Assembly (NCBI GenBank): GCA_014584705.1
Contig: JACTMJ010000026.1
Location: 1-64,000, forward strand
Origin: Acidobacteriota bacterium
GTDB lineage: Bacteria > Acidobacteriota > Terriglobia > Bryobacterales > Bryobacteraceae
Length of the DNA stretch: 64,000 nucleotides
Reading direction: 5' to 3'
Shown here: positions 1-64,000 of the stretch, in pieces
How positions within the stretch are numbered: the first letter of the stretch is position 1
Layout of the letters: each line of letters begins with the position of its first letter
The notes under the pieces: generated by a model
The model's database searches: none
What the model saw: only the letters and a program-made list of their open reading frames with translations
What the model was told of the DNA's origin: nothing
Made by a program: the position numbers and the translations under genes

Positions 1-55
1 TCAACAACTCGTCGATCGCCGCTTCCAGCTTCGTTACTTTCATCCGTCCTCTCAT
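1..55 (-). CDS. N-terminal fragment of an IS transposase (partial)
   Basis: The frame starts with ATG at 55 or, more likely, at 43, where AGAGGA lies a few bases upstream. It reads MKVTKLEAAIDELL before leaving the window. The fragment is too short to identify by itself. The transposase call comes from its position just inside the IS-like terminus at 70-98. Product and family are inferred. Confidence 0.35.
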   Translation of the reverse strand, partial: MRGRMKVTKLEAAIDELL

Positions 56-98
56 CCTCTCCGAGAATCGGACTTACACAAAATTCGAAACACGCTCC
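1..98 (-). mobile_element. End of an IS256-like insertion sequence (partial, runs off left edge)
   Basis: Read on the minus strand, positions 98 to 70 form a GC-start, AT-core terminus (core TTTTGTGTAAGTCC at about 84-71) of the kind I associate with IS256-family terminal inverted repeats. A ribosome-binding site and the first codons of an open frame that leaves the window follow. The outer boundary appears to be near position 98. The other end and the target duplication lie outside the window, so the family call rests on one terminus and about 18 codons. Confidence 0.45.
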
Positions 99-166
99 GT
101 CTTGGCGAGCCTTCCCTTTCTGTTCTATGTTCCGGGACGGTCCTGGCCTCCGGTTGAACGCGACTG

Positions 167-715
167 CTAGAACGGCTTCGTCTTTGCCGTGTGTAGTAGC
201 AGCCGAAGCAGAGAAACGGGCGACAATGGCCATTTGAAGGCCGATCGCTTCCTTCGAGCGCGACTCAGGGATTCCCGAGCACCTGCACCGTCCGTCGCCG
301 ACTCCTCCCAAATTTCCCGAACTCGTGTCTCGAAGGCAAGCGCGGTGCGATGGCTCGTGCCCATAGCCTCCCGAAGAGCATGCACGCCGGATTCCCGCGG
401 AGGGTTGCACAAATGCGCAAGGCCGCGGAGCACGCTGCGGAGCGGCAATTTCGAGTCCTCAAGTGCGGTGCCAACCGTAACCGTGAACTGACGCCTGCAA
501 AGAGAGCATCGCCAAAGGCCCGGCCGCGCCCCGTGCCCACTTTCGGCGGATCTCGGTCGAATGGGCCAGCACTTCTCCAGTGAGCCGCATTTTGGGCAGT
601 ACACTCCGTGGGGCCAGCGTGCACTCTCCATTACGGCACGTGCGGACTCTTCGCTGGCATAGGCGCTGTCGGAGAATATCGTCCCCGTAAGTTCACCGTC
701 ATTTGGGTTTGTCAC
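167..715 (-). pseudogene. IS1595-type transposase, N-terminal zinc-ribbon part only
   Basis: The 182-residue product begins with the arrangement typical of IS1595/ISXO2-type transposases. A zinc ribbon has CPKC (about 41-44) and CSLC (about 70-73), followed by RRQFTVTVGTALEDSKLPL and a helical DNA-binding region to about residue 140. The catalytic DDE domain expected next is absent. The tail from about residue 141 is basic, low-complexity sequence unlike a transposase core. The protein is about half the family length, so it is probably a decayed remnant or a stand-alone N-terminal fragment. It lies 70 bp from the IS256-like terminus, so two unrelated mobile elements are nested or adjacent here. 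Confidence 0.6.
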
Positions 716-901
716 GTTCTATTTATGAAGTACATACACTGCAAAGTCAATCAGTTACGAGAACGGTGAAAGGCTGTCTCGTGTCCTCTTCCCTAGGATG
801 AGGCGTTGTGAGGCGTCCAGCCACTCCCAAACCGTTACGGCGGCACACGCCGTTGGCGGCCGAGAGGCGGAGCCTGGATCCAGGGAAAGGGAGGGAACTG
901 C

Positions 902-2395
902 ATGAACACGAAGAGAATTGTTGGGGCCATCATTCTGGCGGCTGCTTTGCTCGCGCCCGCTCAGACGAAGGTTGATATTCAGAGGCAATCGAGAGGCACG
1001 AATTTTTTGGCTCCGCCGTTTGAGAAGCCGGTTCGGAGCGGTGCGACATTGCCAGTCACGTGCAGTGTGGGAGAGTTGTACTTCCTAACAGGCGCGCCGG
1101 CGGGGGACAACCTGTACGTCTGTCACACCAGTGGGGAATGGTCGCCGCAGGGAAGCGCGGGGTCCGCCAACGTGACGATCGAAAACAATGGGTCGTTGGT
1201 TGGGACAAGAAGCAAAGCGAACTTCGTTGCCGGTGGGGGAATTGTGAATGCGATCACCGATTCGGGCTCCGGGATCGACGTTCAAACTTCGGTAAACACG
1301 GCGATCGTTCTGACAAAAGCCCAGCTTCAAGCCGGTGCGGAGCAACGGTGCGAATCCGTTCAGGGACCGTCCAATGCATACGCCTGTGCGATGTCGCCAA
1401 CGCTTACCGAATATCACGAGGGAATGGTGGTTTACTGGGTGCCGGATTCCCCGGCGAGTGGAGGGCCGGTGACGCTAAACATCGATTCGCTCGGCGCGAA
1501 GCCCGTCACCACCATGATGGAGGACGCCGACCCGCCCGCGGACCAAATCATCGCGGGAGTCATGCTTCCACTCTGGTACGACGGAACCGGCTTTCGGTTG
1601 TTTCCGGTGAATGTCCCGGCGGGTTACCAGACAACGGCGTCCCAGCAGTCAGGCTCCGCCCACTATTGCGCATCGGCGGGTGCATCCGGATCGGAGTTCA
1701 CTTGCTCCCTCTCGCCGCAGCTTGCAAACTACACCCCCGGAATGGTTTTGCGATGGCGTCCGGATATGGACTCTGCCGGCGGACCCACCACGCTAGATAT
1801 CGATTTGGTCGGGCCGAAAAGCGTGAAGCTCGCCGACGGATTGACCGACCCGCATCCCGGTTCGGTGAAGGCTGGCGAACTCTATTCGATCTGGTACGAT
1901 GGAGTTCGATTCCGCATTTTGAACGAGAACTTGGGTGCAGTCGCGCTGAAACCGGAGATCCAGTCCGGGGAGTTGCTGCTGTGCGAATCCAGCGGAACGA
2001 TAGGCGAGCAGTTTGCTTGCGAACTTGGTTCGACTCTCGGCGCGTATCAGCGTGGTTCGGTGATCAACTGGATACCCGATCTGGACGCGAGCGGTCCCGC
2101 GACACTGAATATCAATGGTTTGGGCGCAGTGGCCATTAAGCTGCCTGATGGCATTTCAGATCCGGGAATTGACGACGTCTCCTCGGGACGTTTGTATCCG
2201 TTGTGGTACGACGGAACCGTGTTTCGCTTGCTCCCCCCTTCCCCTCATCGCATGCCTTCGAGCCCTCGGCCCGCCTGTGAAGCACCCCTGCGTGGGCGCT
2301 TGTGGATTATCGCCGGAGACACCGGCCAGAAAGACGACGTTTCCGTATGCGCGAAGGACGATACGGACGCTTTTCTGTGGCGATCGCTGTACTAG
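902..2395 (+). CDS. Secreted phage tail-fibre-like protein with three 85-residue repeats
   Basis: The 497-residue product starts with a Sec signal peptide (1-20, ending LLAPAQ). A short module with CSVGELYF and LYVC follows (about 54-74), then a beta-rich spacer. Three repeats lie at about 150-234, 256-340 and 361-444. Each has the pattern C-S...F/Y-x-C...L..Y..G.V..W.PD, then TLNI(D/N).LG.K, and ends WYDG..FRLL. The TLNINGLGA...WYDG pattern is characteristic of phage tail-fibre and receptor-binding repeats. The last 45 residues form a separate end module with a VCAKD motif. GGGAGGGAACTGC precedes the ATG. The gene is followed after 24 bp by the 2420 gene, so the two are probably cotranscribed. 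The fold and a surface-binding role are inferred; a substrate cannot be read. Confidence 0.7.
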   Translation: MNTKRIVGAIILAAALLAPAQTKVDIQRQSRGTNFLAPPFEKPVRSGATLPVTCSVGELYFLTGAPAGDNLYVCHTSGEWSPQGSAGSANVTIENNGSLVGTRSKANFVAGGGIVNAITDSGSGIDVQTSVNTAIVLTKAQLQAGAEQRCESVQGPSNAYACAMSPTLTEYHEGMVVYWVPDSPASGGPVTLNIDSLGAKPVTTMMEDADPPADQIIAGVMLPLWYDGTGFRLFPVNVPAGYQTTASQQSGSAHYCASAGASGSEFTCSLSPQLANYTPGMVLRWRPDMDSAGGPTTLDIDLVGPKSVKLADGLTDPHPGSVKAGELYSIWYDGVRFRILNENLGAVALKPEIQSGELLLCESSGTIGEQFACELGSTLGAYQRGSVINWIPDLDASGPATLNINGLGAVAIKLPDGISDPGIDDVSSGRLYPLWYDGTVFRLLPPSPHRMPSSPRPACEAPLRGRLWIIAGDTGQKDDVSVCAKDDTDAFLWRSLY

Positions 2396-2419
2396 GCCGA
2401 AACGAAGAGAGGACGCAGT

Positions 2420-5400
2420 ATGCATTTATCATCATTCACGGGTCGGTCAATCTCGTGCGGGGTCATTCCCGCAATCAGTTTTGTCGTTCTGCTGACGCTT
2501 TCCGCAATTGGCGGGCAATCACTCCGGATGGTGGGCACGGACCTGCAAGTGGATAGCGGCCTCGATAATATCCCGGCCACCTCTGACATCCGCGTTGAGG
2601 GGTACTTCCACGATGTGAATCCGCCGGCAGCGACCAAGTCCTTTGTCGTTCTCACCGGCGTAGGTTTCCGGGTAGACTATGTTCCGCCGACAGGGCTCTT
2701 TTTTACTTTTCAACGGGAGACCGGAAACATCGAGTGCGTCGTTCCGTTCTCGAGAACCAGCTTCGTTTTTCGATTGCAGAGGCTTTACAACGGCGGATCG
2801 CCGATACACCAATGCGAGATATGGGATGTGGACGGGGGGAATTACACCGTTAAGACCGACTACACCACTTCCATGCAAACCTGGAACTACACGGGTGCTG
2901 CGCTGTTCGGAAACGGAGATTCAAGTCTAGCGTTCCTGCGGGTGTTCACTTCCCCGGTTCCACTGGGATCGAAGCCGCCCGCGACGGCGGATAATGCAGG
3001 TGCCTGGGCTGCCTGGACGTTCGACGGCAACGGCAATGACATTAGTGGGAACGGCAGAAACCTGAATGTGGGCGCCATGTCATACATAGCCTCACCGGCG
3101 GTTAGTATTGTCTCATCGTTGAAATCGGAAGGTACTCCATTCTGGGCGCCGTTTCGTCCACTGCGAGCCGGGCATCCGAGCAAGCTGGATGGGACCGCCA
3201 GCTATTCCATGTCGGATGTCTCCTCGCAGGTCGCATGTTTTTGGCAGCAGTTAGAAGGCCCGAGTAGTGCCGTTTTCGATAATCGCAACAGTTGCACGCC
3301 AACACTCACAGGGCTTGTATTCGGACCCTACAAGTTCCGGTTGCGTGTGCGGGACCAGGAGGGACGAGAAACGATTAGCGACCGGGAAATCGGCGCCGTT
3401 GCTTACGACGATAACGGCGTGGTGATTTACCCGGATGAGAGGCTCTACGCGCTGTTGGGGCCGGCCAAAGTCCTGGGAGCGAGTGATTGGGAATGGGTCG
3501 ATGACCGCCACGCAACCTTGGCGCAAGCAAATTGGGAAAAATATGCGATCAACCGCACGGATGGCTATGGATGGCAGCCGGAGTATGAGCTAAATCCACT
3601 TTACGGCGTGCCAAGAACCGGAACGGTTTATACGTCGAACCCTTTGGGAGACGGTACCAAAATCTATGGCGTGGGAACGAATCTGCTGATTTTCTGCGGA
3701 GGCCGTCCGGGTCCGTCGCTCTCCTCGGCTCTCTTGCCGGTCATCAACTTCAAACTTTCGTTGGGTAACTGGCATTCCCGCCGCGTAGATAGCTGCCAGA
3801 GCGATACGGAGATTACACTTCGGGACGGCATCGATTCCGGCACTTTTCCGGGTGCGCTGGCTGCGCCCGGCGTGGAATGGAGCACCCTTGGAATGAGCAC
3901 CATTCGCGCGGATGTGACTGGTACGGTTTACACGGATAGCGGAAACCCTACAAAACTCTATGGTGTTGGCACGAACTTCCTTGCCATCTGCAACGGAACT
4001 GCGGGGCCGCCGATTCCGGGTGCGAACGTCCGTGTGCTCGAATCCTCGCTTAGCACGACCTGGGGCGTCAGCGCGTGTGTCAGCAACACGGAACTAACGA
4101 TGTCCGACGCATGGGCCACCAGCCATATCGCTTCTCCGGGCGTGCCATGGGTATGGGACGATTCCCGGAGGAATCCGGGCGTGTGGAGTTCGTCCTTCTC
4201 CACCAGCAGCACGGCGAACTATTATGATGTTGCTCTTGCGAATTATCGGCTCTACTACCGAAGCGGATGGAAAACAGCACGAGATTCCGCGCGCTGGATG
4301 GCCGGGGCCTGGTGGAAGGATGGTCTGTGGAATGGCGCTTGGCGAACGGCGTCCCTTGGCGCTTCCATGCTCCTGCATTCCGTGGATACCTCCGCCCCGC
4401 AGTATTCGGCACAATTCTGGCCGTACATGCGCGTGCGGCTGGGTAGCGGTGCGAACGAGTATTGCCCGCATAAGACTCCCGATATCCGGGACGTGCGGGA
4501 GAGCGCCTACTGCCTGATGTACATGGCCGAGCATGCGCAACTTGACCCGGATGCCGCGCAACGAGGGATCCAGCGCCAACGCCTGATCGACGCGATCTCC
4601 GTTTATGAAAACCGGCAAATCGCGGATGGGCACTGGATCAATCAGGGCGCGGACTTCGGCAGTGACCGATCACGAGTCTTTACGGTCGCCAATGGAAGCA
4701 CGACCGTGAATCTCTATAGCGGAGCGAACATTCCGGCCGATTATTGCGGCACCGGATTCTATGAGGCGGGGAGCATCGCAATCTCGACCGGCGGCACTGC
4801 AATCACAGGTACGGGAACCGATTTCACCGGACAAGCCGGAAAAGTTCTCCTCATCCGTGGCATGTACAACGGCCAGCCCTACTCGCAGTACAACGAGATT
4901 GCGAGTGTGCAGAGCGCAACGGCGGCAACGGCCCGATTCCCATGGCCGGGCAATACGATTTCCGCCTACAGAATCCAGACGCGCTATCAAGGCTCCTTTT
5001 TTGATATGGCGGTGCAGGGCTATCGAAAAGTGAATGCGGACGGGAGCCAGAATGATTACTACCTGCCCGATGGAGCCGGGTGGTATTGGTGTACGGTAAC
5101 AAGTGGTACGACAATGACCTTGGACCGGCCCTACACCGGAACGGACGGTTACCGTGCGCGGGTGTCGGGGAACCCAATGGACGGCTCGGAAACCTACATG
5201 GCGGGCCTCATGGCGACGGCTCTGTACGAATCCGCGAATGCCGTGGAATCGCAGGATTCCTCGGTTGCCGCACGCTATCGGGCGGTGGCCGACAAGACGC
5301 TGGATTTCATCATCTCCACAACAGTTCCGTATGGATCGTATTCCACCCCCTACCACTCCGGCTGGGCGATCTGCCAGCCCGTTGCGTCGATCCCAAACAT

Positions 5401-5947
5401 CTGTGATCGAAATGAACCCATCGGGTTGATGCGCAGCACGATGGTGGAGGATAACGCCGCGTTTGCCTGGCGATACCTGGCATCGGGGAACGCGGACCAA
5501 AAAACACAGACGGACGGCTGGTTCAGTGCGCAGTTTAGCGCTCCGCTATTTGCGAGTCCGTTTCCCGGCGATGGCAAAGTGGCGGATCTGCTTACGGACT
5601 CGAACTACACGTTCTCGGATTCGCTTCTGGCAAAAAGTTACGGTCAGGCATACGGGGTTGGCGGCTCGGATATGTGGCCCGCGGCGCGGTTGGGGCCCGT
5701 CGCGAGTCCGGTCTGGCGCGTCGTGAGCATCGGCTTCCTCCTTTCGAGCGTCCCGAATGCAGTGAACGCACGCATACGCACCACCAGTCCAACCGGCGAA
5801 GTATCCGTCACGGATTGCGGAAACACTTCCCCTTGCCAGCTGACCCTGGATAAGCGCCTGGGCTCGCATTGGATGGTGCTCGAGTATCGCTCCAACTCCG
5901 GGGCGGTTCTTGCGGCGTCGGAACCTCAACTGATTGACGTTCCCTAG
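2420..5947 (+). CDS. Large secreted multidomain protein (LamG-like, PKD-like, beta repeats)
   Basis: This 1175-residue exported protein has a hydrophobic signal segment at about 12-32 and AGAGGA upstream of the ATG. A concanavalin/LamG-like motif (WTFDGNGNDISGNGRNL) is near residue 200. A PKD/K319-like domain lies at about 255-325 (LDGTASYS, FWQQLEGP, FRLRVRDQEG). Three short beta modules with the pattern GTVY/GSIA...GxGTxF lie near residues 402, 501 and 784. The regions between and after them are rich in Trp and Tyr, with helical stretches (about 600-720 and 920-1080) like an alpha/alpha-barrel carbohydrate-active enzyme, but I cannot assign a glycosidase family. It is the downstream partner of the tail-fibre-like protein. 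The likely role is an extracellular polysaccharide-binding or degrading protein. Confidence 0.6.
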   Translation: MHLSSFTGRSISCGVIPAISFVVLLTLSAIGGQSLRMVGTDLQVDSGLDNIPATSDIRVEGYFHDVNPPAATKSFVVLTGVGFRVDYVPPTGLFFTFQRETGNIECVVPFSRTSFVFRLQRLYNGGSPIHQCEIWDVDGGNYTVKTDYTTSMQTWNYTGAALFGNGDSSLAFLRVFTSPVPLGSKPPATADNAGAWAAWTFDGNGNDISGNGRNLNVGAMSYIASPAVSIVSSLKSEGTPFWAPFRPLRAGHPSKLDGTASYSMSDVSSQVACFWQQLEGPSSAVFDNRNSCTPTLTGLVFGPYKFRLRVRDQEGRETISDREIGAVAYDDNGVVIYPDERLYALLGPAKVLGASDWEWVDDRHATLAQANWEKYAINRTDGYGWQPEYELNPLYGVPRTGTVYTSNPLGDGTKIYGVGTNLLIFCGGRPGPSLSSALLPVINFKLSLGNWHSRRVDSCQSDTEITLRDGIDSGTFPGALAAPGVEWSTLGMSTIRADVTGTVYTDSGNPTKLYGVGTNFLAICNGTAGPPIPGANVRVLESSLSTTWGVSACVSNTELTMSDAWATSHIASPGVPWVWDDSRRNPGVWSSSFSTSSTANYYDVALANYRLYYRSGWKTARDSARWMAGAWWKDGLWNGAWRTASLGASMLLHSVDTSAPQYSAQFWPYMRVRLGSGANEYCPHKTPDIRDVRESAYCLMYMAEHAQLDPDAAQRGIQRQRLIDAISVYENRQIADGHWINQGADFGSDRSRVFTVANGSTTVNLYSGANIPADYCGTGFYEAGSIAISTGGTAITGTGTDFTGQAGKVLLIRGMYNGQPYSQYNEIASVQSATAATARFPWPGNTISAYRIQTRYQGSFFDMAVQGYRKVNADGSQNDYYLPDGAGWYWCTVTSGTTMTLDRPYTGTDGYRARVSGNPMDGSETYMAGLMATALYESANAVESQDSSVAARYRAVADKTLDFIISTTVPYGSYSTPYHSGWAICQPVASIPNICDRNEPIGLMRSTMVEDNAAFAWRYLASGNADQKTQTDGWFSAQFSAPLFASPFPGDGKVADLLTDSNYTFSDSLLAKSYGQAYGVGGSDMWPAARLGPVASPVWRVVSIGFLLSSVPNAVNARIRTTSPTGEVSVTDCGNTSPCQLTLDKRLGSHWMVLEYRSNSGAVLAASEPQLIDVP

Positions 5948-5974
5948 GCCGTTCCCCAACCCACATCCTTCGTC

Positions 5975-6021
5975 TGGGCGCTGCCGTCATTCTCGGGATA
6001 CCGGGCATACGGTGGCGCCCA
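5975..6021 (+). terminator. Long stem-loop downstream of the tail-fibre-like operon
   Basis: The arms TGGGCGC (5975-5981) and GCGCCCA (6015-6021) pair perfectly. After a 2x2 mismatch, CCGT (5984-5987) pairs with ACGG (6009-6012), and CTCGG (5992-5996) pairs with CCGGG (6001-6005) around a GATA loop. It begins 28 bp after the stop codon of the 1175-residue protein. No U-tract follows, so it may be a factor-dependent terminator or an mRNA-end stabiliser. Confidence 0.4.
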
Positions 6022-6585
6022 CGGTGCCTAACTGCCTTCAACCGCGGCAATCGATTTCGGGAGCGGAAATGTGGAACCGGAACTGTTTCCGGAAGGTTTA
6101 TCTTCCCGTATAAGCCCGTGCCGGACCTTCGGTTTGACTATGGCAGGTATCCAACTGATTGTGAATGAGATTTGCGTGTGTTGGGAACGCGGGTATCAGA
6201 AGGTCCGGGGCAAGTACCAGCGGTCCCTATTGATAATCTACCTAGGGCAATTGAAATTTAATGTTGAATCATCACGAGCTATAACACATGACTGACACAA
6301 CATATCAATCTGACATATAACATATGTAGAATCTGTAACTTACAGATGCTATATAAAGTTTTTATAGCCCTCAAATCGAGCACAATTAGTGTAAAAATTA
6401 CTTTATTCGGCCCCAAGTGGATTGAATACGATGGTGAGTCCGCGCCTGCTTTGGTGTATCCTCCTATAGAGAGATTCGCTGTTAATCCACGTTATGCCGG
6501 CAGCCCTGAAACCCATCCCGAATGGACTCCGCGAAAGTGGAGAACCTTCCTGAGCTTTCGTTGAGAGAGCCAGTTAAAAGAGGAG
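6022..6585. other. AT-rich intergenic region without a convincing gene
   Basis: About 560 bp separate the stem-loop from the next gene. Bases 6220-6420 are much richer in A/T than the rest of the window, which suggests regulatory DNA or imported sequence. Two short open frames (6071-6295 and 6346-6564) have no recognisable protein features and no good ribosome-binding site. The clear structure is a pair of neighbouring palindromes at 6313-6347, listed separately. Confidence 0.6.
6313..6347. promoter_or_regulatory. Two adjacent perfect palindromes, possible operators
   Basis: ACATAT-AAC-ATATGT (6313-6327) is a perfect palindrome with a three-base centre. Four bases later ATCTGTAA-C-TTACAGAT (6331-6347) is a perfect 17-base palindrome. 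Both sit in the AT-rich gap upstream of the glucosaminidase-like gene. The second recalls the dyad layout of LuxR- or TetR-type operators, but no cognate regulator lies nearby. Operator function is an inference from symmetry. Confidence 0.4.
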
Positions 6586-6591
6586 TTGAGT

Positions 6592-7131
6592 TTGATCCAA
6601 TTGCAGCGAGTTCTCGTTCGTGCCGTGGTGCTTGGTGCCGTCTTGACGATGCCATCCATGATCATGCCGGATGGGCACATTCCGCATTCCCGCTATGAGC
6701 AGGATTCCCGCGTGGTGGCGCTTTCCGAGTTTCTGAAAGAAAAAGACAGCCCGATCGCTCATTTAGCGGAAGACTTTCTGATTGTGGCGGACCGGCATGG
6801 GCTGGATTGGCGGTTGCTGCCGAGCATCGCCTTTCTGGAATCGAGCGCCGGGAAGACCTACAAAAACAACAACATCTTCGGATGGAATAACGCGGATACG
6901 TCGTTCGCTTCGGTGCGGGAAGGGATCCACTATGTGGGTGCGCGGCTCGGTACTAGTGAACTCTATCGCGGAAAAACTTTCGAGCAGAAACTGGCGCTCT
7001 ACAACCCGTACGATCACTATGCGCCCGCAGTGATCCGGGTGGCGGATACCCTTGCCAGGATGGAGAAGGAAGCGCGCACCCGGACCCGGAAACACGTTCA
7101 GCTAACCTTCAAGTCAGCCGACGTGCGGTAG
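6592..7131 (+). CDS. Exported glucosaminidase-like peptidoglycan hydrolase
   Basis: I place the start at TTG 6592, because GAGGAG (6580-6585) is then six bases upstream; TTG 6586 would abut it. The 179-residue product has an N-terminal hydrophobic export segment (about 5-20). A lysozyme-like fold of the glucosaminidase type follows: FLIVADRHGLDW, LPSIAFLESSAGK with the presumptive catalytic Glu, NNIFGWNN, and a helix with IHYVGARL. Such domains cleave the glycan backbone of peptidoglycan and often occur near phage-like or surface-protein genes, as here. Its 3' end overlaps the convergent small membrane-protein gene by 18 bp. No cell-wall anchoring repeats are present. Confidence 0.65.
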   Translation: MIQLQRVLVRAVVLGAVLTMPSMIMPDGHIPHSRYEQDSRVVALSEFLKEKDSPIAHLAEDFLIVADRHGLDWRLLPSIAFLESSAGKTYKNNNIFGWNNADTSFASVREGIHYVGARLGTSELYRGKTFEQKLALYNPYDHYAPAVIRVADTLARMEKEARTRTRKHVQLTFKSADVR

Positions 7132-7257
7132 AAGGTGAAAGCCAAGGAACAGTAGCGCCGTAATCAGCAGCACCATCAGCCAGCGAATCATGCGCTCCCG
7201 ATTCGTTACAGTGGCCTTTTCATCGGCCCGGATTTGGTCGTTCAAAGTATCAAACAT
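7114..7257 (-). CDS. 47-residue single-pass membrane protein
   Basis: The ATG at 7257 is preceded by AAGGGGGAG with good spacing, which favours it over an upstream in-frame start at 7323. The product has a charged N-terminal half (FDTLNDQIRADEK, TNRERMIRW) and one membrane helix (about 27-42, LMVLLITALLFLGF). Its 3' end overlaps the convergent glucosaminidase-like gene by 18 bp. I recognise the shape of a small acidobacterial hypothetical protein, but no function is known to me. The leader carries two short dyads (7281-7312). Confidence 0.6.
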   Translation of the reverse strand: MFDTLNDQIRADEKATVTNRERMIRWLMVLLITALLFLGFHLLPHVG

Positions 7258-7280
7258 CGTAGTCTCCCCCTTGAAACTGC

Positions 7281-7312
7281 ACGTCTGATGACGTCGATAA
7301 CTTTTTGTTATC
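7281..7312. promoter_or_regulatory. Tandem dyads in the leader of the 47-residue gene
   Basis: ACGTC-TGAT-GACGT (7281-7294) is followed by GATAAC-TTTTT-GTTATC (7296-7312). Both are perfect inverted repeats, 24-55 bp upstream of the ATG at 7257 on the minus strand. They could act as operators, or as RNA hairpins if the transcript starts further upstream. Confidence 0.35.
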
Positions 7313-7404
7313 TCTGGCTTCATTGTAAGGGCGAATCGTTGGGCGGCCTAGCAAAATCGGAAGGGATTTACAAAGAGAAAATCGGGCGAAATTTTTTAAT
7401 CTAG

Positions 7405-8685
7405 CTACATTTTTGACAGTTTGCGATACAGCGTCTTTCGCTCAATGCCCAGAATCCGGGCGGCTTTTGCCTTATTTCCGGCCGTCGCCTGCAGAACTCG
7501 TTGAATTTGTTCGATTTCCTTGTCCGCAAGCGATTCTGAAGGCGGCGCGGCGTCGGTCGGCTGATGCAGCGCTCGATCCACATCCTCCGCGCGGATCCGC
7601 TTGTCCTCCGCGAGCACGGTAAGGCGCTCGACAAGATGTTGAAGCTGGCGGACGTTGCCCGGCCAGGAAAACGATTCGAGCACGGGCACTGCCGAGGGAT
7701 GAAACCGCGTTTCCGTTCCGTAGAGAGTGTTGTACTTGTTCAGAAAGAAATGCGCCAGCAGCATCACGTCGCCCCGCCGGGCGCGCAACGGGGGCAATTC
7801 GATCCGTACCACGTTAAGCCGGAAATACAGGTCCTCGCGAAACCTTGCATCCCTTACCATTCCGTCCAGATTCTTATTGCTGGCCGCGATCACGCGTACA
7901 TCCACCTTGCGTGACTTGTTGGCACCGAGCGGCCGTATCTCGCGTTCCTGCAGGAAGCGCAGCAGCTTCAGTTGAAAGCCCGGATCGATATCTCCTACCT
8001 CGTCGAGAAACACGGTACCGCGGTGCGCCGATTCCAGCAGGCCGATCCGATCCCGGTCCGCGCCGGTATAAGCGCCGCGGAGTGCGCCAAACAGTTCGCT
8101 CTCGAGCAAAGTGCTAGCCACTGACCCGCAATCCACAGGTTCGAAAGGCATCGCCGCCCTGGCGCTATTCCGGTGGATCAGCCGCGCAACCACTTCCTTG
8201 CCCGTACCGGTTTCGCCCTCGATAAGCACCGTGGAATCTGTTGGCGCCACCCGGGAGAGCGTCTTATAGACCTCCACCATGGGGGCGGACGAGCCGATCA
8301 TCTCGCTCTCCGGGAGATCGTCTTCTTCGGCAATGGCGTCGTCGGGGTCCTGCGCGGCGACGGCGCGGCGGAGCACGGAGAGAATCTCGTCGAGATCGAA
8401 AGGCTTCGCGACGTAATCGAAGGCGCCCCCGCGCGTGGCGGCAACCACCGTCTCCATGCTGCCCCGCCCCGTCATCAGCACTACCATGCAGCCGGGGTTG
8501 CGGCGCTTGGCTTCTTCAAGGATATAGAGAACGACCGGGTACGGTTCCGAGGCCAGAAGGCGGAATGCCGCTTCCGAACTGGCGGCCGCCACCACCTGGA
8601 AACCCTCCAGCTCAAGAAAAGTCGTGAGTGTGTCGCGCACACTCGCGTCGTCTTCAACGAGCAGCATCCGGGTCATTCTCACCAT
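7405..8685 (-). CDS. NtrC-family sigma-54 activator with a receiver domain lacking the phospho-acceptor Asp
   Basis: The 426-residue product has receiver, AAA+ and Fis-type HTH domains. The receiver (about 7-108) keeps the acidic pocket (VEDD, 10-13), Thr72 (MTGRG) and Lys94 (AKPF). However, PYPVVL (48-53) runs directly into YILEEAKRRNP, so the segment that normally holds the phosphorylated Asp and the MP..(D/T)G loop, about 13 residues, is missing in frame. The AAA+ part has Walker A GETGTGKE (157-164), the sigma-54 loop as GAYTGA (204-209, Tyr for the usual Phe) and Walker B GTVFLDEVGD (223-232). The C-terminus has KAARILGIERKTLYRKL. It starts 4 bp after the CHASE2 kinase stop codon, so they are a cognate pair by position, but phosphotransfer to this receiver should be impossible or altered. 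Sigma-54 is encoded in the same window (45605-47167). Confidence 0.9.
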   Translation of the reverse strand: MVRMTRMLLVEDDASVRDTLTTFLELEGFQVVAAASSEAAFRLLASEPYPVVLYILEEAKRRNPGCMVVLMTGRGSMETVVAATRGGAFDYVAKPFDLDEILSVLRRAVAAQDPDDAIAEEDDLPESEMIGSSAPMVEVYKTLSRVAPTDSTVLIEGETGTGKEVVARLIHRNSARAAMPFEPVDCGSVASTLLESELFGALRGAYTGADRDRIGLLESAHRGTVFLDEVGDIDPGFQLKLLRFLQEREIRPLGANKSRKVDVRVIAASNKNLDGMVRDARFREDLYFRLNVVRIELPPLRARRGDVMLLAHFFLNKYNTLYGTETRFHPSAVPVLESFSWPGNVRQLQHLVERLTVLAEDKRIRAEDVDRALHQPTDAAPPSESLADKEIEQIQRVLQATAGNKAKAARILGIERKTLYRKLSKM

Positions 8686-8689
8686 TCAA

Positions 8690-10591
8690 TCACGTTTCCG
8701 CCCCGGACTCTTGCGCCGCGGGAAGCGTGATCGTGAACTCGGAGCCCACGTTTGGTTCGCTCTTGAGCGCTACCCGTCCGCTGTGCGCGCTCACGATCTG
8801 ATCAACGATAGCGAGGCCTACACCCGAACCCTTCTCATTCGATCGCTCGGCCGCCGCCGTCCGGTAAAACTTGCGAAACACGGCCCGCTGCTCTTCCTCG
8901 TTCATGCCCATTCCCTCGTCCGTCACGGTGAGCGCCGTCTCCCCGCCGCGACGTTCGCAGCGAATGCGAACGGTGCTGCCGCTGCCGGAGTACTTGATGG
9001 CATTCGTAATCAGGTTATAGAGGGCGTGCTCCAGCAGCTCGCGATCTCCGCGAAGCAAATCGCCGTCATTGCAAAGAGTCTCCGCTTCAAGCGCAATCTG
9101 CTTATTCTGCGCGAGGGGCCGTGCGCGTTCCGTGCAGGTGGCTACCAGGCTGGATGCCGCGAACACATCGTCGCGGAGCTGCATCTGGCCGGCGGAAAGG
9201 CGCTCGACGTCGAGAAAGACCTGAATCAGGCGTCCAAGGCGCTTTGATTCGTTGTGGATCATTCCCGCAATCTGCTTCTGCTTGTCCGCGCTGAGCGAAT
9301 ACCTGGAAATCAGTTCACTGGAGCCCTGGATGGCCGTGAGGGGGGTGCGCATCTCGTGGGTAACGTAGTGGATGGCGTCGCGGTAATTTTCGGTTTCCCG
9401 TTCGGCGAGCCGGAGCCTGCGAGTGACGAACCAGTAACGATGGGCGGCTAGTGTGAGAAAAGGCAGGAGGGCACTCAGGATGATCAGCGTGGAGGGAATG
9501 AGGAAGTCGTTCAGATACCCAACCGGCGGGGCCGCGAATGACGCGGTAAGGGGAATTGCGGCGAAGCTATAGGTATGCCGGCTTCGCCGAAACAGAAAGG
9601 CCGCGCCGGTCAATGCGGCAATGGCGAGGCTGAACAGAAAGCCCATCGCACTGGGGATGGTGTGATAGAAGCGGCGGCTTGCGAGCGTGTCAAACGCATT
9701 GGCGTGGATCTCGACGCCCTGCATGGTGCGCCCGTAAGAAAACGGTGTCATAAGGCGGTCCCGCGCGGCGGAGGGCGCGGTGACCCCCACGAACAGAACG
9801 GCCTTTTCGGGCACCGGGTAAGAGGCGGCCTTCGAAAGCAGCTGGGTGCCGGAGATGCGGTTGATGCCGGAACTTGCCTGGCCGCCCGGCGGGAGATATC
9901 GAATCTGAAGGAGTCTGCTGCTGGCCCGCGAGGCGGGAATCTCGACACCGCCCACCAGCAGACTCTCCGGCGTCTCCAGGATGTACGGTTCGTCGCGCCA
10001 AAGCCGGTAGGCTTCCAGGCTGAGCGCCCAGAACCGGCGGCGATCGACCGCCTTCTCGAGGGGGATGGCCCGGCAGACGGAATCCATCGGATCCGGCGCC
10101 GCATGCACGTGCCCGATAGCGGAAACAGCATTGGCGAAGACGGGGGCCGGGAGTTCCCAGGTGTCGCCGGTCGAACGGATCTCCGCGGCTAGCACCACCG
10201 CGGGCAAGGCGGCCATCGCACGGGCGAGGCGATCGTCTTCGGAGGGGTCGCCGGCGTCCGCGAGGGTGAGATCGATGGCGACTACCGCGGGGTGGTGGGG
10301 CGCGACGGTTTCGAGGATGCCGGCGAGGATGCTTCGCAGACCGCGCATACCCCCATGTCCGCTGAGCGTCTCTTCGTCGATTGCGATCAGCGTGCAAGCG
10401 CCACGCGCAGCGTGGGCGGAGCCGGTCCAGCGAACCAGGGCGTCGGCGATATTGTTATCCGTCAAATGGCCTGCCGCGCTGCCAGCCACGAGCCAGGCCA
10501 GCAAAACCGACACCAGCAGCAGCACCGCCTGCGCAAGGCGAGGCCGCGCTTCGATGCCGCCCGCTGCGGTTTGCTCCCGTCGCGGTTTCAC
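8690..10591 (-). CDS. CHASE2-domain membrane sensor histidine kinase
   Basis: The 633-residue kinase has an N-terminal membrane helix (about 19-38). A CHASE2 extracytoplasmic sensor follows (about 43-310), with the typical VVAIDLTLAD and FVGVTAPSAARDR motifs. Three membrane helices (about 314-388) precede a cytoplasmic HisKA/HATPase core. The phospho-acceptor is His412 in THEMRTP; N-box NLITNAIKYS, DEGMGM and GSGVGLAIV form the ATP site. The GTG start overlaps the Xaa-Pro aminopeptidase stop (GTGA), so translation is coupled. The paired regulator follows after 4 bp. The signal is unknown; CHASE2 kinases sense undefined envelope or environmental stimuli. Confidence 0.9.
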   Translation of the reverse strand: MKPRREQTAAGGIEARPRLAQAVLLLVSVLLAWLVAGSAAGHLTDNNIADALVRWTGSAHAARGACTLIAIDEETLSGHGGMRGLRSILAGILETVAPHHPAVVAIDLTLADAGDPSEDDRLARAMAALPAVVLAAEIRSTGDTWELPAPVFANAVSAIGHVHAAPDPMDSVCRAIPLEKAVDRRRFWALSLEAYRLWRDEPYILETPESLLVGGVEIPASRASSRLLQIRYLPPGGQASSGINRISGTQLLSKAASYPVPEKAVLFVGVTAPSAARDRLMTPFSYGRTMQGVEIHANAFDTLASRRFYHTIPSAMGFLFSLAIAALTGAAFLFRRSRHTYSFAAIPLTASFAAPPVGYLNDFLIPSTLIILSALLPFLTLAAHRYWFVTRRLRLAERETENYRDAIHYVTHEMRTPLTAIQGSSELISRYSLSADKQKQIAGMIHNESKRLGRLIQVFLDVERLSAGQMQLRDDVFAASSLVATCTERARPLAQNKQIALEAETLCNDGDLLRGDRELLEHALYNLITNAIKYSGSGSTVRIRCERRGGETALTVTDEGMGMNEEEQRAVFRKFYRTAAAERSNEKGSGVGLAIVDQIVSAHSGRVALKSEPNVGSEFTITLPAAQESGAET

Positions 10592-11892
10592 GATGAGAGC
10601 AACGCCTCCAAATCCGCAGCCTCCTTCGGCAGGGAATCGCTCAGCACTTCGGCCCCGCCCTCTGTGACGAGGATGTCGTCTTCAATCCGAATGCCAATCC
10701 CTTCTTCGGGAATGTAAACACCGGGTTCGATCGTGATCACCATGCCCGGTTCCAGCGGCGCTGCCGTGTCACTGGGATCATGCACGTCCATTCCGAGGTG
10801 ATGCCCAATTCCGTGAGGGAAAAACTGGCTGAGCGGCTGCTTCTTCGGCCCCAGGCCCATCTCGTCCAGCCGCTTGGCGGCAAGTTGATGCAGGCTGCCT
10901 GGAATCTGCCGTCCGAGGAACGCACCCGGCTTGACGGCGCGAATCACTTCTTTCTGGACCGCGAGCACCGCCTCGTAGAGCTCTCGCTGGCGCTTTGAAA
11001 AACGCCCTCCCACGGGCGCCGTGCGGGTAAGGTCCCCGGCATAGCCCGAGCGCTCCGCGCCCACGTCAAGAACGGCGAGATCGCCCCTCCGCAGCGGCGC
11101 GCGATTTCGCGAGTAATGCAGCACGCAGCCATTGGAGCCCGAAGCCACGATGGGCGCAAAGGAATGGCGCTCCGCGCCGAGGCGGAGAAATTCGTGGGTG
11201 ATGTCGGCGACAACTTCGAACTCGTTCGACGCAGTTTGCAAGCGCCGCAAACCGCGAAGCTGTCCTTCCGCCGTGATGCGCACCGCCTCGCGAATGCGGG
11301 CAATTTCAGCCGGGGACTTCGCCATACGAAGCGTGGCAATCTCGGCGCTGAGCGGCCGGATCTCCCGAAAAGGGAAGACGCTCCGGAGATGCCCCTCCAC
11401 TTCCGATCCAGGGATGCAGGCGATGCGCTCGCACTCCGCCAGCATCCCGGCAAGCAGGCCTTCGAGCTGGCACCGGCGCGCGACGCCGGCAATACCGAGC
11501 CGTTTCGCCAGACCGGGCTGCGACGCGTCCGCGGCGGGGCCGCACCAAAGCGCGCGCCCCGGTTCGCTGTCCGGAAGCAGCAACACTTCGCTCTTCGCAT
11601 CGGGGTAGCTTGCCGGCGAGAGCAAAAGCATTGCTCCAGGTTGCAGCCAGCCCGTGAAATAAGAGAAGTTCGGATCCTGGAAGAAGCCGGATCGCGACTC
11701 CCCGCGTTCCCCCTCCGTATTTCCGGCAAGCACAATCACGGCGTTGCCGGCGCGCTCGCGGAGAGCGGCCCGGCGTTGGGCGTATTCGGTTGGGCGGATC
11801 ACCGGGAGATCGGGTGCCGTCGCTTGCTCTCGAAGGCGTTGGTTCCGCTGCCGTCTGCTGGATGTAGCTGTTGTCATCGAATGCTTCCGCAT
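10588..11892 (-). CDS. pepP: Xaa-Pro aminopeptidase (M24B), PepP-like
   Basis: This cytoplasmic metallopeptidase removes an N-terminal residue preceding proline. An AMP_N domain (first ~150 residues, with FQDPNFSYFTGW) precedes a pita-bread M24 domain. The five metal ligands are visible: Asp in LDVGAE, Asp in AGDLTRT, His in GIGHHLGMDVHD, Glu in TIEPGVY and Glu in IRIEDD. ATG 11892 and ATG 11877 are plausible starts; the longer TTG-initiated frame overlaps the upstream gene without a clear ribosome-binding site. It lies between the glcD-like gene and the CHASE2 kinase, whose start overlaps its stop, an unusual linkage of a peptidase with a two-component system. Confidence 0.9.
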   Translation of the reverse strand: MRKHSMTTATSSRRQRNQRLREQATAPDLPVIRPTEYAQRRAALRERAGNAVIVLAGNTEGERGESRSGFFQDPNFSYFTGWLQPGAMLLLSPASYPDAKSEVLLLPDSEPGRALWCGPAADASQPGLAKRLGIAGVARRCQLEGLLAGMLAECERIACIPGSEVEGHLRSVFPFREIRPLSAEIATLRMAKSPAEIARIREAVRITAEGQLRGLRRLQTASNEFEVVADITHEFLRLGAERHSFAPIVASGSNGCVLHYSRNRAPLRRGDLAVLDVGAERSGYAGDLTRTAPVGGRFSKRQRELYEAVLAVQKEVIRAVKPGAFLGRQIPGSLHQLAAKRLDEMGLGPKKQPLSQFFPHGIGHHLGMDVHDPSDTAAPLEPGMVITIEPGVYIPEEGIGIRIEDDILVTEGGAEVLSDSLPKEAADLEALLSS

Positions 11893-11914
11893 CGTATCCG
11901 GGTTCGGCGAGATG

Positions 11915-13336
11915 CTACTGGGTAGCCACAAGGTTCTCGAATCGGCTGAGAGTCTGCGCCGCCGGTAGCAGCTTGCCGGGATTCAGTATGCCCGCCGGAT
12001 CAAGTTTGCATTTCAGGCCAAGCAGGTGCTCCTGAAGGACGGGCGAGTAAAGTTTTCCGAAGAGCTCATTCTTCTCCATGCCAACCCCGTGCTCTCCGGT
12101 AATCGTGCCCCCTTCGGCAACGCAGATTTCCAGGATCTCCTCTCCCGCCTGTTCCGCCTTCTTGAGGTCGCCGGGCTTGCGCGCGTTGAAGAGAATAATC
12201 GGGTGCAGGTTTCCATCCCCGGCATGAAAGATATTGCTGATCGTCAGGTCATGCTTGCGGGCAATCTCCTGAATGAGGCCCAGCACTTTCGGCAGACGGG
12301 AACGGGGAACCACGCCGTCCTGTACATAGTAGGTGGGGCTCACCCGGCCGATCGCTCCGAACGCATTCTTGCGGCCTTTCCACAGCAGAGCGCGTTCCGC
12401 CGCGTCCGCCGCGATCCGAATGCTCCGCGCACCGGCGGAAGCGCAGATGGATTCGATCAGAGGCAATTGTTCCCGGATCTCCTCCACCGGGCCGGCCAAC
12501 TCTACCAAGAGTATGGCTGCCGCATCGAGCGGATATCCGGCATTCGTGGCTTCCTCCACCATCCGCAGCATGACCCCGTCCATCATCTCGATCGCGATGG
12601 GCAGCACGCCCCGGCCGATGATGTCGGAGACGGATTGGCCGGCCTGCTCGGGATCGTCGTAGACGGCCAGCAGGGTCTCCACCGCTTCCGGAGAGCGCAT
12701 GATGCGCACCCAGATCGCCGTCACCACGGCCAGCGTTCCTTCGGAGCCGATCAGCAGGCCGCGAATGTCAAGGCCCGGCAAGTCCCCTTCCGGTCCGCCG
12801 GAAACATGAACCTCGCCGTCGGCTGTCACGAACTCGATACCAAGCACGTGATTCGAGGTAACGCCGTAGACGAGGGTGTGCGGTCCGCCGGCGTTCTCGG
12901 CGACGTTCCCGCCCACCGTACAGGCGCGCTGGCTGGAAGGGTCCGGCGCATAGAAATAGCCATGGGGTGCCAGGGCTATCGAGAGATCGAGGTTCACCAC
13001 CCCCGGTTGCACCTTCAGATATTCGTCGTCGAGATTCATCTCGAGAATCCGGTTCATGCGAACCAGGGAAAGAACAACTCCGCCGGCCCTCGGGATGGCC
13101 CCCCCGCTAAGGCCCGTTCCCGCGCCGCGGGCTACCACGGGAATTTCGTGGCGCGTGCAATAGGCGAGAATTTCCGATACCTGTTCGGCGGAAGCGGGGA
13201 AGAGGACGATCTCCGGCCGCGCGCGGTCCACTCCGCCATCGTATTCGTAGAGGCCAAGATCGGATTCCGCGGTAAGCGCCGCTTCGTCGCCCACCATCCG
13301 CCTGAGCGCGACACAATGCGCGTTGCCGAGCGCCAT
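11915..13336 (-). CDS. glcD: FAD-linked oxidase, GlcD-type (D-2-hydroxyacid / glycolate dehydrogenase)
   Basis: The 473-residue protein has an N-terminal PCMH-type FAD-binding domain (VARGAGTGLSGGA near 69-81, PDPSSQRACTVGGNVAENAGG near 131-151, GSEGTLAVVT) and a C-terminal FAD-oxidase domain with NIFHAGDGNLHP and GTITGEHGVGM. The family oxidises glycolate, D-lactate or other D-2-hydroxyacids. The usual partners GlcE and GlcF (FAD and Fe-S subunits) are not nearby, so it may act alone or with subunits encoded elsewhere. It follows the TlpA-like gene after 49 bp and precedes pepP. Confidence 0.85.
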   Translation of the reverse strand: MALGNAHCVALRRMVGDEAALTAESDLGLYEYDGGVDRARPEIVLFPASAEQVSEILAYCTRHEIPVVARGAGTGLSGGAIPRAGGVVLSLVRMNRILEMNLDDEYLKVQPGVVNLDLSIALAPHGYFYAPDPSSQRACTVGGNVAENAGGPHTLVYGVTSNHVLGIEFVTADGEVHVSGGPEGDLPGLDIRGLLIGSEGTLAVVTAIWVRIMRSPEAVETLLAVYDDPEQAGQSVSDIIGRGVLPIAIEMMDGVMLRMVEEATNAGYPLDAAAILLVELAGPVEEIREQLPLIESICASAGARSIRIAADAAERALLWKGRKNAFGAIGRVSPTYYVQDGVVPRSRLPKVLGLIQEIARKHDLTISNIFHAGDGNLHPIILFNARKPGDLKKAEQAGEEILEICVAEGGTITGEHGVGMEKNELFGKLYSPVLQEHLLGLKCKLDPAGILNPGKLLPAAQTLSRFENLVATQ

Positions 13337-13385
13337 GTGAATCCTCCCTTCCCGCGCGTTGGCCGCTTTGGCCGATACCTCGCCG

Positions 13386-13925
13386 CTATCCTTTCGGCAG
13401 GTGCCGCTCTATTCGCGCCACCACTTCTGGGCTTGTCCAGACCTCGGGCCCGACAAACTTCTCCAGCACCTTCCCTTCCCGATTGATCAGATAAGTCTCC
13501 GGGTACTTATACGTGCCGAACAGGGCGCCGATATCCGCGGCGGGGTCGAAGGTATTCGGAAACGTGATGCCGCTCCTCTGGATGAACTGGCGGTACGTCT
13601 GCTCGTTGCGGTCTACGTTGACGCCAAGCACCACCACGCCGCGCTTCCCGTAAGTCTGGTGAAACTGCTCGAGGCTGGGCATCTCCTGAACGCAGGGCGG
13701 GCACCAGGTGGCCCAAAAGTTCACCAGGAGCAATTCGCCCGGGAAACCGGAGTCCCCGATCGTCGCGCCGCTCGTGGTGGCAACCTGAAAACGGGGGGCG
13801 CGGTCTCCCACGTTCACGGTCTTATCGCGAACGGCGTCGTAGATTCCGTAAGACAAGGTCAATGTACTCAATGCGATAAGCACGATCAAAAAGAGCTCGA
13901 TCGCCGGGTTCGAGGACTTGGACAT
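13386..13925 (-). CDS. Membrane-anchored TlpA/ResA-type thioredoxin
   Basis: The 179-residue protein has one N-terminal membrane helix (about 9-29) followed by a periplasmic thioredoxin fold. The redox site is WCPPC (about 71-75), preceded by LLVNFWAT, with the cis-Pro region KYPETYLI. Such proteins reduce periplasmic disulfides, for example in cytochrome c maturation. It is the first gene of the minus-strand series through glcD, pepP and the two-component genes, and is divergent from the pterin genes across a 75 bp gap. Confidence 0.88.
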   Translation of the reverse strand: MSKSSNPAIELFLIVLIALSTLTLSYGIYDAVRDKTVNVGDRAPRFQVATTSGATIGDSGFPGELLLVNFWATWCPPCVQEMPSLEQFHQTYGKRGVVVLGVNVDRNEQTYRQFIQRSGITFPNTFDPAADIGALFGTYKYPETYLINREGKVLEKFVGPEVWTSPEVVARIERHLPKG

Positions 13926-14000
13926 TCGTATTCAGTGTATCTGGTTTCGCCATGAGCGCATCCAAGCAAGGGGAGCTAGGGAGGCATATCCATAACCGCG

Positions 14001-14417
14001 ATGAGAATTACCAGGCGAGTCGATTTTTCAGCCTCTCACCTTTGCGCGATTCCGTCGCTGAGCCAGGAGGAGAATGAAGCCATCTACGGAGATGGCGCGA
14101 ATCCCCACGGCCATGGGCACAACTACGTGCTTGAGGTGACGCTCGAAGGAGAACCCGATCCCGTGACGGGGATGATTTTCGATCTCAAGGAATTGAAAAC
14201 GATCCTGGAGAGCGAAGTGCTGGAAGCGATGGATCACCGCTACCTGAATATGGAGGTTCCTCCGTTCGATCACGTGGTTCCGACCGTTGAGAATGTTTCC
14301 AGGGAGATCTGGAGGCGGCTCTGGCCGAAATTGAACTTCTCCCATGCGAGACTATGGCGAGTCCGTCTTTATGAGACGGAGGATCTGTTTGTGGATTATT
14401 CGGGGGAGGAATCATGA
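14001..14417 (+). CDS. 6-pyruvoyl-tetrahydropterin synthase homologue A (catalytic Cys replaced by Gly)
   Basis: The 138-residue protein is a single PTPS/QueD T-fold domain of usual length. The zinc ligands are intact: His13 (FSASH), His38 and His40 (HGHGHNY). The catalytic Asp78-His79 (AMDHRYLN) and pterin-anchoring Glu125 (LYETED) are present. The catalytic Cys, normally in GxCxxPxGHGH, is Gly32 (GDGANPHGHGH); the only nearby acidic residue is Asp31. Its stop overlaps the start of the second homologue (ATGA), which has the reverse set of residues. The enzyme family converts 7,8-dihydroneopterin triphosphate, the product of FolE encoded downstream, to 6-pyruvoyl- or 6-carboxy-tetrahydropterin. 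Alone, this subunit should be inactive or altered. Confidence 0.92.
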   Translation: MRITRRVDFSASHLCAIPSLSQEENEAIYGDGANPHGHGHNYVLEVTLEGEPDPVTGMIFDLKELKTILESEVLEAMDHRYLNMEVPPFDHVVPTVENVSREIWRRLWPKLNFSHARLWRVRLYETEDLFVDYSGEES

Positions 14418-14845
14418 TCCTCACGCGCCGCTACCGGTTTTCCGCTTCGCACCGGCTGTACAATCCCGCATTGTCCGAAGGGGAAAACCGGGAGATTTAT
14501 GGAAGGTGCGCCAAACCCTACGGCCACGGGCACAACTACATCCTTGAGGTGAGCGTAGCCGGCCGCGCGGACGCGGTCTCCGGGCGGATGGTCGCGAGCA
14601 AAGATCTGGATTCTCTGATTGAGGATGAGGTTCTCCGAGTGTACAGGGGCAGGAATATGAACCTCGATATCGATACCTTCGTCGACGGGCGCGTGCCGAC
14701 AACGGAGAACGTAGCCAGGGACATTCGCGAGAGACTGGAGAGGCGATGGCCGGCGCCGGGCACGCCGTTCGGCCACACCGCACGGATGCCTTCACTTTCC
14801 GGCGTCCGATTGTTTGAGACCCCGAAGAACATTTTCGACATCTAA
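14414..14845 (+). CDS. 6-pyruvoyl-tetrahydropterin synthase homologue B (Asp-His pair replaced by Arg-Gly)
   Basis: The 143-residue paralogue aligns without gaps to the preceding protein over the first ~85 residues. Zinc ligands His13, His38 and His40 are present, and the catalytic Cys32 is kept (GRCAKPYGHGH). Glu135 (LFETPK) is also kept. At the position of the catalytic Asp78-His79 it has Arg78-Gly79 (RVYRGRNMN). Asp61 in the GMIFD motif of homologue A is Ala here. It overlaps homologue A by four bases and precedes folE by 33 bp. Co-translation and complementary residues suggest an obligate hetero-oligomer; this is inferred. Confidence 0.92.
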   Translation: MILTRRYRFSASHRLYNPALSEGENREIYGRCAKPYGHGHNYILEVSVAGRADAVSGRMVASKDLDSLIEDEVLRVYRGRNMNLDIDTFVDGRVPTTENVARDIRERLERRWPAPGTPFGHTARMPSLSGVRLFETPKNIFDI

Positions 14846-14878
14846 CGAGTTCCCAAGGCAATTTTAGAAGGAGCAAGT

Positions 14879-15490
14879 ATGCAAAAATCCGGCGCGGCGG
14901 CAAAGATGATCCCGATCGGAAAGACGGAGCACGAGTCTCCGATGGCTTCCCATGTGGAGCAAATCTTGCTGGAAATCGGTGAGGATCCGACACGGGACGG
15001 CCTCCTCAAGACTCCGGCGCGGGTGGCGAAAGCACTGCGGGATCTCACCAAGGGCTACCGCGCCGACGTTGCCAGCGTGCTCAACGGCGCGTTGTTCGAG
15101 GTGGAATACGACGACATGGTGATTGTGAAGGATATTGAGTTCTACAGCCTTTGCGAACACCACATGCTGCCGTTTTTTGGCAGAATGCACGTCGCCTATA
15201 TCCCCAACGGCAAGGTGATCGGGCTCAGCAAGATCCCGCGCATCGTGGACATTTTTTCCAAGCGGTTGCAGGTGCAGGAACGGCTTACACAGGAAGTCGC
15301 CCAGACCATCATGGAAGCTATCCAGCCGCAGGGAGTGGGGGTGGTGGCGAAAGCGCGGCACTTCTGCATGATGATGCGCGGCGTGGAGAAACAGTGCAGC
15401 GACACCGTCACCAGCACCATGCTTGGTTCGTTCCGCAATAACAGGGAGACCCGGACGGAGTTCCTGTCTCTGATTCAGTCGCATTTGTAA
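14879..15490 (+). CDS. folE: GTP cyclohydrolase I
   Basis: The 203-residue product converts GTP to 7,8-dihydroneopterin triphosphate, the first step of folate, biopterin and queuosine pathways. The zinc ligands are Cys92 and His95 (CEHHMLPF) and Cys163 (HFCMMMRG); [15 protein letters not shown] and [11 protein letters not shown] are family signatures. AGAAGGAG precedes the ATG. The gene lies directly after two PTPS homologues, which use its product, so the three genes form a pterin unit. No queC, queE, folB, folK or sepiapterin-reductase gene is in the window, so the end product (tetrahydropterin cofactor, queuosine precursor or folate) cannot be fixed. Confidence 0.95.
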
Positions 15491-15558
15491 GTCCCGGAGT
15501 AGCCGCCCGCGCGGCCGCGGTCTCCGGCGGCGGAATAGGCCGTGCTAGGATGCATCGT

Positions 15559-15909
15559 ATGTCCACCTCCGTGCGCAGTTTCTCTTGTCTCGATCCATTC
15601 GGAGTTACCTGGGAAGTGAAATTCCTCTGGCATCAGGTGGCCATTTCCATCCGCCACGCCGATACGATTGACTGCAAGTTCCATTTTTCCAGCTCAGAGG
15701 AAGAAACGGAGAAAGTGGTGGCGTTGCCGCACTTGGCACTGAAGGAATTCGCACGGGCGGAAGGCCGTAAGATCACCGATGCCTGGGTGATGCGGTTGGC
15801 GGCCGCGCATGTTCGGTACATGATTGAAACCGGGGAAGATATGGATAAGACCCTGGTGACCGTCGGCATGGAAGACCTTCGCCGAAGCCAGGCATCCGTG
15901 GCGGGTTAA
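15559..15909 (+). CDS. Hypothetical protein, 116 residues
   Basis: No family was recognised. The N-terminal half is beta-rich and repeats aromatic/hydrophobic pairs (FGVTWEVKF, WHQVAISIRH); the C-terminal half is helical (LPHLALKEFARAEGRKITDA, AAAHVRYMIETGED). There is no signal peptide or membrane helix. ATG 15559 and ATG 15550 are both possible. It is 68 bp after folE on the same strand but shows no link to pterin chemistry. Confidence 0.5.
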   Translation: MSTSVRSFSCLDPFGVTWEVKFLWHQVAISIRHADTIDCKFHFSSSEEETEKVVALPHLALKEFARAEGRKITDAWVMRLAAAHVRYMIETGEDMDKTLVTVGMEDLRRSQASVAG

Positions 15910-15959
15910 CCACTCCGTCGGAACTTGTCCTCGCATTCAGCCTAAGATAGTGCTAGCTG

Positions 15960-16739
15960 ATGCCTGAGCAACCCCTATCGCAAGTGGAGCAGGAACTCGG
16001 CGGACGTTCGTTCGCCTTCTACCCGCCCGTTCGAAACATCGAGTACAACGAGTGGCGGTTTCTGCAGGCCACCTGGGCGGAGATCCTGGTTGCGAACGAC
16101 AAAGAGGGCATCGAGGTTTGGATTCCCCGGCGTCATTTCGGCGCCATTTCCTCGGTGGATCAGCCGATGCCGATCGTCGGCCTGACGAAGGAATTGGAGT
16201 ACCGGGCGGGTACGGTGCATCCGTTCCGGACAAAAGTCTTTGAAATGCCGCCAGGCGTTCTCGGCCGTCCCGGCCAGGAAGCGGCGAAGCACGCGGACGT
16301 TCCATCGGCCAAGAGACTCGGGAGCGGCCCGCGGAACGAAGGAAGCGTGGCAAAACTCATCGGCGTGATGCTGGCGGTGGCGCTATTGGCGGTGTTCTCC
16401 ACCGTCGCGGTGTATCGCGGAGGCACCCTGTTTCAAGGACGGGCGCTCCAGAGCACGAACGACCAGGACTACCTCTCGCTGAGCGGCCAGGACGACTACG
16501 CCGCCGTTGTCCGGCGTCTGGGAGAGCCAGCGGGAGATCGCTGGAGTACCCGATCCAAGGAAGTCGTCTTCCGCGTGCTCGAATACCCGAATCGCGCCTA
16601 TTCCGTGATCCTTTTCGGAGCGGACCAGCACTCGGCCCGTTACATCGGAACCATGGACCGGAATTGGCGCCCCATCCACAGCGTTGCCGGGCGCGGCGTC
16701 GACTATTCCGCAATGCTGCGAACGCTTCCCCGGTTCTAG
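15960..16739 (+). CDS. Single-pass membrane protein of unknown function
   Basis: The 259-residue protein has a soluble N-terminal domain (about 10-95, FAFYPPVRNIEYNEWRF, VWIPRRHFG) and a basic linker. One membrane helix (about 125-148, MLAVALLAVFSTVAVY) precedes a C-terminal domain of about 90 residues with DYAAVVRRLGEP and YSVILFGAD. The cytoplasmic part resembles a small beta-rich ligand or RNA-binding fold, but no family was recognised. It precedes the aldolase gene on the same strand. Confidence 0.55.
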   Translation: MPEQPLSQVEQELGGRSFAFYPPVRNIEYNEWRFLQATWAEILVANDKEGIEVWIPRRHFGAISSVDQPMPIVGLTKELEYRAGTVHPFRTKVFEMPPGVLGRPGQEAAKHADVPSAKRLGSGPRNEGSVAKLIGVMLAVALLAVFSTVAVYRGGTLFQGRALQSTNDQDYLSLSGQDDYAAVVRRLGEPAGDRWSTRSKEVVFRVLEYPNRAYSVILFGADQHSARYIGTMDRNWRPIHSVAGRGVDYSAMLRTLPRF

Positions 16740-16853
16740 ACCAAGGCATCGGTCGCGCATCCGGGTACTCCGGGATTGGCCGGGAAGCCCTCCTCCGGTT
16801 ATCATCGAGCAGACGGGCGTGTTCGCGCGCCACGCGGCAACGGCGGGACGGAA

Positions 16854-17714
16854 ATGACTAACTACGCTCGGATGCATCGGCTTTTCGCGGCGGATGGCCG
16901 CTGCCTCAATGTGGCTTTGGACCACGGAATCTTTCACGAGCCCGCGTTCCTCACCGGGATCGAGGATATCGCCAAAGCCATTGGGACCGTGGCCAAGGCG
17001 CAGCCGGATGCGCTGCAATTGGCTCCTGGGCCAGCCCGTATTCTGCAGAGTATTCCCGGCCCCGCCAAGCCCGCGCTCGTGATGCGCGTGGACACGACGA
17101 ACCTGTATGCCGCCAGCACGCAGAAGTCGCTATACACGGTATTGCTCGAACGCGCCGTGGAGCACGCGTCCATTCTGGATGCGGCGGCTGTCGTCGTGAA
17201 CCTGGTCTTCATTCCCGGCGAAACCGAGCTGCATGCGGAGTGTATCCGGAACATTGGAGTTCTCCGCGCCGAATGCGAACGCATGGCGATGCCGCTCATG
17301 GTGGAGCCGCTGGTGCTGGAACCCTCTCTTGAAGGAGCGGGCTACCGCTCAAGCGGCTACAGCCGAACGATCACCGTCCTGGTGCGGCAGGCGGTGGAGT
17401 TGGGTGCGGACGTGATTAAGACCGATGCGTGCGATCCCGCGAGAGAGTTTGGAAGGATCGTCGAGGCGTCGGGCGGCAAGCCGCTGCTGGTTCGTGGCGG
17501 CACGCGAAAAGCCTTGCCCGAGCTGCTCCGACAGACGGAGGAACTGCTGCAATTGGGGGCGCGCGGCCTGGTATTTGGCCGGAATATCATTCAACAGAAG
17601 GAACCGGAACGCGTCACCGCCGCGCTGATGGCGATGGTTCACGACGGTGCGGCCGCCGAAGACGCCATCCGGTTTCTGGAAGCCGAACCGCGCAAGGGTC
17701 CCCGCAAGGTGTAA
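16854..17714 (+). CDS. DeoC/FbaB-type class I aldolase
   Basis: The 286-residue TIM-barrel protein starts at ATG 16854 after GGGACGGAA. Family marks are NVALDHGIF near the N-terminus, VMRVDTTNLYA, and the predicted Schiff-base lysine in ADVIKTDACD. The C-terminal phosphate-binding strands are PLLVRGGTRK and GLVFGRNII. The family includes archaeal-type fructose-bisphosphate aldolase, tagatose-bisphosphate aldolase (LacD) and 2-amino-3,7-dideoxyheptulosonate synthase. The substrate cannot be chosen from sequence alone. It is convergent with the ThiF-like gene. Confidence 0.75.
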   Translation: MTNYARMHRLFAADGRCLNVALDHGIFHEPAFLTGIEDIAKAIGTVAKAQPDALQLAPGPARILQSIPGPAKPALVMRVDTTNLYAASTQKSLYTVLLERAVEHASILDAAAVVVNLVFIPGETELHAECIRNIGVLRAECERMAMPLMVEPLVLEPSLEGAGYRSSGYSRTITVLVRQAVELGADVIKTDACDPAREFGRIVEASGGKPLLVRGGTRKALPELLRQTEELLQLGARGLVFGRNIIQQKEPERVTAALMAMVHDGAAAEDAIRFLEAEPRKGPRKV

Positions 17715-17742
17715 CGCCAGGCCGGCCGGACCCGCCCCCGCT

Positions 17743-18774
17743 CTAGGCACCCACATACTGCGCATAAAGACTTCGCGCAACGCCGATATCCTGCGTGCCC
17801 TTGATGATGGCGCGCCCGTCCGGAAAGACCGTGATCTCGTACTTCGGCAGCGAAAGCCGCAGCGCGAATTCATTGGCGCGCACCGTGCCGATCTTCTCCA
17901 ATCTCGATTGCAGCTCTCGTAGATTGATCGGCCGTTGGCGCTCGTGAATCTGCACGGCATTCCGGCCGCAGAGGCTGATCGGCGCCCGGCCGCGGCCGTT
18001 GAGAAACGGGAACTCGCGTTGGCCGCACGTGGGGCAGCCCGCTGCCGGGCCGGGCATCCGGATTTGACGCGTTTCTCCGCTCCAGACGTCGAAGTGCGTG
18101 ATTCTCGCCGATTCGCCGTCCGTCCTGCCCAGCAGAATTCGATACGCCAGAGAGACCTGCCAGGCGGCTACCGTCGCGGTAATCGTGTTGATCACTCCGT
18201 CGGTCTCGCAGGTGGGCTGGGCGCCTTGGGGAGGGCTGGGGTAGAGGCAGCGGAAACACGCGGTGACGCCAGGCAGAATCGCCATGGAGATTCCGTAGCT
18301 CCCCACCGCCCCGCCGTATATCCAGGGAACGGATTCCCGCACCGCGAAGTCGTTCACCAGATAGCGGGTTTCGAAATTATCGGTGCCGTCCAGAATGAGG
18401 TCCGCGCCGGCTAGATACTCCTCGGCGTTCCTCGCGGTCAGATCGTCTACCACGGCGTGCGCATCCACGGCGTGATTTACACGTGCAATCTCTCGCTGCG
18501 CGGCAACCGCTTTTGGCAAAACCAGTTGTGCGCTCTCCTCGTCATACAGCCATTGGCGCTGAAGGTTGCTCAATTCGACATAGTCGCGGTCAATCAAGCG
18601 CAAGTGGCCAATTCCGGCCCGGGCCAGCGCGGACGCATGGAAGGTTCCGAGTGCGCCACAGCCCGCAATCACAACCGTTGCCGCGGCAAGTTTGCGCTGT
18701 CCCTCTTCGCCCCATTCGTGAAAGCGCACCTGCCTGGAATAGCGGTCCGCCGCATCCGTATCCATATGACCCAT
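17743..18774 (-). CDS. ThiF/MoeB/HesA-family adenylyltransferase
   Basis: The 343-residue E1-like enzyme activates the C-terminus of a ubiquitin-like sulfur carrier by adenylation. The ATP-binding motif is IAGCGALG (about 36-43). LIDRDYVELSNLQRQ follows (about 60-74), then DGTDNFETRYL. A zinc site has CFRC and CPTCG, and the crossover Cys-containing segment is CETDGV. About 80 C-terminal residues after the Zn site (LCGRNAVQI..., VFPDGRAIIKGTQD) form the extension found in many bacterial MoeB-like proteins instead of a rhodanese domain. No ThiS or MoaD partner is adjacent, so thiamine versus molybdopterin use is undecided. The gene is divergent from the TamA-like gene. Confidence 0.85.
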   Translation of the reverse strand: MGHMDTDAADRYSRQVRFHEWGEEGQRKLAAATVVIAGCGALGTFHASALARAGIGHLRLIDRDYVELSNLQRQWLYDEESAQLVLPKAVAAQREIARVNHAVDAHAVVDDLTARNAEEYLAGADLILDGTDNFETRYLVNDFAVRESVPWIYGGAVGSYGISMAILPGVTACFRCLYPSPPQGAQPTCETDGVINTITATVAAWQVSLAYRILLGRTDGESARITHFDVWSGETRQIRMPGPAAGCPTCGQREFPFLNGRGRAPISLCGRNAVQIHERQRPINLRELQSRLEKIGTVRANEFALRLSLPKYEITVFPDGRAIIKGTQDIGVARSLYAQYVGA

Positions 18775-18804
18775 CGTAACAACGGCGTACTATCATCGTT
18801 CTTA

Positions 18805-21804
18805 GTGACCGATGCCACGTACCGCTGGAGCCGGCCGGCTTTGTACTCTTCCCCGAGGCGCGTGCTGCTGACGGCCATTGCTCTGATTGTGGTCTCATCG
18901 CTTGTCTTCGGCGCGCCATCCGATTTTTACGGAAAGCCCGTGGAAGAGATTGTTCTGGTTCCCCGCAGGCAACCGTTGCCCGTTGACAATATGATCGAGT
19001 TGATCGGCGTTCCGCCATCCACTCCGCTCAGCGCGGAAGTGGTGCAGGGCGTCATTGAGCGGCTTTACCGCAGCGGAAGATTCGAGCAGATTCAGGTGGA
19101 AGCGGCGGCGCTCGATAGCGGGGGAGTTCAGCTTCGCATCGTGACCGAACACCGCTGGTTCATCGGCAATGTGCACGTCGAGGGCGTGGAGGCCCCGCCC
19201 AACCCCGGCGAACTGCGAAATGCGACTAAACTTACGCTCGGGGGCGAGTTCACTCAGAGGCAGCAGGATGCCGCCGTGGAAGCGATCGAAACCGTGCTCG
19301 ATAAGAACGGCTATTACGGATCGGAAGTGCTTCCCGTCCACGAATATTTTGATCAGACCCAGCAGGTGAACATCACGTTTTATGTGCGCACCGGCGAGCG
19401 TGCGAAATACGACACGCCCGTGTTCGTCAGCGACGCGGAACTCAAGGCAAACAAGCTCGTGAACGTCTCGAACTGGGAAAGATGGTGGGGGCTTTTCGGA
19501 TGGAAAGGGGTTACGGAAAGCCGCACGCAAGCGGGCATCAGCAATATCCGCCGCTATTTCCAGAAGCAGAACTATTTGAAGGCGGCTGTCCGGCTCCAGG
19601 ACATCAATTACTCTCCGGATAAGAACGTCGTGAATCCTCACGTGGAGGTGCAACCCGGTTCGAAAGTGAAGGTCGTTGTGGAGGGCGCGAAGCTCTCCGG
19701 AGGGAAGCGCAGAGAGTTGATCCCGATTTTCGAGGAACAATCGGTGGACCGCGACTTGCTCGTGGAAGGTTCACACAATCTGGAAGAGTACTTCGAGACG
19801 CGCGGCTACTTCAACGCCGACATTTCCTTCGATAGCGAGACCGCGACGGACGGCACGCAGGAAGTCGTGTATCACATCGACCCCGGCCCCCGGAAACGCC
19901 TCGTGGATATTCGGATTGAGGGAAATTCGTTCTTTTCAACAAAGGACATCCTCGAACGGCTTTACGTGCTGCCCGCCTCTCTGCAGTTCCGAAGAGGCCG
20001 ATTGAGCGAAGGGTATCTCCGCGAGGACGAGAGCACGATCCGAAGCCTCTACCTCACCAATGGGTTCCGGGATATTGATGTCGACTACACGATTGAGAAC
20101 AACTTCGGCGGCAAGGAAGATCAAATCGGCCTCACCTTTCATATCAATGAGGGCGCACAGGTTTTCGTCGGAAACCTGAAAATCAACGGTGTGAAGCCGG
20201 AGGAGCTCGAGGACATCGGGAAGATGCTCACCACGCTCGAAAGCCAGCCTTTCAGCGTCGTGAACGCCACCGCGGACCGCGACAACATCCTCGCCTATTT
20301 TTACAACCTTGGCTACCCCAACGCTTCGTTCGACTTCAAGGTGCTTACGACGGATTCGGAGAATCTGGTGAACGTCGTCTATGAGGTCAATCGTGGCGAG
20401 CAGACCTTCGTGCGCGAAGTTCTGGTGAGCGGGTTGAATGTGACTGACCCGGAATTGGTCTACAAACGCATCGAGCTGTTTCAAGGCCAGCCGCTCTCTC
20501 AGAACGCAATGGTGGAAACGCAGAGACGCCTCTACGATCTGGGCATTTTTGCCAATGTCGCCATGGCGGTGCAGAACCCGAACGGAGAAGAGAAATCTAA
20601 GTATGTGCTGTTTCAGCTCGATGAATCCAAGCGATACTCGGCCACGTTCGGTTTTGGCGCGGAGTTGGGGAGAATCGGCGGCAGTTCGGAGAATCTGCGG
20701 TCCGCGGGCGGAGAAGCCAATTTCAGCCCCCGGGTCCAGTTTGAACTCACCCGCCTGAACCTGATGGGGATCGCGCACAGCCTCAGTTTTCGTACCCGCG
20801 TATCCAGCATTCAGCAAAGAGTGCTCGTGAACTATCTGGCGCCGCAGTTCCGCAGCAACGAAAATCTCAACTTGGCGGTCACCGCGGTGGGGGACCAATC
20901 GCGGGATGTGCGAACGTACACATCCCGCCGGTTTGAAGGCTCCGTGCAGTTGGGCCAGAAACTGAATCTCGCTCGCAATATCCTCTATCGTGTCGCGTGG
21001 CGGCAAACGGGGATCGACGAGAGTACGCTGCAAGTGCAGCCGAGCCTCATTCCGGTATTGGCGCAGCCGGCTAAGGTCGGGATCATTTCGGCAACACTGA
21101 TCGAGGATAAGCGCGACGACCCCACGGATTCCACCCGCGGCATCTACACCAGCTTGGATTTTGGCTTGGCCTCGAAGGTGCTGCTCTCAGGCTCGGACTT
21201 TGGCCGGTTCCTCGGCCGGAATTCGACGTACCATCGCCTGAGTTCGAAGCTGGTTCTCGCCCGAACCACCACGTTCGGCCTGCTCGAACCCACCAGCAGC
21301 CGTTTCCGCGATAAGACCGGCTTCAACATCCCGCTGCCGGAGCGCTTCTTTGCGGGTGGCGCGGCATCGCATCGCGGATTCTCTGAGAATCAGGCTGGGC
21401 CTCGCGACCTCGTCACCGGTTTCCCCATCGGCGGAGAGACGGTGTTTGTGAATGGCGTTGAACTGCGCTTTCCGCTCATTGGGCAGAATCTGGGAGGCGT
21501 CCTTTTCCACGATGCCGGCAACGTCTATAGCTCCCTGAGCAATTTCAGCTTCAGGGTGAAGCAGAAGAACATCGAGGATTTCAACTACATGGTGCATGCC
21601 GTGGGCTTTGGAATCCGCTATCAGACCCCCATCGGGCCGTTTCGTGTCGATATCGCTTATGCCTTGAATCCGACGGACTTTGTCGGCTTCCGCGGGACCA
21701 GAGAGGAATTGATTGACTTGTCGCTTCCCGAACTCCTCGCCCGCCGGGAACGGCAATCGCTCGGGCATTTTCAGTTCCATTTTTCGCTGGGGCAGAGCTT
21801 CTAA
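18805..21804 (+). CDS. BamA/TamA-family outer-membrane assembly protein
   Basis: The 999-residue protein has a signal peptide (about 14-32, LTAIALIVVSSLVFG). Multiple POTRA domains follow (about 35-620; VEEIVLVP..., NVHVEGVEAPPN, VDIRIEGNSFFS, NLKINGVKPEE and VREVLVSGLNV each open one). A C-terminal 16-strand surface-antigen barrel ends in FHFSLGQSF. The barrel has the conserved FFAGGAASHRGF loop. I chose GTG 18805; ATG 18766 is in frame but would overlap the divergent ThiF-like gene. POTRA number exceeds the five of BamA and three of E. coli TamA. The stop overlaps the next ATG (TAATG). With the SurA-like and TamB genes downstream it forms an outer-membrane biogenesis operon. Confidence 0.9.
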   Translation: MTDATYRWSRPALYSSPRRVLLTAIALIVVSSLVFGAPSDFYGKPVEEIVLVPRRQPLPVDNMIELIGVPPSTPLSAEVVQGVIERLYRSGRFEQIQVEAAALDSGGVQLRIVTEHRWFIGNVHVEGVEAPPNPGELRNATKLTLGGEFTQRQQDAAVEAIETVLDKNGYYGSEVLPVHEYFDQTQQVNITFYVRTGERAKYDTPVFVSDAELKANKLVNVSNWERWWGLFGWKGVTESRTQAGISNIRRYFQKQNYLKAAVRLQDINYSPDKNVVNPHVEVQPGSKVKVVVEGAKLSGGKRRELIPIFEEQSVDRDLLVEGSHNLEEYFETRGYFNADISFDSETATDGTQEVVYHIDPGPRKRLVDIRIEGNSFFSTKDILERLYVLPASLQFRRGRLSEGYLREDESTIRSLYLTNGFRDIDVDYTIENNFGGKEDQIGLTFHINEGAQVFVGNLKINGVKPEELEDIGKMLTTLESQPFSVVNATADRDNILAYFYNLGYPNASFDFKVLTTDSENLVNVVYEVNRGEQTFVREVLVSGLNVTDPELVYKRIELFQGQPLSQNAMVETQRRLYDLGIFANVAMAVQNPNGEEKSKYVLFQLDESKRYSATFGFGAELGRIGGSSENLRSAGGEANFSPRVQFELTRLNLMGIAHSLSFRTRVSSIQQRVLVNYLAPQFRSNENLNLAVTAVGDQSRDVRTYTSRRFEGSVQLGQKLNLARNILYRVAWRQTGIDESTLQVQPSLIPVLAQPAKVGIISATLIEDKRDDPTDSTRGIYTSLDFGLASKVLLSGSDFGRFLGRNSTYHRLSSKLVLARTTTFGLLEPTSSRFRDKTGFNIPLPERFFAGGAASHRGFSENQAGPRDLVTGFPIGGETVFVNGVELRFPLIGQNLGGVLFHDAGNVYSSLSNFSFRVKQKNIEDFNYMVHAVGFGIRYQTPIGPFRVDIAYALNPTDFVGFRGTREELIDLSLPELLARRERQSLGHFQFHFSLGQSF

Positions 21805-22451
21805 TGCGAACACGATCCCTCCTCTTCGCCGGCCTGCTGTTCTTCGCGCTGAGCGTTCATGGCGAACTCCTGGATCGCATCGCCATCACCGTCGGGCAGG
21901 ACGTCATCACCGAACAGCAGATTTACGAGCAATTGCGAATTGCCGCGTTCCTCAATGGCGCGAAACCCGAGTTTACCCAGGAGAAACTGCGGGAAACCGC
22001 GGACCGGATGGTGATGCAGCGCCTCGTGATGCAGGATATGAGAGCGAACGGATACCCCCTTCCGACGGATGAGGAGGTGGAGGACGCGCTGAAGCAATCC
22101 CGCCAGGCGAATTGGGGTTCGCGGGAGGCCTTCCTCAAGGCCGCGCGGGATGCGGGATTGCCGGAACGGGCGCTCAAGGATTTCCTGAACAAGATGGTGG
22201 CAACCGCGAAGTACATCGATTTTCGGTTCCGTCCCGCCGTGCGCGTGTCGGATTCCGCGGTGCTGGAGCGCTATCAGTCGAAGTACAACCCGCTCGATCC
22301 GGAGGGCGGCGAGCCTCCGCCGTACGAAGACGTGAAACAGAAGCTCGAAGACGAGATTGCCGACGAGCAGTTGGAGGGAGTCATGGATAGCTGGCTCGAG
22401 GATGCGCGGGCGCGCGCCGGCGTTCGCTACAAGCCGGAGGTGATTCCATGA
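21804..22451 (+). CDS. SurA N-domain-type periplasmic chaperone without a PPIase domain
   Basis: The 215-residue exported protein has a signal peptide (1-20). A SurA-like core follows (LDRIAITVGQDVITEQQIYEQL at about 23-44, then a helical bundle with QRLVMQDMRANGYPLPTDEEVEDAL). A C-terminal helix has YEDVKQKLEDEIADEQLEGVMDSWLEDARAR. The parvulin domain that separates these parts in SurA is missing. It overlaps the TamA-like stop by one base and its own stop overlaps the tamB start (ATGA). Position between TamA- and TamB-like genes suggests delivery of outer-membrane proteins to that machine; this is inferred. Confidence 0.8.
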   Translation: MRTRSLLFAGLLFFALSVHGELLDRIAITVGQDVITEQQIYEQLRIAAFLNGAKPEFTQEKLRETADRMVMQRLVMQDMRANGYPLPTDEEVEDALKQSRQANWGSREAFLKAARDAGLPERALKDFLNKMVATAKYIDFRFRPAVRVSDSAVLERYQSKYNPLDPEGGEPPPYEDVKQKLEDEIADEQLEGVMDSWLEDARARAGVRYKPEVIP

Positions 22452-25400
22452 ACTTCCTGAATGCCACGGTCTGGCGGCGGCTGGGCAAGATCCTTGCCTC
22501 CTTCACCGCGCTGGTTGCTCTTCTGCTGATCACCGCATACTTCGTGGTTACGTCGGATTGGGCGAAGAGCCGGGCGCGCGTCTTTGTCGAAGAGCAAATC
22601 TCGAAGGCCACCGGCGGCCGCGCGGAGATCGCGTCGCTTGACTACAACCTGCGTTCGCTTCGTTTCATCGTGGAGGGTTTCGCGCTGCATGGGACCGAAG
22701 GGCCGAGGGAAGCGGCCCTCTTTCGGGCCGCCCGCATTTCCGTCGATGCCACCGTGCTTTCGTTCATGGAAAAGAAGGTGAGAGTGAATAGCGTTGCCGT
22801 GGATCAACCGGCCATCCATCTTCACCTCTACCCGGACGGGCGCACGAATCTGCCCAAACCGCCCGGGCCTTCCAGCGGCAAGCCGTTCACCGATACCCTG
22901 GTCGATCTGGCCATTGGGCACTTTGAAGTGCGCAACGGGATCGCCCGGTTTGCCGAACAGTCCCTGCCGCTGGACGTTCGCGGAGATAACCTCGAACTCA
23001 CACTCAATTTTGAACGGGCGGAGGAGCGCTACCGGGGATTGATCGCGGCCCAGCGCCTGCAGTTCTCCACGGACAAGATTCAGCCTGTCCCCTTCGACTT
23101 CCGCGCGGGTGTCATACTCGACCGCCGCGGGATTCAGTTGGATGAGGGTACGCTTGCGTACGGGAAGAGCGAAGTCTCGTTCACATCGAGGATCGAGAAT
23201 TTTGAGAGCCCGCGGATCACCATTCCGTTCTCCGGAAATCTGCACGTGTCGGATTTTCACCGGGCATTCGGCCTGCCAATCGAACCCGCCGGGAACGTAC
23301 AGACCGCGGGAGAGTTTCGATATCACGACAAAGTTTGGGAGCTCTCCGGCGATGCAAATGCAGGCGGACTCGCGGTTCGTAGCGGCGCGGTACGGGTTGA
23401 CAATATCGCCCTGCGGACGAGCCTGGCTTTAGAACAGGACTCCTTCGTGTTTAACGGCCTGGTGCTGAATGCACTTGGCGGAGAGGTGCGTGGGCGGGCT
23501 TCGTTGCGGGAGGGGAAGCATCTCGTGGTGAAGACCCAGGCGGCAAATCTTTCTCTGGATCGGGTTTCGCGTGCCAGCGGAGTGGGCCCGCTCGCGTTCA
23601 ATTCCCGCGTCTCCGGCCCGCTGGAACTAACGGCAACCCTGGCCGCGGGAGGCCTTCGCGATCTTGTGGCGGTGGCGAAATTGACCCTTGCGGCTACGGA
23701 AGGGGAGAATCCGCTTTCGGGGATGGTGGACGCCACCTTCCGCCAGCGCGATCAATCGATTCTGCTTCGCGAATCGCACCTTGAACTCGCGAACTCTCTC
23801 ATCACCCTCTCCGGAAACATCCGCGATTCGATCGAAGTGGCGGCCCGCACCACGCGTTTCGAAGATTTTCTTCCCGCCCTGGCGTTGGTGTCCGAATCGC
23901 CCGAGACCTTGATTCCGGTGCAGTTGGGGGCGAATGGCATGGCTCGCTTTGAGGGTAGGCTCCACGGCGATTGGAGCAGCCCCGCACTCGAGGGGGATGT
24001 ATCCGGGCGGTTCATTCATTACGAGGCACGTTCCGTGGAGGATATCGTCGCTCGGGTTGAAGCGAGTAAGAGCAGGGTGAGCGTCGGCAGCCTCGTCCTC
24101 CGCAAAGAGGACGCGGAAATCCGCGGATCGTTCGTGCTGCCTCTCCGCGATTGGAAACCCGACAAGAACGGGCCGCTCTCCGCGAATCTGAGCCTTAGCG
24201 CGAAAGGAATCGATGGCATCCTCCGTGAGGCCGACCAGAAGGGCTTGCCGATCCGCGGCCAGCCGAGCGCGGAGCTTACTGTGCGCGGTTCTCTCGATGC
24301 GCCGGAGGCAACATTGCATGGTGTATTGAAGAACGGCTCAATCCATGGAGAACCGTTCGACACCATCCAGGTCCTTGCCGGCTACTCCGGGAACGAGTTG
24401 CGGGTGAGCGAATCCACTTTGCGTCGCGGGAATGCGGCGGTGCAGCTAAAGGGTACCTATCGGCACGCCGCGGGAGACTACGAGGATGGCGGCGGGATTG
24501 TCTCCGTGGTTCTCAAGGGATGGAAACTAAACGACCTGGCGGCGGTCCGGGAGCGGAAGATCGCGGCGGAAGCGAAGATTGCCGGCGAGGTTACGCTGGG
24601 CTTCGAAGTTCGCAAGGGCGCGCCCGTTGTGAGCGCGGTCGATGGCGGACTGGAATTGGCCGAGGTCCAGTTTGAAGGGAAGCCGGCGGGGCGGTTGTCG
24701 CTCTCCGCCAAGTCCGGCGGAGGGGAGGTGGCCGTCGCCCTCCGCGGAAATCTGGCAAGCAGCGCCATTGAAGGAACTGCCACGGTTGGCCTCACCGGCG
24801 ACTACCCGGCTAAGGCGCGCATGGATTTGCAGGATCTGAGCCTGGACGCGATCCGGCCGTTCCTGCCCGACAGCATGGACCGCCGGTCCCTCCCCTTGGA
24901 AGCCAGCATCGCCAGCACAATCAGCATCGAAGGGCTTCTCCGGAAACCTGGAGAAATGCGGGGAGAGTTGACGGTGTCGCGCCTTCGCGTGGCGACCGCC
25001 GCCCCGGCGGGTCAGGGCCTGGTCAAACGCGCGCCGTTTGAGATGAGGAACGCCCGGCCGCTCCGCCTGGCCTGGGACGGCGTCCGTTTGACCGCGCAAG
25101 ACGTTGCGCTCGAAGGGACGGGAACTCAGTTGACCGTGGCGGGCAGCATCACTCCTTCAAGCCCTCGCCAGCAACTGAACTTGCAGGCGAAGGGCAGCCT
25201 CAACTTCAACGTCTTCAACGCCTTTGAACCCTCGATCGAGGCGGGCGGAAAATCCGATCTTGACCTCACGGTGCGGGGCACTTTCAAGGCGCCCGACATA
25301 TACGGGCTGCTCGATCTCAGCGATGCCTCCTTGTATCTTGCCGGGGTGCCGAACGGCCTCGATAAGATCAACGGCCGGGTCTTCCTTTACCGGGACCGCG

Positions 25401-26467
25401 CCACGATCGAGGAGATCCGCGGCGAATCGGGCGGCGGTACGCTTTCCCTGAACGGTTTCGTCAGCTACAGCGAGGGCATCCCGGCGTTTCGCCTCTCGGC
25501 GCGGGTGAAGGACGTGCGGGTGCGCTATCCGCCGGGAGTGAGCACTTCCGCCGACGCCGAGTTGGAACTGACCGGGTCCCGGAATCAGAGTATCCTTTCC
25601 GGCAGTGTCATCATTACGCGCGTGGCCCTGAATCCGCGAAGCGACCTGGGAAGCATCCTCACCAGCACTTCGAAGCCGGTCGCGACTCCCTCCGCGAACC
25701 AGAACGATTTTTTGCGGAATATGCGTTTCGACGTCCAGGTGCAAACGGCGCCGGATGTGCGCTTCGATTCCAGCCTGACGCAGGATCTGGCCGGGGAAGC
25801 CAACCTGCGCCTGCGCGGGAATCCGTACACGCCGGTTCTTCTGGGTTCGCTTACGGTGAACCAGGGCGAGGTGAACTTCTTCGGGAACCGCTATTTCATT
25901 GACCGGGGTGAGATTTCCTTCTTGAACCCGCTCAAGATGGAACCCGTAATCAATCTTGACTTGCGGACACGCGTCCGGAGTATCGACGTCACACTCACCT
26001 TTTCCGGACCCCTCGATAAGCTCAATATCAATTACCGCTCCGATCCTCCGCTCCAGTTGAACGAGATTATTGCGCTCCTCACGGTGGGGCGTGCCCCCGC
26101 GGGCTCGCCTTCGCTGGCCGAGGCCCAGAACGAAGCGGCGCAAAGCTGGCAGCAGATCGGCGCGAGCGCATTGGTGGGGCAGGCCGTGGCCGCGCCCATC
26201 GCCGGCCGCTTGCAGAAGCTGTTTGGTGTGAGCCGCATCAAGATCGACCCCAGAGTGACCGGCGTGGAAAACAACCCGCAAGCGCGGCTCACGGTAGAGC
26301 AGCAGGTCAACCGCGATATCACAGTTACCTTCATCACCAATCTCGCCGACGCGCAGCAGCAGATCGTCCGGCTGGAGTGGAACTTCAATCCCGATTGGTC
26401 CATGGTGGCGCTCCGGGATGAAGACGGTCTCTTCGGCGTCGACTTCCTTTTCCGGAAGCGGTTCTGA
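22448..26467 (+). CDS. tamB: TamB-like inner-membrane / periplasm-spanning protein
   Basis: The 1339-residue protein begins with a membrane anchor (about 16-36, FTALVALLLITAYFVV). A long beta-helical periplasmic shaft of AsmA/DUF490 type follows, ending in a TamB C-terminal domain (about 960-1339). Marks are GSLTVNQGEVNFFGNRYFID (about 1135), LNEIIALLTVGRAP, LQKLFGVSRIKIDP and DWSMVALRDEDGLFGVDFLFRKRF. TamB pairs with TamA and is also linked to phospholipid transport to the outer membrane. Translation is coupled to the SurA-like gene by a 4-base overlap. Confidence 0.9.
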   Translation: MNFLNATVWRRLGKILASFTALVALLLITAYFVVTSDWAKSRARVFVEEQISKATGGRAEIASLDYNLRSLRFIVEGFALHGTEGPREAALFRAARISVDATVLSFMEKKVRVNSVAVDQPAIHLHLYPDGRTNLPKPPGPSSGKPFTDTLVDLAIGHFEVRNGIARFAEQSLPLDVRGDNLELTLNFERAEERYRGLIAAQRLQFSTDKIQPVPFDFRAGVILDRRGIQLDEGTLAYGKSEVSFTSRIENFESPRITIPFSGNLHVSDFHRAFGLPIEPAGNVQTAGEFRYHDKVWELSGDANAGGLAVRSGAVRVDNIALRTSLALEQDSFVFNGLVLNALGGEVRGRASLREGKHLVVKTQAANLSLDRVSRASGVGPLAFNSRVSGPLELTATLAAGGLRDLVAVAKLTLAATEGENPLSGMVDATFRQRDQSILLRESHLELANSLITLSGNIRDSIEVAARTTRFEDFLPALALVSESPETLIPVQLGANGMARFEGRLHGDWSSPALEGDVSGRFIHYEARSVEDIVARVEASKSRVSVGSLVLRKEDAEIRGSFVLPLRDWKPDKNGPLSANLSLSAKGIDGILREADQKGLPIRGQPSAELTVRGSLDAPEATLHGVLKNGSIHGEPFDTIQVLAGYSGNELRVSESTLRRGNAAVQLKGTYRHAAGDYEDGGGIVSVVLKGWKLNDLAAVRERKIAAEAKIAGEVTLGFEVRKGAPVVSAVDGGLELAEVQFEGKPAGRLSLSAKSGGGEVAVALRGNLASSAIEGTATVGLTGDYPAKARMDLQDLSLDAIRPFLPDSMDRRSLPLEASIASTISIEGLLRKPGEMRGELTVSRLRVATAAPAGQGLVKRAPFEMRNARPLRLAWDGVRLTAQDVALEGTGTQLTVAGSITPSSPRQQLNLQAKGSLNFNVFNAFEPSIEAGGKSDLDLTVRGTFKAPDIYGLLDLSDASLYLAGVPNGLDKINGRVFLYRDRATIEEIRGESGGGTLSLNGFVSYSEGIPAFRLSARVKDVRVRYPPGVSTSADAELELTGSRNQSILSGSVIITRVALNPRSDLGSILTSTSKPVATPSANQNDFLRNMRFDVQVQTAPDVRFDSSLTQDLAGEANLRLRGNPYTPVLLGSLTVNQGEVNFFGNRYFIDRGEISFLNPLKMEPVINLDLRTRVRSIDVTLTFSGPLDKLNINYRSDPPLQLNEIIALLTVGRAPAGSPSLAEAQNEAAQSWQQIGASALVGQAVAAPIAGRLQKLFGVSRIKIDPRVTGVENNPQARLTVEQQVNRDITVTFITNLADAQQQIVRLEWNFNPDWSMVALRDEDGLFGVDFLFRKRF

Positions 26468-26517
26468 GAACGCCGGCTGAGCGGGCGGGCTAAGCTTGGT
26501 AGAGAGGCGCACGCGGC

Positions 26518-26826
26518 ATGGCTTCGTTTCGGCTACGAACGGCGGGGGGAAAGCTCAAAATTGAGCACAGCATCATCGACGGTTTGCGGCCGGTGCTCGA
26601 GAAACTGCTGGAGAAATTCCCGGAAGACGTTCGCATGATTGTGCCGGGTGTAATCAAACCCGTTCGCGACGCCCGCGGAAAACTGCGCCTGAAGGTAACC
26701 GTGCCGACGATGAATGGATGGAAAGCGATTGCGTTTAGCGGCGGCGCGCGGCAAGAGATCTTTATCAGCACGGAAATGGAAAAGGGCGCGCTCGAAGCGG
26801 CCCTTTTCGCATGTCTGGACGAGTAG
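26518..26826 (+). CDS. Small DUF2103-like protein
   Basis: The 102-residue protein follows tamB by 50 bp. Its sequence (KLKIEHSIIDGLRPVLEKL, VRMIVPGVIKPV, WKAIAFSGGARQEIFIST) resembles the DUF2103 family of predicted metal-binding proteins, in which a His near the N-terminus and a P-G-x-I motif are typical. No membrane segment is present. The assignment is from memory of the pattern. Confidence 0.5.
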   Translation: MASFRLRTAGGKLKIEHSIIDGLRPVLEKLLEKFPEDVRMIVPGVIKPVRDARGKLRLKVTVPTMNGWKAIAFSGGARQEIFISTEMEKGALEAALFACLDE

Positions 26827-26834
26827 CGGTCGCG

Positions 26835-27734
26835 TCAGGCATTCAGCGCCGTGTTCATGCGCTCTATGGCTTCGTCAATCTCAGCCGTGGATTTGAAACC
26901 CATCGTCACTGCGTCCACGGAGCCAAGTCCAAAGACGTAGTTGAGGGCCTTTTGCCGGTTTTCGGGATCTGTAAACTGGCCTTCGCCCACCAGCTTCATG
27001 CCGAGCACTCCGGTGCCCTGCGCGTGGATCTTCGCCAGATGCCCGGTCACCTCCGGCACATTTCCGAGTCCCGGGCCTTCGCTTGGGATCGTATCCATCC
27101 GGGTGCCGTTGTGGTTGATCCGGCAGAGCGCCACATCCAGCCATTTGTTGCCGGGGAACTGCCGAATCGGCATGAGGCCGTGGCAGGAGGCGCCATGAGC
27201 CAGCAGCACTTTCTTCGCTTTCAATTCGGAAAACTGGTCGCGGAAGGGCTCATAAGTCTTTGCCCAGTCCGGCGTTCGAACGCAGTGCAATAGAGTAATG
27301 TCGAAATACTCGGTATTGAGTTCCTTGCGGAAACGGTCCAGTGTGGCCGGGACCGGTTCCTTCTCTCCCAGGCGCATCTTGGTCATCAGCCGGTAGCTGT
27401 CGCGGGGGATCCCTCGCAGAGCTTCGGCGAGCATCTCGTGCATCTCGTTGTACGCGTCGGCGGATTCAAAAAACCGAATGCCCCGGTCGTAGGCGTGGCG
27501 GACCAGTTTCGTGAAAGCCGGCTGCCCAAGTTCCCGCTGCACGCGGCCGCCAAAGGTTCCCGTGCCGAACGCCAACCGCGTCACCTTGACGCCGGAGTCA
27601 CCCAACGTCACCCAATCGGTTGCCGCCCGCTTCACTGCACCCGCGGCGGGAACCGCCGCCGTTGTGCCCATTGCCACCGCGGCGCCCAGCCCTGCCGCGG
27701 TTTTCAGGAAATCGCGTCGTCCGAAACCGGCCAT
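26835..27734 (-). CDS. Tat-exported aldo/keto reductase
   Basis: The ATG at 27734 follows GGAGGGG with good spacing. The 299-residue product has a twin-arginine signal (GRRDFLKTAAG, residues 5-15) and then an AKR barrel: FGTGTFGG, FFESADAYNE with the catalytic Asp and Tyr, KMRLGEK with the catalytic Lys, and LHCVR where the usual His (LLH) is kept. The C-terminus has MGFKSTAEIDEAI. Tat-exported aldo/keto reductases occur in many acidobacteria; substrate and cofactor source outside the cytoplasm are unclear. It is convergent with the DUF2103-like gene (8 bp gap). Confidence 0.85.
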   Translation of the reverse strand: MAGFGRRDFLKTAAGLGAAVAMGTTAAVPAAGAVKRAATDWVTLGDSGVKVTRLAFGTGTFGGRVQRELGQPAFTKLVRHAYDRGIRFFESADAYNEMHEMLAEALRGIPRDSYRLMTKMRLGEKEPVPATLDRFRKELNTEYFDITLLHCVRTPDWAKTYEPFRDQFSELKAKKVLLAHGASCHGLMPIRQFPGNKWLDVALCRINHNGTRMDTIPSEGPGLGNVPEVTGHLAKIHAQGTGVLGMKLVGEGQFTDPENRQKALNYVFGLGSVDAVTMGFKSTAEIDEAIERMNTALNA

Positions 27735-27869
27735 ACCAATACCCCTCCCATGCCGATCTCCTCGGAGACCGGATACCGCACACGATACCACAGTGCCGGT
27801 GTGACCGACGGCGGCGATCCGCCGGATGGATGCGGGCCGCGGCGGCAGCCAATTCCACGGGGAACGCCC

Positions 27870-29192
27870 CTACGCCACCATTGCGCCGGAATGGCTCTCC
27901 GCGGTCCGGCTGGGATCGATAGCCATGTTATCCGGCATATTCGCTACCAGCCGGACGAGGTCATGGAATCGGTACGGCTTTGCCAGCAGACCGTCAAAAC
28001 CGGCTGCGATCGCTTCCGCGGAGATCGAGGAAGTGGAAGTGGCGCTAACCAGAATCGCGGTCGTGCGTGGCCTTTCCGTCCCCGCGCCGGCCAGGTCTTC
28101 GGTTCGTCGAATTGCCCGCACCAGGTCCAATCCGCCCAACCCCGGCATATAGAGATCGCTGAGCAAGAGGTTGGGCCGCCGGTGCATCCATTCTTCGAGG
28201 GCTTCCCGCCCTGTTTCGCAAAGGACTACGTCACAACCAAGCCGCTCGAGTTGGCGTTCCAAGAGCAAGCGATGGATGGGGCTGTCGTCGGCGACAATCA
28301 CGGAGAGCCGGGGAAGGGGGAAGATTCCTTCCGTCGCCGCCGGCGGCTCCGAGGTCGGCCATTCCTTCTTGAGCGGCGAGCCCGTGGGAATGCCGGAACT
28401 CGGGTGCGAAGCTACGTGCGCGCTCAGGTTCCCAAGCGAGAGGATATCGGTGGAGCCTTCGCCCGCGCCGTCCAGCGGGAGGGTTACCCGGAAAGTGGAG
28501 CCGATTCCGGGCTGGCTCTCGACCTCAATCTCTCCCCGCATCGCGCGCACCAGCCGGCGAGTGATCGCCAGCCCCAATCCGACGCCCCGCTCGCAGTTTG
28601 GGGCGACGCCGTTTCTCTGGCCTTGCCCTCTCCCGGCCGCGCCCCCAGGATCTGCCTGATGAAATGGCTCAAAGATCCTGTCCAATTGCCAGGAAGGGAT
28701 TCCCACGCCGGAATCTTCCACGGCAATGCTCAGGAGGTAGCGGCCGCAACGCTCCTCGGCGTCGACGTTCAGCTTGACGAAGCCCTGCTCGGTGAACTTG
28801 ACCGCATTGGCAATGAGGTTGATCAGCACCTGCTGGATTCGAAGCGCGTCTCCCCGAAGTGTTTTGGGGACCCGCGGCGTCACCTGATGTACGAGAGCAA
28901 CCCCCCGCCCGGCGGCATCCCGCGCCAGCGGCGTGCACACGTCTCGGATGAGCTGGGAAGGGTCAAACGGGGAGGGATGCAGTTGTATGTCGCTCGATCC
29001 GGGTCGGGATAGGTCAAGGATGTCGGCAAGCAGGCCTTGGAGCATGCGGCCGCTTGCCGCGGCGGAATCCAACAGGAGTCTCTGTTCCTGGTCCAGCTTC
29101 GTCGCGCCGAGCAACTCCAGCATGCCAAGAATCGCGCTGAGCGGTGTTCGAATCTCATGACTAACGATGGCGAGGTCAACTTCTTTCGTCAT
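27870..29192 (-). CDS. Soluble hybrid histidine kinase with C-terminal receiver
   Basis: The 440-residue protein starts directly with the HisKA domain. Phospho-acceptor His12 lies in VSHEIRTPLSA, followed by N-box LINLIANAVKF, EDSGVGIP and GVGLGLAITRR. A receiver domain spans about 294-410, with ADD (301-303), phospho-acceptor Asp346 (LLLSDLYMPG), Ser in LVSATS and Lys in LAKPYR. No sensor or membrane segment precedes the kinase, so input must come from a partner. Between the F- and G-boxes there is an insert of about 16 residues (GGAAGRGQGQRNGVAP). ATG 29192 is the likely start; an AGGAGG 19 bases upstream is too far for normal spacing. Confidence 0.85.
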   Translation of the reverse strand: MTKEVDLAIVSHEIRTPLSAILGMLELLGATKLDQEQRLLLDSAAASGRMLQGLLADILDLSRPGSSDIQLHPSPFDPSQLIRDVCTPLARDAAGRGVALVHQVTPRVPKTLRGDALRIQQVLINLIANAVKFTEQGFVKLNVDAEERCGRYLLSIAVEDSGVGIPSWQLDRIFEPFHQADPGGAAGRGQGQRNGVAPNCERGVGLGLAITRRLVRAMRGEIEVESQPGIGSTFRVTLPLDGAGEGSTDILSLGNLSAHVASHPSSGIPTGSPLKKEWPTSEPPAATEGIFPLPRLSVIVADDSPIHRLLLERQLERLGCDVVLCETGREALEEWMHRRPNLLLSDLYMPGLGGLDLVRAIRRTEDLAGAGTERPRTTAILVSATSTSSISAEAIAAGFDGLLAKPYRFHDLVRLVANMPDNMAIDPSRTAESHSGAMVA

Positions 29193-29534
29193 TCCAGGCA
29201 GAACGCATGCACCTCCTATGCCATTGAGTCCTCGTGGTACGGCTAGACGCAATAATCCTGTCAGAGGAATTCCTAACTTACTGAATTTACGTCAAATAGT
29301 AACAGATCTACAAATACCAGGACCATTCTAATAAGAGTAATGTCTCAGTAACAAGCGATTCACTTTGAACCATCCCCGAAGCCAATCCTGAAATGAAACG
29401 CCCCGGATGGGAACATCCCCCATCCAACGAAGAGAGCGTCCTTAGAGCGGAGAGCGGTAATGCCCGCGATATTCCGCCATTCCCGCTTGGTTGTGGGTTC
29501 GATATGGGTGTCCTATGATGGAGATTCTCTTGGC
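29193..29534. other. Intergenic region between hybrid kinase and membrane-protein gene
   Basis: About 340 bp between divergent genes, partly AT-rich (29260-29360). It must hold promoters for both genes, but I find no -35/-10 pair with proper spacing and no repeat. Confidence 0.6.
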
Positions 29535-31289
29535 ATGGGGACTCCACACGGCCGCGCCGCGCTAGCAACGGTATCTCGCCAACGGTCGCACATCCCTGCT
29601 CTCTTCGGTTTGCTGGCCATCCTGATTGCCGGTTTTCTGATCTACCCCGGCCGCCATTTCCTCACTTCCGACACGCAAATCTGGACAGTGATGCTGGAGC
29701 ACAACCTCCATCCGGATTTCCTGGGTAAGGACTTGCTGGCCCAGCACCCCCATATCGGCCTCTCGTTCTATGACGAAATCGTGAACTCGCTGCGCGAGGT
29801 CACCGGTCTCTCCATGGAACAGGTAATGGTTGCCCACCAGGTGGTTTTTCGCGCTGTCCTGCTTCTGGCGGCCTATCTGTTGGGCTTCGTTCTCTGCCAA
29901 AGCAGCCTGTTCGCGCTTTGGATGGCCGCGAGCCTGCAAGTGATCTACTTCATCGCCGGCCCCACGGTGTGCGTGATGGAAGTGGAACCGGTGCCACGGG
30001 GATACTCCCTGGCGCTCGGCCTGCTCGCGGTGGCCCTGGTGGCGTCCGGGCGGAAATGGGCTGCCGCGTGGGCTTTGGGAACGGCGATGCTCTTTCAGGC
30101 CGTGGTGGTATATCCCATGCTGCTCTGCATGTCCGGGTGGACGCTCTTCTCCCGCGAAGAAGGGGGCATTCTCCGAAGATCGCGCTACTGGCTTCCTGTC
30201 GTGGGAATGGCCGCGGCGGTGCTGGCGTTCAGTATTGCCGCGCAGGGAGGCTCGGGCGGCATGTTCGAGATAGTCCCGGAGTGGCTGCGGAACGTCCAGC
30301 GGATGAGAGCGAGCTACAACTGGGTGAGCTTGTGGCCCCATTCTCTGATCGCGATGCACGCCGTGCTCGGCATCGTTGCGGGCCTAAGCTATCTCCGTCT
30401 CCGGGGCGAAAGCAACGAAGGGTTTCGCTGGTTTCTCTGGGGGGTTCCGGTGGTGGCGCTCTGCTCAATCCCTGTCGCGTGGCTGATGATGGAACGGCTG
30501 CACCTGATGATCGCCGCTCAGGCTCAGCCTGCCCGTGCACTGGCATCCTTGTACGCACTCGGCGTAGTGGCGATGTTCTCCGCCGGAGTTCTCGCCTCTC
30601 GCAAGGGAAGATGGGTGGAGTGCGGATGCTGGCTGCTCGGGGGATATTCCATCGTGTTCCTGGATCGCACTGTCCTGCTCTCCCAACGGCTTGCGGCCGG
30701 CCAGGCGATGGAATCGCAGTGGTTGTGGGTTCCGGCGCTGGCGCTGGCGGGCGCCGGGCTGCTCCGGCTTCAGCCAGGGAATCCGAAAGTGGCGGCCGGT
30801 CTTCTTGTGCTGCTGATGGCAGCCCCCTTCGCGATTTACCGCCTGCAGTTTCACGCCGACGTAATGGCACAGGATGCACGGACGCCCGAAGTGATGGAAC
30901 TCGCCGCCTGGGCGGAAACGAACACGGCGCGCGACAGCGTTTTCCTGTTCCCCGGCTTTGAACGGCGTACGGAACCGGGAGTCTTCCGTTCCGTGGCCCG
31001 CCGGGCCCTGTATGTGGATTGGAAGGGTGGCGGGCAGGTGAACTTCGATATCGAATTCGCGCGGGTTTGGTGGGAGCGTTGGAACGATGCGGGGAAGGGA
31101 AAATTCAATCCGCGCCGGGCCGCTCACTTTGCCCGGGTGGGAATCGATTACCTGGTTGTGCCCCCGTCCTCGGCGCTTGAAGGTCTGGCTCCGCTATATG
31201 CGAATCAATCGTTCGTTGTTTACAGGACGGCGGATGTCGCGGCGTGTTCGGCGGCGGCCACCTGCGGCGTTAGTCCAGCCAAAAACTGA
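29535..31289 (+). CDS. Polytopic membrane protein, glycosyltransferase-C-like
   Basis: The start at ATG 29535 has GGAGA ten bases upstream. The 584-residue product has about 10-12 membrane helices (first at about 21-40) with an extracytoplasmic loop carrying FLTSDTQIW and HPHIGLSFYDE. It ends in a soluble domain of about 130 residues (VMELAAWAETNT, VFLFPGFERR, VDWKGGGQVNFD, GIDYLVVPP). This layout resembles polytopic GT-C glycosyltransferases and DUF6798-like proteins. No catalytic DxD can be assigned with confidence. Its 3' end overlaps the convergent symporter gene by 20 bp. Confidence 0.55.
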   Translation: MGTPHGRAALATVSRQRSHIPALFGLLAILIAGFLIYPGRHFLTSDTQIWTVMLEHNLHPDFLGKDLLAQHPHIGLSFYDEIVNSLREVTGLSMEQVMVAHQVVFRAVLLLAAYLLGFVLCQSSLFALWMAASLQVIYFIAGPTVCVMEVEPVPRGYSLALGLLAVALVASGRKWAAAWALGTAMLFQAVVVYPMLLCMSGWTLFSREEGGILRRSRYWLPVVGMAAAVLAFSIAAQGGSGGMFEIVPEWLRNVQRMRASYNWVSLWPHSLIAMHAVLGIVAGLSYLRLRGESNEGFRWFLWGVPVVALCSIPVAWLMMERLHLMIAAQAQPARALASLYALGVVAMFSAGVLASRKGRWVECGCWLLGGYSIVFLDRTVLLSQRLAAGQAMESQWLWVPALALAGAGLLRLQPGNPKVAAGLLVLLMAAPFAIYRLQFHADVMAQDARTPEVMELAAWAETNTARDSVFLFPGFERRTEPGVFRSVARRALYVDWKGGGQVNFDIEFARVWWERWNDAGKGKFNPRRAAHFARVGIDYLVVPPSSALEGLAPLYANQSFVVYRTADVAACSAAATCGVSPAKN

Positions 31290-32952
31290 AGTAGGCGTAG
31301 ACGCCCAGCAGCAGCGCCAGCACGGCCCCGGATCCCAGAACGTCCGGGAGCCCCCAACTGGCCCGGTTCTCCGCCTTCCATTCAGAGGAAACCGAACCGA
31401 AAGTGAGGTTCCTCACCTTTGCTTCCAGTGGAACCGGAGTAGCCAGCGAAACCGCGATCACGAAGATCACACTGAAGAGAAAGAGCACTCCCGAGAAGTA
31501 ATACCCGTTAAAGTCGCCGATCGGCCAGAGCACGCTGTCCCGGCCGATCGCGCCGCTCTTGACGAGGGTCTGGAGGGTGAGCTTCGCCATTCCCAGCACG
31601 AACCCGACAACCAGCCCCCAAAGCGCGCCCGCGGCATTGATCCGCCGGGAGAACAGCCCCAGCAGAAAAACCGCCGTAATCGGTGGCGCCAGGAAGCCCT
31701 GGACATTCTGCAGGTAGTCGTAAATGCCGCTGTTCCCTTCGGATATCTTCTTCATGATCGGAATCCACACGAGGCCGCATCCCACCACCGCGGTGGTTGC
31801 GATCCGCCCCACCCGAACCAGTGTTCTTTCGCTGCGGCCGGGCCACAGCTTTTCGTAAATATCCACCGTGAACAGCGTGGCGCAGGAGTTGAAGAGCGAG
31901 GCCAGGGACGACATGAGCGCGGATAACAATCCGGCCACCACCAACCCGCGAAGGCCCACCGGCAGCAGTGTCTGGACCATGGTCGCGAATACGGCATCGC
32001 CCAGGATCTCCCCGGAACCATCCGTCTTCAGCGGAATTGAAAGCAGGCCCTTCTCATGCAGCGCGAATCCGATCATGCCCGGCACCAGAAAAATCATCAC
32101 GGGCCACAGCTTCAGGAAACTGCCCCAAATGGCTCCCCGGCGGGCGTCGGAAAGGCCCCGCGCCGCGAGCACCCGCTGAATGATGTATTGATCCGTACAC
32201 CAGTACCAGATTCCAACCACGGGGGAAGCAATCATTACCCCCAGCCAAGGAAAATTCGGATTGCTGTTCGGTTGCCAAAGCGCGAACTGCTGGGCATGCG
32301 GTTTGGCGATCGCAACCAACTCTCCCCAGCCGCCCAACCGGCTGAGGCCGAAGTAAGTCACCAGCACGGAACCAAGCAGAAGCACGAAGGTCTGTGCGAC
32401 TTCGGTGTAGACCACGGCGCGAAGCCCGCCCATCACCGTGTAGATCCCCGTCATCACAACGGCCGTGACGGCGCCTACCCAGAAGGCGTTGTCCGGAGAT
32501 CCAAAGACATCCGGCAAGAGGGTTTGGAAGACGATGGCGCCCGCGTAGACGGTGACGGAGACTTTCGTAAACACGTACGCGACCAGACTCACCACCGAGA
32601 GCACCCAGCGCGTCCGGGCATCGAAGCGGCACTCCAGGAACTCCGGCATCGTGAAGACGCCGGACCGATAATAGAACGGCACGAAGACCCAGGCCAGCAG
32701 GAGGATCACCCACGCGTGCAGTTCCCAGTGCGCCTGCGCCATGCCGTTAAGAGCGCCGCTGCCCGCCAGCCCCACAATATGTTCCGAACCGATATTCGAA
32801 GCGAACAGGGAGCAGCCCACCGCGAACCAGCTCACGTGGCGTCCCGCGAGAAAGTAGTCCGCGGTTGTGTCCTGATGGCGGGATGACCGCCAGACGATGG
32901 CGACGATGAGGAAAAAGTACCCGCTCAATACCAGCCAATCGGTCGGTTGCAT
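31270..32952 (-). CDS. Sodium:solute symporter (SSS family)
   Basis: The 560-residue protein has about 14 membrane helices and is SGLT-like. Marks are TTADYFLAGRHVSWF near the N-terminus, FASNIGSEHIVGLAGSGA, GGLRAVVYTEVAQTFVLL and WYWCTDQYIIQRVLAARG (the W-x-W-C-T-D-Q-x-I-x-Q-R-x-L core of SGLT-type sugar transporters), and GLLSALMSSLASLFNSCATL with the Na2-site serines. It probably imports a sugar with sodium. A promoter and a pair of direct repeats lie about 75-115 bp upstream. Confidence 0.9.
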   Translation of the reverse strand: MQPTDWLVLSGYFFLIVAIVWRSSRHQDTTADYFLAGRHVSWFAVGCSLFASNIGSEHIVGLAGSGALNGMAQAHWELHAWVILLLAWVFVPFYYRSGVFTMPEFLECRFDARTRWVLSVVSLVAYVFTKVSVTVYAGAIVFQTLLPDVFGSPDNAFWVGAVTAVVMTGIYTVMGGLRAVVYTEVAQTFVLLLGSVLVTYFGLSRLGGWGELVAIAKPHAQQFALWQPNSNPNFPWLGVMIASPVVGIWYWCTDQYIIQRVLAARGLSDARRGAIWGSFLKLWPVMIFLVPGMIGFALHEKGLLSIPLKTDGSGEILGDAVFATMVQTLLPVGLRGLVVAGLLSALMSSLASLFNSCATLFTVDIYEKLWPGRSERTLVRVGRIATTAVVGCGLVWIPIMKKISEGNSGIYDYLQNVQGFLAPPITAVFLLGLFSRRINAAGALWGLVVGFVLGMAKLTLQTLVKSGAIGRDSVLWPIGDFNGYYFSGVLFLFSVIFVIAVSLATPVPLEAKVRNLTFGSVSSEWKAENRASWGLPDVLGSGAVLALLLGVYAYFSFWLD

Positions 32953-33026
32953 CCGCGTCTCCCAGCGCGGCCATGATCGTCGCCGGTGTCCCGGTCCAGG
33001 AGCTTGGACGGGCGACGCCTCACGCG

Positions 33027-33054
33027 AACATACAGCGCGAATTTACAGGGTCAA
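33027..33054 (-). promoter_or_regulatory. Sigma-70-type promoter of the symporter gene
   Basis: On the minus strand TTGACC (33054-33049) and TATGTT (33032-33027) are separated by 16 bases, close to the sigma-70 consensus. The -10 box lies 75 bp before the symporter ATG at 32952. A 10-base direct repeat overlaps the spacer and flanks the -35 box, placing a regulator site at the polymerase footprint. Confidence 0.5.
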
Positions 33055-33066
33055 TCTACAGCGCGA
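33031..33066. repeat. Direct repeat TACAGCGCGA x2 at the symporter promoter
   Basis: Identical copies lie at 33031-33040 (in the spacer, touching the -10 box) and 33057-33066 (just upstream of the -35 box), with 26-base periodicity. Such a pair could be bound by a dimeric repressor or activator. No regulator gene adjoins. Confidence 0.45.
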
Positions 33067-33147
33067 TCTTATGCGCGGCGCTGTCGCTCACGCAAGCGGG
33101 CATCTGCTCCGGCGGGCAATCTGCTCCGGGAAAGAGATACGCTCCGC

Positions 33148-34158
33148 CTATGCGGAGGTTCCGTATTGCTTCTCGTAGAACTGGAGATATTCCCCGCTCC
33201 TGGCCTGCTCTACCCACACCGGGTTCCGCTGATACCAGGCAACCGTCTCGCGGAGGCCCTCTTCGAACGGAATCTCCCGCTTCCAGCCAAGCTGTTCCTT
33301 CAGCCTTGAGCAGTCCACGGCGTAGCGCCGGTCGTGCCCCAGCCGGTCAGTAACGTGCGTGAGCAGGCTCTCCGGCTTGCCGAGGATCCGCAGCAGCATG
33401 CGCAGGACATCGAGATTCGGAAGCGGATTGTCGCCGCCAATGTGGTACGTCTCGCCGGCCCGGCCCTCTTTCAGCACAAGGCGCAGCGCCGCGCAATTGT
33501 CCGCGACGTGAATCCAATCCCGCACCTGAAGACCATCGCCATACACGGGAACCGGTTTATCGGCCGCCATGTTGCTGATCGCCAGCGGCAGCAGCTTCTC
33601 GGGGAACTGGTAAGGGCCGTAGTTGTTGCTGGTGCGCGTGACGATCGTATCCATCCCAAACGTATGCGCCGCCGCATTCACCATGTGCTCCGCGGCCGTC
33701 TTGCTGGCGGCGTAAGGGCTGGAAGGCACCAGCGGATCGCCTTCACGGAACTCCCGGGGAGCTTCGATATCGCCGCCAACCTCGTCCGTGGAAATATGCA
33801 GAAATCGCCCGGCTCCGCGCGCTCTGGCCACGTCAAGCATCACTTGCGTACCCAGAACGTTCGTGCGGACAAACTCCGCGGCGCTGAGAATGCTGCGGTC
33901 GACGTGCGATTCCGCCGCGAAATGAACCACGTAGTCGCAGCCCTCGGGCATGGCGCCATACACCTGCTCCGCATCGCAAACGTCACCGCGAACGAACTGG
34001 TAGTTGGGCGCGGCCGCCACCTCGGCGAGGTTTGCAAGATTACCCGCGTACGTGAGCTTGTCAAAGTTGATGAGTGTATCGCCGGGACTAAGCCGAACCC
34101 AGTCGCGAACAAACTGAGACCCGATAAACCCGGCCCCGCCGGTGACAAATACCTTCAT
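33148..34158 (-). CDS. rfbB: dTDP-glucose 4,6-dehydratase
   Basis: The 336-residue short-chain dehydrogenase converts dTDP-glucose to dTDP-4-keto-6-deoxyglucose for deoxysugars such as rhamnose. The NAD site is GGAGFIGS (7-14). HFAAESHVDRS, the active-site TDE (HISTDEVGGD) and YAASK (Tyr-x-x-x-Lys) follow, then TRTSNNYGPYQFPEKL and GDGLQVRDW. The family usually has TDEVYGD; here Gly replaces that Tyr, which is not one of the catalytic residues. The partner genes rfbA, rfbC and rfbD are absent here. It follows glmS by 27 bp on the same strand, consistent with nucleotide-sugar supply for the nearby exopolysaccharide genes. Confidence 0.92.
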   Translation of the reverse strand: MKVFVTGGAGFIGSQFVRDWVRLSPGDTLINFDKLTYAGNLANLAEVAAAPNYQFVRGDVCDAEQVYGAMPEGCDYVVHFAAESHVDRSILSAAEFVRTNVLGTQVMLDVARARGAGRFLHISTDEVGGDIEAPREFREGDPLVPSSPYAASKTAAEHMVNAAAHTFGMDTIVTRTSNNYGPYQFPEKLLPLAISNMAADKPVPVYGDGLQVRDWIHVADNCAALRLVLKEGRAGETYHIGGDNPLPNLDVLRMLLRILGKPESLLTHVTDRLGHDRRYAVDCSRLKEQLGWKREIPFEEGLRETVAWYQRNPVWVEQARSGEYLQFYEKQYGTSA

Positions 34159-34184
34159 TGCAGTCTTCCTTCAGCGGCGAATCC

Positions 34185-36039
<1,855 letters not shown>

Positions 36040-36134
36040 GTTTTCATCCTCGCCAGACGAGCGAAAGAAATCTCGAGAACAGCCCGGGAGTGTGTAGATA
36101 GCCGCTGCTTTATGCAGCGGTCCGGGCGGCTGCG

Positions 36135-36386
36135 TTAGCCCACAAGCTCCACCGAATATTCTTCAATCACCGGATTCGCCAGCACTTCATGCGAGATCTT
36201 CGCCAACTGCTCCCGAACCGTGCCTTCATCCAGGGAGTCGTCGAACTCAAGGTCAAAGTACTTCCCCTGGCGGACGTTCCGAATGGCACGATAGCCGAAT
36301 CCGTTGAGGGCCGTGGTGATCGTTTGGCCTTGAGGATCGAGGACGCTGGGTTTTAAGTAAACGTGTACTCGTGCTTTCATAACCAT
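36135..36386 (-). CDS. purS: Phosphoribosylformylglycinamidine synthase, PurS subunit
   Basis: The 83-residue protein matches PurS in length and motifs (KARVHVYLKPSVLDPQG, GYRAIRNVRQGKYFDLEF, LANPVIEEY). PurS bridges PurQ and the small PurL in the FGAM synthase complex of purine synthesis. ATG 36386 or ATG 36380 could be used; neither has a strong ribosome-binding site. purQ and purL are not next to it. It precedes glmS by 95 bp on the same strand, an unusual pairing of two glutamine-nitrogen pathways. Confidence 0.88.
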   Translation of the reverse strand: MVMKARVHVYLKPSVLDPQGQTITTALNGFGYRAIRNVRQGKYFDLEFDDSLDEGTVREQLAKISHEVLANPVIEEYSVELVG

Positions 36387-36499
36387 CGTTATTGTAACGT
36401 GGCCACCGGGCAAAACAGAGGATGTGCGGCGTTCCGAAGGCGATAACGTATCCTGATGAAGGGCGCTGGATCGAGGAACAGCCAGGTCCCCGGAAGCCG

Positions 36500-37726
36500 A
36501 TGAACGCAGATTCGCCACGCATTCTTATGCTGTCTCCGCGCCAGTGCAGCCCCGCCACCAGTGGCGCCAAGCTGCGCGAGCTATATCTGGCTCGCTCCGT
36601 GGGCGAATGGGGGGAATTGTTCCTCGCGGGCTTCGCGGACGAACGCGCGGGCGAGCCGAGGCGCGCCGACCTGCAATTTTGCCGTGACTTCCGCTACGTC
36701 CCCAAGCCTCCCTCCTATCGGCCGTCGCAGGTGATCCGGGGCGTGGTTGGCAAGTGGCCGCTTCCCATCCTGAATTACACTTCCCCCGCGCTGGTGGAGG
36801 CCGCGGAGGGGATGGCGCGGGAACTCGATTTCGATCTGATCCAGCTCGAGAGCATCCACATGTTGCGCTGCGAGCGGGCATTGCGGGCGCGAGGCGTTCG
36901 GGCCCCGGTCGTATACAACTGGCACAATATCGAATCGGAACTGATGTTTCGATACGCGGAGACGGTCCGGTCTCCAGCCCGGCGAATCTATGCCTCGCTC
37001 ACCGCGCGCAAGCTCCGGAGAATGGAAGGAGAAATCCTTGGAGACGCGCTGGGGCATGTCGTGTGCAGTGAGCGGGAGCGCGAGATGCTCTCCCGGATTG
37101 CGCCCAAAGCCCGCATCGCCGTGATTGAAAACGGCGTGGATTGCGATGCCTTCGCCCCGGACGAGCCGGTGTGCGAAGCCGCGCCCCGGAGCATCGTGTT
37201 TGTCGGCTCGATGGATTACTTTCCCAACGCGGAAGGCACCGTCTGGTTCGCCAGGGAGATCTGGCCCAAAGTGCGTGAACGGTTGCCGCACCTGGAGTTT
37301 GTGATTGTGGGCGCCCGCCCCACCCCCGCGGTTCTCGCCTTGCGAGAGTTGCCCGGCGTGGCCGTGACGGGGACGGTCGATTCCGTGAAGCCGTACTATC
37401 GGAGGGCGCTGGCCGCGGTCGTGCCCCTTAAGACCGGGGGCGGCACGCGCCTCAAGATTCTGGAAGCCATGGCGGCGGGTTCACCCGTGGTCTCTACCCC
37501 GCTGGGCGCGGAGGGCCTGGCGATCCAACCGGACATGGATTACTTGCCTGCTGGTGGCGACTCACACGAACTCTGGGTTCGGCATCTTGTCCAATTAGCT
37601 TCGTATGCGGAGTTGCGCGCGCAACTCATCGGGCGCGGACTTCGCACCGTGCGTGCCCGCTATGACTGGCGATCCTTGGGGAAGCAGTTGGTGGAAACCT
37701 ACCGGGGATGGCTGGTGCGCCCATGA
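36500..37726 (+). CDS. GT4-family glycosyltransferase (first of EPS operon)
   Basis: The 408-residue GT-B enzyme has an N-terminal acceptor domain (ILMLSPRQCSPATSGAKLRE, NWHNIESELMFRYAE) and a C-terminal GT4 domain (FVGSMDYFPNAEG, GTVDSVKPYYRRALAAVVPLKTGGGTRLKILEAMAAGSPVVST). The GGGTRLKILEAMA...PVVST block is the nucleotide-sugar-binding E-x7-E region. I chose ATG 36500 because sequence before it lacks family similarity. Its stop overlaps the next GT start (ATGA). It opens a plus-strand run of EPS-type genes to about 43.9 kb, divergent from purS. Confidence 0.88.
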   Translation: MNADSPRILMLSPRQCSPATSGAKLRELYLARSVGEWGELFLAGFADERAGEPRRADLQFCRDFRYVPKPPSYRPSQVIRGVVGKWPLPILNYTSPALVEAAEGMARELDFDLIQLESIHMLRCERALRARGVRAPVVYNWHNIESELMFRYAETVRSPARRIYASLTARKLRRMEGEILGDALGHVVCSEREREMLSRIAPKARIAVIENGVDCDAFAPDEPVCEAAPRSIVFVGSMDYFPNAEGTVWFAREIWPKVRERLPHLEFVIVGARPTPAVLALRELPGVAVTGTVDSVKPYYRRALAAVVPLKTGGGTRLKILEAMAAGSPVVSTPLGAEGLAIQPDMDYLPAGGDSHELWVRHLVQLASYAELRAQLIGRGLRTVRARYDWRSLGKQLVETYRGWLVRP

Positions 37727-38895
37727 ATAAGCGATTGTGTCTGCTCGCCATTATTGAAGCCACCTCGGTCACCGGTCCCGCCAAGAACCTGATTGAGTTC
37801 GCGTCTCTGTCGGGTGCGGAAGGAATTGACACCGTGATCGCCACCTTCGTCCGGGGCCCGGGTTCGAATGTGTTTCTTGACCGCGTATGCGCGGAGGGCA
37901 TTCCTCTCCGAAAGATCCCCGAATCGCGCGCCTTCGATTGGAGCGTCGTGAGCGCTCTGCGGGAGACCGCCATGTCCGTTCAGCCGGACGTCATCCAAAC
38001 CCACGCGGTAAAGTCCCATTTCCTCGCGCGCCTCGCGGGCCTCGCGCGCCTCGCGCCGTGGGTGGCCTTCCACCATGGCTACACCTTCACCAGTTGGAAA
38101 ACGCGCCTCTACAACGAACTCGATCGCTTCAGTCTCCCCGCTGCCGGAATGGTGCTTACGGTCAGCAATCCGTTTCGCGAGGAACTGGCGGCGAAGGGAG
38201 TGGACCGCCGCCGGATGCACGTCATCCACAACGCGATCCGCCCTGGCTGGGCGCAAGACGCCCGTACGGAGGAATCGGCGCGAAGTTTGCGCGAAAAATG
38301 GCATATCCCGGAAGGCCGGCCCGTCGCGCTGATCGTGGGCCGCCTCTCGCGGGAGAAGGATCATATCTGTCTGCTGCGCGCCGTCCGCTCCGTGCTCGGC
38401 CGGCGGGAGATGCATCTGGTTGTCGTTGGCGACGGTCCGGAACGAATCCGCATCGAAGCCGCCATCCGGGAACTGGGGCTGGGCGGATTTGTCACTCTCA
38501 CCGGACAGCAGCCAAGTGCGGAGCCCTTCTATGGGATTGCGACGGTCGCCGTGCTGTCGTCCCTGACGGAAGGTTCGCCAAACGCATTGCTGGAAGCAAT
38601 GGCCGCGGGCGTGCCGGCGGTGGCAACCAGGGTGGGGGGGATTCCCGAGATCGTCACTCACCAGGAAAGCGCGCTTCTGGTTCCTCCGGGCGACGCCGAT
38701 GCGCTTGCCGCGGCCATCACGCGTATCCTGTTGGAAGACGCCAGCCTGGGGAAGGCCCTGGCCGGCCGGGCGCGGTCTCTTGTGCTGGAGCGGCACACGC
38801 CGCGGGCGCGTGTGAACGCCCTCTGCGGTCTTTACCGTTCCATGGTGTCGCCATGCGACGATGGCGCTTCTGAACTCGCCGCGGAAGGGAGGTAA
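37723..38895 (+). CDS. GT4-family glycosyltransferase
   Basis: The 390-residue GT-B enzyme starts at ATG 37723, overlapping the previous stop. N-terminal motifs are TSVTGPAKNLIEF and DVIQTHAVKSHFLARL; the C-terminal GT4 signature is VGRLSREKDHICLLRA, VVGDGPERIRIE and SLTEGSPNALLEAMAAGVPAVATRVGGIPEIV. The EGSPNALLEA glutamates bind the donor phosphate/ribose. A four-copy nine-base repeat in the N-terminal part (38023-38058) encodes a Leu-Ala-Arg/Gly-rich helix. Confidence 0.9.
   Translation: MNKRLCLLAIIEATSVTGPAKNLIEFASLSGAEGIDTVIATFVRGPGSNVFLDRVCAEGIPLRKIPESRAFDWSVVSALRETAMSVQPDVIQTHAVKSHFLARLAGLARLAPWVAFHHGYTFTSWKTRLYNELDRFSLPAAGMVLTVSNPFREELAAKGVDRRRMHVIHNAIRPGWAQDARTEESARSLREKWHIPEGRPVALIVGRLSREKDHICLLRAVRSVLGRREMHLVVVGDGPERIRIEAAIRELGLGGFVTLTGQQPSAEPFYGIATVAVLSSLTEGSPNALLEAMAAGVPAVATRVGGIPEIVTHQESALLVPPGDADALAAAITRILLEDASLGKALAGRARSLVLERHTPRARVNALCGLYRSMVSPCDDGASELAAEGR
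38023..38058. repeat. Four imperfect tandem copies of a 9-base unit inside a GT4 gene
   Basis: The unit CTCGCGCGC occurs four times in tandem (38023, 38032, 38041, 38050) with one or two changes. It encodes repeated Leu-Ala-Arg/Gly. As the unit is a multiple of three, slippage would change length by three residues without a frameshift. Confidence 0.6.
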
Positions 38896-38900
38896 CGCCC

Positions 38901-39485
38901 GTGTACAAAACGTTGCTAAAAACGCTGTTCCTGGGCCTCTCGATGGCCCTATCCCTTCCCGCCGCGCTGCTCTCTGGGTTCGGGCGCATTCGCGGTGTCT
39001 ATCGTTTCTTCGCTCAGGCGCATGCCCTCCTCCCGGGGTTGCCGGGGGACTACCTGCGCGCCGGCTATTACCGCTGGACGCTGAAGGAGTTCGGCGACCG
39101 TAGCCGGATCGAGTTTGGCTCCTACTTCGCCCATCCGGAGGCGCGTGTGGGGCGCAGCGTTTACATCGGCTCCAGGAATATCCTTGGCCGTGCCGTCATC
39201 GGGGATGGCTGCCAGATCGCCTCCGGCGTGCAAATCCTCAGCGGCGCGCGCCAGCACCTGCGGGGGGAGGATGGCGCGCTGAGCGGGTCCGCGCAGGGCG
39301 TCTTTGAAACCGTGCATATCGGAAGCGGCTGCTGGATTGGCGCCGGGGCCATTGTTATGGCGGATGTCGGCGAGAATACCACCGTGGGCGCTGGTTCGGT
39401 TGTCACGCGAAGCCTGCCCGCCAACTGCACCGCTGTTGGCTCACCGGCTCGGGTCCTGACCCCGAAGAGTGCCGATCCTGTCTGA
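38901..39485 (+). CDS. Hexapeptide-repeat acyltransferase (WcaF/CysE-like)
   Basis: The GTG start at 38901 has GGAAGGGAGG about 8 bases upstream. The 194-residue product has an N-terminal amphipathic region (LSMALSLPAALLSGF) and a left-handed beta-helix of hexapeptide repeats (IEFGSYFAHPEARVGRSVYIGSRNILG, VHIGSGCWIGAGAIVMADVGENTTVGAGSVVTRSLP). It ends with the family motif GSPARVL. These enzymes transfer acetyl or other acyl groups to sugars, here probably to exopolysaccharide repeat units. It is 5 bp after the preceding glycosyltransferase. Confidence 0.85.
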   Translation: MYKTLLKTLFLGLSMALSLPAALLSGFGRIRGVYRFFAQAHALLPGLPGDYLRAGYYRWTLKEFGDRSRIEFGSYFAHPEARVGRSVYIGSRNILGRAVIGDGCQIASGVQILSGARQHLRGEDGALSGSAQGVFETVHIGSGCWIGAGAIVMADVGENTTVGAGSVVTRSLPANCTAVGSPARVLTPKSADPV

Positions 39486-39601
39486 GAGGCGACGCTCCGG
39501 CGCGGGAAGTGCGATGCTAGAGTCGGAAACGCAAATTCACCGCGCTCCGCGGGCGGCGGGTGGAACTCCCGCCCTCGAATGCCTTCCGGATACGCTCTCT
39601 T

Positions 39602-41452
39602 ATGTGTGGAATCGCTGGATATGTGGGCCGTCAGGACTCGATAGACGCCCTTCCCCCCGTGCGGCGGATGCTCCACGCAATCGCGTATCGGGGGCCCGAT
39701 AGCGAAGGTGTCGAAGGATGGAACAGCGCCACGCTGGGGCATCGCCGTCTGGCGATTCTTGACCTGAGCGCGGCGGGCCGTCAGCCAATGCTTTCCCCCG
39801 ATGGCCAGGTCGGCGTCGTCTTCAACGGGTGCATCTATAACTTCCAGGAACTGCGGCGGGAACTCGAAGCCCGCGGGCGCGCGTTTCACTCAAACACCGA
39901 TACCGAAGTCCTGGTGAATGGCTACCTGGAGTGGGGCATTCATCGCCTGGTGCCTCGCCTGCGGGGCATGTTTGCATTCGGCATATGGGACAATCGCTCC
40001 CGCGAATTGTTCCTGGTGAGAGACCGGCTGGGTGTGAAGCCCTTGGCCTACGCCGAGTTCGATGGGCGGATCGCGTTCGCCTCCACGGTTGGCGCGCTGC
40101 GTTGCGGGGGCTTCGGCGGGGAACTGGATCCGCAAGCCGTCCTCGAGTTCCTGGAGTTCGGTTTCGTCACCGATGCCAGTTGTGTCTACCAGGGGATTCG
40201 AAAGCTCGCTCCCGGCCAAATTCTCGAATGGCGCGATGGCAGGGCCTCGACCAGCCACTACTGGGAACTCCCAACGGCGAAGGACGCCGCCATCTCCTTC
40301 GAGGAGGCGGTGGAAGAAACCGAAAGGCTCCTGCTCGAATCCGTGCGCCTTCGGCTGATCGCCGATGTGCCGATCGGCGTCCTTCTCAGCGGGGGCGTGG
40401 ATTCCGGATTAGTCTGCTGGGCGCTGACGGAGTTGGGCGCACCGATTCGCTCGTTTACCGTCGGCACGCCGGGAGACCCGGAGGACGAAACCTCGGCGGC
40501 GCGGATGACGGCGAAGAAGCTCGGCATCGCGAATGAGGTCGTCACCATCGCGGAGAGCGAGGAGAGCCCGCTCGACGAACTCCGCGCCGCCTATTCCGAG
40601 CCGTTCGCTTCCTCCTCCGCCCTGGGCGTGCTCAGTGTTTCGCGAGCCGTGAAAGATCATGCAACCGTACTGCTGACGGGGGACGGCGGAGACGACGTGT
40701 TCCTTGGGTATTCGTTTTTCCTCAACTGCTGGCGCGCGCAGCTCCTCGCGAACCGTCTGCCGGCATCCGCCGAAACTCTGTGGAAAGCGGCCCGGCCTTT
40801 GTTGCGCTCTGTCCCCTTTGCAAAGCGGGCGCACAGCTTTCTCAGCTATGCATTCGGTGGTGTCGGCGCTTACGCCCGCGTCCGCCTGGGCCTGCCCTAT
40901 TTTGAAGAGCGCGGGATCTTCGGGCCCCTTCTGAAAGGCCGCGCCTTGGCTCACAGAGAGGTGCCCGACTCGCTCGAATCCGGCCGCGAGTTGCTGGACG
41001 ATGTACTTCATTTTCACCAACTCCACCATTTTCTGAGCGAGTTCATGGTGAAGGTGGACGGTGCGACGATGTGGCACGCGCTGGAGGCGCGGTCCCCCTT
41101 GCTGGACCACACGGTTTGGGAGTTCGCGGCGCGCCTCCCTTACTCCGTGCGCTTTCACGACGGGCAACTCAAAGCCGTCTTGCGGGAAATTGCGCGGCGG
41201 CGTCTGGGTGTCACGGTAGCGCGGCGCGAGAAGTCGGGCTTCTCCATCCCGGCGGATCGTTGGCTGTTGGGCCGGTGGAGTTCCGCGCTGCGCGAACTCG
41301 GCGAATCCAGCGAGGCGGCCAAAGCGGGCTGGTTTGACGGGAAAGCGCTCTCGCAAACCGTGGCATACTCCCTCAAGAATCAACAGACGTCCCCTCAGCT
41401 TTGGCATGCGGTGGTGTTTGAGAATTGGCTGCGGGGGCGGAAGGCGGGCTGA
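39602..41452 (+). CDS. AsnB-type glutamine amidotransferase (asparagine synthase-like)
   Basis: The start is ATG 39602 because Cys2 must be the N-terminal nucleophile (MCGIAGYVG). The glutaminase domain (to about 210) has YRGPDSEG and NGCIYNFQELR; the ATP-pyrophosphatase domain has LLSGGVDSGLV (P-loop), LTGDGGDDVFLGY, MWHALEARSPLLDH and RREKSGF. Length 616 fits the family. In exopolysaccharide loci (for example exosortase/PEP-CTERM types) such enzymes are thought to amidate sugars or lipid intermediates rather than make free asparagine; its place amid glycosyltransferases supports that, but no exosortase gene lies in the window. Confidence 0.85.
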   Translation: MCGIAGYVGRQDSIDALPPVRRMLHAIAYRGPDSEGVEGWNSATLGHRRLAILDLSAAGRQPMLSPDGQVGVVFNGCIYNFQELRRELEARGRAFHSNTDTEVLVNGYLEWGIHRLVPRLRGMFAFGIWDNRSRELFLVRDRLGVKPLAYAEFDGRIAFASTVGALRCGGFGGELDPQAVLEFLEFGFVTDASCVYQGIRKLAPGQILEWRDGRASTSHYWELPTAKDAAISFEEAVEETERLLLESVRLRLIADVPIGVLLSGGVDSGLVCWALTELGAPIRSFTVGTPGDPEDETSAARMTAKKLGIANEVVTIAESEESPLDELRAAYSEPFASSSALGVLSVSRAVKDHATVLLTGDGGDDVFLGYSFFLNCWRAQLLANRLPASAETLWKAARPLLRSVPFAKRAHSFLSYAFGGVGAYARVRLGLPYFEERGIFGPLLKGRALAHREVPDSLESGRELLDDVLHFHQLHHFLSEFMVKVDGATMWHALEARSPLLDHTVWEFAARLPYSVRFHDGQLKAVLREIARRRLGVTVARREKSGFSIPADRWLLGRWSSALRELGESSEAAKAGWFDGKALSQTVAYSLKNQQTSPQLWHAVVFENWLRGRKAG

Positions 41453-41474
41453 TTGTCCGCGCCCGCGCCCAGCC

Positions 41475-42698
41475 ATGGAACCCGGCAAGATCGCGATGAC
41501 AAACTTCAGTGAACCGGAACGGGATGTGCGAGCGGCCGCGATGCGGAAACCGCAAGCGGTGATGATGATCTCGCACACGTATCCCCCCGTTCTCGGTGGC
41601 ACGGAAATTGAGGTGCAACGCGTTGCAATGGGGTTGATGCGCCGCGGCCATCGTACGCTCGTGCTGTGCGCGGGTGGCGCGCCGATGCCCAGACGCGGCG
41701 GGTGGATTGACCCGACGGCCGTCCCCGTCCGAATCCTGACGTCGCGGAGCCGGGGAACGCTTCCCGCGCTCGCGTTTTCCCTCGGCGTCGCCTGGAACCT
41801 GCTCTGGCGTCGAGGCCGCTTCCGCACGGTGTATTTTCTGATGCCCGGCCTGCACCTAGCCCTGGGGTTGCCGGTTGCGGGATTACTGGGCTATCGCATC
41901 TTCATGAAGTTCAGCGGCAGCAACACCATTCGCCCGTTGCTCTCTTCCCGCGCGGGGCGCTGGGAACTGCGATTTCTTCGCTGGCTGCGTGTGCCCGTGA
42001 TGCTGCTGAACGATGGCATGGTGGAAGAGGCGGAATGCGCCGGAATCCCGCGCTCCCAAACCATGTTCATGCCGAATCCGGTGGACGTCGGGACGTTTGC
42101 GCCTGTGTCTCCGCGGGAGAAATCCGGCATCCGGGAGCGGCTTGGCTTGCCCGGAGACCGTTTTGTGATCGTTTATACGGGGCGGCTTTCGCCGGAGAAG
42201 GGCTTGCTCGATCTTCTGGACGGATTCACAAAGGCGGCGAAGCAGCATCCGCTTCACTTGGTTTTCGTGGGCGATGGGGAGCAACGTGCCGAACTCGAAG
42301 CCCGTGTTCAGAAGGTGGACGGTTTGCCGCCGAGCGTCACCTTCGCGGGTCGCGTGGATTCGAGCGCCGTTCCCTTGTGGTTGCAGGCTTCCGACGCCTT
42401 CGCACTGGTCTCTCCCAATGAAGGGTTTTCCTGCGCGCTTTCGGAAGCGATGGCCACCGGCTTGCCCGCCGTGGTCAGTGACATCCCCGCCAACCGGCAA
42501 TTGGTGGCGGACGGCGTGCATGGGTTTACGGTGAAGGTGGGCGACACGGACGCGATCGCCCGCTGCTTCCTCCAGTTGCGGGCGGATCCGGAATCCCGCC
42601 TGCGAATGGCGGCCGCCGCCCGCGACGAGATCGTGCGGAAATACTCGATGGACCGCGTCGTGGACCTCTACGAGAAGCTCTTCGAAGATGAGAAGTAG
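41475..42698 (+). CDS. GT4-family glycosyltransferase
   Basis: The 407-residue GT-B enzyme has N-terminal SHTYPPVLGGTEIEVQRVA and C-terminal VYTGRLSPEKGLLDLLDGF, FVGDGEQRAELEA and LVSPNEGFSCALSEAMATGLPAVVSDI. The EGFSCALSEA pair of glutamates binds the donor. ATG 41475 is favoured, being 22 bp after the AsnB-like stop; ATG 41496 is also possible. Third GT4 enzyme of the operon. Confidence 0.88.
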   Translation: MEPGKIAMTNFSEPERDVRAAAMRKPQAVMMISHTYPPVLGGTEIEVQRVAMGLMRRGHRTLVLCAGGAPMPRRGGWIDPTAVPVRILTSRSRGTLPALAFSLGVAWNLLWRRGRFRTVYFLMPGLHLALGLPVAGLLGYRIFMKFSGSNTIRPLLSSRAGRWELRFLRWLRVPVMLLNDGMVEEAECAGIPRSQTMFMPNPVDVGTFAPVSPREKSGIRERLGLPGDRFVIVYTGRLSPEKGLLDLLDGFTKAAKQHPLHLVFVGDGEQRAELEARVQKVDGLPPSVTFAGRVDSSAVPLWLQASDAFALVSPNEGFSCALSEAMATGLPAVVSDIPANRQLVADGVHGFTVKVGDTDAIARCFLQLRADPESRLRMAAAARDEIVRKYSMDRVVDLYEKLFEDEK

Positions 42699-42785
42699 CA
42701 TCAGCCATCCGTTCGAAACCGCCCGCGCGATGCCGGAGGCTCCGCGTTATCCATGTTGCATTTTGATCCCGAAGGAGGATGCCGC

Positions 42786-43949
42786 ATGGAACTGAGCGTC
42801 CTCGTTTTTCTGGGAAGTCTGGCGCTGGCCGCCTATTTCCTGGCCGGGTATCCGCTCTGGCTGCGCTTCTTTCCGTACCGGTCGTGTGCAGTCGGGAAGG
42901 ATGCCGGGCATACGCCGTCCGTTACCGTCCTGATGGCCGTTCACAATGGCGAGGAGTTCCTCGAGGCCAAGATCGAGAATCTTCTCACCCTCGACTATCC
43001 GCAAGACCGGTTGCGGATCGTTGTCATCTCCGATGGCTCCACCGACGAGACGGAGGCCATTGCACGGAGCTTCAAAGCGCGTGGCGTGGATCTTGTGACC
43101 GTACCGCGCGGCGGAAAGGCCGCGGCGTTGAATGCCGGCCTCGCCCGTGCCGTCGGCGAGTTGATCTTCTTCTGCGATGTGCGTCAGCGAATCGACCCAC
43201 TGGCATTGCGCCACCTCGCCGCGAACTTCGCCGATCCGCGGATTGGGGCCGTCACGGGTGAACTGCGGATCCTCAAACCCGACGGGGCGGTAGGGGAGCA
43301 GGCGGATATGGATCTTTACTGGCGTTACGAGCTCTGGGTGCGGGCGCGGCATTCCGCCATCTGGAGCCTCTTCAACACGACCGGCTGCCTCTATGCCATG
43401 CGCCGAGGCTTGTGCCGCCCGCTTCCCCCGCACACCCTGGGCGACGACGCCGTGCTTCCGCTGGGAGCGTACTTGCAGGGCCTTCGAATCGTCTTTGACC
43501 CTCAGGCGATCGCTTACGATTACGCCACGCAATCCGGTACGGATTGGAAGCGGCGCATGCGAACCCTCAGCGGCATGTGGCAGACCTATCGCATTTACCC
43601 CCGCCTGCTGCTGCCCCATCGCATGTGGCTGCATTTTTTCGCGCACAAGCTGGGGAGGCTGCTCTTGCCGTGGGCTTTGCTCACCGCCGTTGTTGCCAGC
43701 CTGTTCCTTCCCGAGTCGCCCTGGAAGTGGGCGATCCTCGCGGGCGAGGCTGCGTTCTTCACTGCGGCTCTGCTCGATCCGGCCCTGCCGCGCGCGTTTC
43801 CTCTGAAGCGGGTTGCCTCGCTCTGCCGAACCTTCCTCGTGATGAACGTGGCGGCGTTTCTTTCGGTCAAGGTCTTCTTTGTCTCGCCGCTTTCCATGTG
43901 GGGAACGACGAAGGTGGACCGGGCGGCGGATGCGCCACCGTTAGATTGA
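42786..43949 (+). CDS. Membrane GT2-family glycosyltransferase
   Basis: The start at ATG 42786 has GAAGGAGGA seven bases upstream. The 387-residue product has an N-terminal membrane helix, then a GT-A domain (VTVLMAVHNGEEFLEAKIENLL, VISDGSTDET, GKAAALNAGLA, FFCDVRQRI with the DxD-equivalent DVR). A later acceptor/base region has LGDDAVLPLG; RMRTLSGMWQT is close to the QxxRW-type motif of processive enzymes. Three C-terminal helices follow. Likely assembles or extends a polysaccharide at the inner membrane. Last gene of the plus-strand run, convergent with rapZ. Confidence 0.87.
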   Translation: MELSVLVFLGSLALAAYFLAGYPLWLRFFPYRSCAVGKDAGHTPSVTVLMAVHNGEEFLEAKIENLLTLDYPQDRLRIVVISDGSTDETEAIARSFKARGVDLVTVPRGGKAAALNAGLARAVGELIFFCDVRQRIDPLALRHLAANFADPRIGAVTGELRILKPDGAVGEQADMDLYWRYELWVRARHSAIWSLFNTTGCLYAMRRGLCRPLPPHTLGDDAVLPLGAYLQGLRIVFDPQAIAYDYATQSGTDWKRRMRTLSGMWQTYRIYPRLLLPHRMWLHFFAHKLGRLLLPWALLTAVVASLFLPESPWKWAILAGEAAFFTAALLDPALPRAFPLKRVASLCRTFLVMNVAAFLSVKVFFVSPLSMWGTTKVDRAADAPPLD

Positions 43950-43968
43950 CGCCCGGTCTCTCGCGCGT

Positions 43969-44856
43969 TCACACCGCCTTGTTCGTATCGCGGTGGCTTG
44001 CCTTGGCGCTATAGCCCTTCTCGCGCAGACGCTGCGCAATCTCCTCCGCCATCATCACGGAGCGGTGGTGGCCTCCCGTACATCCGAACGAGACCGTAAG
44101 GTAACTCTTTCCTTCGCGGATGTAATGGGGAATCAGGTAGACCAGCAGATCCTCGATCCGGCTCAGAAACTCCCCGGTCTGGGGAAAACTTCGAATATAG
44201 CCGGCCACCTGCGGATCGAGACCCGTGAGGTGCCGATACTCCGGAATGTAGTTGGGGTTCGGCAGAAAGCGAACGTCAAACACTAGATCGCTCGTTTCCG
44301 GCACGCCATGGCGGAATCCGAAACTGGTGACCGCGATGCGCAATGGGGTTTGCTCCGCGTTGTCGCCAAAACGCGCCCGAACGTAATCGCGCAGTTCGTG
44401 GACGTTGAACTTGGAAGTGTCGATAACGGTATCGGCCAGTTCCCGGATCGGCGCCAGATGCACGCGCTCGGCGTCGATGCTGTCTTCCAATTTCGAGAAT
44501 TCGCCCAGCGGATGAGGCCGCCGCGTTTCGCTGTACCGGCGCAGCAGCGTTTCCGTGGACGCATCGAGAAACACAAGGGCGGTTCGCAATTGCTTCCGGA
44601 GCTGAAGATACAAATCCGGCAGTTTAGCCAGGCCCGCCTCTTCCCGGATATCCACGACGATCGCGGCATTCTCGATGCCGGGGTTCTCCTTGATCAACTG
44701 GCTGAAGGTGGCCAGCAATTCCACCGGCAAATTGTCCACGGCGTAGTAGCCGGCATCCTCCAGGCTGCGCAGCACCGTGCCCTTGCCGGAACCGCTCAGC
44801 CCCGTGATGATCACTAGTTGCGGGAGGGGCGCCTCGGAGATTTCAGATTCGCTCAT
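43969..44856 (-). CDS. rapZ: RNase adapter / nucleotide-binding protein RapZ
   Basis: The 295-residue P-loop protein has Walker A GLSGSGKGT (about 19-27). VDIREE, FLDASTETLLRRYSETRRPHPL and the DTSKFNVHELR segment follow. The C-terminal domain has TSFGFRHG, FDVRFLPNPNY and SFGCTGGHHRSVMMAEEIA. In E. coli RapZ senses glucosamine-6-phosphate and controls glmS through small RNAs; glmS is about 8 kb away, but acidobacterial regulation is unknown. It follows hpf across a GC-rich hairpin, in the common order rpoN-hpf-rapZ. Confidence 0.92.
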   Translation of the reverse strand: MSESEISEAPLPQLVIITGLSGSGKGTVLRSLEDAGYYAVDNLPVELLATFSQLIKENPGIENAAIVVDIREEAGLAKLPDLYLQLRKQLRTALVFLDASTETLLRRYSETRRPHPLGEFSKLEDSIDAERVHLAPIRELADTVIDTSKFNVHELRDYVRARFGDNAEQTPLRIAVTSFGFRHGVPETSDLVFDVRFLPNPNYIPEYRHLTGLDPQVAGYIRSFPQTGEFLSRIEDLLVYLIPHYIREGKSYLTVSFGCTGGHHRSVMMAEEIAQRLREKGYSAKASHRDTNKAV

Positions 44857-44903
44857 TGCATGGAAACCCCAATCGTAACCCGAACGGAGAAGCCCACGAC
44901 AAA

Positions 44904-44931
44904 GGGCGGCAATCCGTTCTGATCGCCGCCC
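44904..44931 (-). terminator. GC-rich hairpin between hpf and rapZ
   Basis: GGGCGGC and GCCGCCC (44904-44910 and 44925-44931) form a perfect 7-bp stem with a 14-base loop. On the minus strand it is followed by TTTGTCG, a weak U-tract, 50 bp after the hpf stop. It may attenuate read-through into rapZ. Confidence 0.45.
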
Positions 44932-44981
44932 TCCAAAAGTTCATCAGAATAAGGCGTACCGGGAAAAGCTCACCCGTACGG

Positions 44982-45578
44982 CTACGGATTCGTCTCAATC
45001 AGATCGAACTCCCCGTTCTCACGGCGCACCAGAATCGAGGTGCCGTTGGTGTCGGAATCCCGAAAGACAAGGAAACGCTGATTCTTCTTGATCGCCAGCA
45101 CCGCTTCGTCCACGGTAAGCGGCTTCCGTCTGGATGCCGCGCTCACCCGGTGCACCACCGCATCGGAAGTGTTCGGCACCTGCTGGATCACTTCCTTCTC
45201 CATCTCCTGGAACGAGGGCGTCATCCGGTCCGCGGCAATAGTCGCTCTGCCGCGCTTGTCGTCGCGAGCGGCAACCCGGGTCCTCGAGTCGTGCTTCTTC
45301 TCCCGGGACTTTGTTAACTGACGCTCCAGCTTGTCAATGGCCGTGCCCGTCGCCGTCGCCATATCCGCGCCGTCGCCGGAAGTCACCAGCACGTCGCCCT
45401 TATAAAGCACGCTGAGATCGGCGCGGTGCGTACGCTTCTCCACCCGTAAGGTGATATGCGCTTCGCGCTCCCCCTTCTTCATGTCCAGAAACTTCGCAAG
45501 CTTTGAGAGCCGGGTGTCCAGCTTCTTTTTCTGCGGTGCGTTGAGGAACTCCGTCTTGCCGGAGTATGCAATTTTCAT
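44982..45578 (-). CDS. hpf: Ribosome hibernation promoting factor, long form
   Basis: The 198-residue protein has the N-terminal S30Ae domain (KIAYSGKTEFLN, LDTRLSKLAKFLD, DMATATGTAIDKLERQLTK) and the C-terminal dimerisation domain (PLTVDEAVLAIKKNQRFLVFRDSDT). Both mark the long form that joins two 70S ribosomes into inactive 100S dimers. It lies 26 bp downstream of rpoN and is probably cotranscribed. Confidence 0.93.
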   Translation of the reverse strand: MKIAYSGKTEFLNAPQKKKLDTRLSKLAKFLDMKKGEREAHITLRVEKRTHRADLSVLYKGDVLVTSGDGADMATATGTAIDKLERQLTKSREKKHDSRTRVAARDDKRGRATIAADRMTPSFQEMEKEVIQQVPNTSDAVVHRVSAASRRKPLTVDEAVLAIKKNQRFLVFRDSDTNGTSILVRRENGEFDLIETNP

Positions 45579-45604
45579 GATTCCTCCAAAAAAATGGGCC
45601 GGGA

Positions 45605-47167
45605 TTACTTGCGCACCCGTCGATGATGCGTGGACGGGATCCGGAGGTCTTCGCGGTACTTGGCAACGGTGCGACGGGTGACTTCGATCCCCTCCTCGTG
45701 CAATCGTTCCATGATCTGTTCGTCCGTAAGGGGCCTCGCCGGATCCTCTTCGTCAATGATGCGCTTCACCAGCCGTTTGACTGCCAGCAGTGAGGTTGTG
45801 TTCCCCGCCCGGCCCTGCACGGCTTCCGTAAAGAAGAATCGGAGTTCCAGCGTTCCCTGGGGCGTGTGCGCATACTTGTTGGCCACCGCGCGGCTCACCG
45901 TGGAGGGATGCACCCCGATCTCCTCGGCAATCTCCTTGATCATCATCGGCCGCAGGTAATCCGCCCCCAGCTCGAAAAACTCCCCCTGTCTCTCGACGAT
46001 GCATTGGCATACCTTGAGAATGGTCTGCTTGCGCTGCTCGATGTTCTTGATCAATTGCAGAGCCGACGCATACCGTTCCTTCACATAGTTACGAACATTC
46101 TTGTCCGTGGAATCGCTTCTCTCCAGCAGATAGCGGTAGCTGCGATTCAGCCGTAGTTGCGGAACCCCTTCGTCCAGCGTCTGGATCACCCACTGGTCTC
46201 CATCCTTGAAGATGAAAATCTCGGGCTCCACCGGCTGCGCTCCGGAGCAGCAAAAGCGCGCGCCCGGCATCGGGTCCAGCGTCCGGATCAGTTCAAGTGC
46301 GGCGTCGATCTCTTCCGATGACGCGCTCAATGCCCGGCAGAGCTCTTTCGAGTGGCGGCCGTCGAGCAGTTCGATATGGTCTTCCACCATCCGCCAGGCA
46401 AGGCTGTCTTCCTCGGCGAGATCCGCAAGCTGCAGAAGCAGGCATTCCCTCAAGTTTCGCGCCGCTACGCCGGAGGGGTCGAGCAGTTGCACCACCCGCA
46501 GCCCCTCTTCCATCACCGCCAGCGGGATCGCTTCGCTCTCGGCAAGTTCCTCGACGCTGGAACCGAGATACCCGTTGTCGTCGAGATTGCCGATCACCGC
46601 TTCCGCGGCCGCTCTCAGGCCCTCGTTCAGTACTTCGACACTCAGTTGCGCTCGCAGGTGGTCCCCGAGGTTGACGGGATTGGAAAGGAACGTCTCAAAC
46701 GTGGGGCCTTCGGATTGTTCGGGAGCGGAAGTCCGATACCCTGGGTCGAGGTAATCGTTGAAAAATTCGCCGAAATCGATCTCTTCGAAGGGGTCCGCGT
46801 CTTTCGGTGATTCCGCCTCGTCCCCCGCCGCGCGGGCGTCCGTTGCGTCGCTGCCCGCCGCCGTTCGCGTCGATTCCTCCGCTTCCCCGGCCTCGCCGCC
46901 GCCGTGAAGCGCATCGAGCAGGCTCTGGTCCGCCGGGTTCGCCACCCGCTCCTTCTCGAGCAGGCCCTGGATCTCCTGCGAAGTGAGTTCGTCTTCTTCC
47001 GTAGCCAGCCCCTCCTCGAGAATCGGGTTCTCGGAGAGCTCCTGGCTGATCATCTCGCGCAACTCCAGCTTGTTCAGTTGGAGAAGCGTCACCATCTGGA
47101 CCAGGCTGGGTGTGAGTATCTGCTTCTGAGCGACTTTCAGTTGCAGACGCGGTGAAAGCATGCTCAT
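45605..47167 (-). CDS. rpoN: RNA polymerase sigma-54 factor
   Basis: The 520-residue factor has region I (LQLKVAQKQILTPSLVQMVTLLQLNKLELREMI), an acidic region II (about 60-140), and the core-binding domain (TFETFLSNP, LRAQLS, LLDPSGVAARNLRECLLLQL). The -12-binding HTH is MMIKEIAEEIGVHPSTVSRAVANKY, and the RpoN box near the C-terminus reads TRRTVAKYRE (usual ARRTVAKYRE). ATG 47167 and ATG 47161 are alternative starts. It heads the rpoN-hpf-rapZ block; an activator with GAYTGA is encoded at 7405-8685. Confidence 0.95.
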   Translation of the reverse strand: MSMLSPRLQLKVAQKQILTPSLVQMVTLLQLNKLELREMISQELSENPILEEGLATEEDELTSQEIQGLLEKERVANPADQSLLDALHGGGEAGEAEESTRTAAGSDATDARAAGDEAESPKDADPFEEIDFGEFFNDYLDPGYRTSAPEQSEGPTFETFLSNPVNLGDHLRAQLSVEVLNEGLRAAAEAVIGNLDDNGYLGSSVEELAESEAIPLAVMEEGLRVVQLLDPSGVAARNLRECLLLQLADLAEEDSLAWRMVEDHIELLDGRHSKELCRALSASSEEIDAALELIRTLDPMPGARFCCSGAQPVEPEIFIFKDGDQWVIQTLDEGVPQLRLNRSYRYLLERSDSTDKNVRNYVKERYASALQLIKNIEQRKQTILKVCQCIVERQGEFFELGADYLRPMMIKEIAEEIGVHPSTVSRAVANKYAHTPQGTLELRFFFTEAVQGRAGNTTSLLAVKRLVKRIIDEEDPARPLTDEQIMERLHEEGIEVTRRTVAKYREDLRIPSTHHRRVRK

Positions 47168-47284
47168 TGTGACCTCATCATAACAGAGGATCGGCGTTCC
47201 AGCCCCAAATCTGTAGCGTGTTCGGAGGAGAATCGGACGGCCTCGATAGCTCCGGCAGTGCAGGCGATGCGCGATCGGTGCAAG

Positions 47285-48160
47285 CTACTCGTTCGATCTC
47301 GTGCCGGTCCGGCGAACCGGGTTTACATCGCTGTAGATACTGCGGAAGATCGGGCAGCGCATCAGGTAATAACGGAGATTTCCGATCACAACTTCGCGAT
47401 CGTCAAGGTCATACTTTCCCACTAGATAGATCCATCCATCCTGCTGGCGTCCGGCGTAAATGTAGGCGAGCGCCACATTCAGCACCGCGCCGGTATATTG
47501 GCTCTGCCAGGCGCCTTTAGGCTTGACACCCGCCTTCCGTTCGGCGCGCAATTCCTCCACCGTTTCCTTTTCCTTCTCCACGTCTTCGAGGACGGCGCTC
47601 GCAAACTCCCGGTTGCCGACGACGTAACGGCCCACCTTCGGGTCATAACGGAAGATTACCCGCGTCGTGGGAGATGCGTCGTGCGGAAGGTTCAGGAAGT
47701 TATCGAAGCGCGTCAGCGTGGTGGCAAGTTCGTAAACTCCATCGCCGTCGAGGTCCTCCGGCACCATCCCGAATCCTACCGGGTATTGAGTGCTCGAATA
47801 GAGAACGTCCAGGGAATCGCCGGCGCTCAACACATAGTTGTAAGTGCAGCAGAAGACGTCGCCGGTGTACTCTTCAATGACGATCTGTTTCTTCTCCCCG
47901 CCCAGCAATGGAAATGTGGCTAGCAGGAGGTCGTCCGCCGTCTTCGCTCCATTCGAACTGCGGAAAAGCACGCTCCCCCCGCGCAGAATCTCCACATGCC
48001 ACCGCGACGTATTGAGGTTCCTTGTCTTGCGGACCTCAAATGCGCCCACGTGCACCGAAGCTTCCAGGCTGTATTCGAACGCAGGCTTCTGGCCGTGCAG
48101 CGTCAGCGCGGCAAGCAGGATGATTCCGGCGAGAGACGGGAGTGAAGTCAAAAATCGCAT
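47285..48160 (-). CDS. Exported hypothetical protein
   Basis: The 291-residue product starts at ATG 48160 with a signal peptide (LAGIILLAALTLHG, cleavage near 22). The mature part is beta-rich with FCCTYNYVL, DLDGDGVYELAT (a single EF-hand/FG-GAP-like calcium loop) and a helical C-terminal domain rich in charge (EDVEKEKETVEELRAERK). No family was recognised. It lies 118 bp downstream of rpoN on the opposite end of the divergent gap. Confidence 0.6.
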   Translation of the reverse strand: MRFLTSLPSLAGIILLAALTLHGQKPAFEYSLEASVHVGAFEVRKTRNLNTSRWHVEILRGGSVLFRSSNGAKTADDLLLATFPLLGGEKKQIVIEEYTGDVFCCTYNYVLSAGDSLDVLYSSTQYPVGFGMVPEDLDGDGVYELATTLTRFDNFLNLPHDASPTTRVIFRYDPKVGRYVVGNREFASAVLEDVEKEKETVEELRAERKAGVKPKGAWQSQYTGAVLNVALAYIYAGRQQDGWIYLVGKYDLDDREVVIGNLRYYLMRCPIFRSIYSDVNPVRRTGTRSNE

Positions 48161-48355
48161 TGGAGAGCGAAAGCACCTCGTGCGGGTCACTGTCGGATGT
48201 GCTGGCGCGCGAAAGCGCACTTTCACTTTCGCCTCGAATTGGCCAACCCAGGACGCGGAGGGAATGAGGCTCCTCCGCCCTCCCCGCTACACACATCGTA
48301 CCCCAATGAAAGGGCCAACCTTCCGCCGCCCATCCGCCCGTCAAAGAAACGAAAA

Positions 48356-48997
48356 CTACGGGGTGGCCGTCCTCGCGACCGGATACCCATAGACTTCGAT
48401 CCAGTCCAGCCGGGACGAAGAGGGCGTATTCCCTCCGCGCATCAGATCGGTAAACCCAATCTCGTCCACGCGGCTCAGGTCCGGTTTCGCCACCGGCTGC
48501 CCCACGATCACCTCATCGATATTCAACCGGAACCACCTCGTATCGGCCAGCACGAACTCCTTGATTCGCCAATCGCTCGATGGGCCATCGGCGGCTTCGC
48601 TCAACAGCCAGGTGCCATCGGCAAGCTTCAGCACGATCCGCAGCCAGTGCAATCCCTGCTGCTTGCTCCGCCAGACGATTCGCGCCTGGTGAGAGAGATC
48701 CGCTTGCGATTCCCGGTGCCGCAAACTGACCGCCCAGTTTGCCTTCGCGTCGCCGTTCCAGATGTAATACGGATCGTCGTAGGGCCTCTCATGGTTGCTC
48801 TTCTTGATGCCGTCCCGGCCGGGGCCGTGCAGCGAAAGCACGAGCGACGGATTTGCGACATGCTTCTGTGTCACCGGGAGTTGGGGCGGAGACTCCACCC
48901 AGTCCTCCCGAAAAAACAGGCCGGGGCGCTGCCGCTCCTGCGCCGCCGCCGCCATCACCCAGCACCCTAGCAACAACCAAATCGCGATCCTTCGCAT
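48356..48997 (-). CDS. Exported beta-rich hypothetical protein
   Basis: The 213-residue product has a signal peptide (LLLGCWVMAAAAQ). The mature part resembles a jelly-roll carbohydrate-binding or laminarinase-like fold by its alternating pattern (LFFREDWVE, YYIWNGDAKANWAVSL, WRIKEFVLADTRWFRLNID, LDWIEVYG). No catalytic motif was found. A surface glycan-binding role is a guess from the pattern. Confidence 0.5.
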   Translation of the reverse strand: MRRIAIWLLLGCWVMAAAAQERQRPGLFFREDWVESPPQLPVTQKHVANPSLVLSLHGPGRDGIKKSNHERPYDDPYYIWNGDAKANWAVSLRHRESQADLSHQARIVWRSKQQGLHWLRIVLKLADGTWLLSEAADGPSSDWRIKEFVLADTRWFRLNIDEVIVGQPVAKPDLSRVDEIGFTDLMRGGNTPSSSRLDWIEVYGYPVARTATP

Positions 48998-49314
48998 TCC
49001 GCCTCATACTCCTCGTGGATATCCTATCGGACCGGGGCTCCGCTCGCCCATTCCAGTCTCAAGAGCCTCTCTCCGTTCTCCGGCGCATGATTGTATCTTC
49101 ACGGCTCTTCCCGTATGAGTTCTACATGAATTCATCGGGATGAGCAGCCTCGACCCGAAAACGCCGCGGGAGAATATCCTCCTTTATAAATGCAATGCTC
49201 CGAACCGCGGAAATGCCCTTCCGCGGGCCTTCTCCGCGTTACCACGCTTGTTACATTTGTGTCAGACGCCTTCGATTTGTCTCCCAAAGAGCGGGGGAGT
49301 GGAGAAGTTGTGTT
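48998..49314. other. Intergenic region with a GC-rich hairpin
   Basis: About 317 bp between divergent genes. It contains a perfect 7-bp dyad CCGCGGA/TCCGCGG (49205-49211 and 49220-49226). Its position upstream of the zinc-ribbon gene suggests an operator or a leader hairpin; no clear promoter was found. Confidence 0.45.
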
Positions 49315-49536
49315 ATGACCCATGCGCCGCTAAATCAACGCGCCTTGGCTGCGAACACGCGGCCTCCCGTATTGGCATACACGCCGCAATTGCGTTGCCC
49401 CTGTTGCTCGAGCGTCCACGTCCGCCGCATCCGAAGGAACTGGATCGAACGCGCGATCACGCAGCTAAGCAAGAACTATCCCCACCGCTGTCTCGAATGC
49501 GGTTCGAAATTCTTTCGGGCGATCGAATTGTCTTGA
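49315..49536 (+). CDS. 73-residue zinc-ribbon protein
   Basis: ATG 49315 has GGAGAAG upstream. The product carries one zinc ribbon: CPCC (about 28-31) and CLEC (about 60-63), separated by a basic helix (HVRRIRRNWIERAITQL). No further domain is present. Such small proteins may bind nucleic acids, but no family was assigned. Confidence 0.5.
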   Translation: MTHAPLNQRALAANTRPPVLAYTPQLRCPCCSSVHVRRIRRNWIERAITQLSKNYPHRCLECGSKFFRAIELS

Positions 49537-49564
49537 TCGGTTCTCCGCCGGGGAAGGGGGCAAC

Positions 49565-50455
49565 TCAACGGCTCTCGTCCGCGCCCGACGTCACCGGATA
49601 CTCCTTCCGTCGGCTCCAGTCCTGAAACGACGCATCATAGAGTCGCATCTCGAGGCCCAGGTAGCGGCCCGCGAAATACGGCACGGTGGCCTGCACTCCT
49701 GAGTGGCAATAAGTCACCCGCACGGGCTCCGGCTGGCGCTCCCCCGCGTGCAGCAGTTTTCTCAGCGCCTCCCGCGATTGCAGCCGTCCATCCTCGTCCA
49801 GAAACAAGCTGTACGTCGCGCTGATCGCGCCCGGAATCCGCCCGCCGCGTATCATCGCCCCTTTGTCCGCGCCGCTGAAGTATTCGGGCGCGCGCGCGTC
49901 GATAATCATCACTCCCGGGTCTTTCAGCCGCATGCGGATCCATTCCGCGCTTGCCACTTTCACGGGTGCGGGGCGCGGCGTGAAGTGTCCGGCCGCGGAA
50001 GGCGCGGCTTCTGTCGACACCGCGCGGCCTTCCTTCTTCCATAGTGCGAATCCGCCATCGAGCAGGGCGGCGCGGCCGCCCAGTCCCAGATAGTCGAGCG
50101 TAAACCATGCCCTCGTGGCGGTTTGCACGGCCCTGCCGGTGTGGTACACCACCACGGTCGCCTCCTCCGTCACGCCCAGCTTGCCAAACGCTGCCTCGAG
50201 GGCATCCACCCGCGGCAATTCCGTACGCAGGCCATCCGCGCTCGTTACGCTGATGTCCTCCAGGCGGAGCAGGCGAGCGCCAGGGATGTGGCCTTCCTGA
50301 TAGTCGGCGGGCGTACCCACATGAAGAATCACGACCTCCGCGTTTCCCAGGCGCTTCTCAAGCCATGCTCCGCTCACGAGCATCTCTTCCGCGCCCGTCA
50401 GAAGAGGGGCAAGCCCAATCAGCAGCAAGATCGTTACCAGTACTCGTTGACCCAT
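49565..50455 (-). CDS. Exported tandem-rhodanese sulfurtransferase
   Basis: The 296-residue protein starts at ATG 50455 with a signal peptide (VLVTILLLIGLAPLLTG). Two rhodanese domains follow. The first has VVVYHTGRAVQTATRAW, where the catalytic Cys is replaced (His in YHTG). The second has VTYCHSGVQAT with the catalytic Cys and CxxG-type loop. This inactive-active tandem is the standard thiosulfate/3-mercaptopyruvate sulfurtransferase layout. It moves sulfur to cyanide or other acceptors in the periplasm. Confidence 0.85.
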   Translation of the reverse strand: MGQRVLVTILLLIGLAPLLTGAEEMLVSGAWLEKRLGNAEVVILHVGTPADYQEGHIPGARLLRLEDISVTSADGLRTELPRVDALEAAFGKLGVTEEATVVVYHTGRAVQTATRAWFTLDYLGLGGRAALLDGGFALWKKEGRAVSTEAAPSAAGHFTPRPAPVKVASAEWIRMRLKDPGVMIIDARAPEYFSGADKGAMIRGGRIPGAISATYSLFLDEDGRLQSREALRKLLHAGERQPEPVRVTYCHSGVQATVPYFAGRYLGLEMRLYDASFQDWSRRKEYPVTSGADESR

Positions 50456-50500
50456 AAAGCCAGTATGCCAACCCATCGCATCCGTGCGCATATCCGGCTC

Positions 50501-51343
50501 TCAGGCGGCCAGTTGTTCGCGAAGAAACGCGACACCCTCGCGTGCGATCGCGTCCGCCGACGGGGCCACATCCCGCCAGATACACGCCGCCGCCGCAATC
50601 TCCTCGATGCGGGAACCGAAACTCTCGATCACCAGCCAGCCGTCGTAGCCGGAGCGCTGAATCGCCGGCAGAATCTCCCGCCAATGCACTTGACCCGTTC
50701 CCGGAATCCCCCGGTCGCTCTCGCACGTGTGGATGTGATGGAGCCGGCTTCCGCAGGCCAGGATTGCCGATGCCGAATCCTTCTCTTCAATGTTGGCGTG
50801 AAACGTATCGAAGAGCACTCCCAGCCTCGGATGCCCCGCCTCTTCGCACAAGCGGAACACGTCGGCCGCGGTGGTGGTGAAATACGTCTCGAAGCGGTTC
50901 AGCGGCTCGTGGGCCAGCCGAATCTGGCACGCGTCCAGTTCTTTCCCAAGCTCCCCGAACCCGTCCACCGCCCGCTTCCACTCTTCCTCGTTCGGACGCC
51001 GTCCGCTGTGTTTTCCAACCGGCGAACAGAATGGCCCCAGGAACACTTCGGACCCAAGCTCCGCCGCCACGCGAATCCCGTCCGCCAGAAACTCGCGGGC
51101 CGCGCGCCGCACGGATGCATCTTCCGAGATCAGGCTCAGCTCGCCCGTGAGAGCCGAACAGAACGTGCAGCCGAGCCCCTCCCGTTCAAGCGCCGCGCGT
51201 ATCTTCCCGGCGGGGAATCCGTCAAACGCGAATCGTGCGATTTCCACCCCGTCGAAACCCCACTCCCGGATGCGCGGCACCAGATCCAGATGCTCCAGGT
51301 CGAATGCGGCAGTCCACAGAAGCGTATTGATGCCGAACTTCAT
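50501..51343 (-). CDS. Sugar phosphate isomerase/epimerase (TIM-barrel, IolE/D-tagatose-3-epimerase-like)
   Basis: The 280-residue protein has motifs of the xylose-isomerase-like TIM barrel: GINTLLWTAAF, LAHEPLNRFET (metal Glu), LGVLFDTFHANIEE (metal Asp/His), HIHTCESDRGIPGTGQVHW and LVIESFG (metal Glu). It probably isomerises a ketose or an oxidised inositol. The ATG overlaps the upstream FG-GAP gene stop by four bases (ATGA), so the two are translationally coupled. Confidence 0.82.
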   Translation of the reverse strand: MKFGINTLLWTAAFDLEHLDLVPRIREWGFDGVEIARFAFDGFPAGKIRAALEREGLGCTFCSALTGELSLISEDASVRRAAREFLADGIRVAAELGSEVFLGPFCSPVGKHSGRRPNEEEWKRAVDGFGELGKELDACQIRLAHEPLNRFETYFTTTAADVFRLCEEAGHPRLGVLFDTFHANIEEKDSASAILACGSRLHHIHTCESDRGIPGTGQVHWREILPAIQRSGYDGWLVIESFGSRIEEIAAAACIWRDVAPSADAIAREGVAFLREQLAA

Positions 51344-52488
51344 TGCCTTGCTCCCTGCGTCTTCGTGAGGTTCTCGAACAGAAAAAGTCCGCCCTTGCCC
51401 GGCGCGACAAAATCGATATCGCCGTCGCCGTCGAGATCCGCCACCGGCATTTGCATCCCGCCGCCGGCCCGGCCGCCGAAATCGATCACATGCCGCACCC
51501 ACGCCACGCCCTTTCCGTCGGGAGCCGGCATTCGCTCATACCAGAAAATGCCGTTCGGATCCTGTGCGCCGGGGTCGTGGTCGTGCGCCAGAAAGCGCTT
51601 GCCGGTGAGAATATCTTTCTTGCCGTCGCCGTTCAGGTCCACAAGAACCACCTCGTGCGCCTGGCTCCACGCGCGGTCAATCTCCCGCTTCGTCCACGTG
51701 CCGTCGCTCCTCTTCTCCAGCCAATAGAGCCCATAGTCGTGGGCGTTGCCAAAGACGATATCCGGCTTGCCGTCTTCGTTCACGTCCAGGACATGCATGA
51801 AGCTGAGGTGTTCCGGGAAGTTCCACTCGGGGTGCTCCACCCAGTTCCCGGAGCGGGGGTCGGCCGGAGCCTCCAGCCACCCCTTCGCGGTCAGCACATC
51901 CGAGCGTCCGTCCCCGTTCACATCTCCGGCGCCGATTCCGTGGCCGAAGTTCTTCGGGCTCACCCGATGTTGCACCCACGTGCCGCCCTTGTTTTCAAAC
52001 CAGGCGGTAGGCGCGTTCTGGTTGCCGAATTGCGGCAGCAGTTCGCTGGCCTTGCCGTCGTTGTCCATATCAACCAGAAACGCGAATTCCGTGTTGTGGC
52101 CCGCCACAATGTTCGATTCTTTCCACGTGCCGCCCGCCGCGCCCGGATTGCGGTACCAACTGACCTTCTTTGAGAACCAGGTGGCGGTAATCACATCCAC
52201 CCAGCCGTCCCCGTCCACATCCATCGGCAGATCGCTGAATGCATCCACGTAGTTGTTCTGGAAGTGCAGATCCCGGTACCGATGCCGCTTCCAGGCGGGT
52301 GCTTCGTACCAATACTCGCCGCTCAGGATGTCGGGCTTGCCGTCCCGGTTGACGTCCGCGATCGCCGCCGTCTCCGCCGCCCCGATATCGAGGGAATGGC
52401 GCTCGAACGGGATGTCGGGAGGGCGGCTCGCCGCCAGAAGCACCATCGCCGCAAGGGCGGGGAACAGGAAGATACCTGCGCGTCGCAT
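51340..52488 (-). CDS. Exported FG-GAP/VCBS repeat protein
   Basis: The 382-residue product starts at ATG 52488 with a signal peptide (FLFPALAAMVLLAAS). It has at least six FG-GAP repeats with calcium-binding DxNxDGxxD motifs (DVNRDGKPD, DVDGDGWVD, DMDNDGKAS, DVNGDGRSD, DVNEDGKPD, DLNGDGKKD, DLDGDGDID), which predicts a beta-propeller. Its tight coupling to the isomerase suggests a role in extracellular sugar handling; enzymatic activity cannot be read. Confidence 0.82.
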   Translation of the reverse strand: MRRAGIFLFPALAAMVLLAASRPPDIPFERHSLDIGAAETAAIADVNRDGKPDILSGEYWYEAPAWKRHRYRDLHFQNNYVDAFSDLPMDVDGDGWVDVITATWFSKKVSWYRNPGAAGGTWKESNIVAGHNTEFAFLVDMDNDGKASELLPQFGNQNAPTAWFENKGGTWVQHRVSPKNFGHGIGAGDVNGDGRSDVLTAKGWLEAPADPRSGNWVEHPEWNFPEHLSFMHVLDVNEDGKPDIVFGNAHDYGLYWLEKRSDGTWTKREIDRAWSQAHEVVLVDLNGDGKKDILTGKRFLAHDHDPGAQDPNGIFWYERMPAPDGKGVAWVRHVIDFGGRAGGGMQMPVADLDGDGDIDFVAPGKGGLFLFENLTKTQGARQ

Positions 52489-52611
52489 GGGCTCATCATA
52501 TCCGGCGGGAGGGGCGCTCTCCAATCTCCCGTCGGCGCGCGGTTTCGATGCGCTGCGTTCCCGAAGCGTAAAGGGCCGCGTACGCCTCTCGCGGCTTTCC
52601 GTCCGGCCGCT

Positions 52612-54912
52612 CTATTTCCGGATGAGCCACACCTCGGAAACCTGCGCCCCGCGCAGCCGGCCGCTTGGCGGCTCTTCCCGGTCCCAGCTCAGGCGAAGCG
52701 TGCCGGAGTGGGTAGCCTCCGCGGGAATATCGAATTCCAGCGGCTGAATGGGCAGCGGCTTCTTGCGATACGGATGAATCACGATGGTGTCGTTTGCCAC
52801 CAGCCGGATTCCCTGCTCGGGCACCGCATTCTCCCCGCCGTAGACGACGCGGACTTTGTATCGCGCGGCCGGATCGAGGCCCCGGTATTCGAGGCGAATC
52901 GGCCGGCCTCGCCACGAATTCGCGTGGCTAAGCCACGAACTCGGGCCCTCGTTCCTTTCCCAGAAGCCCTGCTGCCCCGGTTCCTCATCGGGAATCAGGT
53001 GCGGCTGTTGCGAAGGGTTTCCCAGATCGTCGTAGTAGCCTCCCGGTCCAGGATCGCGCCAATGCAGAATCTCGTGAACCAAGGCAAGCCGGTCTGTTTC
53101 CTTTTCCAGCTTGCGAGCATCGGCGAAGCGGGAGAGCATCCACACCCGGTCGTTCAATGGGCTATCCACCGTATCGAGCGTAACGCCCCGTTCCCAACCC
53201 GCGCCCCCGTGGCGCTGCACGCTCAATTGCGCGCCAAGGCTTTGAAACAGCGATTCCCCCAGTTCAAATACGCGGGAACGCAGTTCCGTCGCCGTTGGCT
53301 CGGTGACAGACTTCAGCAATTCCCGCTCGGCGGCATCCATCGCGGCCAGGCTTCCCATGCGGGGCGCCATCCGTAACAGGCGGCGCGCCTCGCTTTCGAG
53401 GACGGTTTCATATTGCAACCGTCGCTGCACATATGCGTCGAAGTACGCGCGGTAAAGCAACTGTTGAAAACGCCAGTTGCGCTTCAGCGGGATAGGGGCC
53501 GCCCGTTCCATGGCCGCGAATTGTTCCAGCGTCTGCCCCACGTTGGTATTCGAAGCCAGCGGACCCGTCCAGTTGCGCTCCAGTGCCAGCAGCCCGTCGG
53601 CGATCGTCTCCACGCCCGTGAAGTAGCGGGCGTACTCGCGCGCGATCTCCACCGGGTCGGTCTCCGGATTCCATGCCAGCACGGTCCACAGCATCTTGTT
53701 GAAGTCGTCGTTCGCGCCGTCCGAATAACTCACGAAGCCGATGCTCCCGGGGTAGTAGTCGCGAAACAGCTTTGATTCCCACAGCGGCATCGGGTTGATG
53801 GGTTCGCGGCTGTGTGTGATCGCGAATGCGGGGTCCCAGTTCACCAGCGGAAACTGGCAGCGGAGCGTATGGGTGATGTCGGGATAGAGACGAATCGGAA
53901 TCTCCGGCGGAACCGCGGCGCGGAATTCTTTCATCGAAGCGCGAACCCACGGTCCGTGAACCACCCCCGCCAGCCACCGCGGCTTCCCCCGCAGCACCGT
54001 GTAGAACTGCTCGAGCCACGCATCGTCCATCCCCTGCGGCGATACCCACATCCCTGCTTGCGGGTGGTGCTTCTTGAGAACTGCGGTCGCCTTGGCAAGG
54101 AAGGGCATCAGGATGCGAGGTTCGGTATGGCCGGGGTCGCCCCCCGGAACAAAGACCGCATCGAGTTTCGGCAGCGCGGCAAAGACGGCGTCCCAGTGGC
54201 GAAGTTCGCGTTCCGCCGTCGCGGGATCTTCGTATGATTTTTTCGTCGCCGGCAGCCAGACGGAGAAATCCAGCCCATACTCCTGGGCCAGCCGGGAAAG
54301 CCGCTGATGCATAAGGGGCGGAGCCACGGGATACAGGCCATTGTCGGCTTCGGCCCCGTCGCCCGTCACCTCAATCGTGTTTGCGCCAAATACCGCCAGG
54401 TCGTGGATGTAGCGCTCGTAGTCCGCCACCGTCCACAGATCGTACGTGTTGTTCGTGTTGCGAAAGCCGAGCTGATGCCCGCGAACCGGAAGTCTGGGCG
54501 CACTGCGAAGCCGCCAGTCATCCCGTATCGTCACGGCATTGCGCCGCATGTCGAGCTCGCGCAGCAGGCGGCCGATGCCGAAGAGAATGCCCCTGGAATC
54601 GTTGCCCGTCACCTGAACCGCGCAGCCTGCGCCGCTGGATGCGCTAACCGCAATCGAATAGCCCTCCGCCGGAAGGTTGCCGCTCTTCGCCCGGTCCACG
54701 CCAATGCAGGGCTTGCCCGCGGGAACCGCTCGAACCACCGGCCATTCGATGAGTGTGCGTGCGGCCACCTCCTCCTCCAGCAGGGCGATCGCTTTCTGCT
54801 CCGGTCCTGAAAGCCCGGCGGGAACCAGGACCACGGCATCCTTCAAGTCCAGAGCAAGACATGGAATAAAAAATGAAACGACAAGGGCGGAAACACGCAA
54901 AAAGTGAAACAT
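52612..54912 (-). CDS. Exported glycoside hydrolase-like protein (GH67/GH20-type N-terminal domain)
   Basis: I chose ATG 54912 because GAAGG lies five bases upstream and a signal peptide follows at once (LVVSFFIPCLA). The 766-residue product has a GH20b/GH67N-like N-terminal domain (EEEVAARTLIEWPVVR, YSIAVSAS, DSRGILFGIGRLLREL). A TIM barrel (about 130-470) has GHQLGFRNTNNTYDLWTVADYERYIHDLAVFGANTIE, FVPGGDPGHTEP and RLYPDITHTLRCQFP. A C-terminal helical region and a jelly-roll (IRLEYRGLD, YKVRVVYGG, TLRLSWDREEP) follow. It probably cleaves glucuronate- or N-acetylhexosamine-type glycans. The catalytic pair is not assigned with confidence. Confidence 0.7.
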   Translation of the reverse strand: MFHFLRVSALVVSFFIPCLALDLKDAVVLVPAGLSGPEQKAIALLEEEVAARTLIEWPVVRAVPAGKPCIGVDRAKSGNLPAEGYSIAVSASSGAGCAVQVTGNDSRGILFGIGRLLRELDMRRNAVTIRDDWRLRSAPRLPVRGHQLGFRNTNNTYDLWTVADYERYIHDLAVFGANTIEVTGDGAEADNGLYPVAPPLMHQRLSRLAQEYGLDFSVWLPATKKSYEDPATAERELRHWDAVFAALPKLDAVFVPGGDPGHTEPRILMPFLAKATAVLKKHHPQAGMWVSPQGMDDAWLEQFYTVLRGKPRWLAGVVHGPWVRASMKEFRAAVPPEIPIRLYPDITHTLRCQFPLVNWDPAFAITHSREPINPMPLWESKLFRDYYPGSIGFVSYSDGANDDFNKMLWTVLAWNPETDPVEIAREYARYFTGVETIADGLLALERNWTGPLASNTNVGQTLEQFAAMERAAPIPLKRNWRFQQLLYRAYFDAYVQRRLQYETVLESEARRLLRMAPRMGSLAAMDAAERELLKSVTEPTATELRSRVFELGESLFQSLGAQLSVQRHGGAGWERGVTLDTVDSPLNDRVWMLSRFADARKLEKETDRLALVHEILHWRDPGPGGYYDDLGNPSQQPHLIPDEEPGQQGFWERNEGPSSWLSHANSWRGRPIRLEYRGLDPAARYKVRVVYGGENAVPEQGIRLVANDTIVIHPYRKKPLPIQPLEFDIPAEATHSGTLRLSWDREEPPSGRLRGAQVSEVWLIRK

Positions 54913-55022
54913 GATACCTTCGCGTGCCATTGTATCAGCGCCGCGAAGCCCGCGTGTTCTCCGGGATAAGCCCGCATCCCGCTGGCACATGGGCGGCCCG
55001 CGCAAGCGCTTCGATCCCGTGT

Positions 55023-55886
55023 TTAGCGGGCGAGGGTCGTATAGAGTTCGGGGCGGCGGAAACGAAACGTGTATTCGAAACGCGAGCGCGCCTCCAGCAG
55101 CCATTGCCGTTCCAGCGTGTGTACCACCATCTCCCGCTCCACCGATGTAAGGCGGGATCCATCCGGGCCGACGATCGCCGCCCCTCCAGCGAAGCGTTGA
55201 TTCACGCCGGCAAATTCCACCTCGCCGCGGTAGTTGCACGCGACCCCGAAGACGGCGTTCTCCGCGCAGCGCGCCTCCAGTGGTCCCCGCGCCCAACCGT
55301 ACCACCCCTCGGGTGTGAGCGGGTCCGGGTCCGCCGCGAACGGGAACAACACGATCTCGGCATTCTGCACGCCAAGGAGACGTGTCGATTCTGGAAGAAA
55401 CACGTCGAAACAAACGTTCGCCCCGATGCGGCCTAGCGGCGTCTCCGCCACCGTCACCGCATCTCCCCCGTTATAGACCGGCATCTCGAAAACGGGGATG
55501 TGCATCTTGCGCCAGTACCCCCAGAGTTTTCCTTCTCCCACCAGCACATGCGTATTGTGAAGCACGTTCCCGGCGTTCTCCAGAATTCCCGCCGCCAGAA
55601 AGATTCCGGCGGATTTGGAGATCGCAATCAGCCCCTGCACCACCGTCCCATTCAGCGGTTGCGCGGTTTGCCAGGCCTTTCCGAGCACATCCCGCAGCCA
55701 CTCGGTATGGTTCCGCGGCGGGTGGTTGGGGATGAAGCCGGTGGCGCTCAATTCGGGAAAGAGCGCCAGTTCCGCTCCCGCGGCGGCAGCCTTTCTGGCG
55801 GCGTCGTCCAGAATTGCCAGGTTCTCTTCGATGCTCGCGGATTGCGCTGCGGCCGCGACCGCGGCAACGGTAATCTGGTTGTTCAT
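55023..55886 (-). CDS. Carbon-nitrogen hydrolase (nitrilase superfamily)
   Basis: The 287-residue cytoplasmic enzyme has the Glu-Lys-Cys triad: Glu in LFPELSATG (about 45), Lys in YWRKMHIPVFE (about 128) and Cys in GANVCFDVFLPES (about 159). Such enzymes hydrolyse amides or carbamoyl groups. It lies just upstream of the glycoside hydrolase gene on the same strand, 110 bp apart. Substrate unknown. Confidence 0.85.
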   Translation of the reverse strand: MNNQITVAAVAAAAQSASIEENLAILDDAARKAAAAGAELALFPELSATGFIPNHPPRNHTEWLRDVLGKAWQTAQPLNGTVVQGLIAISKSAGIFLAAGILENAGNVLHNTHVLVGEGKLWGYWRKMHIPVFEMPVYNGGDAVTVAETPLGRIGANVCFDVFLPESTRLLGVQNAEIVLFPFAADPDPLTPEGWYGWARGPLEARCAENAVFGVACNYRGEVEFAGVNQRFAGGAAIVGPDGSRLTSVEREMVVHTLERQWLLEARSRFEYTFRFRRPELYTTLAR

Positions 55887-55919
55887 TCTTTCTGGCTATT
55901 CTAAGCGTTCCCGTCGCGC

Positions 55920-56306
55920 CTATGCGTAGTTGATAGGGTTGTGCTCCAGCCAGTGCAGATTCCGCCGATCTTCCACTCCCCGGGCGGCGCCCTTAGCCAT
56001 GCGTCCCGCCACCGTGCGCATGCCCCAAGCGGCCGTTCCCGCGATCCCAATGCATCCGCCGATGAGTCCGCCGATCACCGCGCCTCGCCCCCGCAATCGC
56101 TTTGTCGAGGCCAGCCCGGATATGATTCCGGTTGCCAGCCCGATCGCCGTCGCTGCCAGCAACGTCCCGCTGTCTCGGTCGGAACGAAGCGGAATCCGCT
56201 CTTGCCTGGGGCTTGCCTGCCACGCGGAGGATGCGCCGCTCCAGGCGGAGTGAAGCAGTTCCTGTGCATACCCGGCGTTTGCCGCGATCCAATCCGTGTT
56301 CGACAT
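55920..56306 (-). CDS. Hypothetical protein with glycine-rich membrane segment
   Basis: ATG 56306 follows GGAGGATTTTG. The 128-residue product has an N-terminal helical part (DWIAANAGYAQELLHSAW) and a glycine-zipper-like hydrophobic segment (ATAIGLATGIISG and GAVIGGLIGGCIGIAGTAAWG, about 52-95). It could insert in a membrane as a hairpin. It lies 33 bp upstream of the nitrilase gene. No function is known. Confidence 0.55.
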   Translation of the reverse strand: MSNTDWIAANAGYAQELLHSAWSGASSAWQASPRQERIPLRSDRDSGTLLAATAIGLATGIISGLASTKRLRGRGAVIGGLIGGCIGIAGTAAWGMRTVAGRMAKGAARGVEDRRNLHWLEHNPINYA

Positions 56307-56526
56307 CAAAATCCTCCTTCTGTCTCTATGATACATGTCGATTCGGACGAGGAAGTCTTTAATCAAGAGCGGGCTGCCCGTGTGCATTCGGATACGGGGA
56401 ATCGAGACCGCGGATCCGGGCCGCCCGCTCGTCTGGAAAGCGCGGGGAGCCAGGGTTCGAGGCTCGAATTCCCTGGCTCCGGAAAGCAGGATCTTCCCCG
56501 TCTTCGCGACGGGCACGGGCGGCGTT

Positions 56527-57252
56527 CTAGCGCGCTTCCACCACCACCGTGACGCTCGCGTTGACGTCGATGGTGCCAGCCTCGACGGGCGTATGGGCGG
56601 ACGCGCTATCGGCCATCGCCATCCGCGCTTCCATTGCATAAGGCCGGGCAACCGGGGTGGAGCTGTCCGATACCGAAACGACACGAGTGACGCGGAGCCC
56701 TAAAGCCTTCGCCATCGCGGCTGCCTTCTCGCGGGCCTGGCTGGTGGCTTCAATCAGCGCCTTGGTCTTGGTGGCTTGTTCGTCCTTGAGCGTGAAGCGA
56801 AGCGAGCCGATGTTGTTTGAACCGGCCTTAATGGCGGCATCAATCACATTGCTGACGATCGCGAGGTCCTGGATCTTCACTTCCACGCTATTCCGCGCCA
56901 CATAGCTGGTGATGCGGTTCGCGCCGTCCTTGCCGGAGCTGCCGTATTGCGGATTGATCCAGTAACCGCTGGTCTTAAAGTCCCCGCCTTTGCCCAGGGC
57001 TTTGGTGAGAGCCGCTAGAAGCCTCTCGGTCTCCTGCGCGTTCCTTGCTCCCGCCTCCTGCGAGGTGGGCGCTTGAGTAGTGACGCCGATACTCAGCATC
57101 GCCTCATCCGGTTTGACGGATACCGTCGCCTCGCCCGAGGCCGTAATTCGGGTGCCGCTGGTCGTGCTCTCCACGGATTGGGCGGGTGCTGCCAAGCAGA
57201 GCCAAAACAGGGCCGTCCCAACGCCGGCGACGATCACGGTGCGTAAGTGCAT
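56527..57252 (-). CDS. Exported SIMPL-domain (DUF541) protein
   Basis: ATG 57252 has GGAGGATC upstream. The 241-residue product has a signal peptide (VIVAGVGTALFWLCLAAPAQS) and a SIMPL domain (ITASGEATVSVKPDEAMLSIGV, TERLLAALTKALGKGG, AREKAAAMAKALGLRVTRVVSVSD). SIMPL proteins are widespread periplasmic or surface proteins, some linked to oxidative stress, with no defined enzyme activity. Confidence 0.85.
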   Translation of the reverse strand: MHLRTVIVAGVGTALFWLCLAAPAQSVESTTSGTRITASGEATVSVKPDEAMLSIGVTTQAPTSQEAGARNAQETERLLAALTKALGKGGDFKTSGYWINPQYGSSGKDGANRITSYVARNSVEVKIQDLAIVSNVIDAAIKAGSNNIGSLRFTLKDEQATKTKALIEATSQAREKAAAMAKALGLRVTRVVSVSDSSTPVARPYAMEARMAMADSASAHTPVEAGTIDVNASVTVVVEAR

Positions 57253-57385
57253 ACAGACAGATCCTCCAATCAAGTATTCGATCATAGGATGCGTTCGCCC
57301 TCGGCGATGGTTTCGTTGCCGGCTGCCGCTTCCGCGCCGAGTCTCGGAATCTAGATTCGGTTCTAAACCATCGCCGCAATCCGCT

Positions 57386-57847
57386 TCAATTTCCCACGGC
57401 GGTAGCGGCGCGAACGCGCACCCCGGTTTGCCGCTGAACGGGTTTGCGCGCGGTCCCCATCTGCGTGCGAATCCCCGATAGGAACATGGACACGGATTCG
57501 AGGGTTAGCGGCACATTATCCGATTGGGGATTTCGCAACTCGAGCCGGGACAGCCCGCATTCGATCAAACGAAGCAGGTCCGCGAGTTCGCGGCGGTCCA
57601 TCCACAATCCGCCACGGCAGGGTACAAACCCCAGAAGATGCGCGCGAAACAACGAGGCAAGGGTGTGCAGATGATCCGGTGCGCCGGTTGAAGTCGATCT
57701 CGGCGCGACAACCATCCCCCCAGCCGCACTGTCGCGTGACGGAGCGCGCTCGGCGACCGGCGACGGCTGAATTCCAAGTTCCACGACGGACCAAAGCCTG
57801 ACGGCAATGTCGGACCCGACAGGCAACAAAAGGCAGATTGGCTGCAT
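57386..57847 (-). CDS. Hypothetical protein, 153 residues
   Basis: ATG 57847 has AGGAGAG upstream with normal spacing, which is the main support. No family was recognised. The middle holds a helical stretch (RRELADLLRLIECGLSRLELRNPQSDN) and the C-terminus is basic and disordered. It lies upstream of the SIMPL gene on the same strand. Confidence 0.4.
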   Translation of the reverse strand: MQPICLLLPVGSDIAVRLWSVVELGIQPSPVAERAPSRDSAAGGMVVAPRSTSTGAPDHLHTLASLFRAHLLGFVPCRGGLWMDRRELADLLRLIECGLSRLELRNPQSDNVPLTLESVSMFLSGIRTQMGTARKPVQRQTGVRVRAATAVGN

Positions 57848-58026
57848 GGTCTCTCCTGGGGGGGGAGAAGAACAACGGAGAATTGCCTTAGTGTATCGCC
57901 AGTTTTGGCACTCGGCTAGAGCGAAAGTACGCGAAAGCCGGTGGGTTGAATCCTATGGCTGGCCACAGGGTCGCGATTCGACTTCGATCCGGTCTTGAGT
58001 GAAACTTGGAGAAAGGAATTCGCGAC

Positions 58027-59028
58027 ATGCTGCCGAAACTCTTCGAGTGCTTACGACTTCCGCGGCTGGCCGCCAAGGCGGCTCGGCTTTTTCTGGCCGT
58101 CTGCCTCACGGCATTTCTGCTGCTGGGGTTGAGCGGCTGCATTGGCCGGATCTCTCAGGCCAACCGAACGCTGCCGTTTAACCCGAAGAGTGTGACGATC
58201 CAGCCGGCGACGCAGGGATTGCGCGTGCTTGTGATTGGGGACTTCGGAACGGGCGGCAAGGGGCAGCGCGACGTCGCGAAAGCCATCGCGGCGCTGCACA
58301 AGTCCAAACCGTTCTCGTTTGGGATCACGGTGGGGGACAACTTCTACGAACACGGTGTTTCGAGCGTCACGGACAGGAAGTGGCAAACGCGATGGGAAGA
58401 GCCCTATGGCTCACTGGGAATTCCGTTCTATCCGACGCTGGGAAATCACGACTACTACGGCGACGTGCAATCGCAGTTGGACTACAAGTCTCCAAGCGAC
58501 AGTTGGCATTTGCCCGCGCGGCAATATACGCTGCGAAGCGCCCTGGTCGACTTTGTGGCGCTCGATACCACCGATCCGCGAACCGAACAATACGCCTGGC
58601 TCGATCGCGTCCTGAGCGAAAGCAGCGCGCACTGGAAGATCGTCTACGGGCACCATCCGATCTATTCCGCCGGATACCATGGCGACGTCTCCGCCATGGA
58701 GCGGGAGTTGCTGCCCGTCATCCGGGGAAGGGTGGCCCTGTACGTCGCGGGGCATGACCACGATCTGCAATATCTGAAGCCCGTCGATGGTACGCATCTG
58801 ATTGTTTCCGGCGGAGGGGGCGGCCGCTTGCGGCAGTTGCGCCCCGATCCCCGCACCCTGTTCGCCCGCACGATGTACGGCTTCACAACGCTCGATATCG
58901 ATCCATCCCGGATTCGGGTGGAAATGTTTGACCAGAACGGGCAGCGCGTCTTCGAGTCCGAGATTTTCCAAGAACCTTCGCGAACCGGGAGGGAGCAGCC
59001 TGCCGAAGCGGAACCTGTAGCCCGGTAG
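58027..59028 (+). CDS. Lipoprotein metallophosphoesterase (purple acid phosphatase-like)
   Basis: The 333-residue product starts at ATG 58027 with GAAAGGAA upstream. A lipoprotein signal ends in LGLSGC (lipobox, Cys about 38). The calcineurin-like core has VIGDFGTGG, GDNFYEHGV, LGNHDYYG, YGHHPIYSAGYHG and AGHDHDLQYL, which supply the two-metal centre. The layout is that of small tartrate-resistant acid phosphatases, so it probably dephosphorylates extracellular substrates while anchored to a membrane. Confidence 0.88.
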   Translation: MLPKLFECLRLPRLAAKAARLFLAVCLTAFLLLGLSGCIGRISQANRTLPFNPKSVTIQPATQGLRVLVIGDFGTGGKGQRDVAKAIAALHKSKPFSFGITVGDNFYEHGVSSVTDRKWQTRWEEPYGSLGIPFYPTLGNHDYYGDVQSQLDYKSPSDSWHLPARQYTLRSALVDFVALDTTDPRTEQYAWLDRVLSESSAHWKIVYGHHPIYSAGYHGDVSAMERELLPVIRGRVALYVAGHDHDLQYLKPVDGTHLIVSGGGGGRLRQLRPDPRTLFARTMYGFTTLDIDPSRIRVEMFDQNGQRVFESEIFQEPSRTGREQPAEAEPVAR

Positions 59029-59058
59029 TGCTGCCCTTCCTCCGCCGCGGGAACACCG

Positions 59059-59901
59059 TTAGAAACCCAGGTGATCCCAATGGAATGCCGGGCCGACATC
59101 CCATTTGTCCCGCCGGAAGTTGGCGTGCGTAGCCACGCCGGAATAGCTGTCGAATGCTCGCGGATCGAATTCGCCGCGCCGGGCAGCCAAAGAGGCGACT
59201 CTCGGAATCGAAAACTCGTCGCAAAGCCGGCCCACCAGCGTGCCCACGGCTTGCTGCTGGATTGCGGGCATCGTGGCGAAGAAATCGATTCCCCGGTAGC
59301 GGCACCGCAGATACTGCTCCTGTTCCTCCGCGCGACAGTAACGAGTGCCCCAATTTCCGGGCCACCAGTTCAATTGCGCGGGATTGTCCGGCGCGAGCTT
59401 TAGCGGCCCCACGTTTGCGATCTCGATCCCGATCGAGCGCTGGTCGTGCCGATGCGTTCCTTTCACGCCCAAGTGGTAGGCCCAGCACTCGGGCGGGAAA
59501 AACTCGACAACGGAACCGTCTGGATCGACGCCGAACGCGGTCGCGATGCGTTCTGGATTTCCGGCCCACGTGCGGTATGCGCTCTCACAAGAGGTGCCGG
59601 CCGTGAAATGAAGCACGATGAGATCCTTCCGGTGGCGCTGCGGCAGGTACTGGTTCGGTAGCAGACGAAACGAATTTGTTTGCAACTCCTGTGACCGGCG
59701 GTTGCCGGCATCTGCGGCAATGCCGGCTTTTTTCTGGTGCGCCGCTTCGGGCATCACCGCTCCCGGTCCGAATCTCGGGTCGACGCTCCGTGGGCAATCG
59801 GCTTCTAAGTGATTGCAGTTGTTGGTGATTTCGTGAATCGGGCGCTGCCCCGCGAAGAGCCCCGCGCGCGCGGCCCGCGAACGAATGCTTGCTGAACTCA
59901 T
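59059..59901 (-). CDS. N-acetylmuramoyl-L-alanine amidase (amidase_2)
   Basis: The 280-residue protein has an amidase_2/PGRP fold from about residue 90. First zinc His lies in IVLHFTAGTS; AYHLGVKGTHRHD, SIGIEIANVG with the catalytic Glu, and HANFRRDKWDVGPAFHW with the second zinc His and Asp follow. It cleaves the link between MurNAc and the stem peptide. No signal peptide is visible; the first 85 residues are unlike the family and may be an added targeting part. The gene is convergent with the phosphatase gene. Confidence 0.8.
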   Translation of the reverse strand: MSSASIRSRAARAGLFAGQRPIHEITNNCNHLEADCPRSVDPRFGPGAVMPEAAHQKKAGIAADAGNRRSQELQTNSFRLLPNQYLPQRHRKDLIVLHFTAGTSCESAYRTWAGNPERIATAFGVDPDGSVVEFFPPECWAYHLGVKGTHRHDQRSIGIEIANVGPLKLAPDNPAQLNWWPGNWGTRYCRAEEQEQYLRCRYRGIDFFATMPAIQQQAVGTLVGRLCDEFSIPRVASLAARRGEFDPRAFDSYSGVATHANFRRDKWDVGPAFHWDHLGF

Positions 59902-59979
59902 GAGAATTCCTCCGCCCCACTATAGAGGGGAGGAACGGCCGGCCAAATCGGGAGCGCCTGCCCTTGCCGGGCGGAACGC

Positions 59980-60456
59980 CTATTCGGTGGAGGCTGCCGC
60001 GGGCACGCGGCGGAAATGGCTGAACGCGGTTTCCTTGATGGTGGAGAGCACCACGGACGTCTTAGTGCGCTGCACGCCGTCGATCGTTCGCAGCGAATCT
60101 GTGACAAGAGTGTCCAGATGCGCCGTGTCCCGGACAAGCACCTTCAGGAGATAGTCGTCCTCGCCCGTCGTGCGATGGCACTCGAGAACTTCCGGGAGCT
60201 TCTTGATTGCACGCAGGAACGCTTTTCTGTGCTTGCACTTGCCCAGCGTCACCGCGACGAAGGCGGCAAGCCCGTAGCCGAACGAGGCGGCGTCGAGCAA
60301 TGCGGTATATCCGCGGATGATCCCGCGTTCCTCCAGCTTGCGGACCCTCTCGGCCGCGGCGGGGGCCGAGAGCTGAAGGTGCTGAGCCAGTTCCGCCCAG
60401 CTGATTCGGCCATTCTCGCAAAGCAATGCCAATGCCTTTGTATCCAAATCGTCCAT
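59980..60456 (-). CDS. Lrp/AsnC-family transcriptional regulator
   Basis: ATG 60456 has GAAGGAA eight bases upstream. The 158-residue product has an N-terminal HTH (LDTKALALLCENGRISWAELAQHLQLSAPAAAERVRKLEERGII) and a C-terminal RAM ligand domain (FVAVTLGK, LECHRTTGEDDYLLKVLVRD, GVQRTKTSVVLSTIKE). Length is typical. It lies downstream of the M23 gene on the same strand with a 307 bp gap. The target genes and effector amino acid are unknown. Confidence 0.92.
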   Translation of the reverse strand: MDDLDTKALALLCENGRISWAELAQHLQLSAPAAAERVRKLEERGIIRGYTALLDAASFGYGLAAFVAVTLGKCKHRKAFLRAIKKLPEVLECHRTTGEDDYLLKVLVRDTAHLDTLVTDSLRTIDGVQRTKTSVVLSTIKETAFSHFRRVPAAASTE

Positions 60457-60763
60457 CTGCACATTCCTTCGGAACGAAAGCGATCCGATCAAGCAGGATT
60501 GGCATTCACAATAACAAGGTTCGCAGCCGGTGAAAAGCAGGCGGCATTCCCCAAATCCCGCTGAACTTCCTCTGCCGCCCCATCGGTGCCAGGATAGAAA
60601 ACGGCATCGAACTCCGGCGCAGTTCCCCGCTTGCTCTTGGGTCGAGTTCTCCCGCGGAATCGCTGATTCCCGTTTATGCCTGGTCGACGAGCCCTGCCGC
60701 GAGACCGGCTGCAACCGCGTGCCGCTCACCGCCATTTTCACCCGGCCGGCGCACTGCCAAATT
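60457..60763. other. Intergenic region upstream of the Lrp gene
   Basis: A 307 bp gap that must contain the Lrp gene promoter. No gene, repeat or convincing promoter is visible. Confidence 0.55.
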
Positions 60764-62083
60764 CTAATTCTGAGTTTCGGCGCGCAATGTCGCTGGCGAG
60801 CCCGCCCCGGCCACCACGGCGTCATTCTTCGCCGAAGATCGACGAATGAGGGCCAGCATCTCCTCCCGTTTGGCGCGGAATGCCGTCATCATCGACGGGG
60901 GTACAGACGATTGGCGCGGAAGGTCCAGGCTCTCGAAATTGAGAAAGTTGCCATTCTTTCGAATGCGGAAATCGAGGTGTGGGCCCGTTGCCAGCCCCGT
61001 AGCTCCCACAAGACCGATCTGGTCGCCCTGTTGGATCTTCTGGCCTGCCTTCACCTGCCGGCGCGAGAGATGCATATAGTACGATTCGTAACCATTCGCG
61101 TGCTGGAGCTTGATGAGGTTGCCCGCTCCGCCGGAACGGCCGGAAAATGTGACCGTGCCCGCGGCAATGGCCTGCACCGGGGTCCCCGTGGGAGCCGCGT
61201 AGTCAATGCCAAGATGCGGGCGGCGTCTCTTCAGCACCGGATGCAATCTGTTCCGCGAAAAGCCGGAACTGATGCGGGCGGCGAACTTCAGCGGTGATCG
61301 CAGAAACGCCGCCTGGGTACTCTTGCCGTCACTCGAATAGTAGACGGGCCTGCCCTCTTGATCCCGGAAAAGGAAAGCGTCGTGCATCGTACCGCTGTTG
61401 TTGTAGGTGGCGGCGTGGATTTTTCCATAGCCGGGTGTCTGGCCGTTCTCGTAGGTCCGCTTTTCCACAATCAGGCAGAATGTGTCCCCGTCCTGTGGAT
61501 CGGTATAGAAGTCGAGGTCCCATGCGAAAAGTTCCGCCATCCGCATGGCAAGCTCCGGGCTCTCACCGGCGGATTCGATGCTCTCAAAAAGAGAACTCTG
61601 GAGCGTAGCGCAGATGGGCACCGTGGCCACCGTGCTGCGAATGGTCTCGACGGTGGCAATTGGCGGATCGCCCGATTCGCGCCACTCGGGAATGTCCACG
61701 TGCAGCACATGATCGTTGTCCACCTGATACTCGAGTTTGCGCGGTTGCCGCAGCGCCGTGCGTGTCAGCAGAAAAGAATCGCCGGCGCGGAGCTTCCGAA
61801 CATCCACGGCATCGATCACCGCTTGGGTGAGAGGCCCCTCAACTTCCGGAGCGAGTCCGGCCCGGCCAAGGATGGTTTGCACCGTATCGCCCGGGAGGAT
61901 CGGAAGTTCCTCGCGAATGGGCGTTTCGTCAAAGGCCGGTTCGGGAATCTCGGGAACGGCGCTCACGGAGAGCGGGTTCGGAAACGGGGACGCCGTTCCG
62001 TAATCCAGGAGAAGCGCTGTGGCCGTGGAAGCAAGGAAGCCGAATACGAGAACGCCGGAAACGATACGAAGGGGGCGGGTCAT
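60764..62083 (-). CDS. Membrane-anchored M23 (LytM-type) peptidoglycan endopeptidase
   Basis: The 439-residue product starts at ATG 62083 with a membrane anchor (IVSGVLVFGFLASTATALLL). A linker and LysM/OapA-like region follow (LPGDTVQTILGRAGLAPEVEG, KLRAGDSFLLTR). The C-terminal M23 domain has HLGIDYAAPTGTPVQAIAAG (zinc His and Asp) and GPHLDFRI (zinc His), with YYMHLSR also present. The MepM/YebA-like layout suggests cross-link hydrolysis during wall growth. Confidence 0.88.
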   Translation of the reverse strand: MTRPLRIVSGVLVFGFLASTATALLLDYGTASPFPNPLSVSAVPEIPEPAFDETPIREELPILPGDTVQTILGRAGLAPEVEGPLTQAVIDAVDVRKLRAGDSFLLTRTALRQPRKLEYQVDNDHVLHVDIPEWRESGDPPIATVETIRSTVATVPICATLQSSLFESIESAGESPELAMRMAELFAWDLDFYTDPQDGDTFCLIVEKRTYENGQTPGYGKIHAATYNNSGTMHDAFLFRDQEGRPVYYSSDGKSTQAAFLRSPLKFAARISSGFSRNRLHPVLKRRRPHLGIDYAAPTGTPVQAIAAGTVTFSGRSGGAGNLIKLQHANGYESYYMHLSRRQVKAGQKIQQGDQIGLVGATGLATGPHLDFRIRKNGNFLNFESLDLPRQSSVPPSMMTAFRAKREEMLALIRRSSAKNDAVVAGAGSPATLRAETQN

Positions 62084-62119
62084 TCCTAGTACTCTAGGGG
62101 AATCATTAGAAAAGATCAA

Positions 62120-63046
62120 TGTGAAATGCCAATTTTCAAGCCATCATCCGCTTTCGGATTGATGGAACAATTGAGGCAAATGTTGGTTTATTTTCCAACG
62201 GGCCTCTTCTGGACTTGCCTTGCCCGAACCCGCACGGTTATTGGGTGAGCATCGCTTCTCCGCCGCCGCTACCCACCCGGCGGGGCTGCTGTCACTGCAC
62301 CCGCAAATTCTCCTTTCCGCGCCAACCACTTGTTCCGGAACCGCTTACGGTGCCGCTTTCACGCCGCTTGGCACGCCGTGGTTCGTTTTGGCCCCACAAG
62401 AACCGATAATCAATCGGCGGGCAAACTGCGCCTCCGTATCCCGCCCTTGCCGTCGCCGCTTTTCCCGGCCCTGTTCCTTGACAACCGAATCCGCCACGAA
62501 CCACCGAAGGGATCCATTCCGTTGGAACCTCGCCCCTTCCGGGGCTCCCGATCCCGGCAAAAAACCGATGCACAAAAGAGAAGGCGAAATCCGGACAAAC
62601 CCGGACAGAGCAACAACCAGAAATATCCAGAGATATTCCCCGGAATCAATGGTTTAGCAAGAACAAGCCCGTCGAAAGCCAGAGCCAAAAATTTCACATA
62701 ATCCGGACAATCCACACCGCTCCGCGCAAGGCGCTTCACCGGAATCGGCAGCCATCGCGTTCTGTCGTCTACGCGGTCGACGGCAGGTTGAAGCAAGAGC
62801 GCCGGTGGCCGGACGGGAAAAGCCGAACGGGAAAAGCCGAATGGGAGAGGGCGTCTTTCACTGCTCCAATGCGTCGAATCCCAACAACGCGACCGGATGC
62901 GGAGATCCCGGAAATTCAGAGAGAAACGAGGAGCGGTAGGTTTTCGAGAAATTTGGTGGACCTCACCGGATGCGTCTTAGAACGCGGGGACGTCTCCCAA
63001 TATACCATGGAACTTCGCCCCTTCTCAGGGGTGGGGAGGTCGGGAT
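62120..63046. other. 0.9 kb region without a convincing gene
   Basis: Short open frames on both strands lack ribosome-binding sites and recognisable protein sequence. CCGGACAA-type words recur at 62591, 62601 and 62703. Base composition is more A-rich at 62570-62700 than in flanking genes. It could be a decayed gene or a large regulatory region upstream of the HD-domain gene. Confidence 0.5.
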
Positions 63047-63616
63047 ATGAAGCGCGATGACGCCTTTCAGATTCTCTGCGAGTTCGTCCAAAGCGATGCC
63101 TTGCGGAAGCATGCCTTGGGTGTGGAAGCCTGCATGGCGTTCTATGCCCGCAAGTTCGGCGTGGACGAGGAACTGTGGCGCGTGACCGCGCTTCTGCATG
63201 ATTTTGATTGGGAGATTCACCCAACGCTCGAAGAACACCCTATGAAGGGCGAGCCGATCCTCATGGAGCGCGGCGTGAGCGAGGAAGTCCGTCGCGCGAT
63301 CCTTTCGCATGCGGAGTACAGCGGAGTTCCCAGGGAATCTCTCCTCGAAAAGGCACTATTTGCGTGTGACGAACTCTCCGGGTTCCTGACTGCCCTTTCC
63401 TATGTTCGGCCCACCCGCAGCATCTTTGAGGTGGAAGTGGGTAGCGTCCGGAAGAAGATGAAAGACAAGGCTTTCGCCCGAAACGTCAACCGCGACGATA
63501 TCCGCAAAGGGGCGGAGGAGTTTGGCATCCCCCTGGACGAACACATCCAGAATTGCATCGACGCCATGCGGGCAACCGCGGACGAACTGGGGCTCCGCGG
63601 GAGCTTTGGGGGCTGA
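63047..63616 (+). CDS. HD-domain (HDIG-type) hydrolase
   Basis: The 189-residue protein has a small HD domain: His in LRKHALGVEACMAFY, HD in ALLHDFDWEIHP, HPMKGEPIL, and a later LSHAEYSGVP with a further metal ligand. The C-terminal half is helical (VGSVRKKMKDKAFARNVNRDDIRKGAEEFG). HDIG proteins of this size are metal-dependent phosphohydrolases of unknown substrate. GGGGAGG precedes the ATG. Confidence 0.85.
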   Translation: MKRDDAFQILCEFVQSDALRKHALGVEACMAFYARKFGVDEELWRVTALLHDFDWEIHPTLEEHPMKGEPILMERGVSEEVRRAILSHAEYSGVPRESLLEKALFACDELSGFLTALSYVRPTRSIFEVEVGSVRKKMKDKAFARNVNRDDIRKGAEEFGIPLDEHIQNCIDAMRATADELGLRGSFGG

Positions 63617-63693
63617 ATGCACCGCCCCCGATAAGAGCGCCCCAAGCGGAAGCGGAGGTGCTTCGCCGGGTGCGGCAATCGCGGTTACTTTCC

Positions 63694-64000
63694 CTATTTG
63701 GCGTTGTAGGAAATGCGCCAGATCACCTTGCCGCCGTCATCGCTCATGAGCAGGCTGCCGTCCGGCAGTTGCATCACATCCACCGGACGCCCCCATACGT
63801 CTTTCGAATCCGGGTCCAGCAGGAATCCGGTGAGGAAGTCACGCGGCGGCCCGGTTGGCTTTCCATCGCCGCCGAAGGGGATGAACACCAGAGAGTACCC
63901 CACCCGCTTCGCACGGTTCCAGGAGCCGTGATACGCGAGGAAGATGCCGTTTCGGTATTCGGCAGGGAACGAATTGCCGGTGTAGAACGTGAAGCCGAGC
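63694..64000 (-). CDS. PQQ-type sugar (sorbosone) dehydrogenase, C-terminal part
   Basis: The frame enters from the right edge and ends at 63694. About 101 residues show the C-terminal blades of a soluble-glucose/sorbosone dehydrogenase beta-propeller: FYTGNSFPAEYRNGIFLAYHGSWNRAK, FLTGFLLDPDS, VWGRPVDVMQLPDGSLLMSDD and VIWRISY. Such periplasmic enzymes oxidise aldoses or sorbosone with PQQ. The N-terminus is outside the window. Confidence 0.8.
   Translation of the reverse strand, partial: LGFTFYTGNSFPAEYRNGIFLAYHGSWNRAKRVGYSLVFIPFGGDGKPTGPPRDFLTGFLLDPDSKDVWGRPVDVMQLPDGSLLMSDDGGKVIWRISYNAK

Follow-up and report, generated by a model that had tools for sequence, protein, structure and literature searches.

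Two overlapping genes in the window (the whole 64,000-nucleotide stretch of Acidobacteriota DNA analyzed here) very probably encode the paired subunits of a single, obligately hetero-oligomeric 6-pyruvoyltetrahydropterin synthase (PTPS) of the PTPS-II type, as judged from their sequences. The full triad of Cys and Asp-His is found within neither polypeptide, as protein A is without the Cys and protein B is without the Asp-His pair. The preliminary description of this DNA had proposed such an enzyme, and the class-wide, one-sided conservation of the catalytic residues, together with the constant co-occurrence of the two genes, supports that proposal. We infer from these data that A and B assemble physically; their product is suggested by motif and family to be 6-pyruvoyltetrahydropterin.

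The gene pair and its catalytic residues

Gene coordinates and Pfam matches confirmed that two PTPS genes overlap at an ATGA junction and are followed by folE (Table 1). Both proteins belong to the PTPS family (PF01242, COG0720), with the profile extending over the whole protein; against a profile cut-off of 22.4, A matched PF01242 with 111 bits (E = 3.5e-32) and B with 70 bits (E = 2.2e-19).

Table 1. Positions of the genes and the junction discussed in the text. Coordinates are those of the window, except for the third PTPS gene.
Feature	Position	Strand	Length	Basis or remark
TlpA-like thioredoxin gene	13386-13925	-		Divergent from the A/B pair
PTPS-like protein A gene	14001-14417	+	138 aa	Open reading frame, Pfam, alignment to rat PTPS
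ATGA overlap, A stop / B start	14414-14417	+	4 bases	
PTPS-like protein B gene	14414-14845	+	143 aa	Open reading frame, Pfam, alignment
folE, GTP cyclohydrolase I	14879-15490	+		Pfam PF01227, NCBIfam FolE
Third PTPS gene, QueD-type, CARLHGH	G000:C2:186333-186680			Window genome

The purine-rich, ribosome-binding-site-like sequence GGGGGAGGAATC precedes the overlap, and translational coupling of A and B through the ATGA is probable; such an overlap would favor balanced synthesis of the two proteins. More than half of the pairs checked had the same 4-base overlap, the rest having other short spacings. No promoter-like site was returned by a promoter scan, and the seven terminator-like sites from a terminator scan (1.7 expected by shuffling) lay mostly within genes and were left unused.

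FolE yields dihydroneopterin triphosphate, which is the substrate of PTPS, and the adjacency of folE fits conversion of this compound to 6-pyruvoyltetrahydropterin. A folE gene was present at 160 of 166 pair loci. The TlpA-like gene was near the pair at 156 of these loci, and the loci without one or other neighbor were mostly contig ends or two pairs from outside the class.

Both proteins aligned to rat PTPS without gaps across the catalytic sites, and the residues previously assigned to them proved exact. Protein A has H13, Gly32, H38, H40, D78-H79 and E125, whilst protein B has H13, Cys32, H38, H40, R78-G79 and E135; rat PTPS has Cys, Asp-His and Glu in the corresponding columns. The three zinc-binding His residues are thus kept in both, as is the pterin-anchoring Glu, with E135 of B aligning to E125 of A. 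The PTPS-I (QueD) motif is CxxxHGH, which is absent from the pair, because in B five residues separate Cys from HGH. The PTPS-II motif is CxxxxxHGH and the PTPS-III motif ExxHGH (PMC5041015). The former was found in B (CAKPYGHGH) and was absent from A (GANPHGHGH), so that it is present in the pair taken together, and the latter was in neither protein.

Complementary conservation across the class

The survey of reciprocal residues in Acidobacteriota that the preliminary description had suggested was made on 151 distinct A/B pairs, of which 149 are from the class Terriglobia, and the pattern held class-wide. A and B were labeled by gene order, and a gene tree confirmed the labels for 39 pairs. 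One alignment that combined fused with single chains had misplaced B rows and was left out.

The residues that each protein would contribute were invariant: Asp-His was kept in A, and Cys in B, in 151 of 151 pairs. The residues presumed dispensable drift. Cys was missing from A in 101 pairs and an intact Asp-His from B in 59, and 48 of the 149 pairs within the class were fully reciprocal, lacking both. Residue 32 of A was any of six kinds (Ala the commonest, Glu in 21 pairs). Among the 101 pairs with a Cys-less A, 23 combinations other than DH occurred at residues 78-79 of B, and 20 had neither D nor H there. This looks like free drift of disused parts beside strictly kept complementary parts. 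The zinc ligands and Glu125 of A were kept in nearly all genomes though its site is Cys-less.

Changes were then counted on a FastTree tree of the 151 pairs, built from about 250 columns (A plus B) from which the catalytic columns were excluded; many of the genomes are metagenome assemblies, and the counts are parsimony minima. At column 32 there were 28 changes in A as against none in B. Conversely, B had 28 changes at column 78 and 25 at column 79, where A had none, the background values being 22.8 changes per column for A and 33.7 for B. By a simple binomial, the odds of such one-sided splits were about 1e-11, 5e-7 and 3e-6 for columns 32, 78 and 79, respectively; these figures are our own arithmetic against the background A/B ratio, with changes taken as independent. 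As the same split recurs across the related genomes sampled, it is more than chance.

A scan of columns 3-131 showed that whole half-sites, beyond the triad, have been parted. Y7, R14, L15, K31, C32, T126 and N129 were kept (fixed or almost so) in B but less strictly in A, whereas N41, D61, D78, H79 and P94 were kept to the same degree in A and loose in B. Complementary, one-sided conservation of this kind would be expected of an obligate heteromer of paralogs.

Co-occurrence of A and B

The A-B-folE operon is kept throughout the Terriglobia, a large class of soil bacteria. Both genes were found in 54 of 61 relatives (two of these pairs being interrupted by contig ends or gaps), and neither in six; the remaining genome had only a fragment of A, at a contig edge. 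In a set of 49 well-assembled genomes of the class, 37 had A and B and 12 had neither. A further scan of named genomes, ranked by similarity to A and hence skewed to the window's order, gave 80 loci, mostly from Bryobacterales with other Terriglobia, and B adjoined A at all 80, although B of one locus (L085) was split over two frames. Bryobacterales bacterium SJ214 is a near relative of the window genome, the two A proteins being 88% identical.

Related genomes in which A or B occurred alone with the same substitutions had been named as evidence that would count against the pairing. Apart from contig ends, no lone A or B carrying the losses was present among the genomes examined, and the two genes are present or absent together, as for an obligate paralog heteromer. 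Single PTPS-II-type genes elsewhere in the phylum (L158-L162) were complete, with both C and DH, and so was each protein of L163 and L164, two tandem pairs from outside the class.

An ancient duplication and stepwise loss

A tree on 126 columns separated A from B, each as a clade of its own (SH-aLRT 91 and 99), and placed rat PTPS and the complete PTPS-II singles outside both. These clades and the complete pairs outside the class point to one old duplication followed by stepwise loss, and A and B can be taken on this phylogeny as the products of a single ancient event. The 48 pairs in which A still has its Cys already have residues 14, 15 and 129 of A in a form unlike that of rat PTPS and B, suggesting that the pocket of A drifted before its Cys was lost. 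On the tree there were about two switches in the presence of Cys in A and at least 23 in that of Asp-His in B. The loss of Cys from A would fall near the base of the order to which the window belongs, whereas B would have lost Asp-His on many occasions. The predicted sequence of events would be drift of the A pocket, loss of the A Cys and then repeated loss of Asp-His from B, the last being possible because A always supplies this pair. A gene duplication with reciprocal loss had been suggested from the window; the duplication and the complementary nature of the losses stand, but the event is old rather than local, and the losses differ in number as given by these switches.

A proposed composite active site

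In textbooks PTPS is a homohexamer whose catalytic triad spans subunits. Nar and colleagues are said to have reported in 1994 that one monomer provides Cys42 and Glu133, and that a monomer in the opposite trimer provides His89. The enzyme assembles as a dimer of trimers in which each of the six zinc sites lies between three adjacent monomers (PMC7546909), and the title of Burgisser 1995, as cited in PMC7546909 and PMC2229834, names an "intersubunit catalytic triad motif" in the rat enzyme.

In the proposed heteromer, zinc, the catalytic Cys and the pterin-anchoring Glu would come from B together with neighboring residues, and the triad would be completed by the Asp-His of A; from the window pair, neither A alone nor B alone could form a full triad. 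The simplest assembly would be an A trimer on a B trimer, with three of six sites complete, each combining zinc, Cys and Glu of B with Asp-His of A. If the His comes from the opposite trimer, A6 or B6 of the window type would have zero complete sites. If the contact lies inside a trimer, mixed trimers would be required. The residue pattern supports shared sites, and does so alike for either arrangement, opposite-trimer or within-trimer.

In an AlphaFold2 prediction, B alone folded confidently (pLDDT 88, pTM 0.81), its strands and helices following one another as in PTPS. A fused A-B chain from a relative (L049, with the stop read as a residue) was confidently predicted as two domains (pLDDT 88, pTM 0.83) matching human 3i2b and rat 1gtq PTPS. 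A short linker would in any case favor neighbors in one trimer, so the fused model is not decisive for the contacts.

Three observations run against an obligate heteromer. The three zinc His residues and Glu125 retained by A are not obviously needed by a donor of Asp-His. In 53 of the 101 pairs with a Cys-less A, B has both Cys and Asp-His and might there be active by itself. Likewise, A is still complete in 11 pairs where B has lost Asp-His, and A alone could be active in these. An A3B3 enzyme with two chemically distinct kinds of site, namely three composite PTPS sites (zinc, Cys and Glu of B with Asp-His of A) and three Cys-less, zinc-loaded sites on A that selection retains for a second task, e.g. 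sensing of pterins or some other reaction, is conceivable but doubtful.

The reaction of the pair and alternative explanations

The window genome has three PTPS genes, namely A, B and a CAxxHGH QueD-type gene elsewhere, as well as FolB, QueC and a pterin-4a-carbinolamine dehydratase. In relatives without an above-cut-off FolB match, the third PTPS had the motif CExxHGH or ExxHGH in 23 of 24 (the exception being G014), and it was CAxxHGH-like in the six genomes where FolB matched well. This correlation of motif with FolB (L001, L004-L011 and L207-L226) was clean and fits the published PTPS-I/III folate bypass.

An aromatic amino acid hydroxylase (PF00351) was absent from the window genome and from most pair-bearing genomes, and was rejected as the client of the pair on this ground. 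Some genomes of the same family do have PF00351 matches to a divergent hydroxylase (e.g. G015:C43 and G017:C192, covering about 57-283 of 331), and in these genomes alone the enzyme may be a pterin client. In genus g35 the pair occurs with FolB and the dehydratase, whereas a credible QueC is mostly missing and a hydroxylase is absent. On this pattern the pair most likely serves another, biopterin-like pathway.

Five genomes (G044, G048, G050, G053 and G054) have QueC and no PTPS besides A and B, and two more (G008 and G016) have QueC and a third PTPS without Cys; in these seven the pair may stand in for QueD. These genomes, and the Glu at position 32 of A, would suit an explanation in which the pair makes 6-hydroxymethyldihydropterin, as in the PTPS-III folate bypass, or 6-carboxytetrahydropterin, in the role of QueD. 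We give this a low probability. The Glu of A mostly lies six residues before HGH, against the ExxHGH of PTPS-III, and A mostly has Ala at this position. The third PTPS gene already accounts for folate (FolB) bypass, since its copies in FolB-less relatives have the bypass motif, and this was rejected as the principal role of the pair. Queuosine was rejected likewise, as the window genome has its own QueD-type gene and most genomes of genus g35 have the pair but no credible QueC. Both are therefore unlikely as the main function, and the different product that the preliminary description had held out as its alternative is improbable.

It is about as improbable that A is a pseudoenzyme, acting as a scaffold or activator in the manner of a prozyme, whilst B does the chemistry and can dispense with Asp-His in the lineages without it. 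The nucleophile is indeed lost in A and kept in B, and dead paralogs activate trypanosomatid deoxyhypusine synthase (PMC3663545) and AdoMetDC (PMC5201418). This explanation leaves the invariance of Asp-His in A, against dozens of changes in B, unaccounted for, along with the different halves of the pocket fixed in A and B. Retention of zinc ligands and Glu in both proteins, and a predicted PTPS fold for both, would also be compatible with two separate homo-oligomeric enzymes, each with a different altered chemistry, but this is very improbable: the variety of residues at B 78-79 and A 32 speaks for drift and not new chemistry, and the genes are always together. Least credible of all is that one or both genes are decaying, functionless duplicates; each is missing catalytic residues, but the open frames, the kept operon and the strictly conserved complementary residues across the class argue against decay.

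Relation to known enzymes

The family, the fold and the principle of paralog heteromers are already known (e.g. PMC3663545, PMC5201418 and PMC6711710). The nearest known enzymes are the mammalian PTPS (rat 1b66/1gtq and human 3i2b; COG0720 PTPS-II), which were the best PDB matches of A and B. They have the same fold, zinc His residues and Glu anchor, share the CxxxxxHGH motif with B and, going by the Burgisser 1995 title, resemble the pair in having an intersubunit triad. However, known PTPS are homohexamers from one gene, whereas here there are two genes, each without one part of the triad.

The PTPS-III and PTPS-I/III proteins of Plasmodium and bacteria (PMC2229834 and PMC5041015) are likewise COG0720 members, with the Cys replaced or joined by Glu; in contrast, A of the window has Gly and no ExxHGH, and the hybrid motif sits in the third gene of relatives. 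QueD (PTPS-I; E. coli QueD 4ntk) has the T-fold and zinc site in common with the pair but differs in the CxxxHGH spacing, and the window genome encodes its QueD-type protein separately. The trypanosomatid deoxyhypusine synthase and AdoMetDC-prozyme also make one active enzyme from impaired duplicate subunits. There, a paralog described as dead activates an impaired partner, whereas A and B each hold conserved, different parts of the site. The preliminary description knew of no hetero-oligomeric PTPS, and we found no description of one in the searchable literature, outside which most subscription papers lie.

A whole bacterial class appears to split the PTPS triad between two genes, the second loss having been repeated, and it would be misleading to annotate A or B singly, whether as active PTPS or as a dead duplicate. 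The pair points to a conserved Acidobacteriota pterin pathway. Its natural series of stages (both proteins complete, one side lost, both lost) bears on how duplicates become locked together, a question that these small proteins and a routine assay could address. One fully reciprocal pair, with Ala32 and DH in A and Cys32 and Ala-Asn in B, is encoded by strain KBS 96 (L110, KB906767.1), a named strain whose genome is not labeled as a MAG and which would be a good source for bench work.
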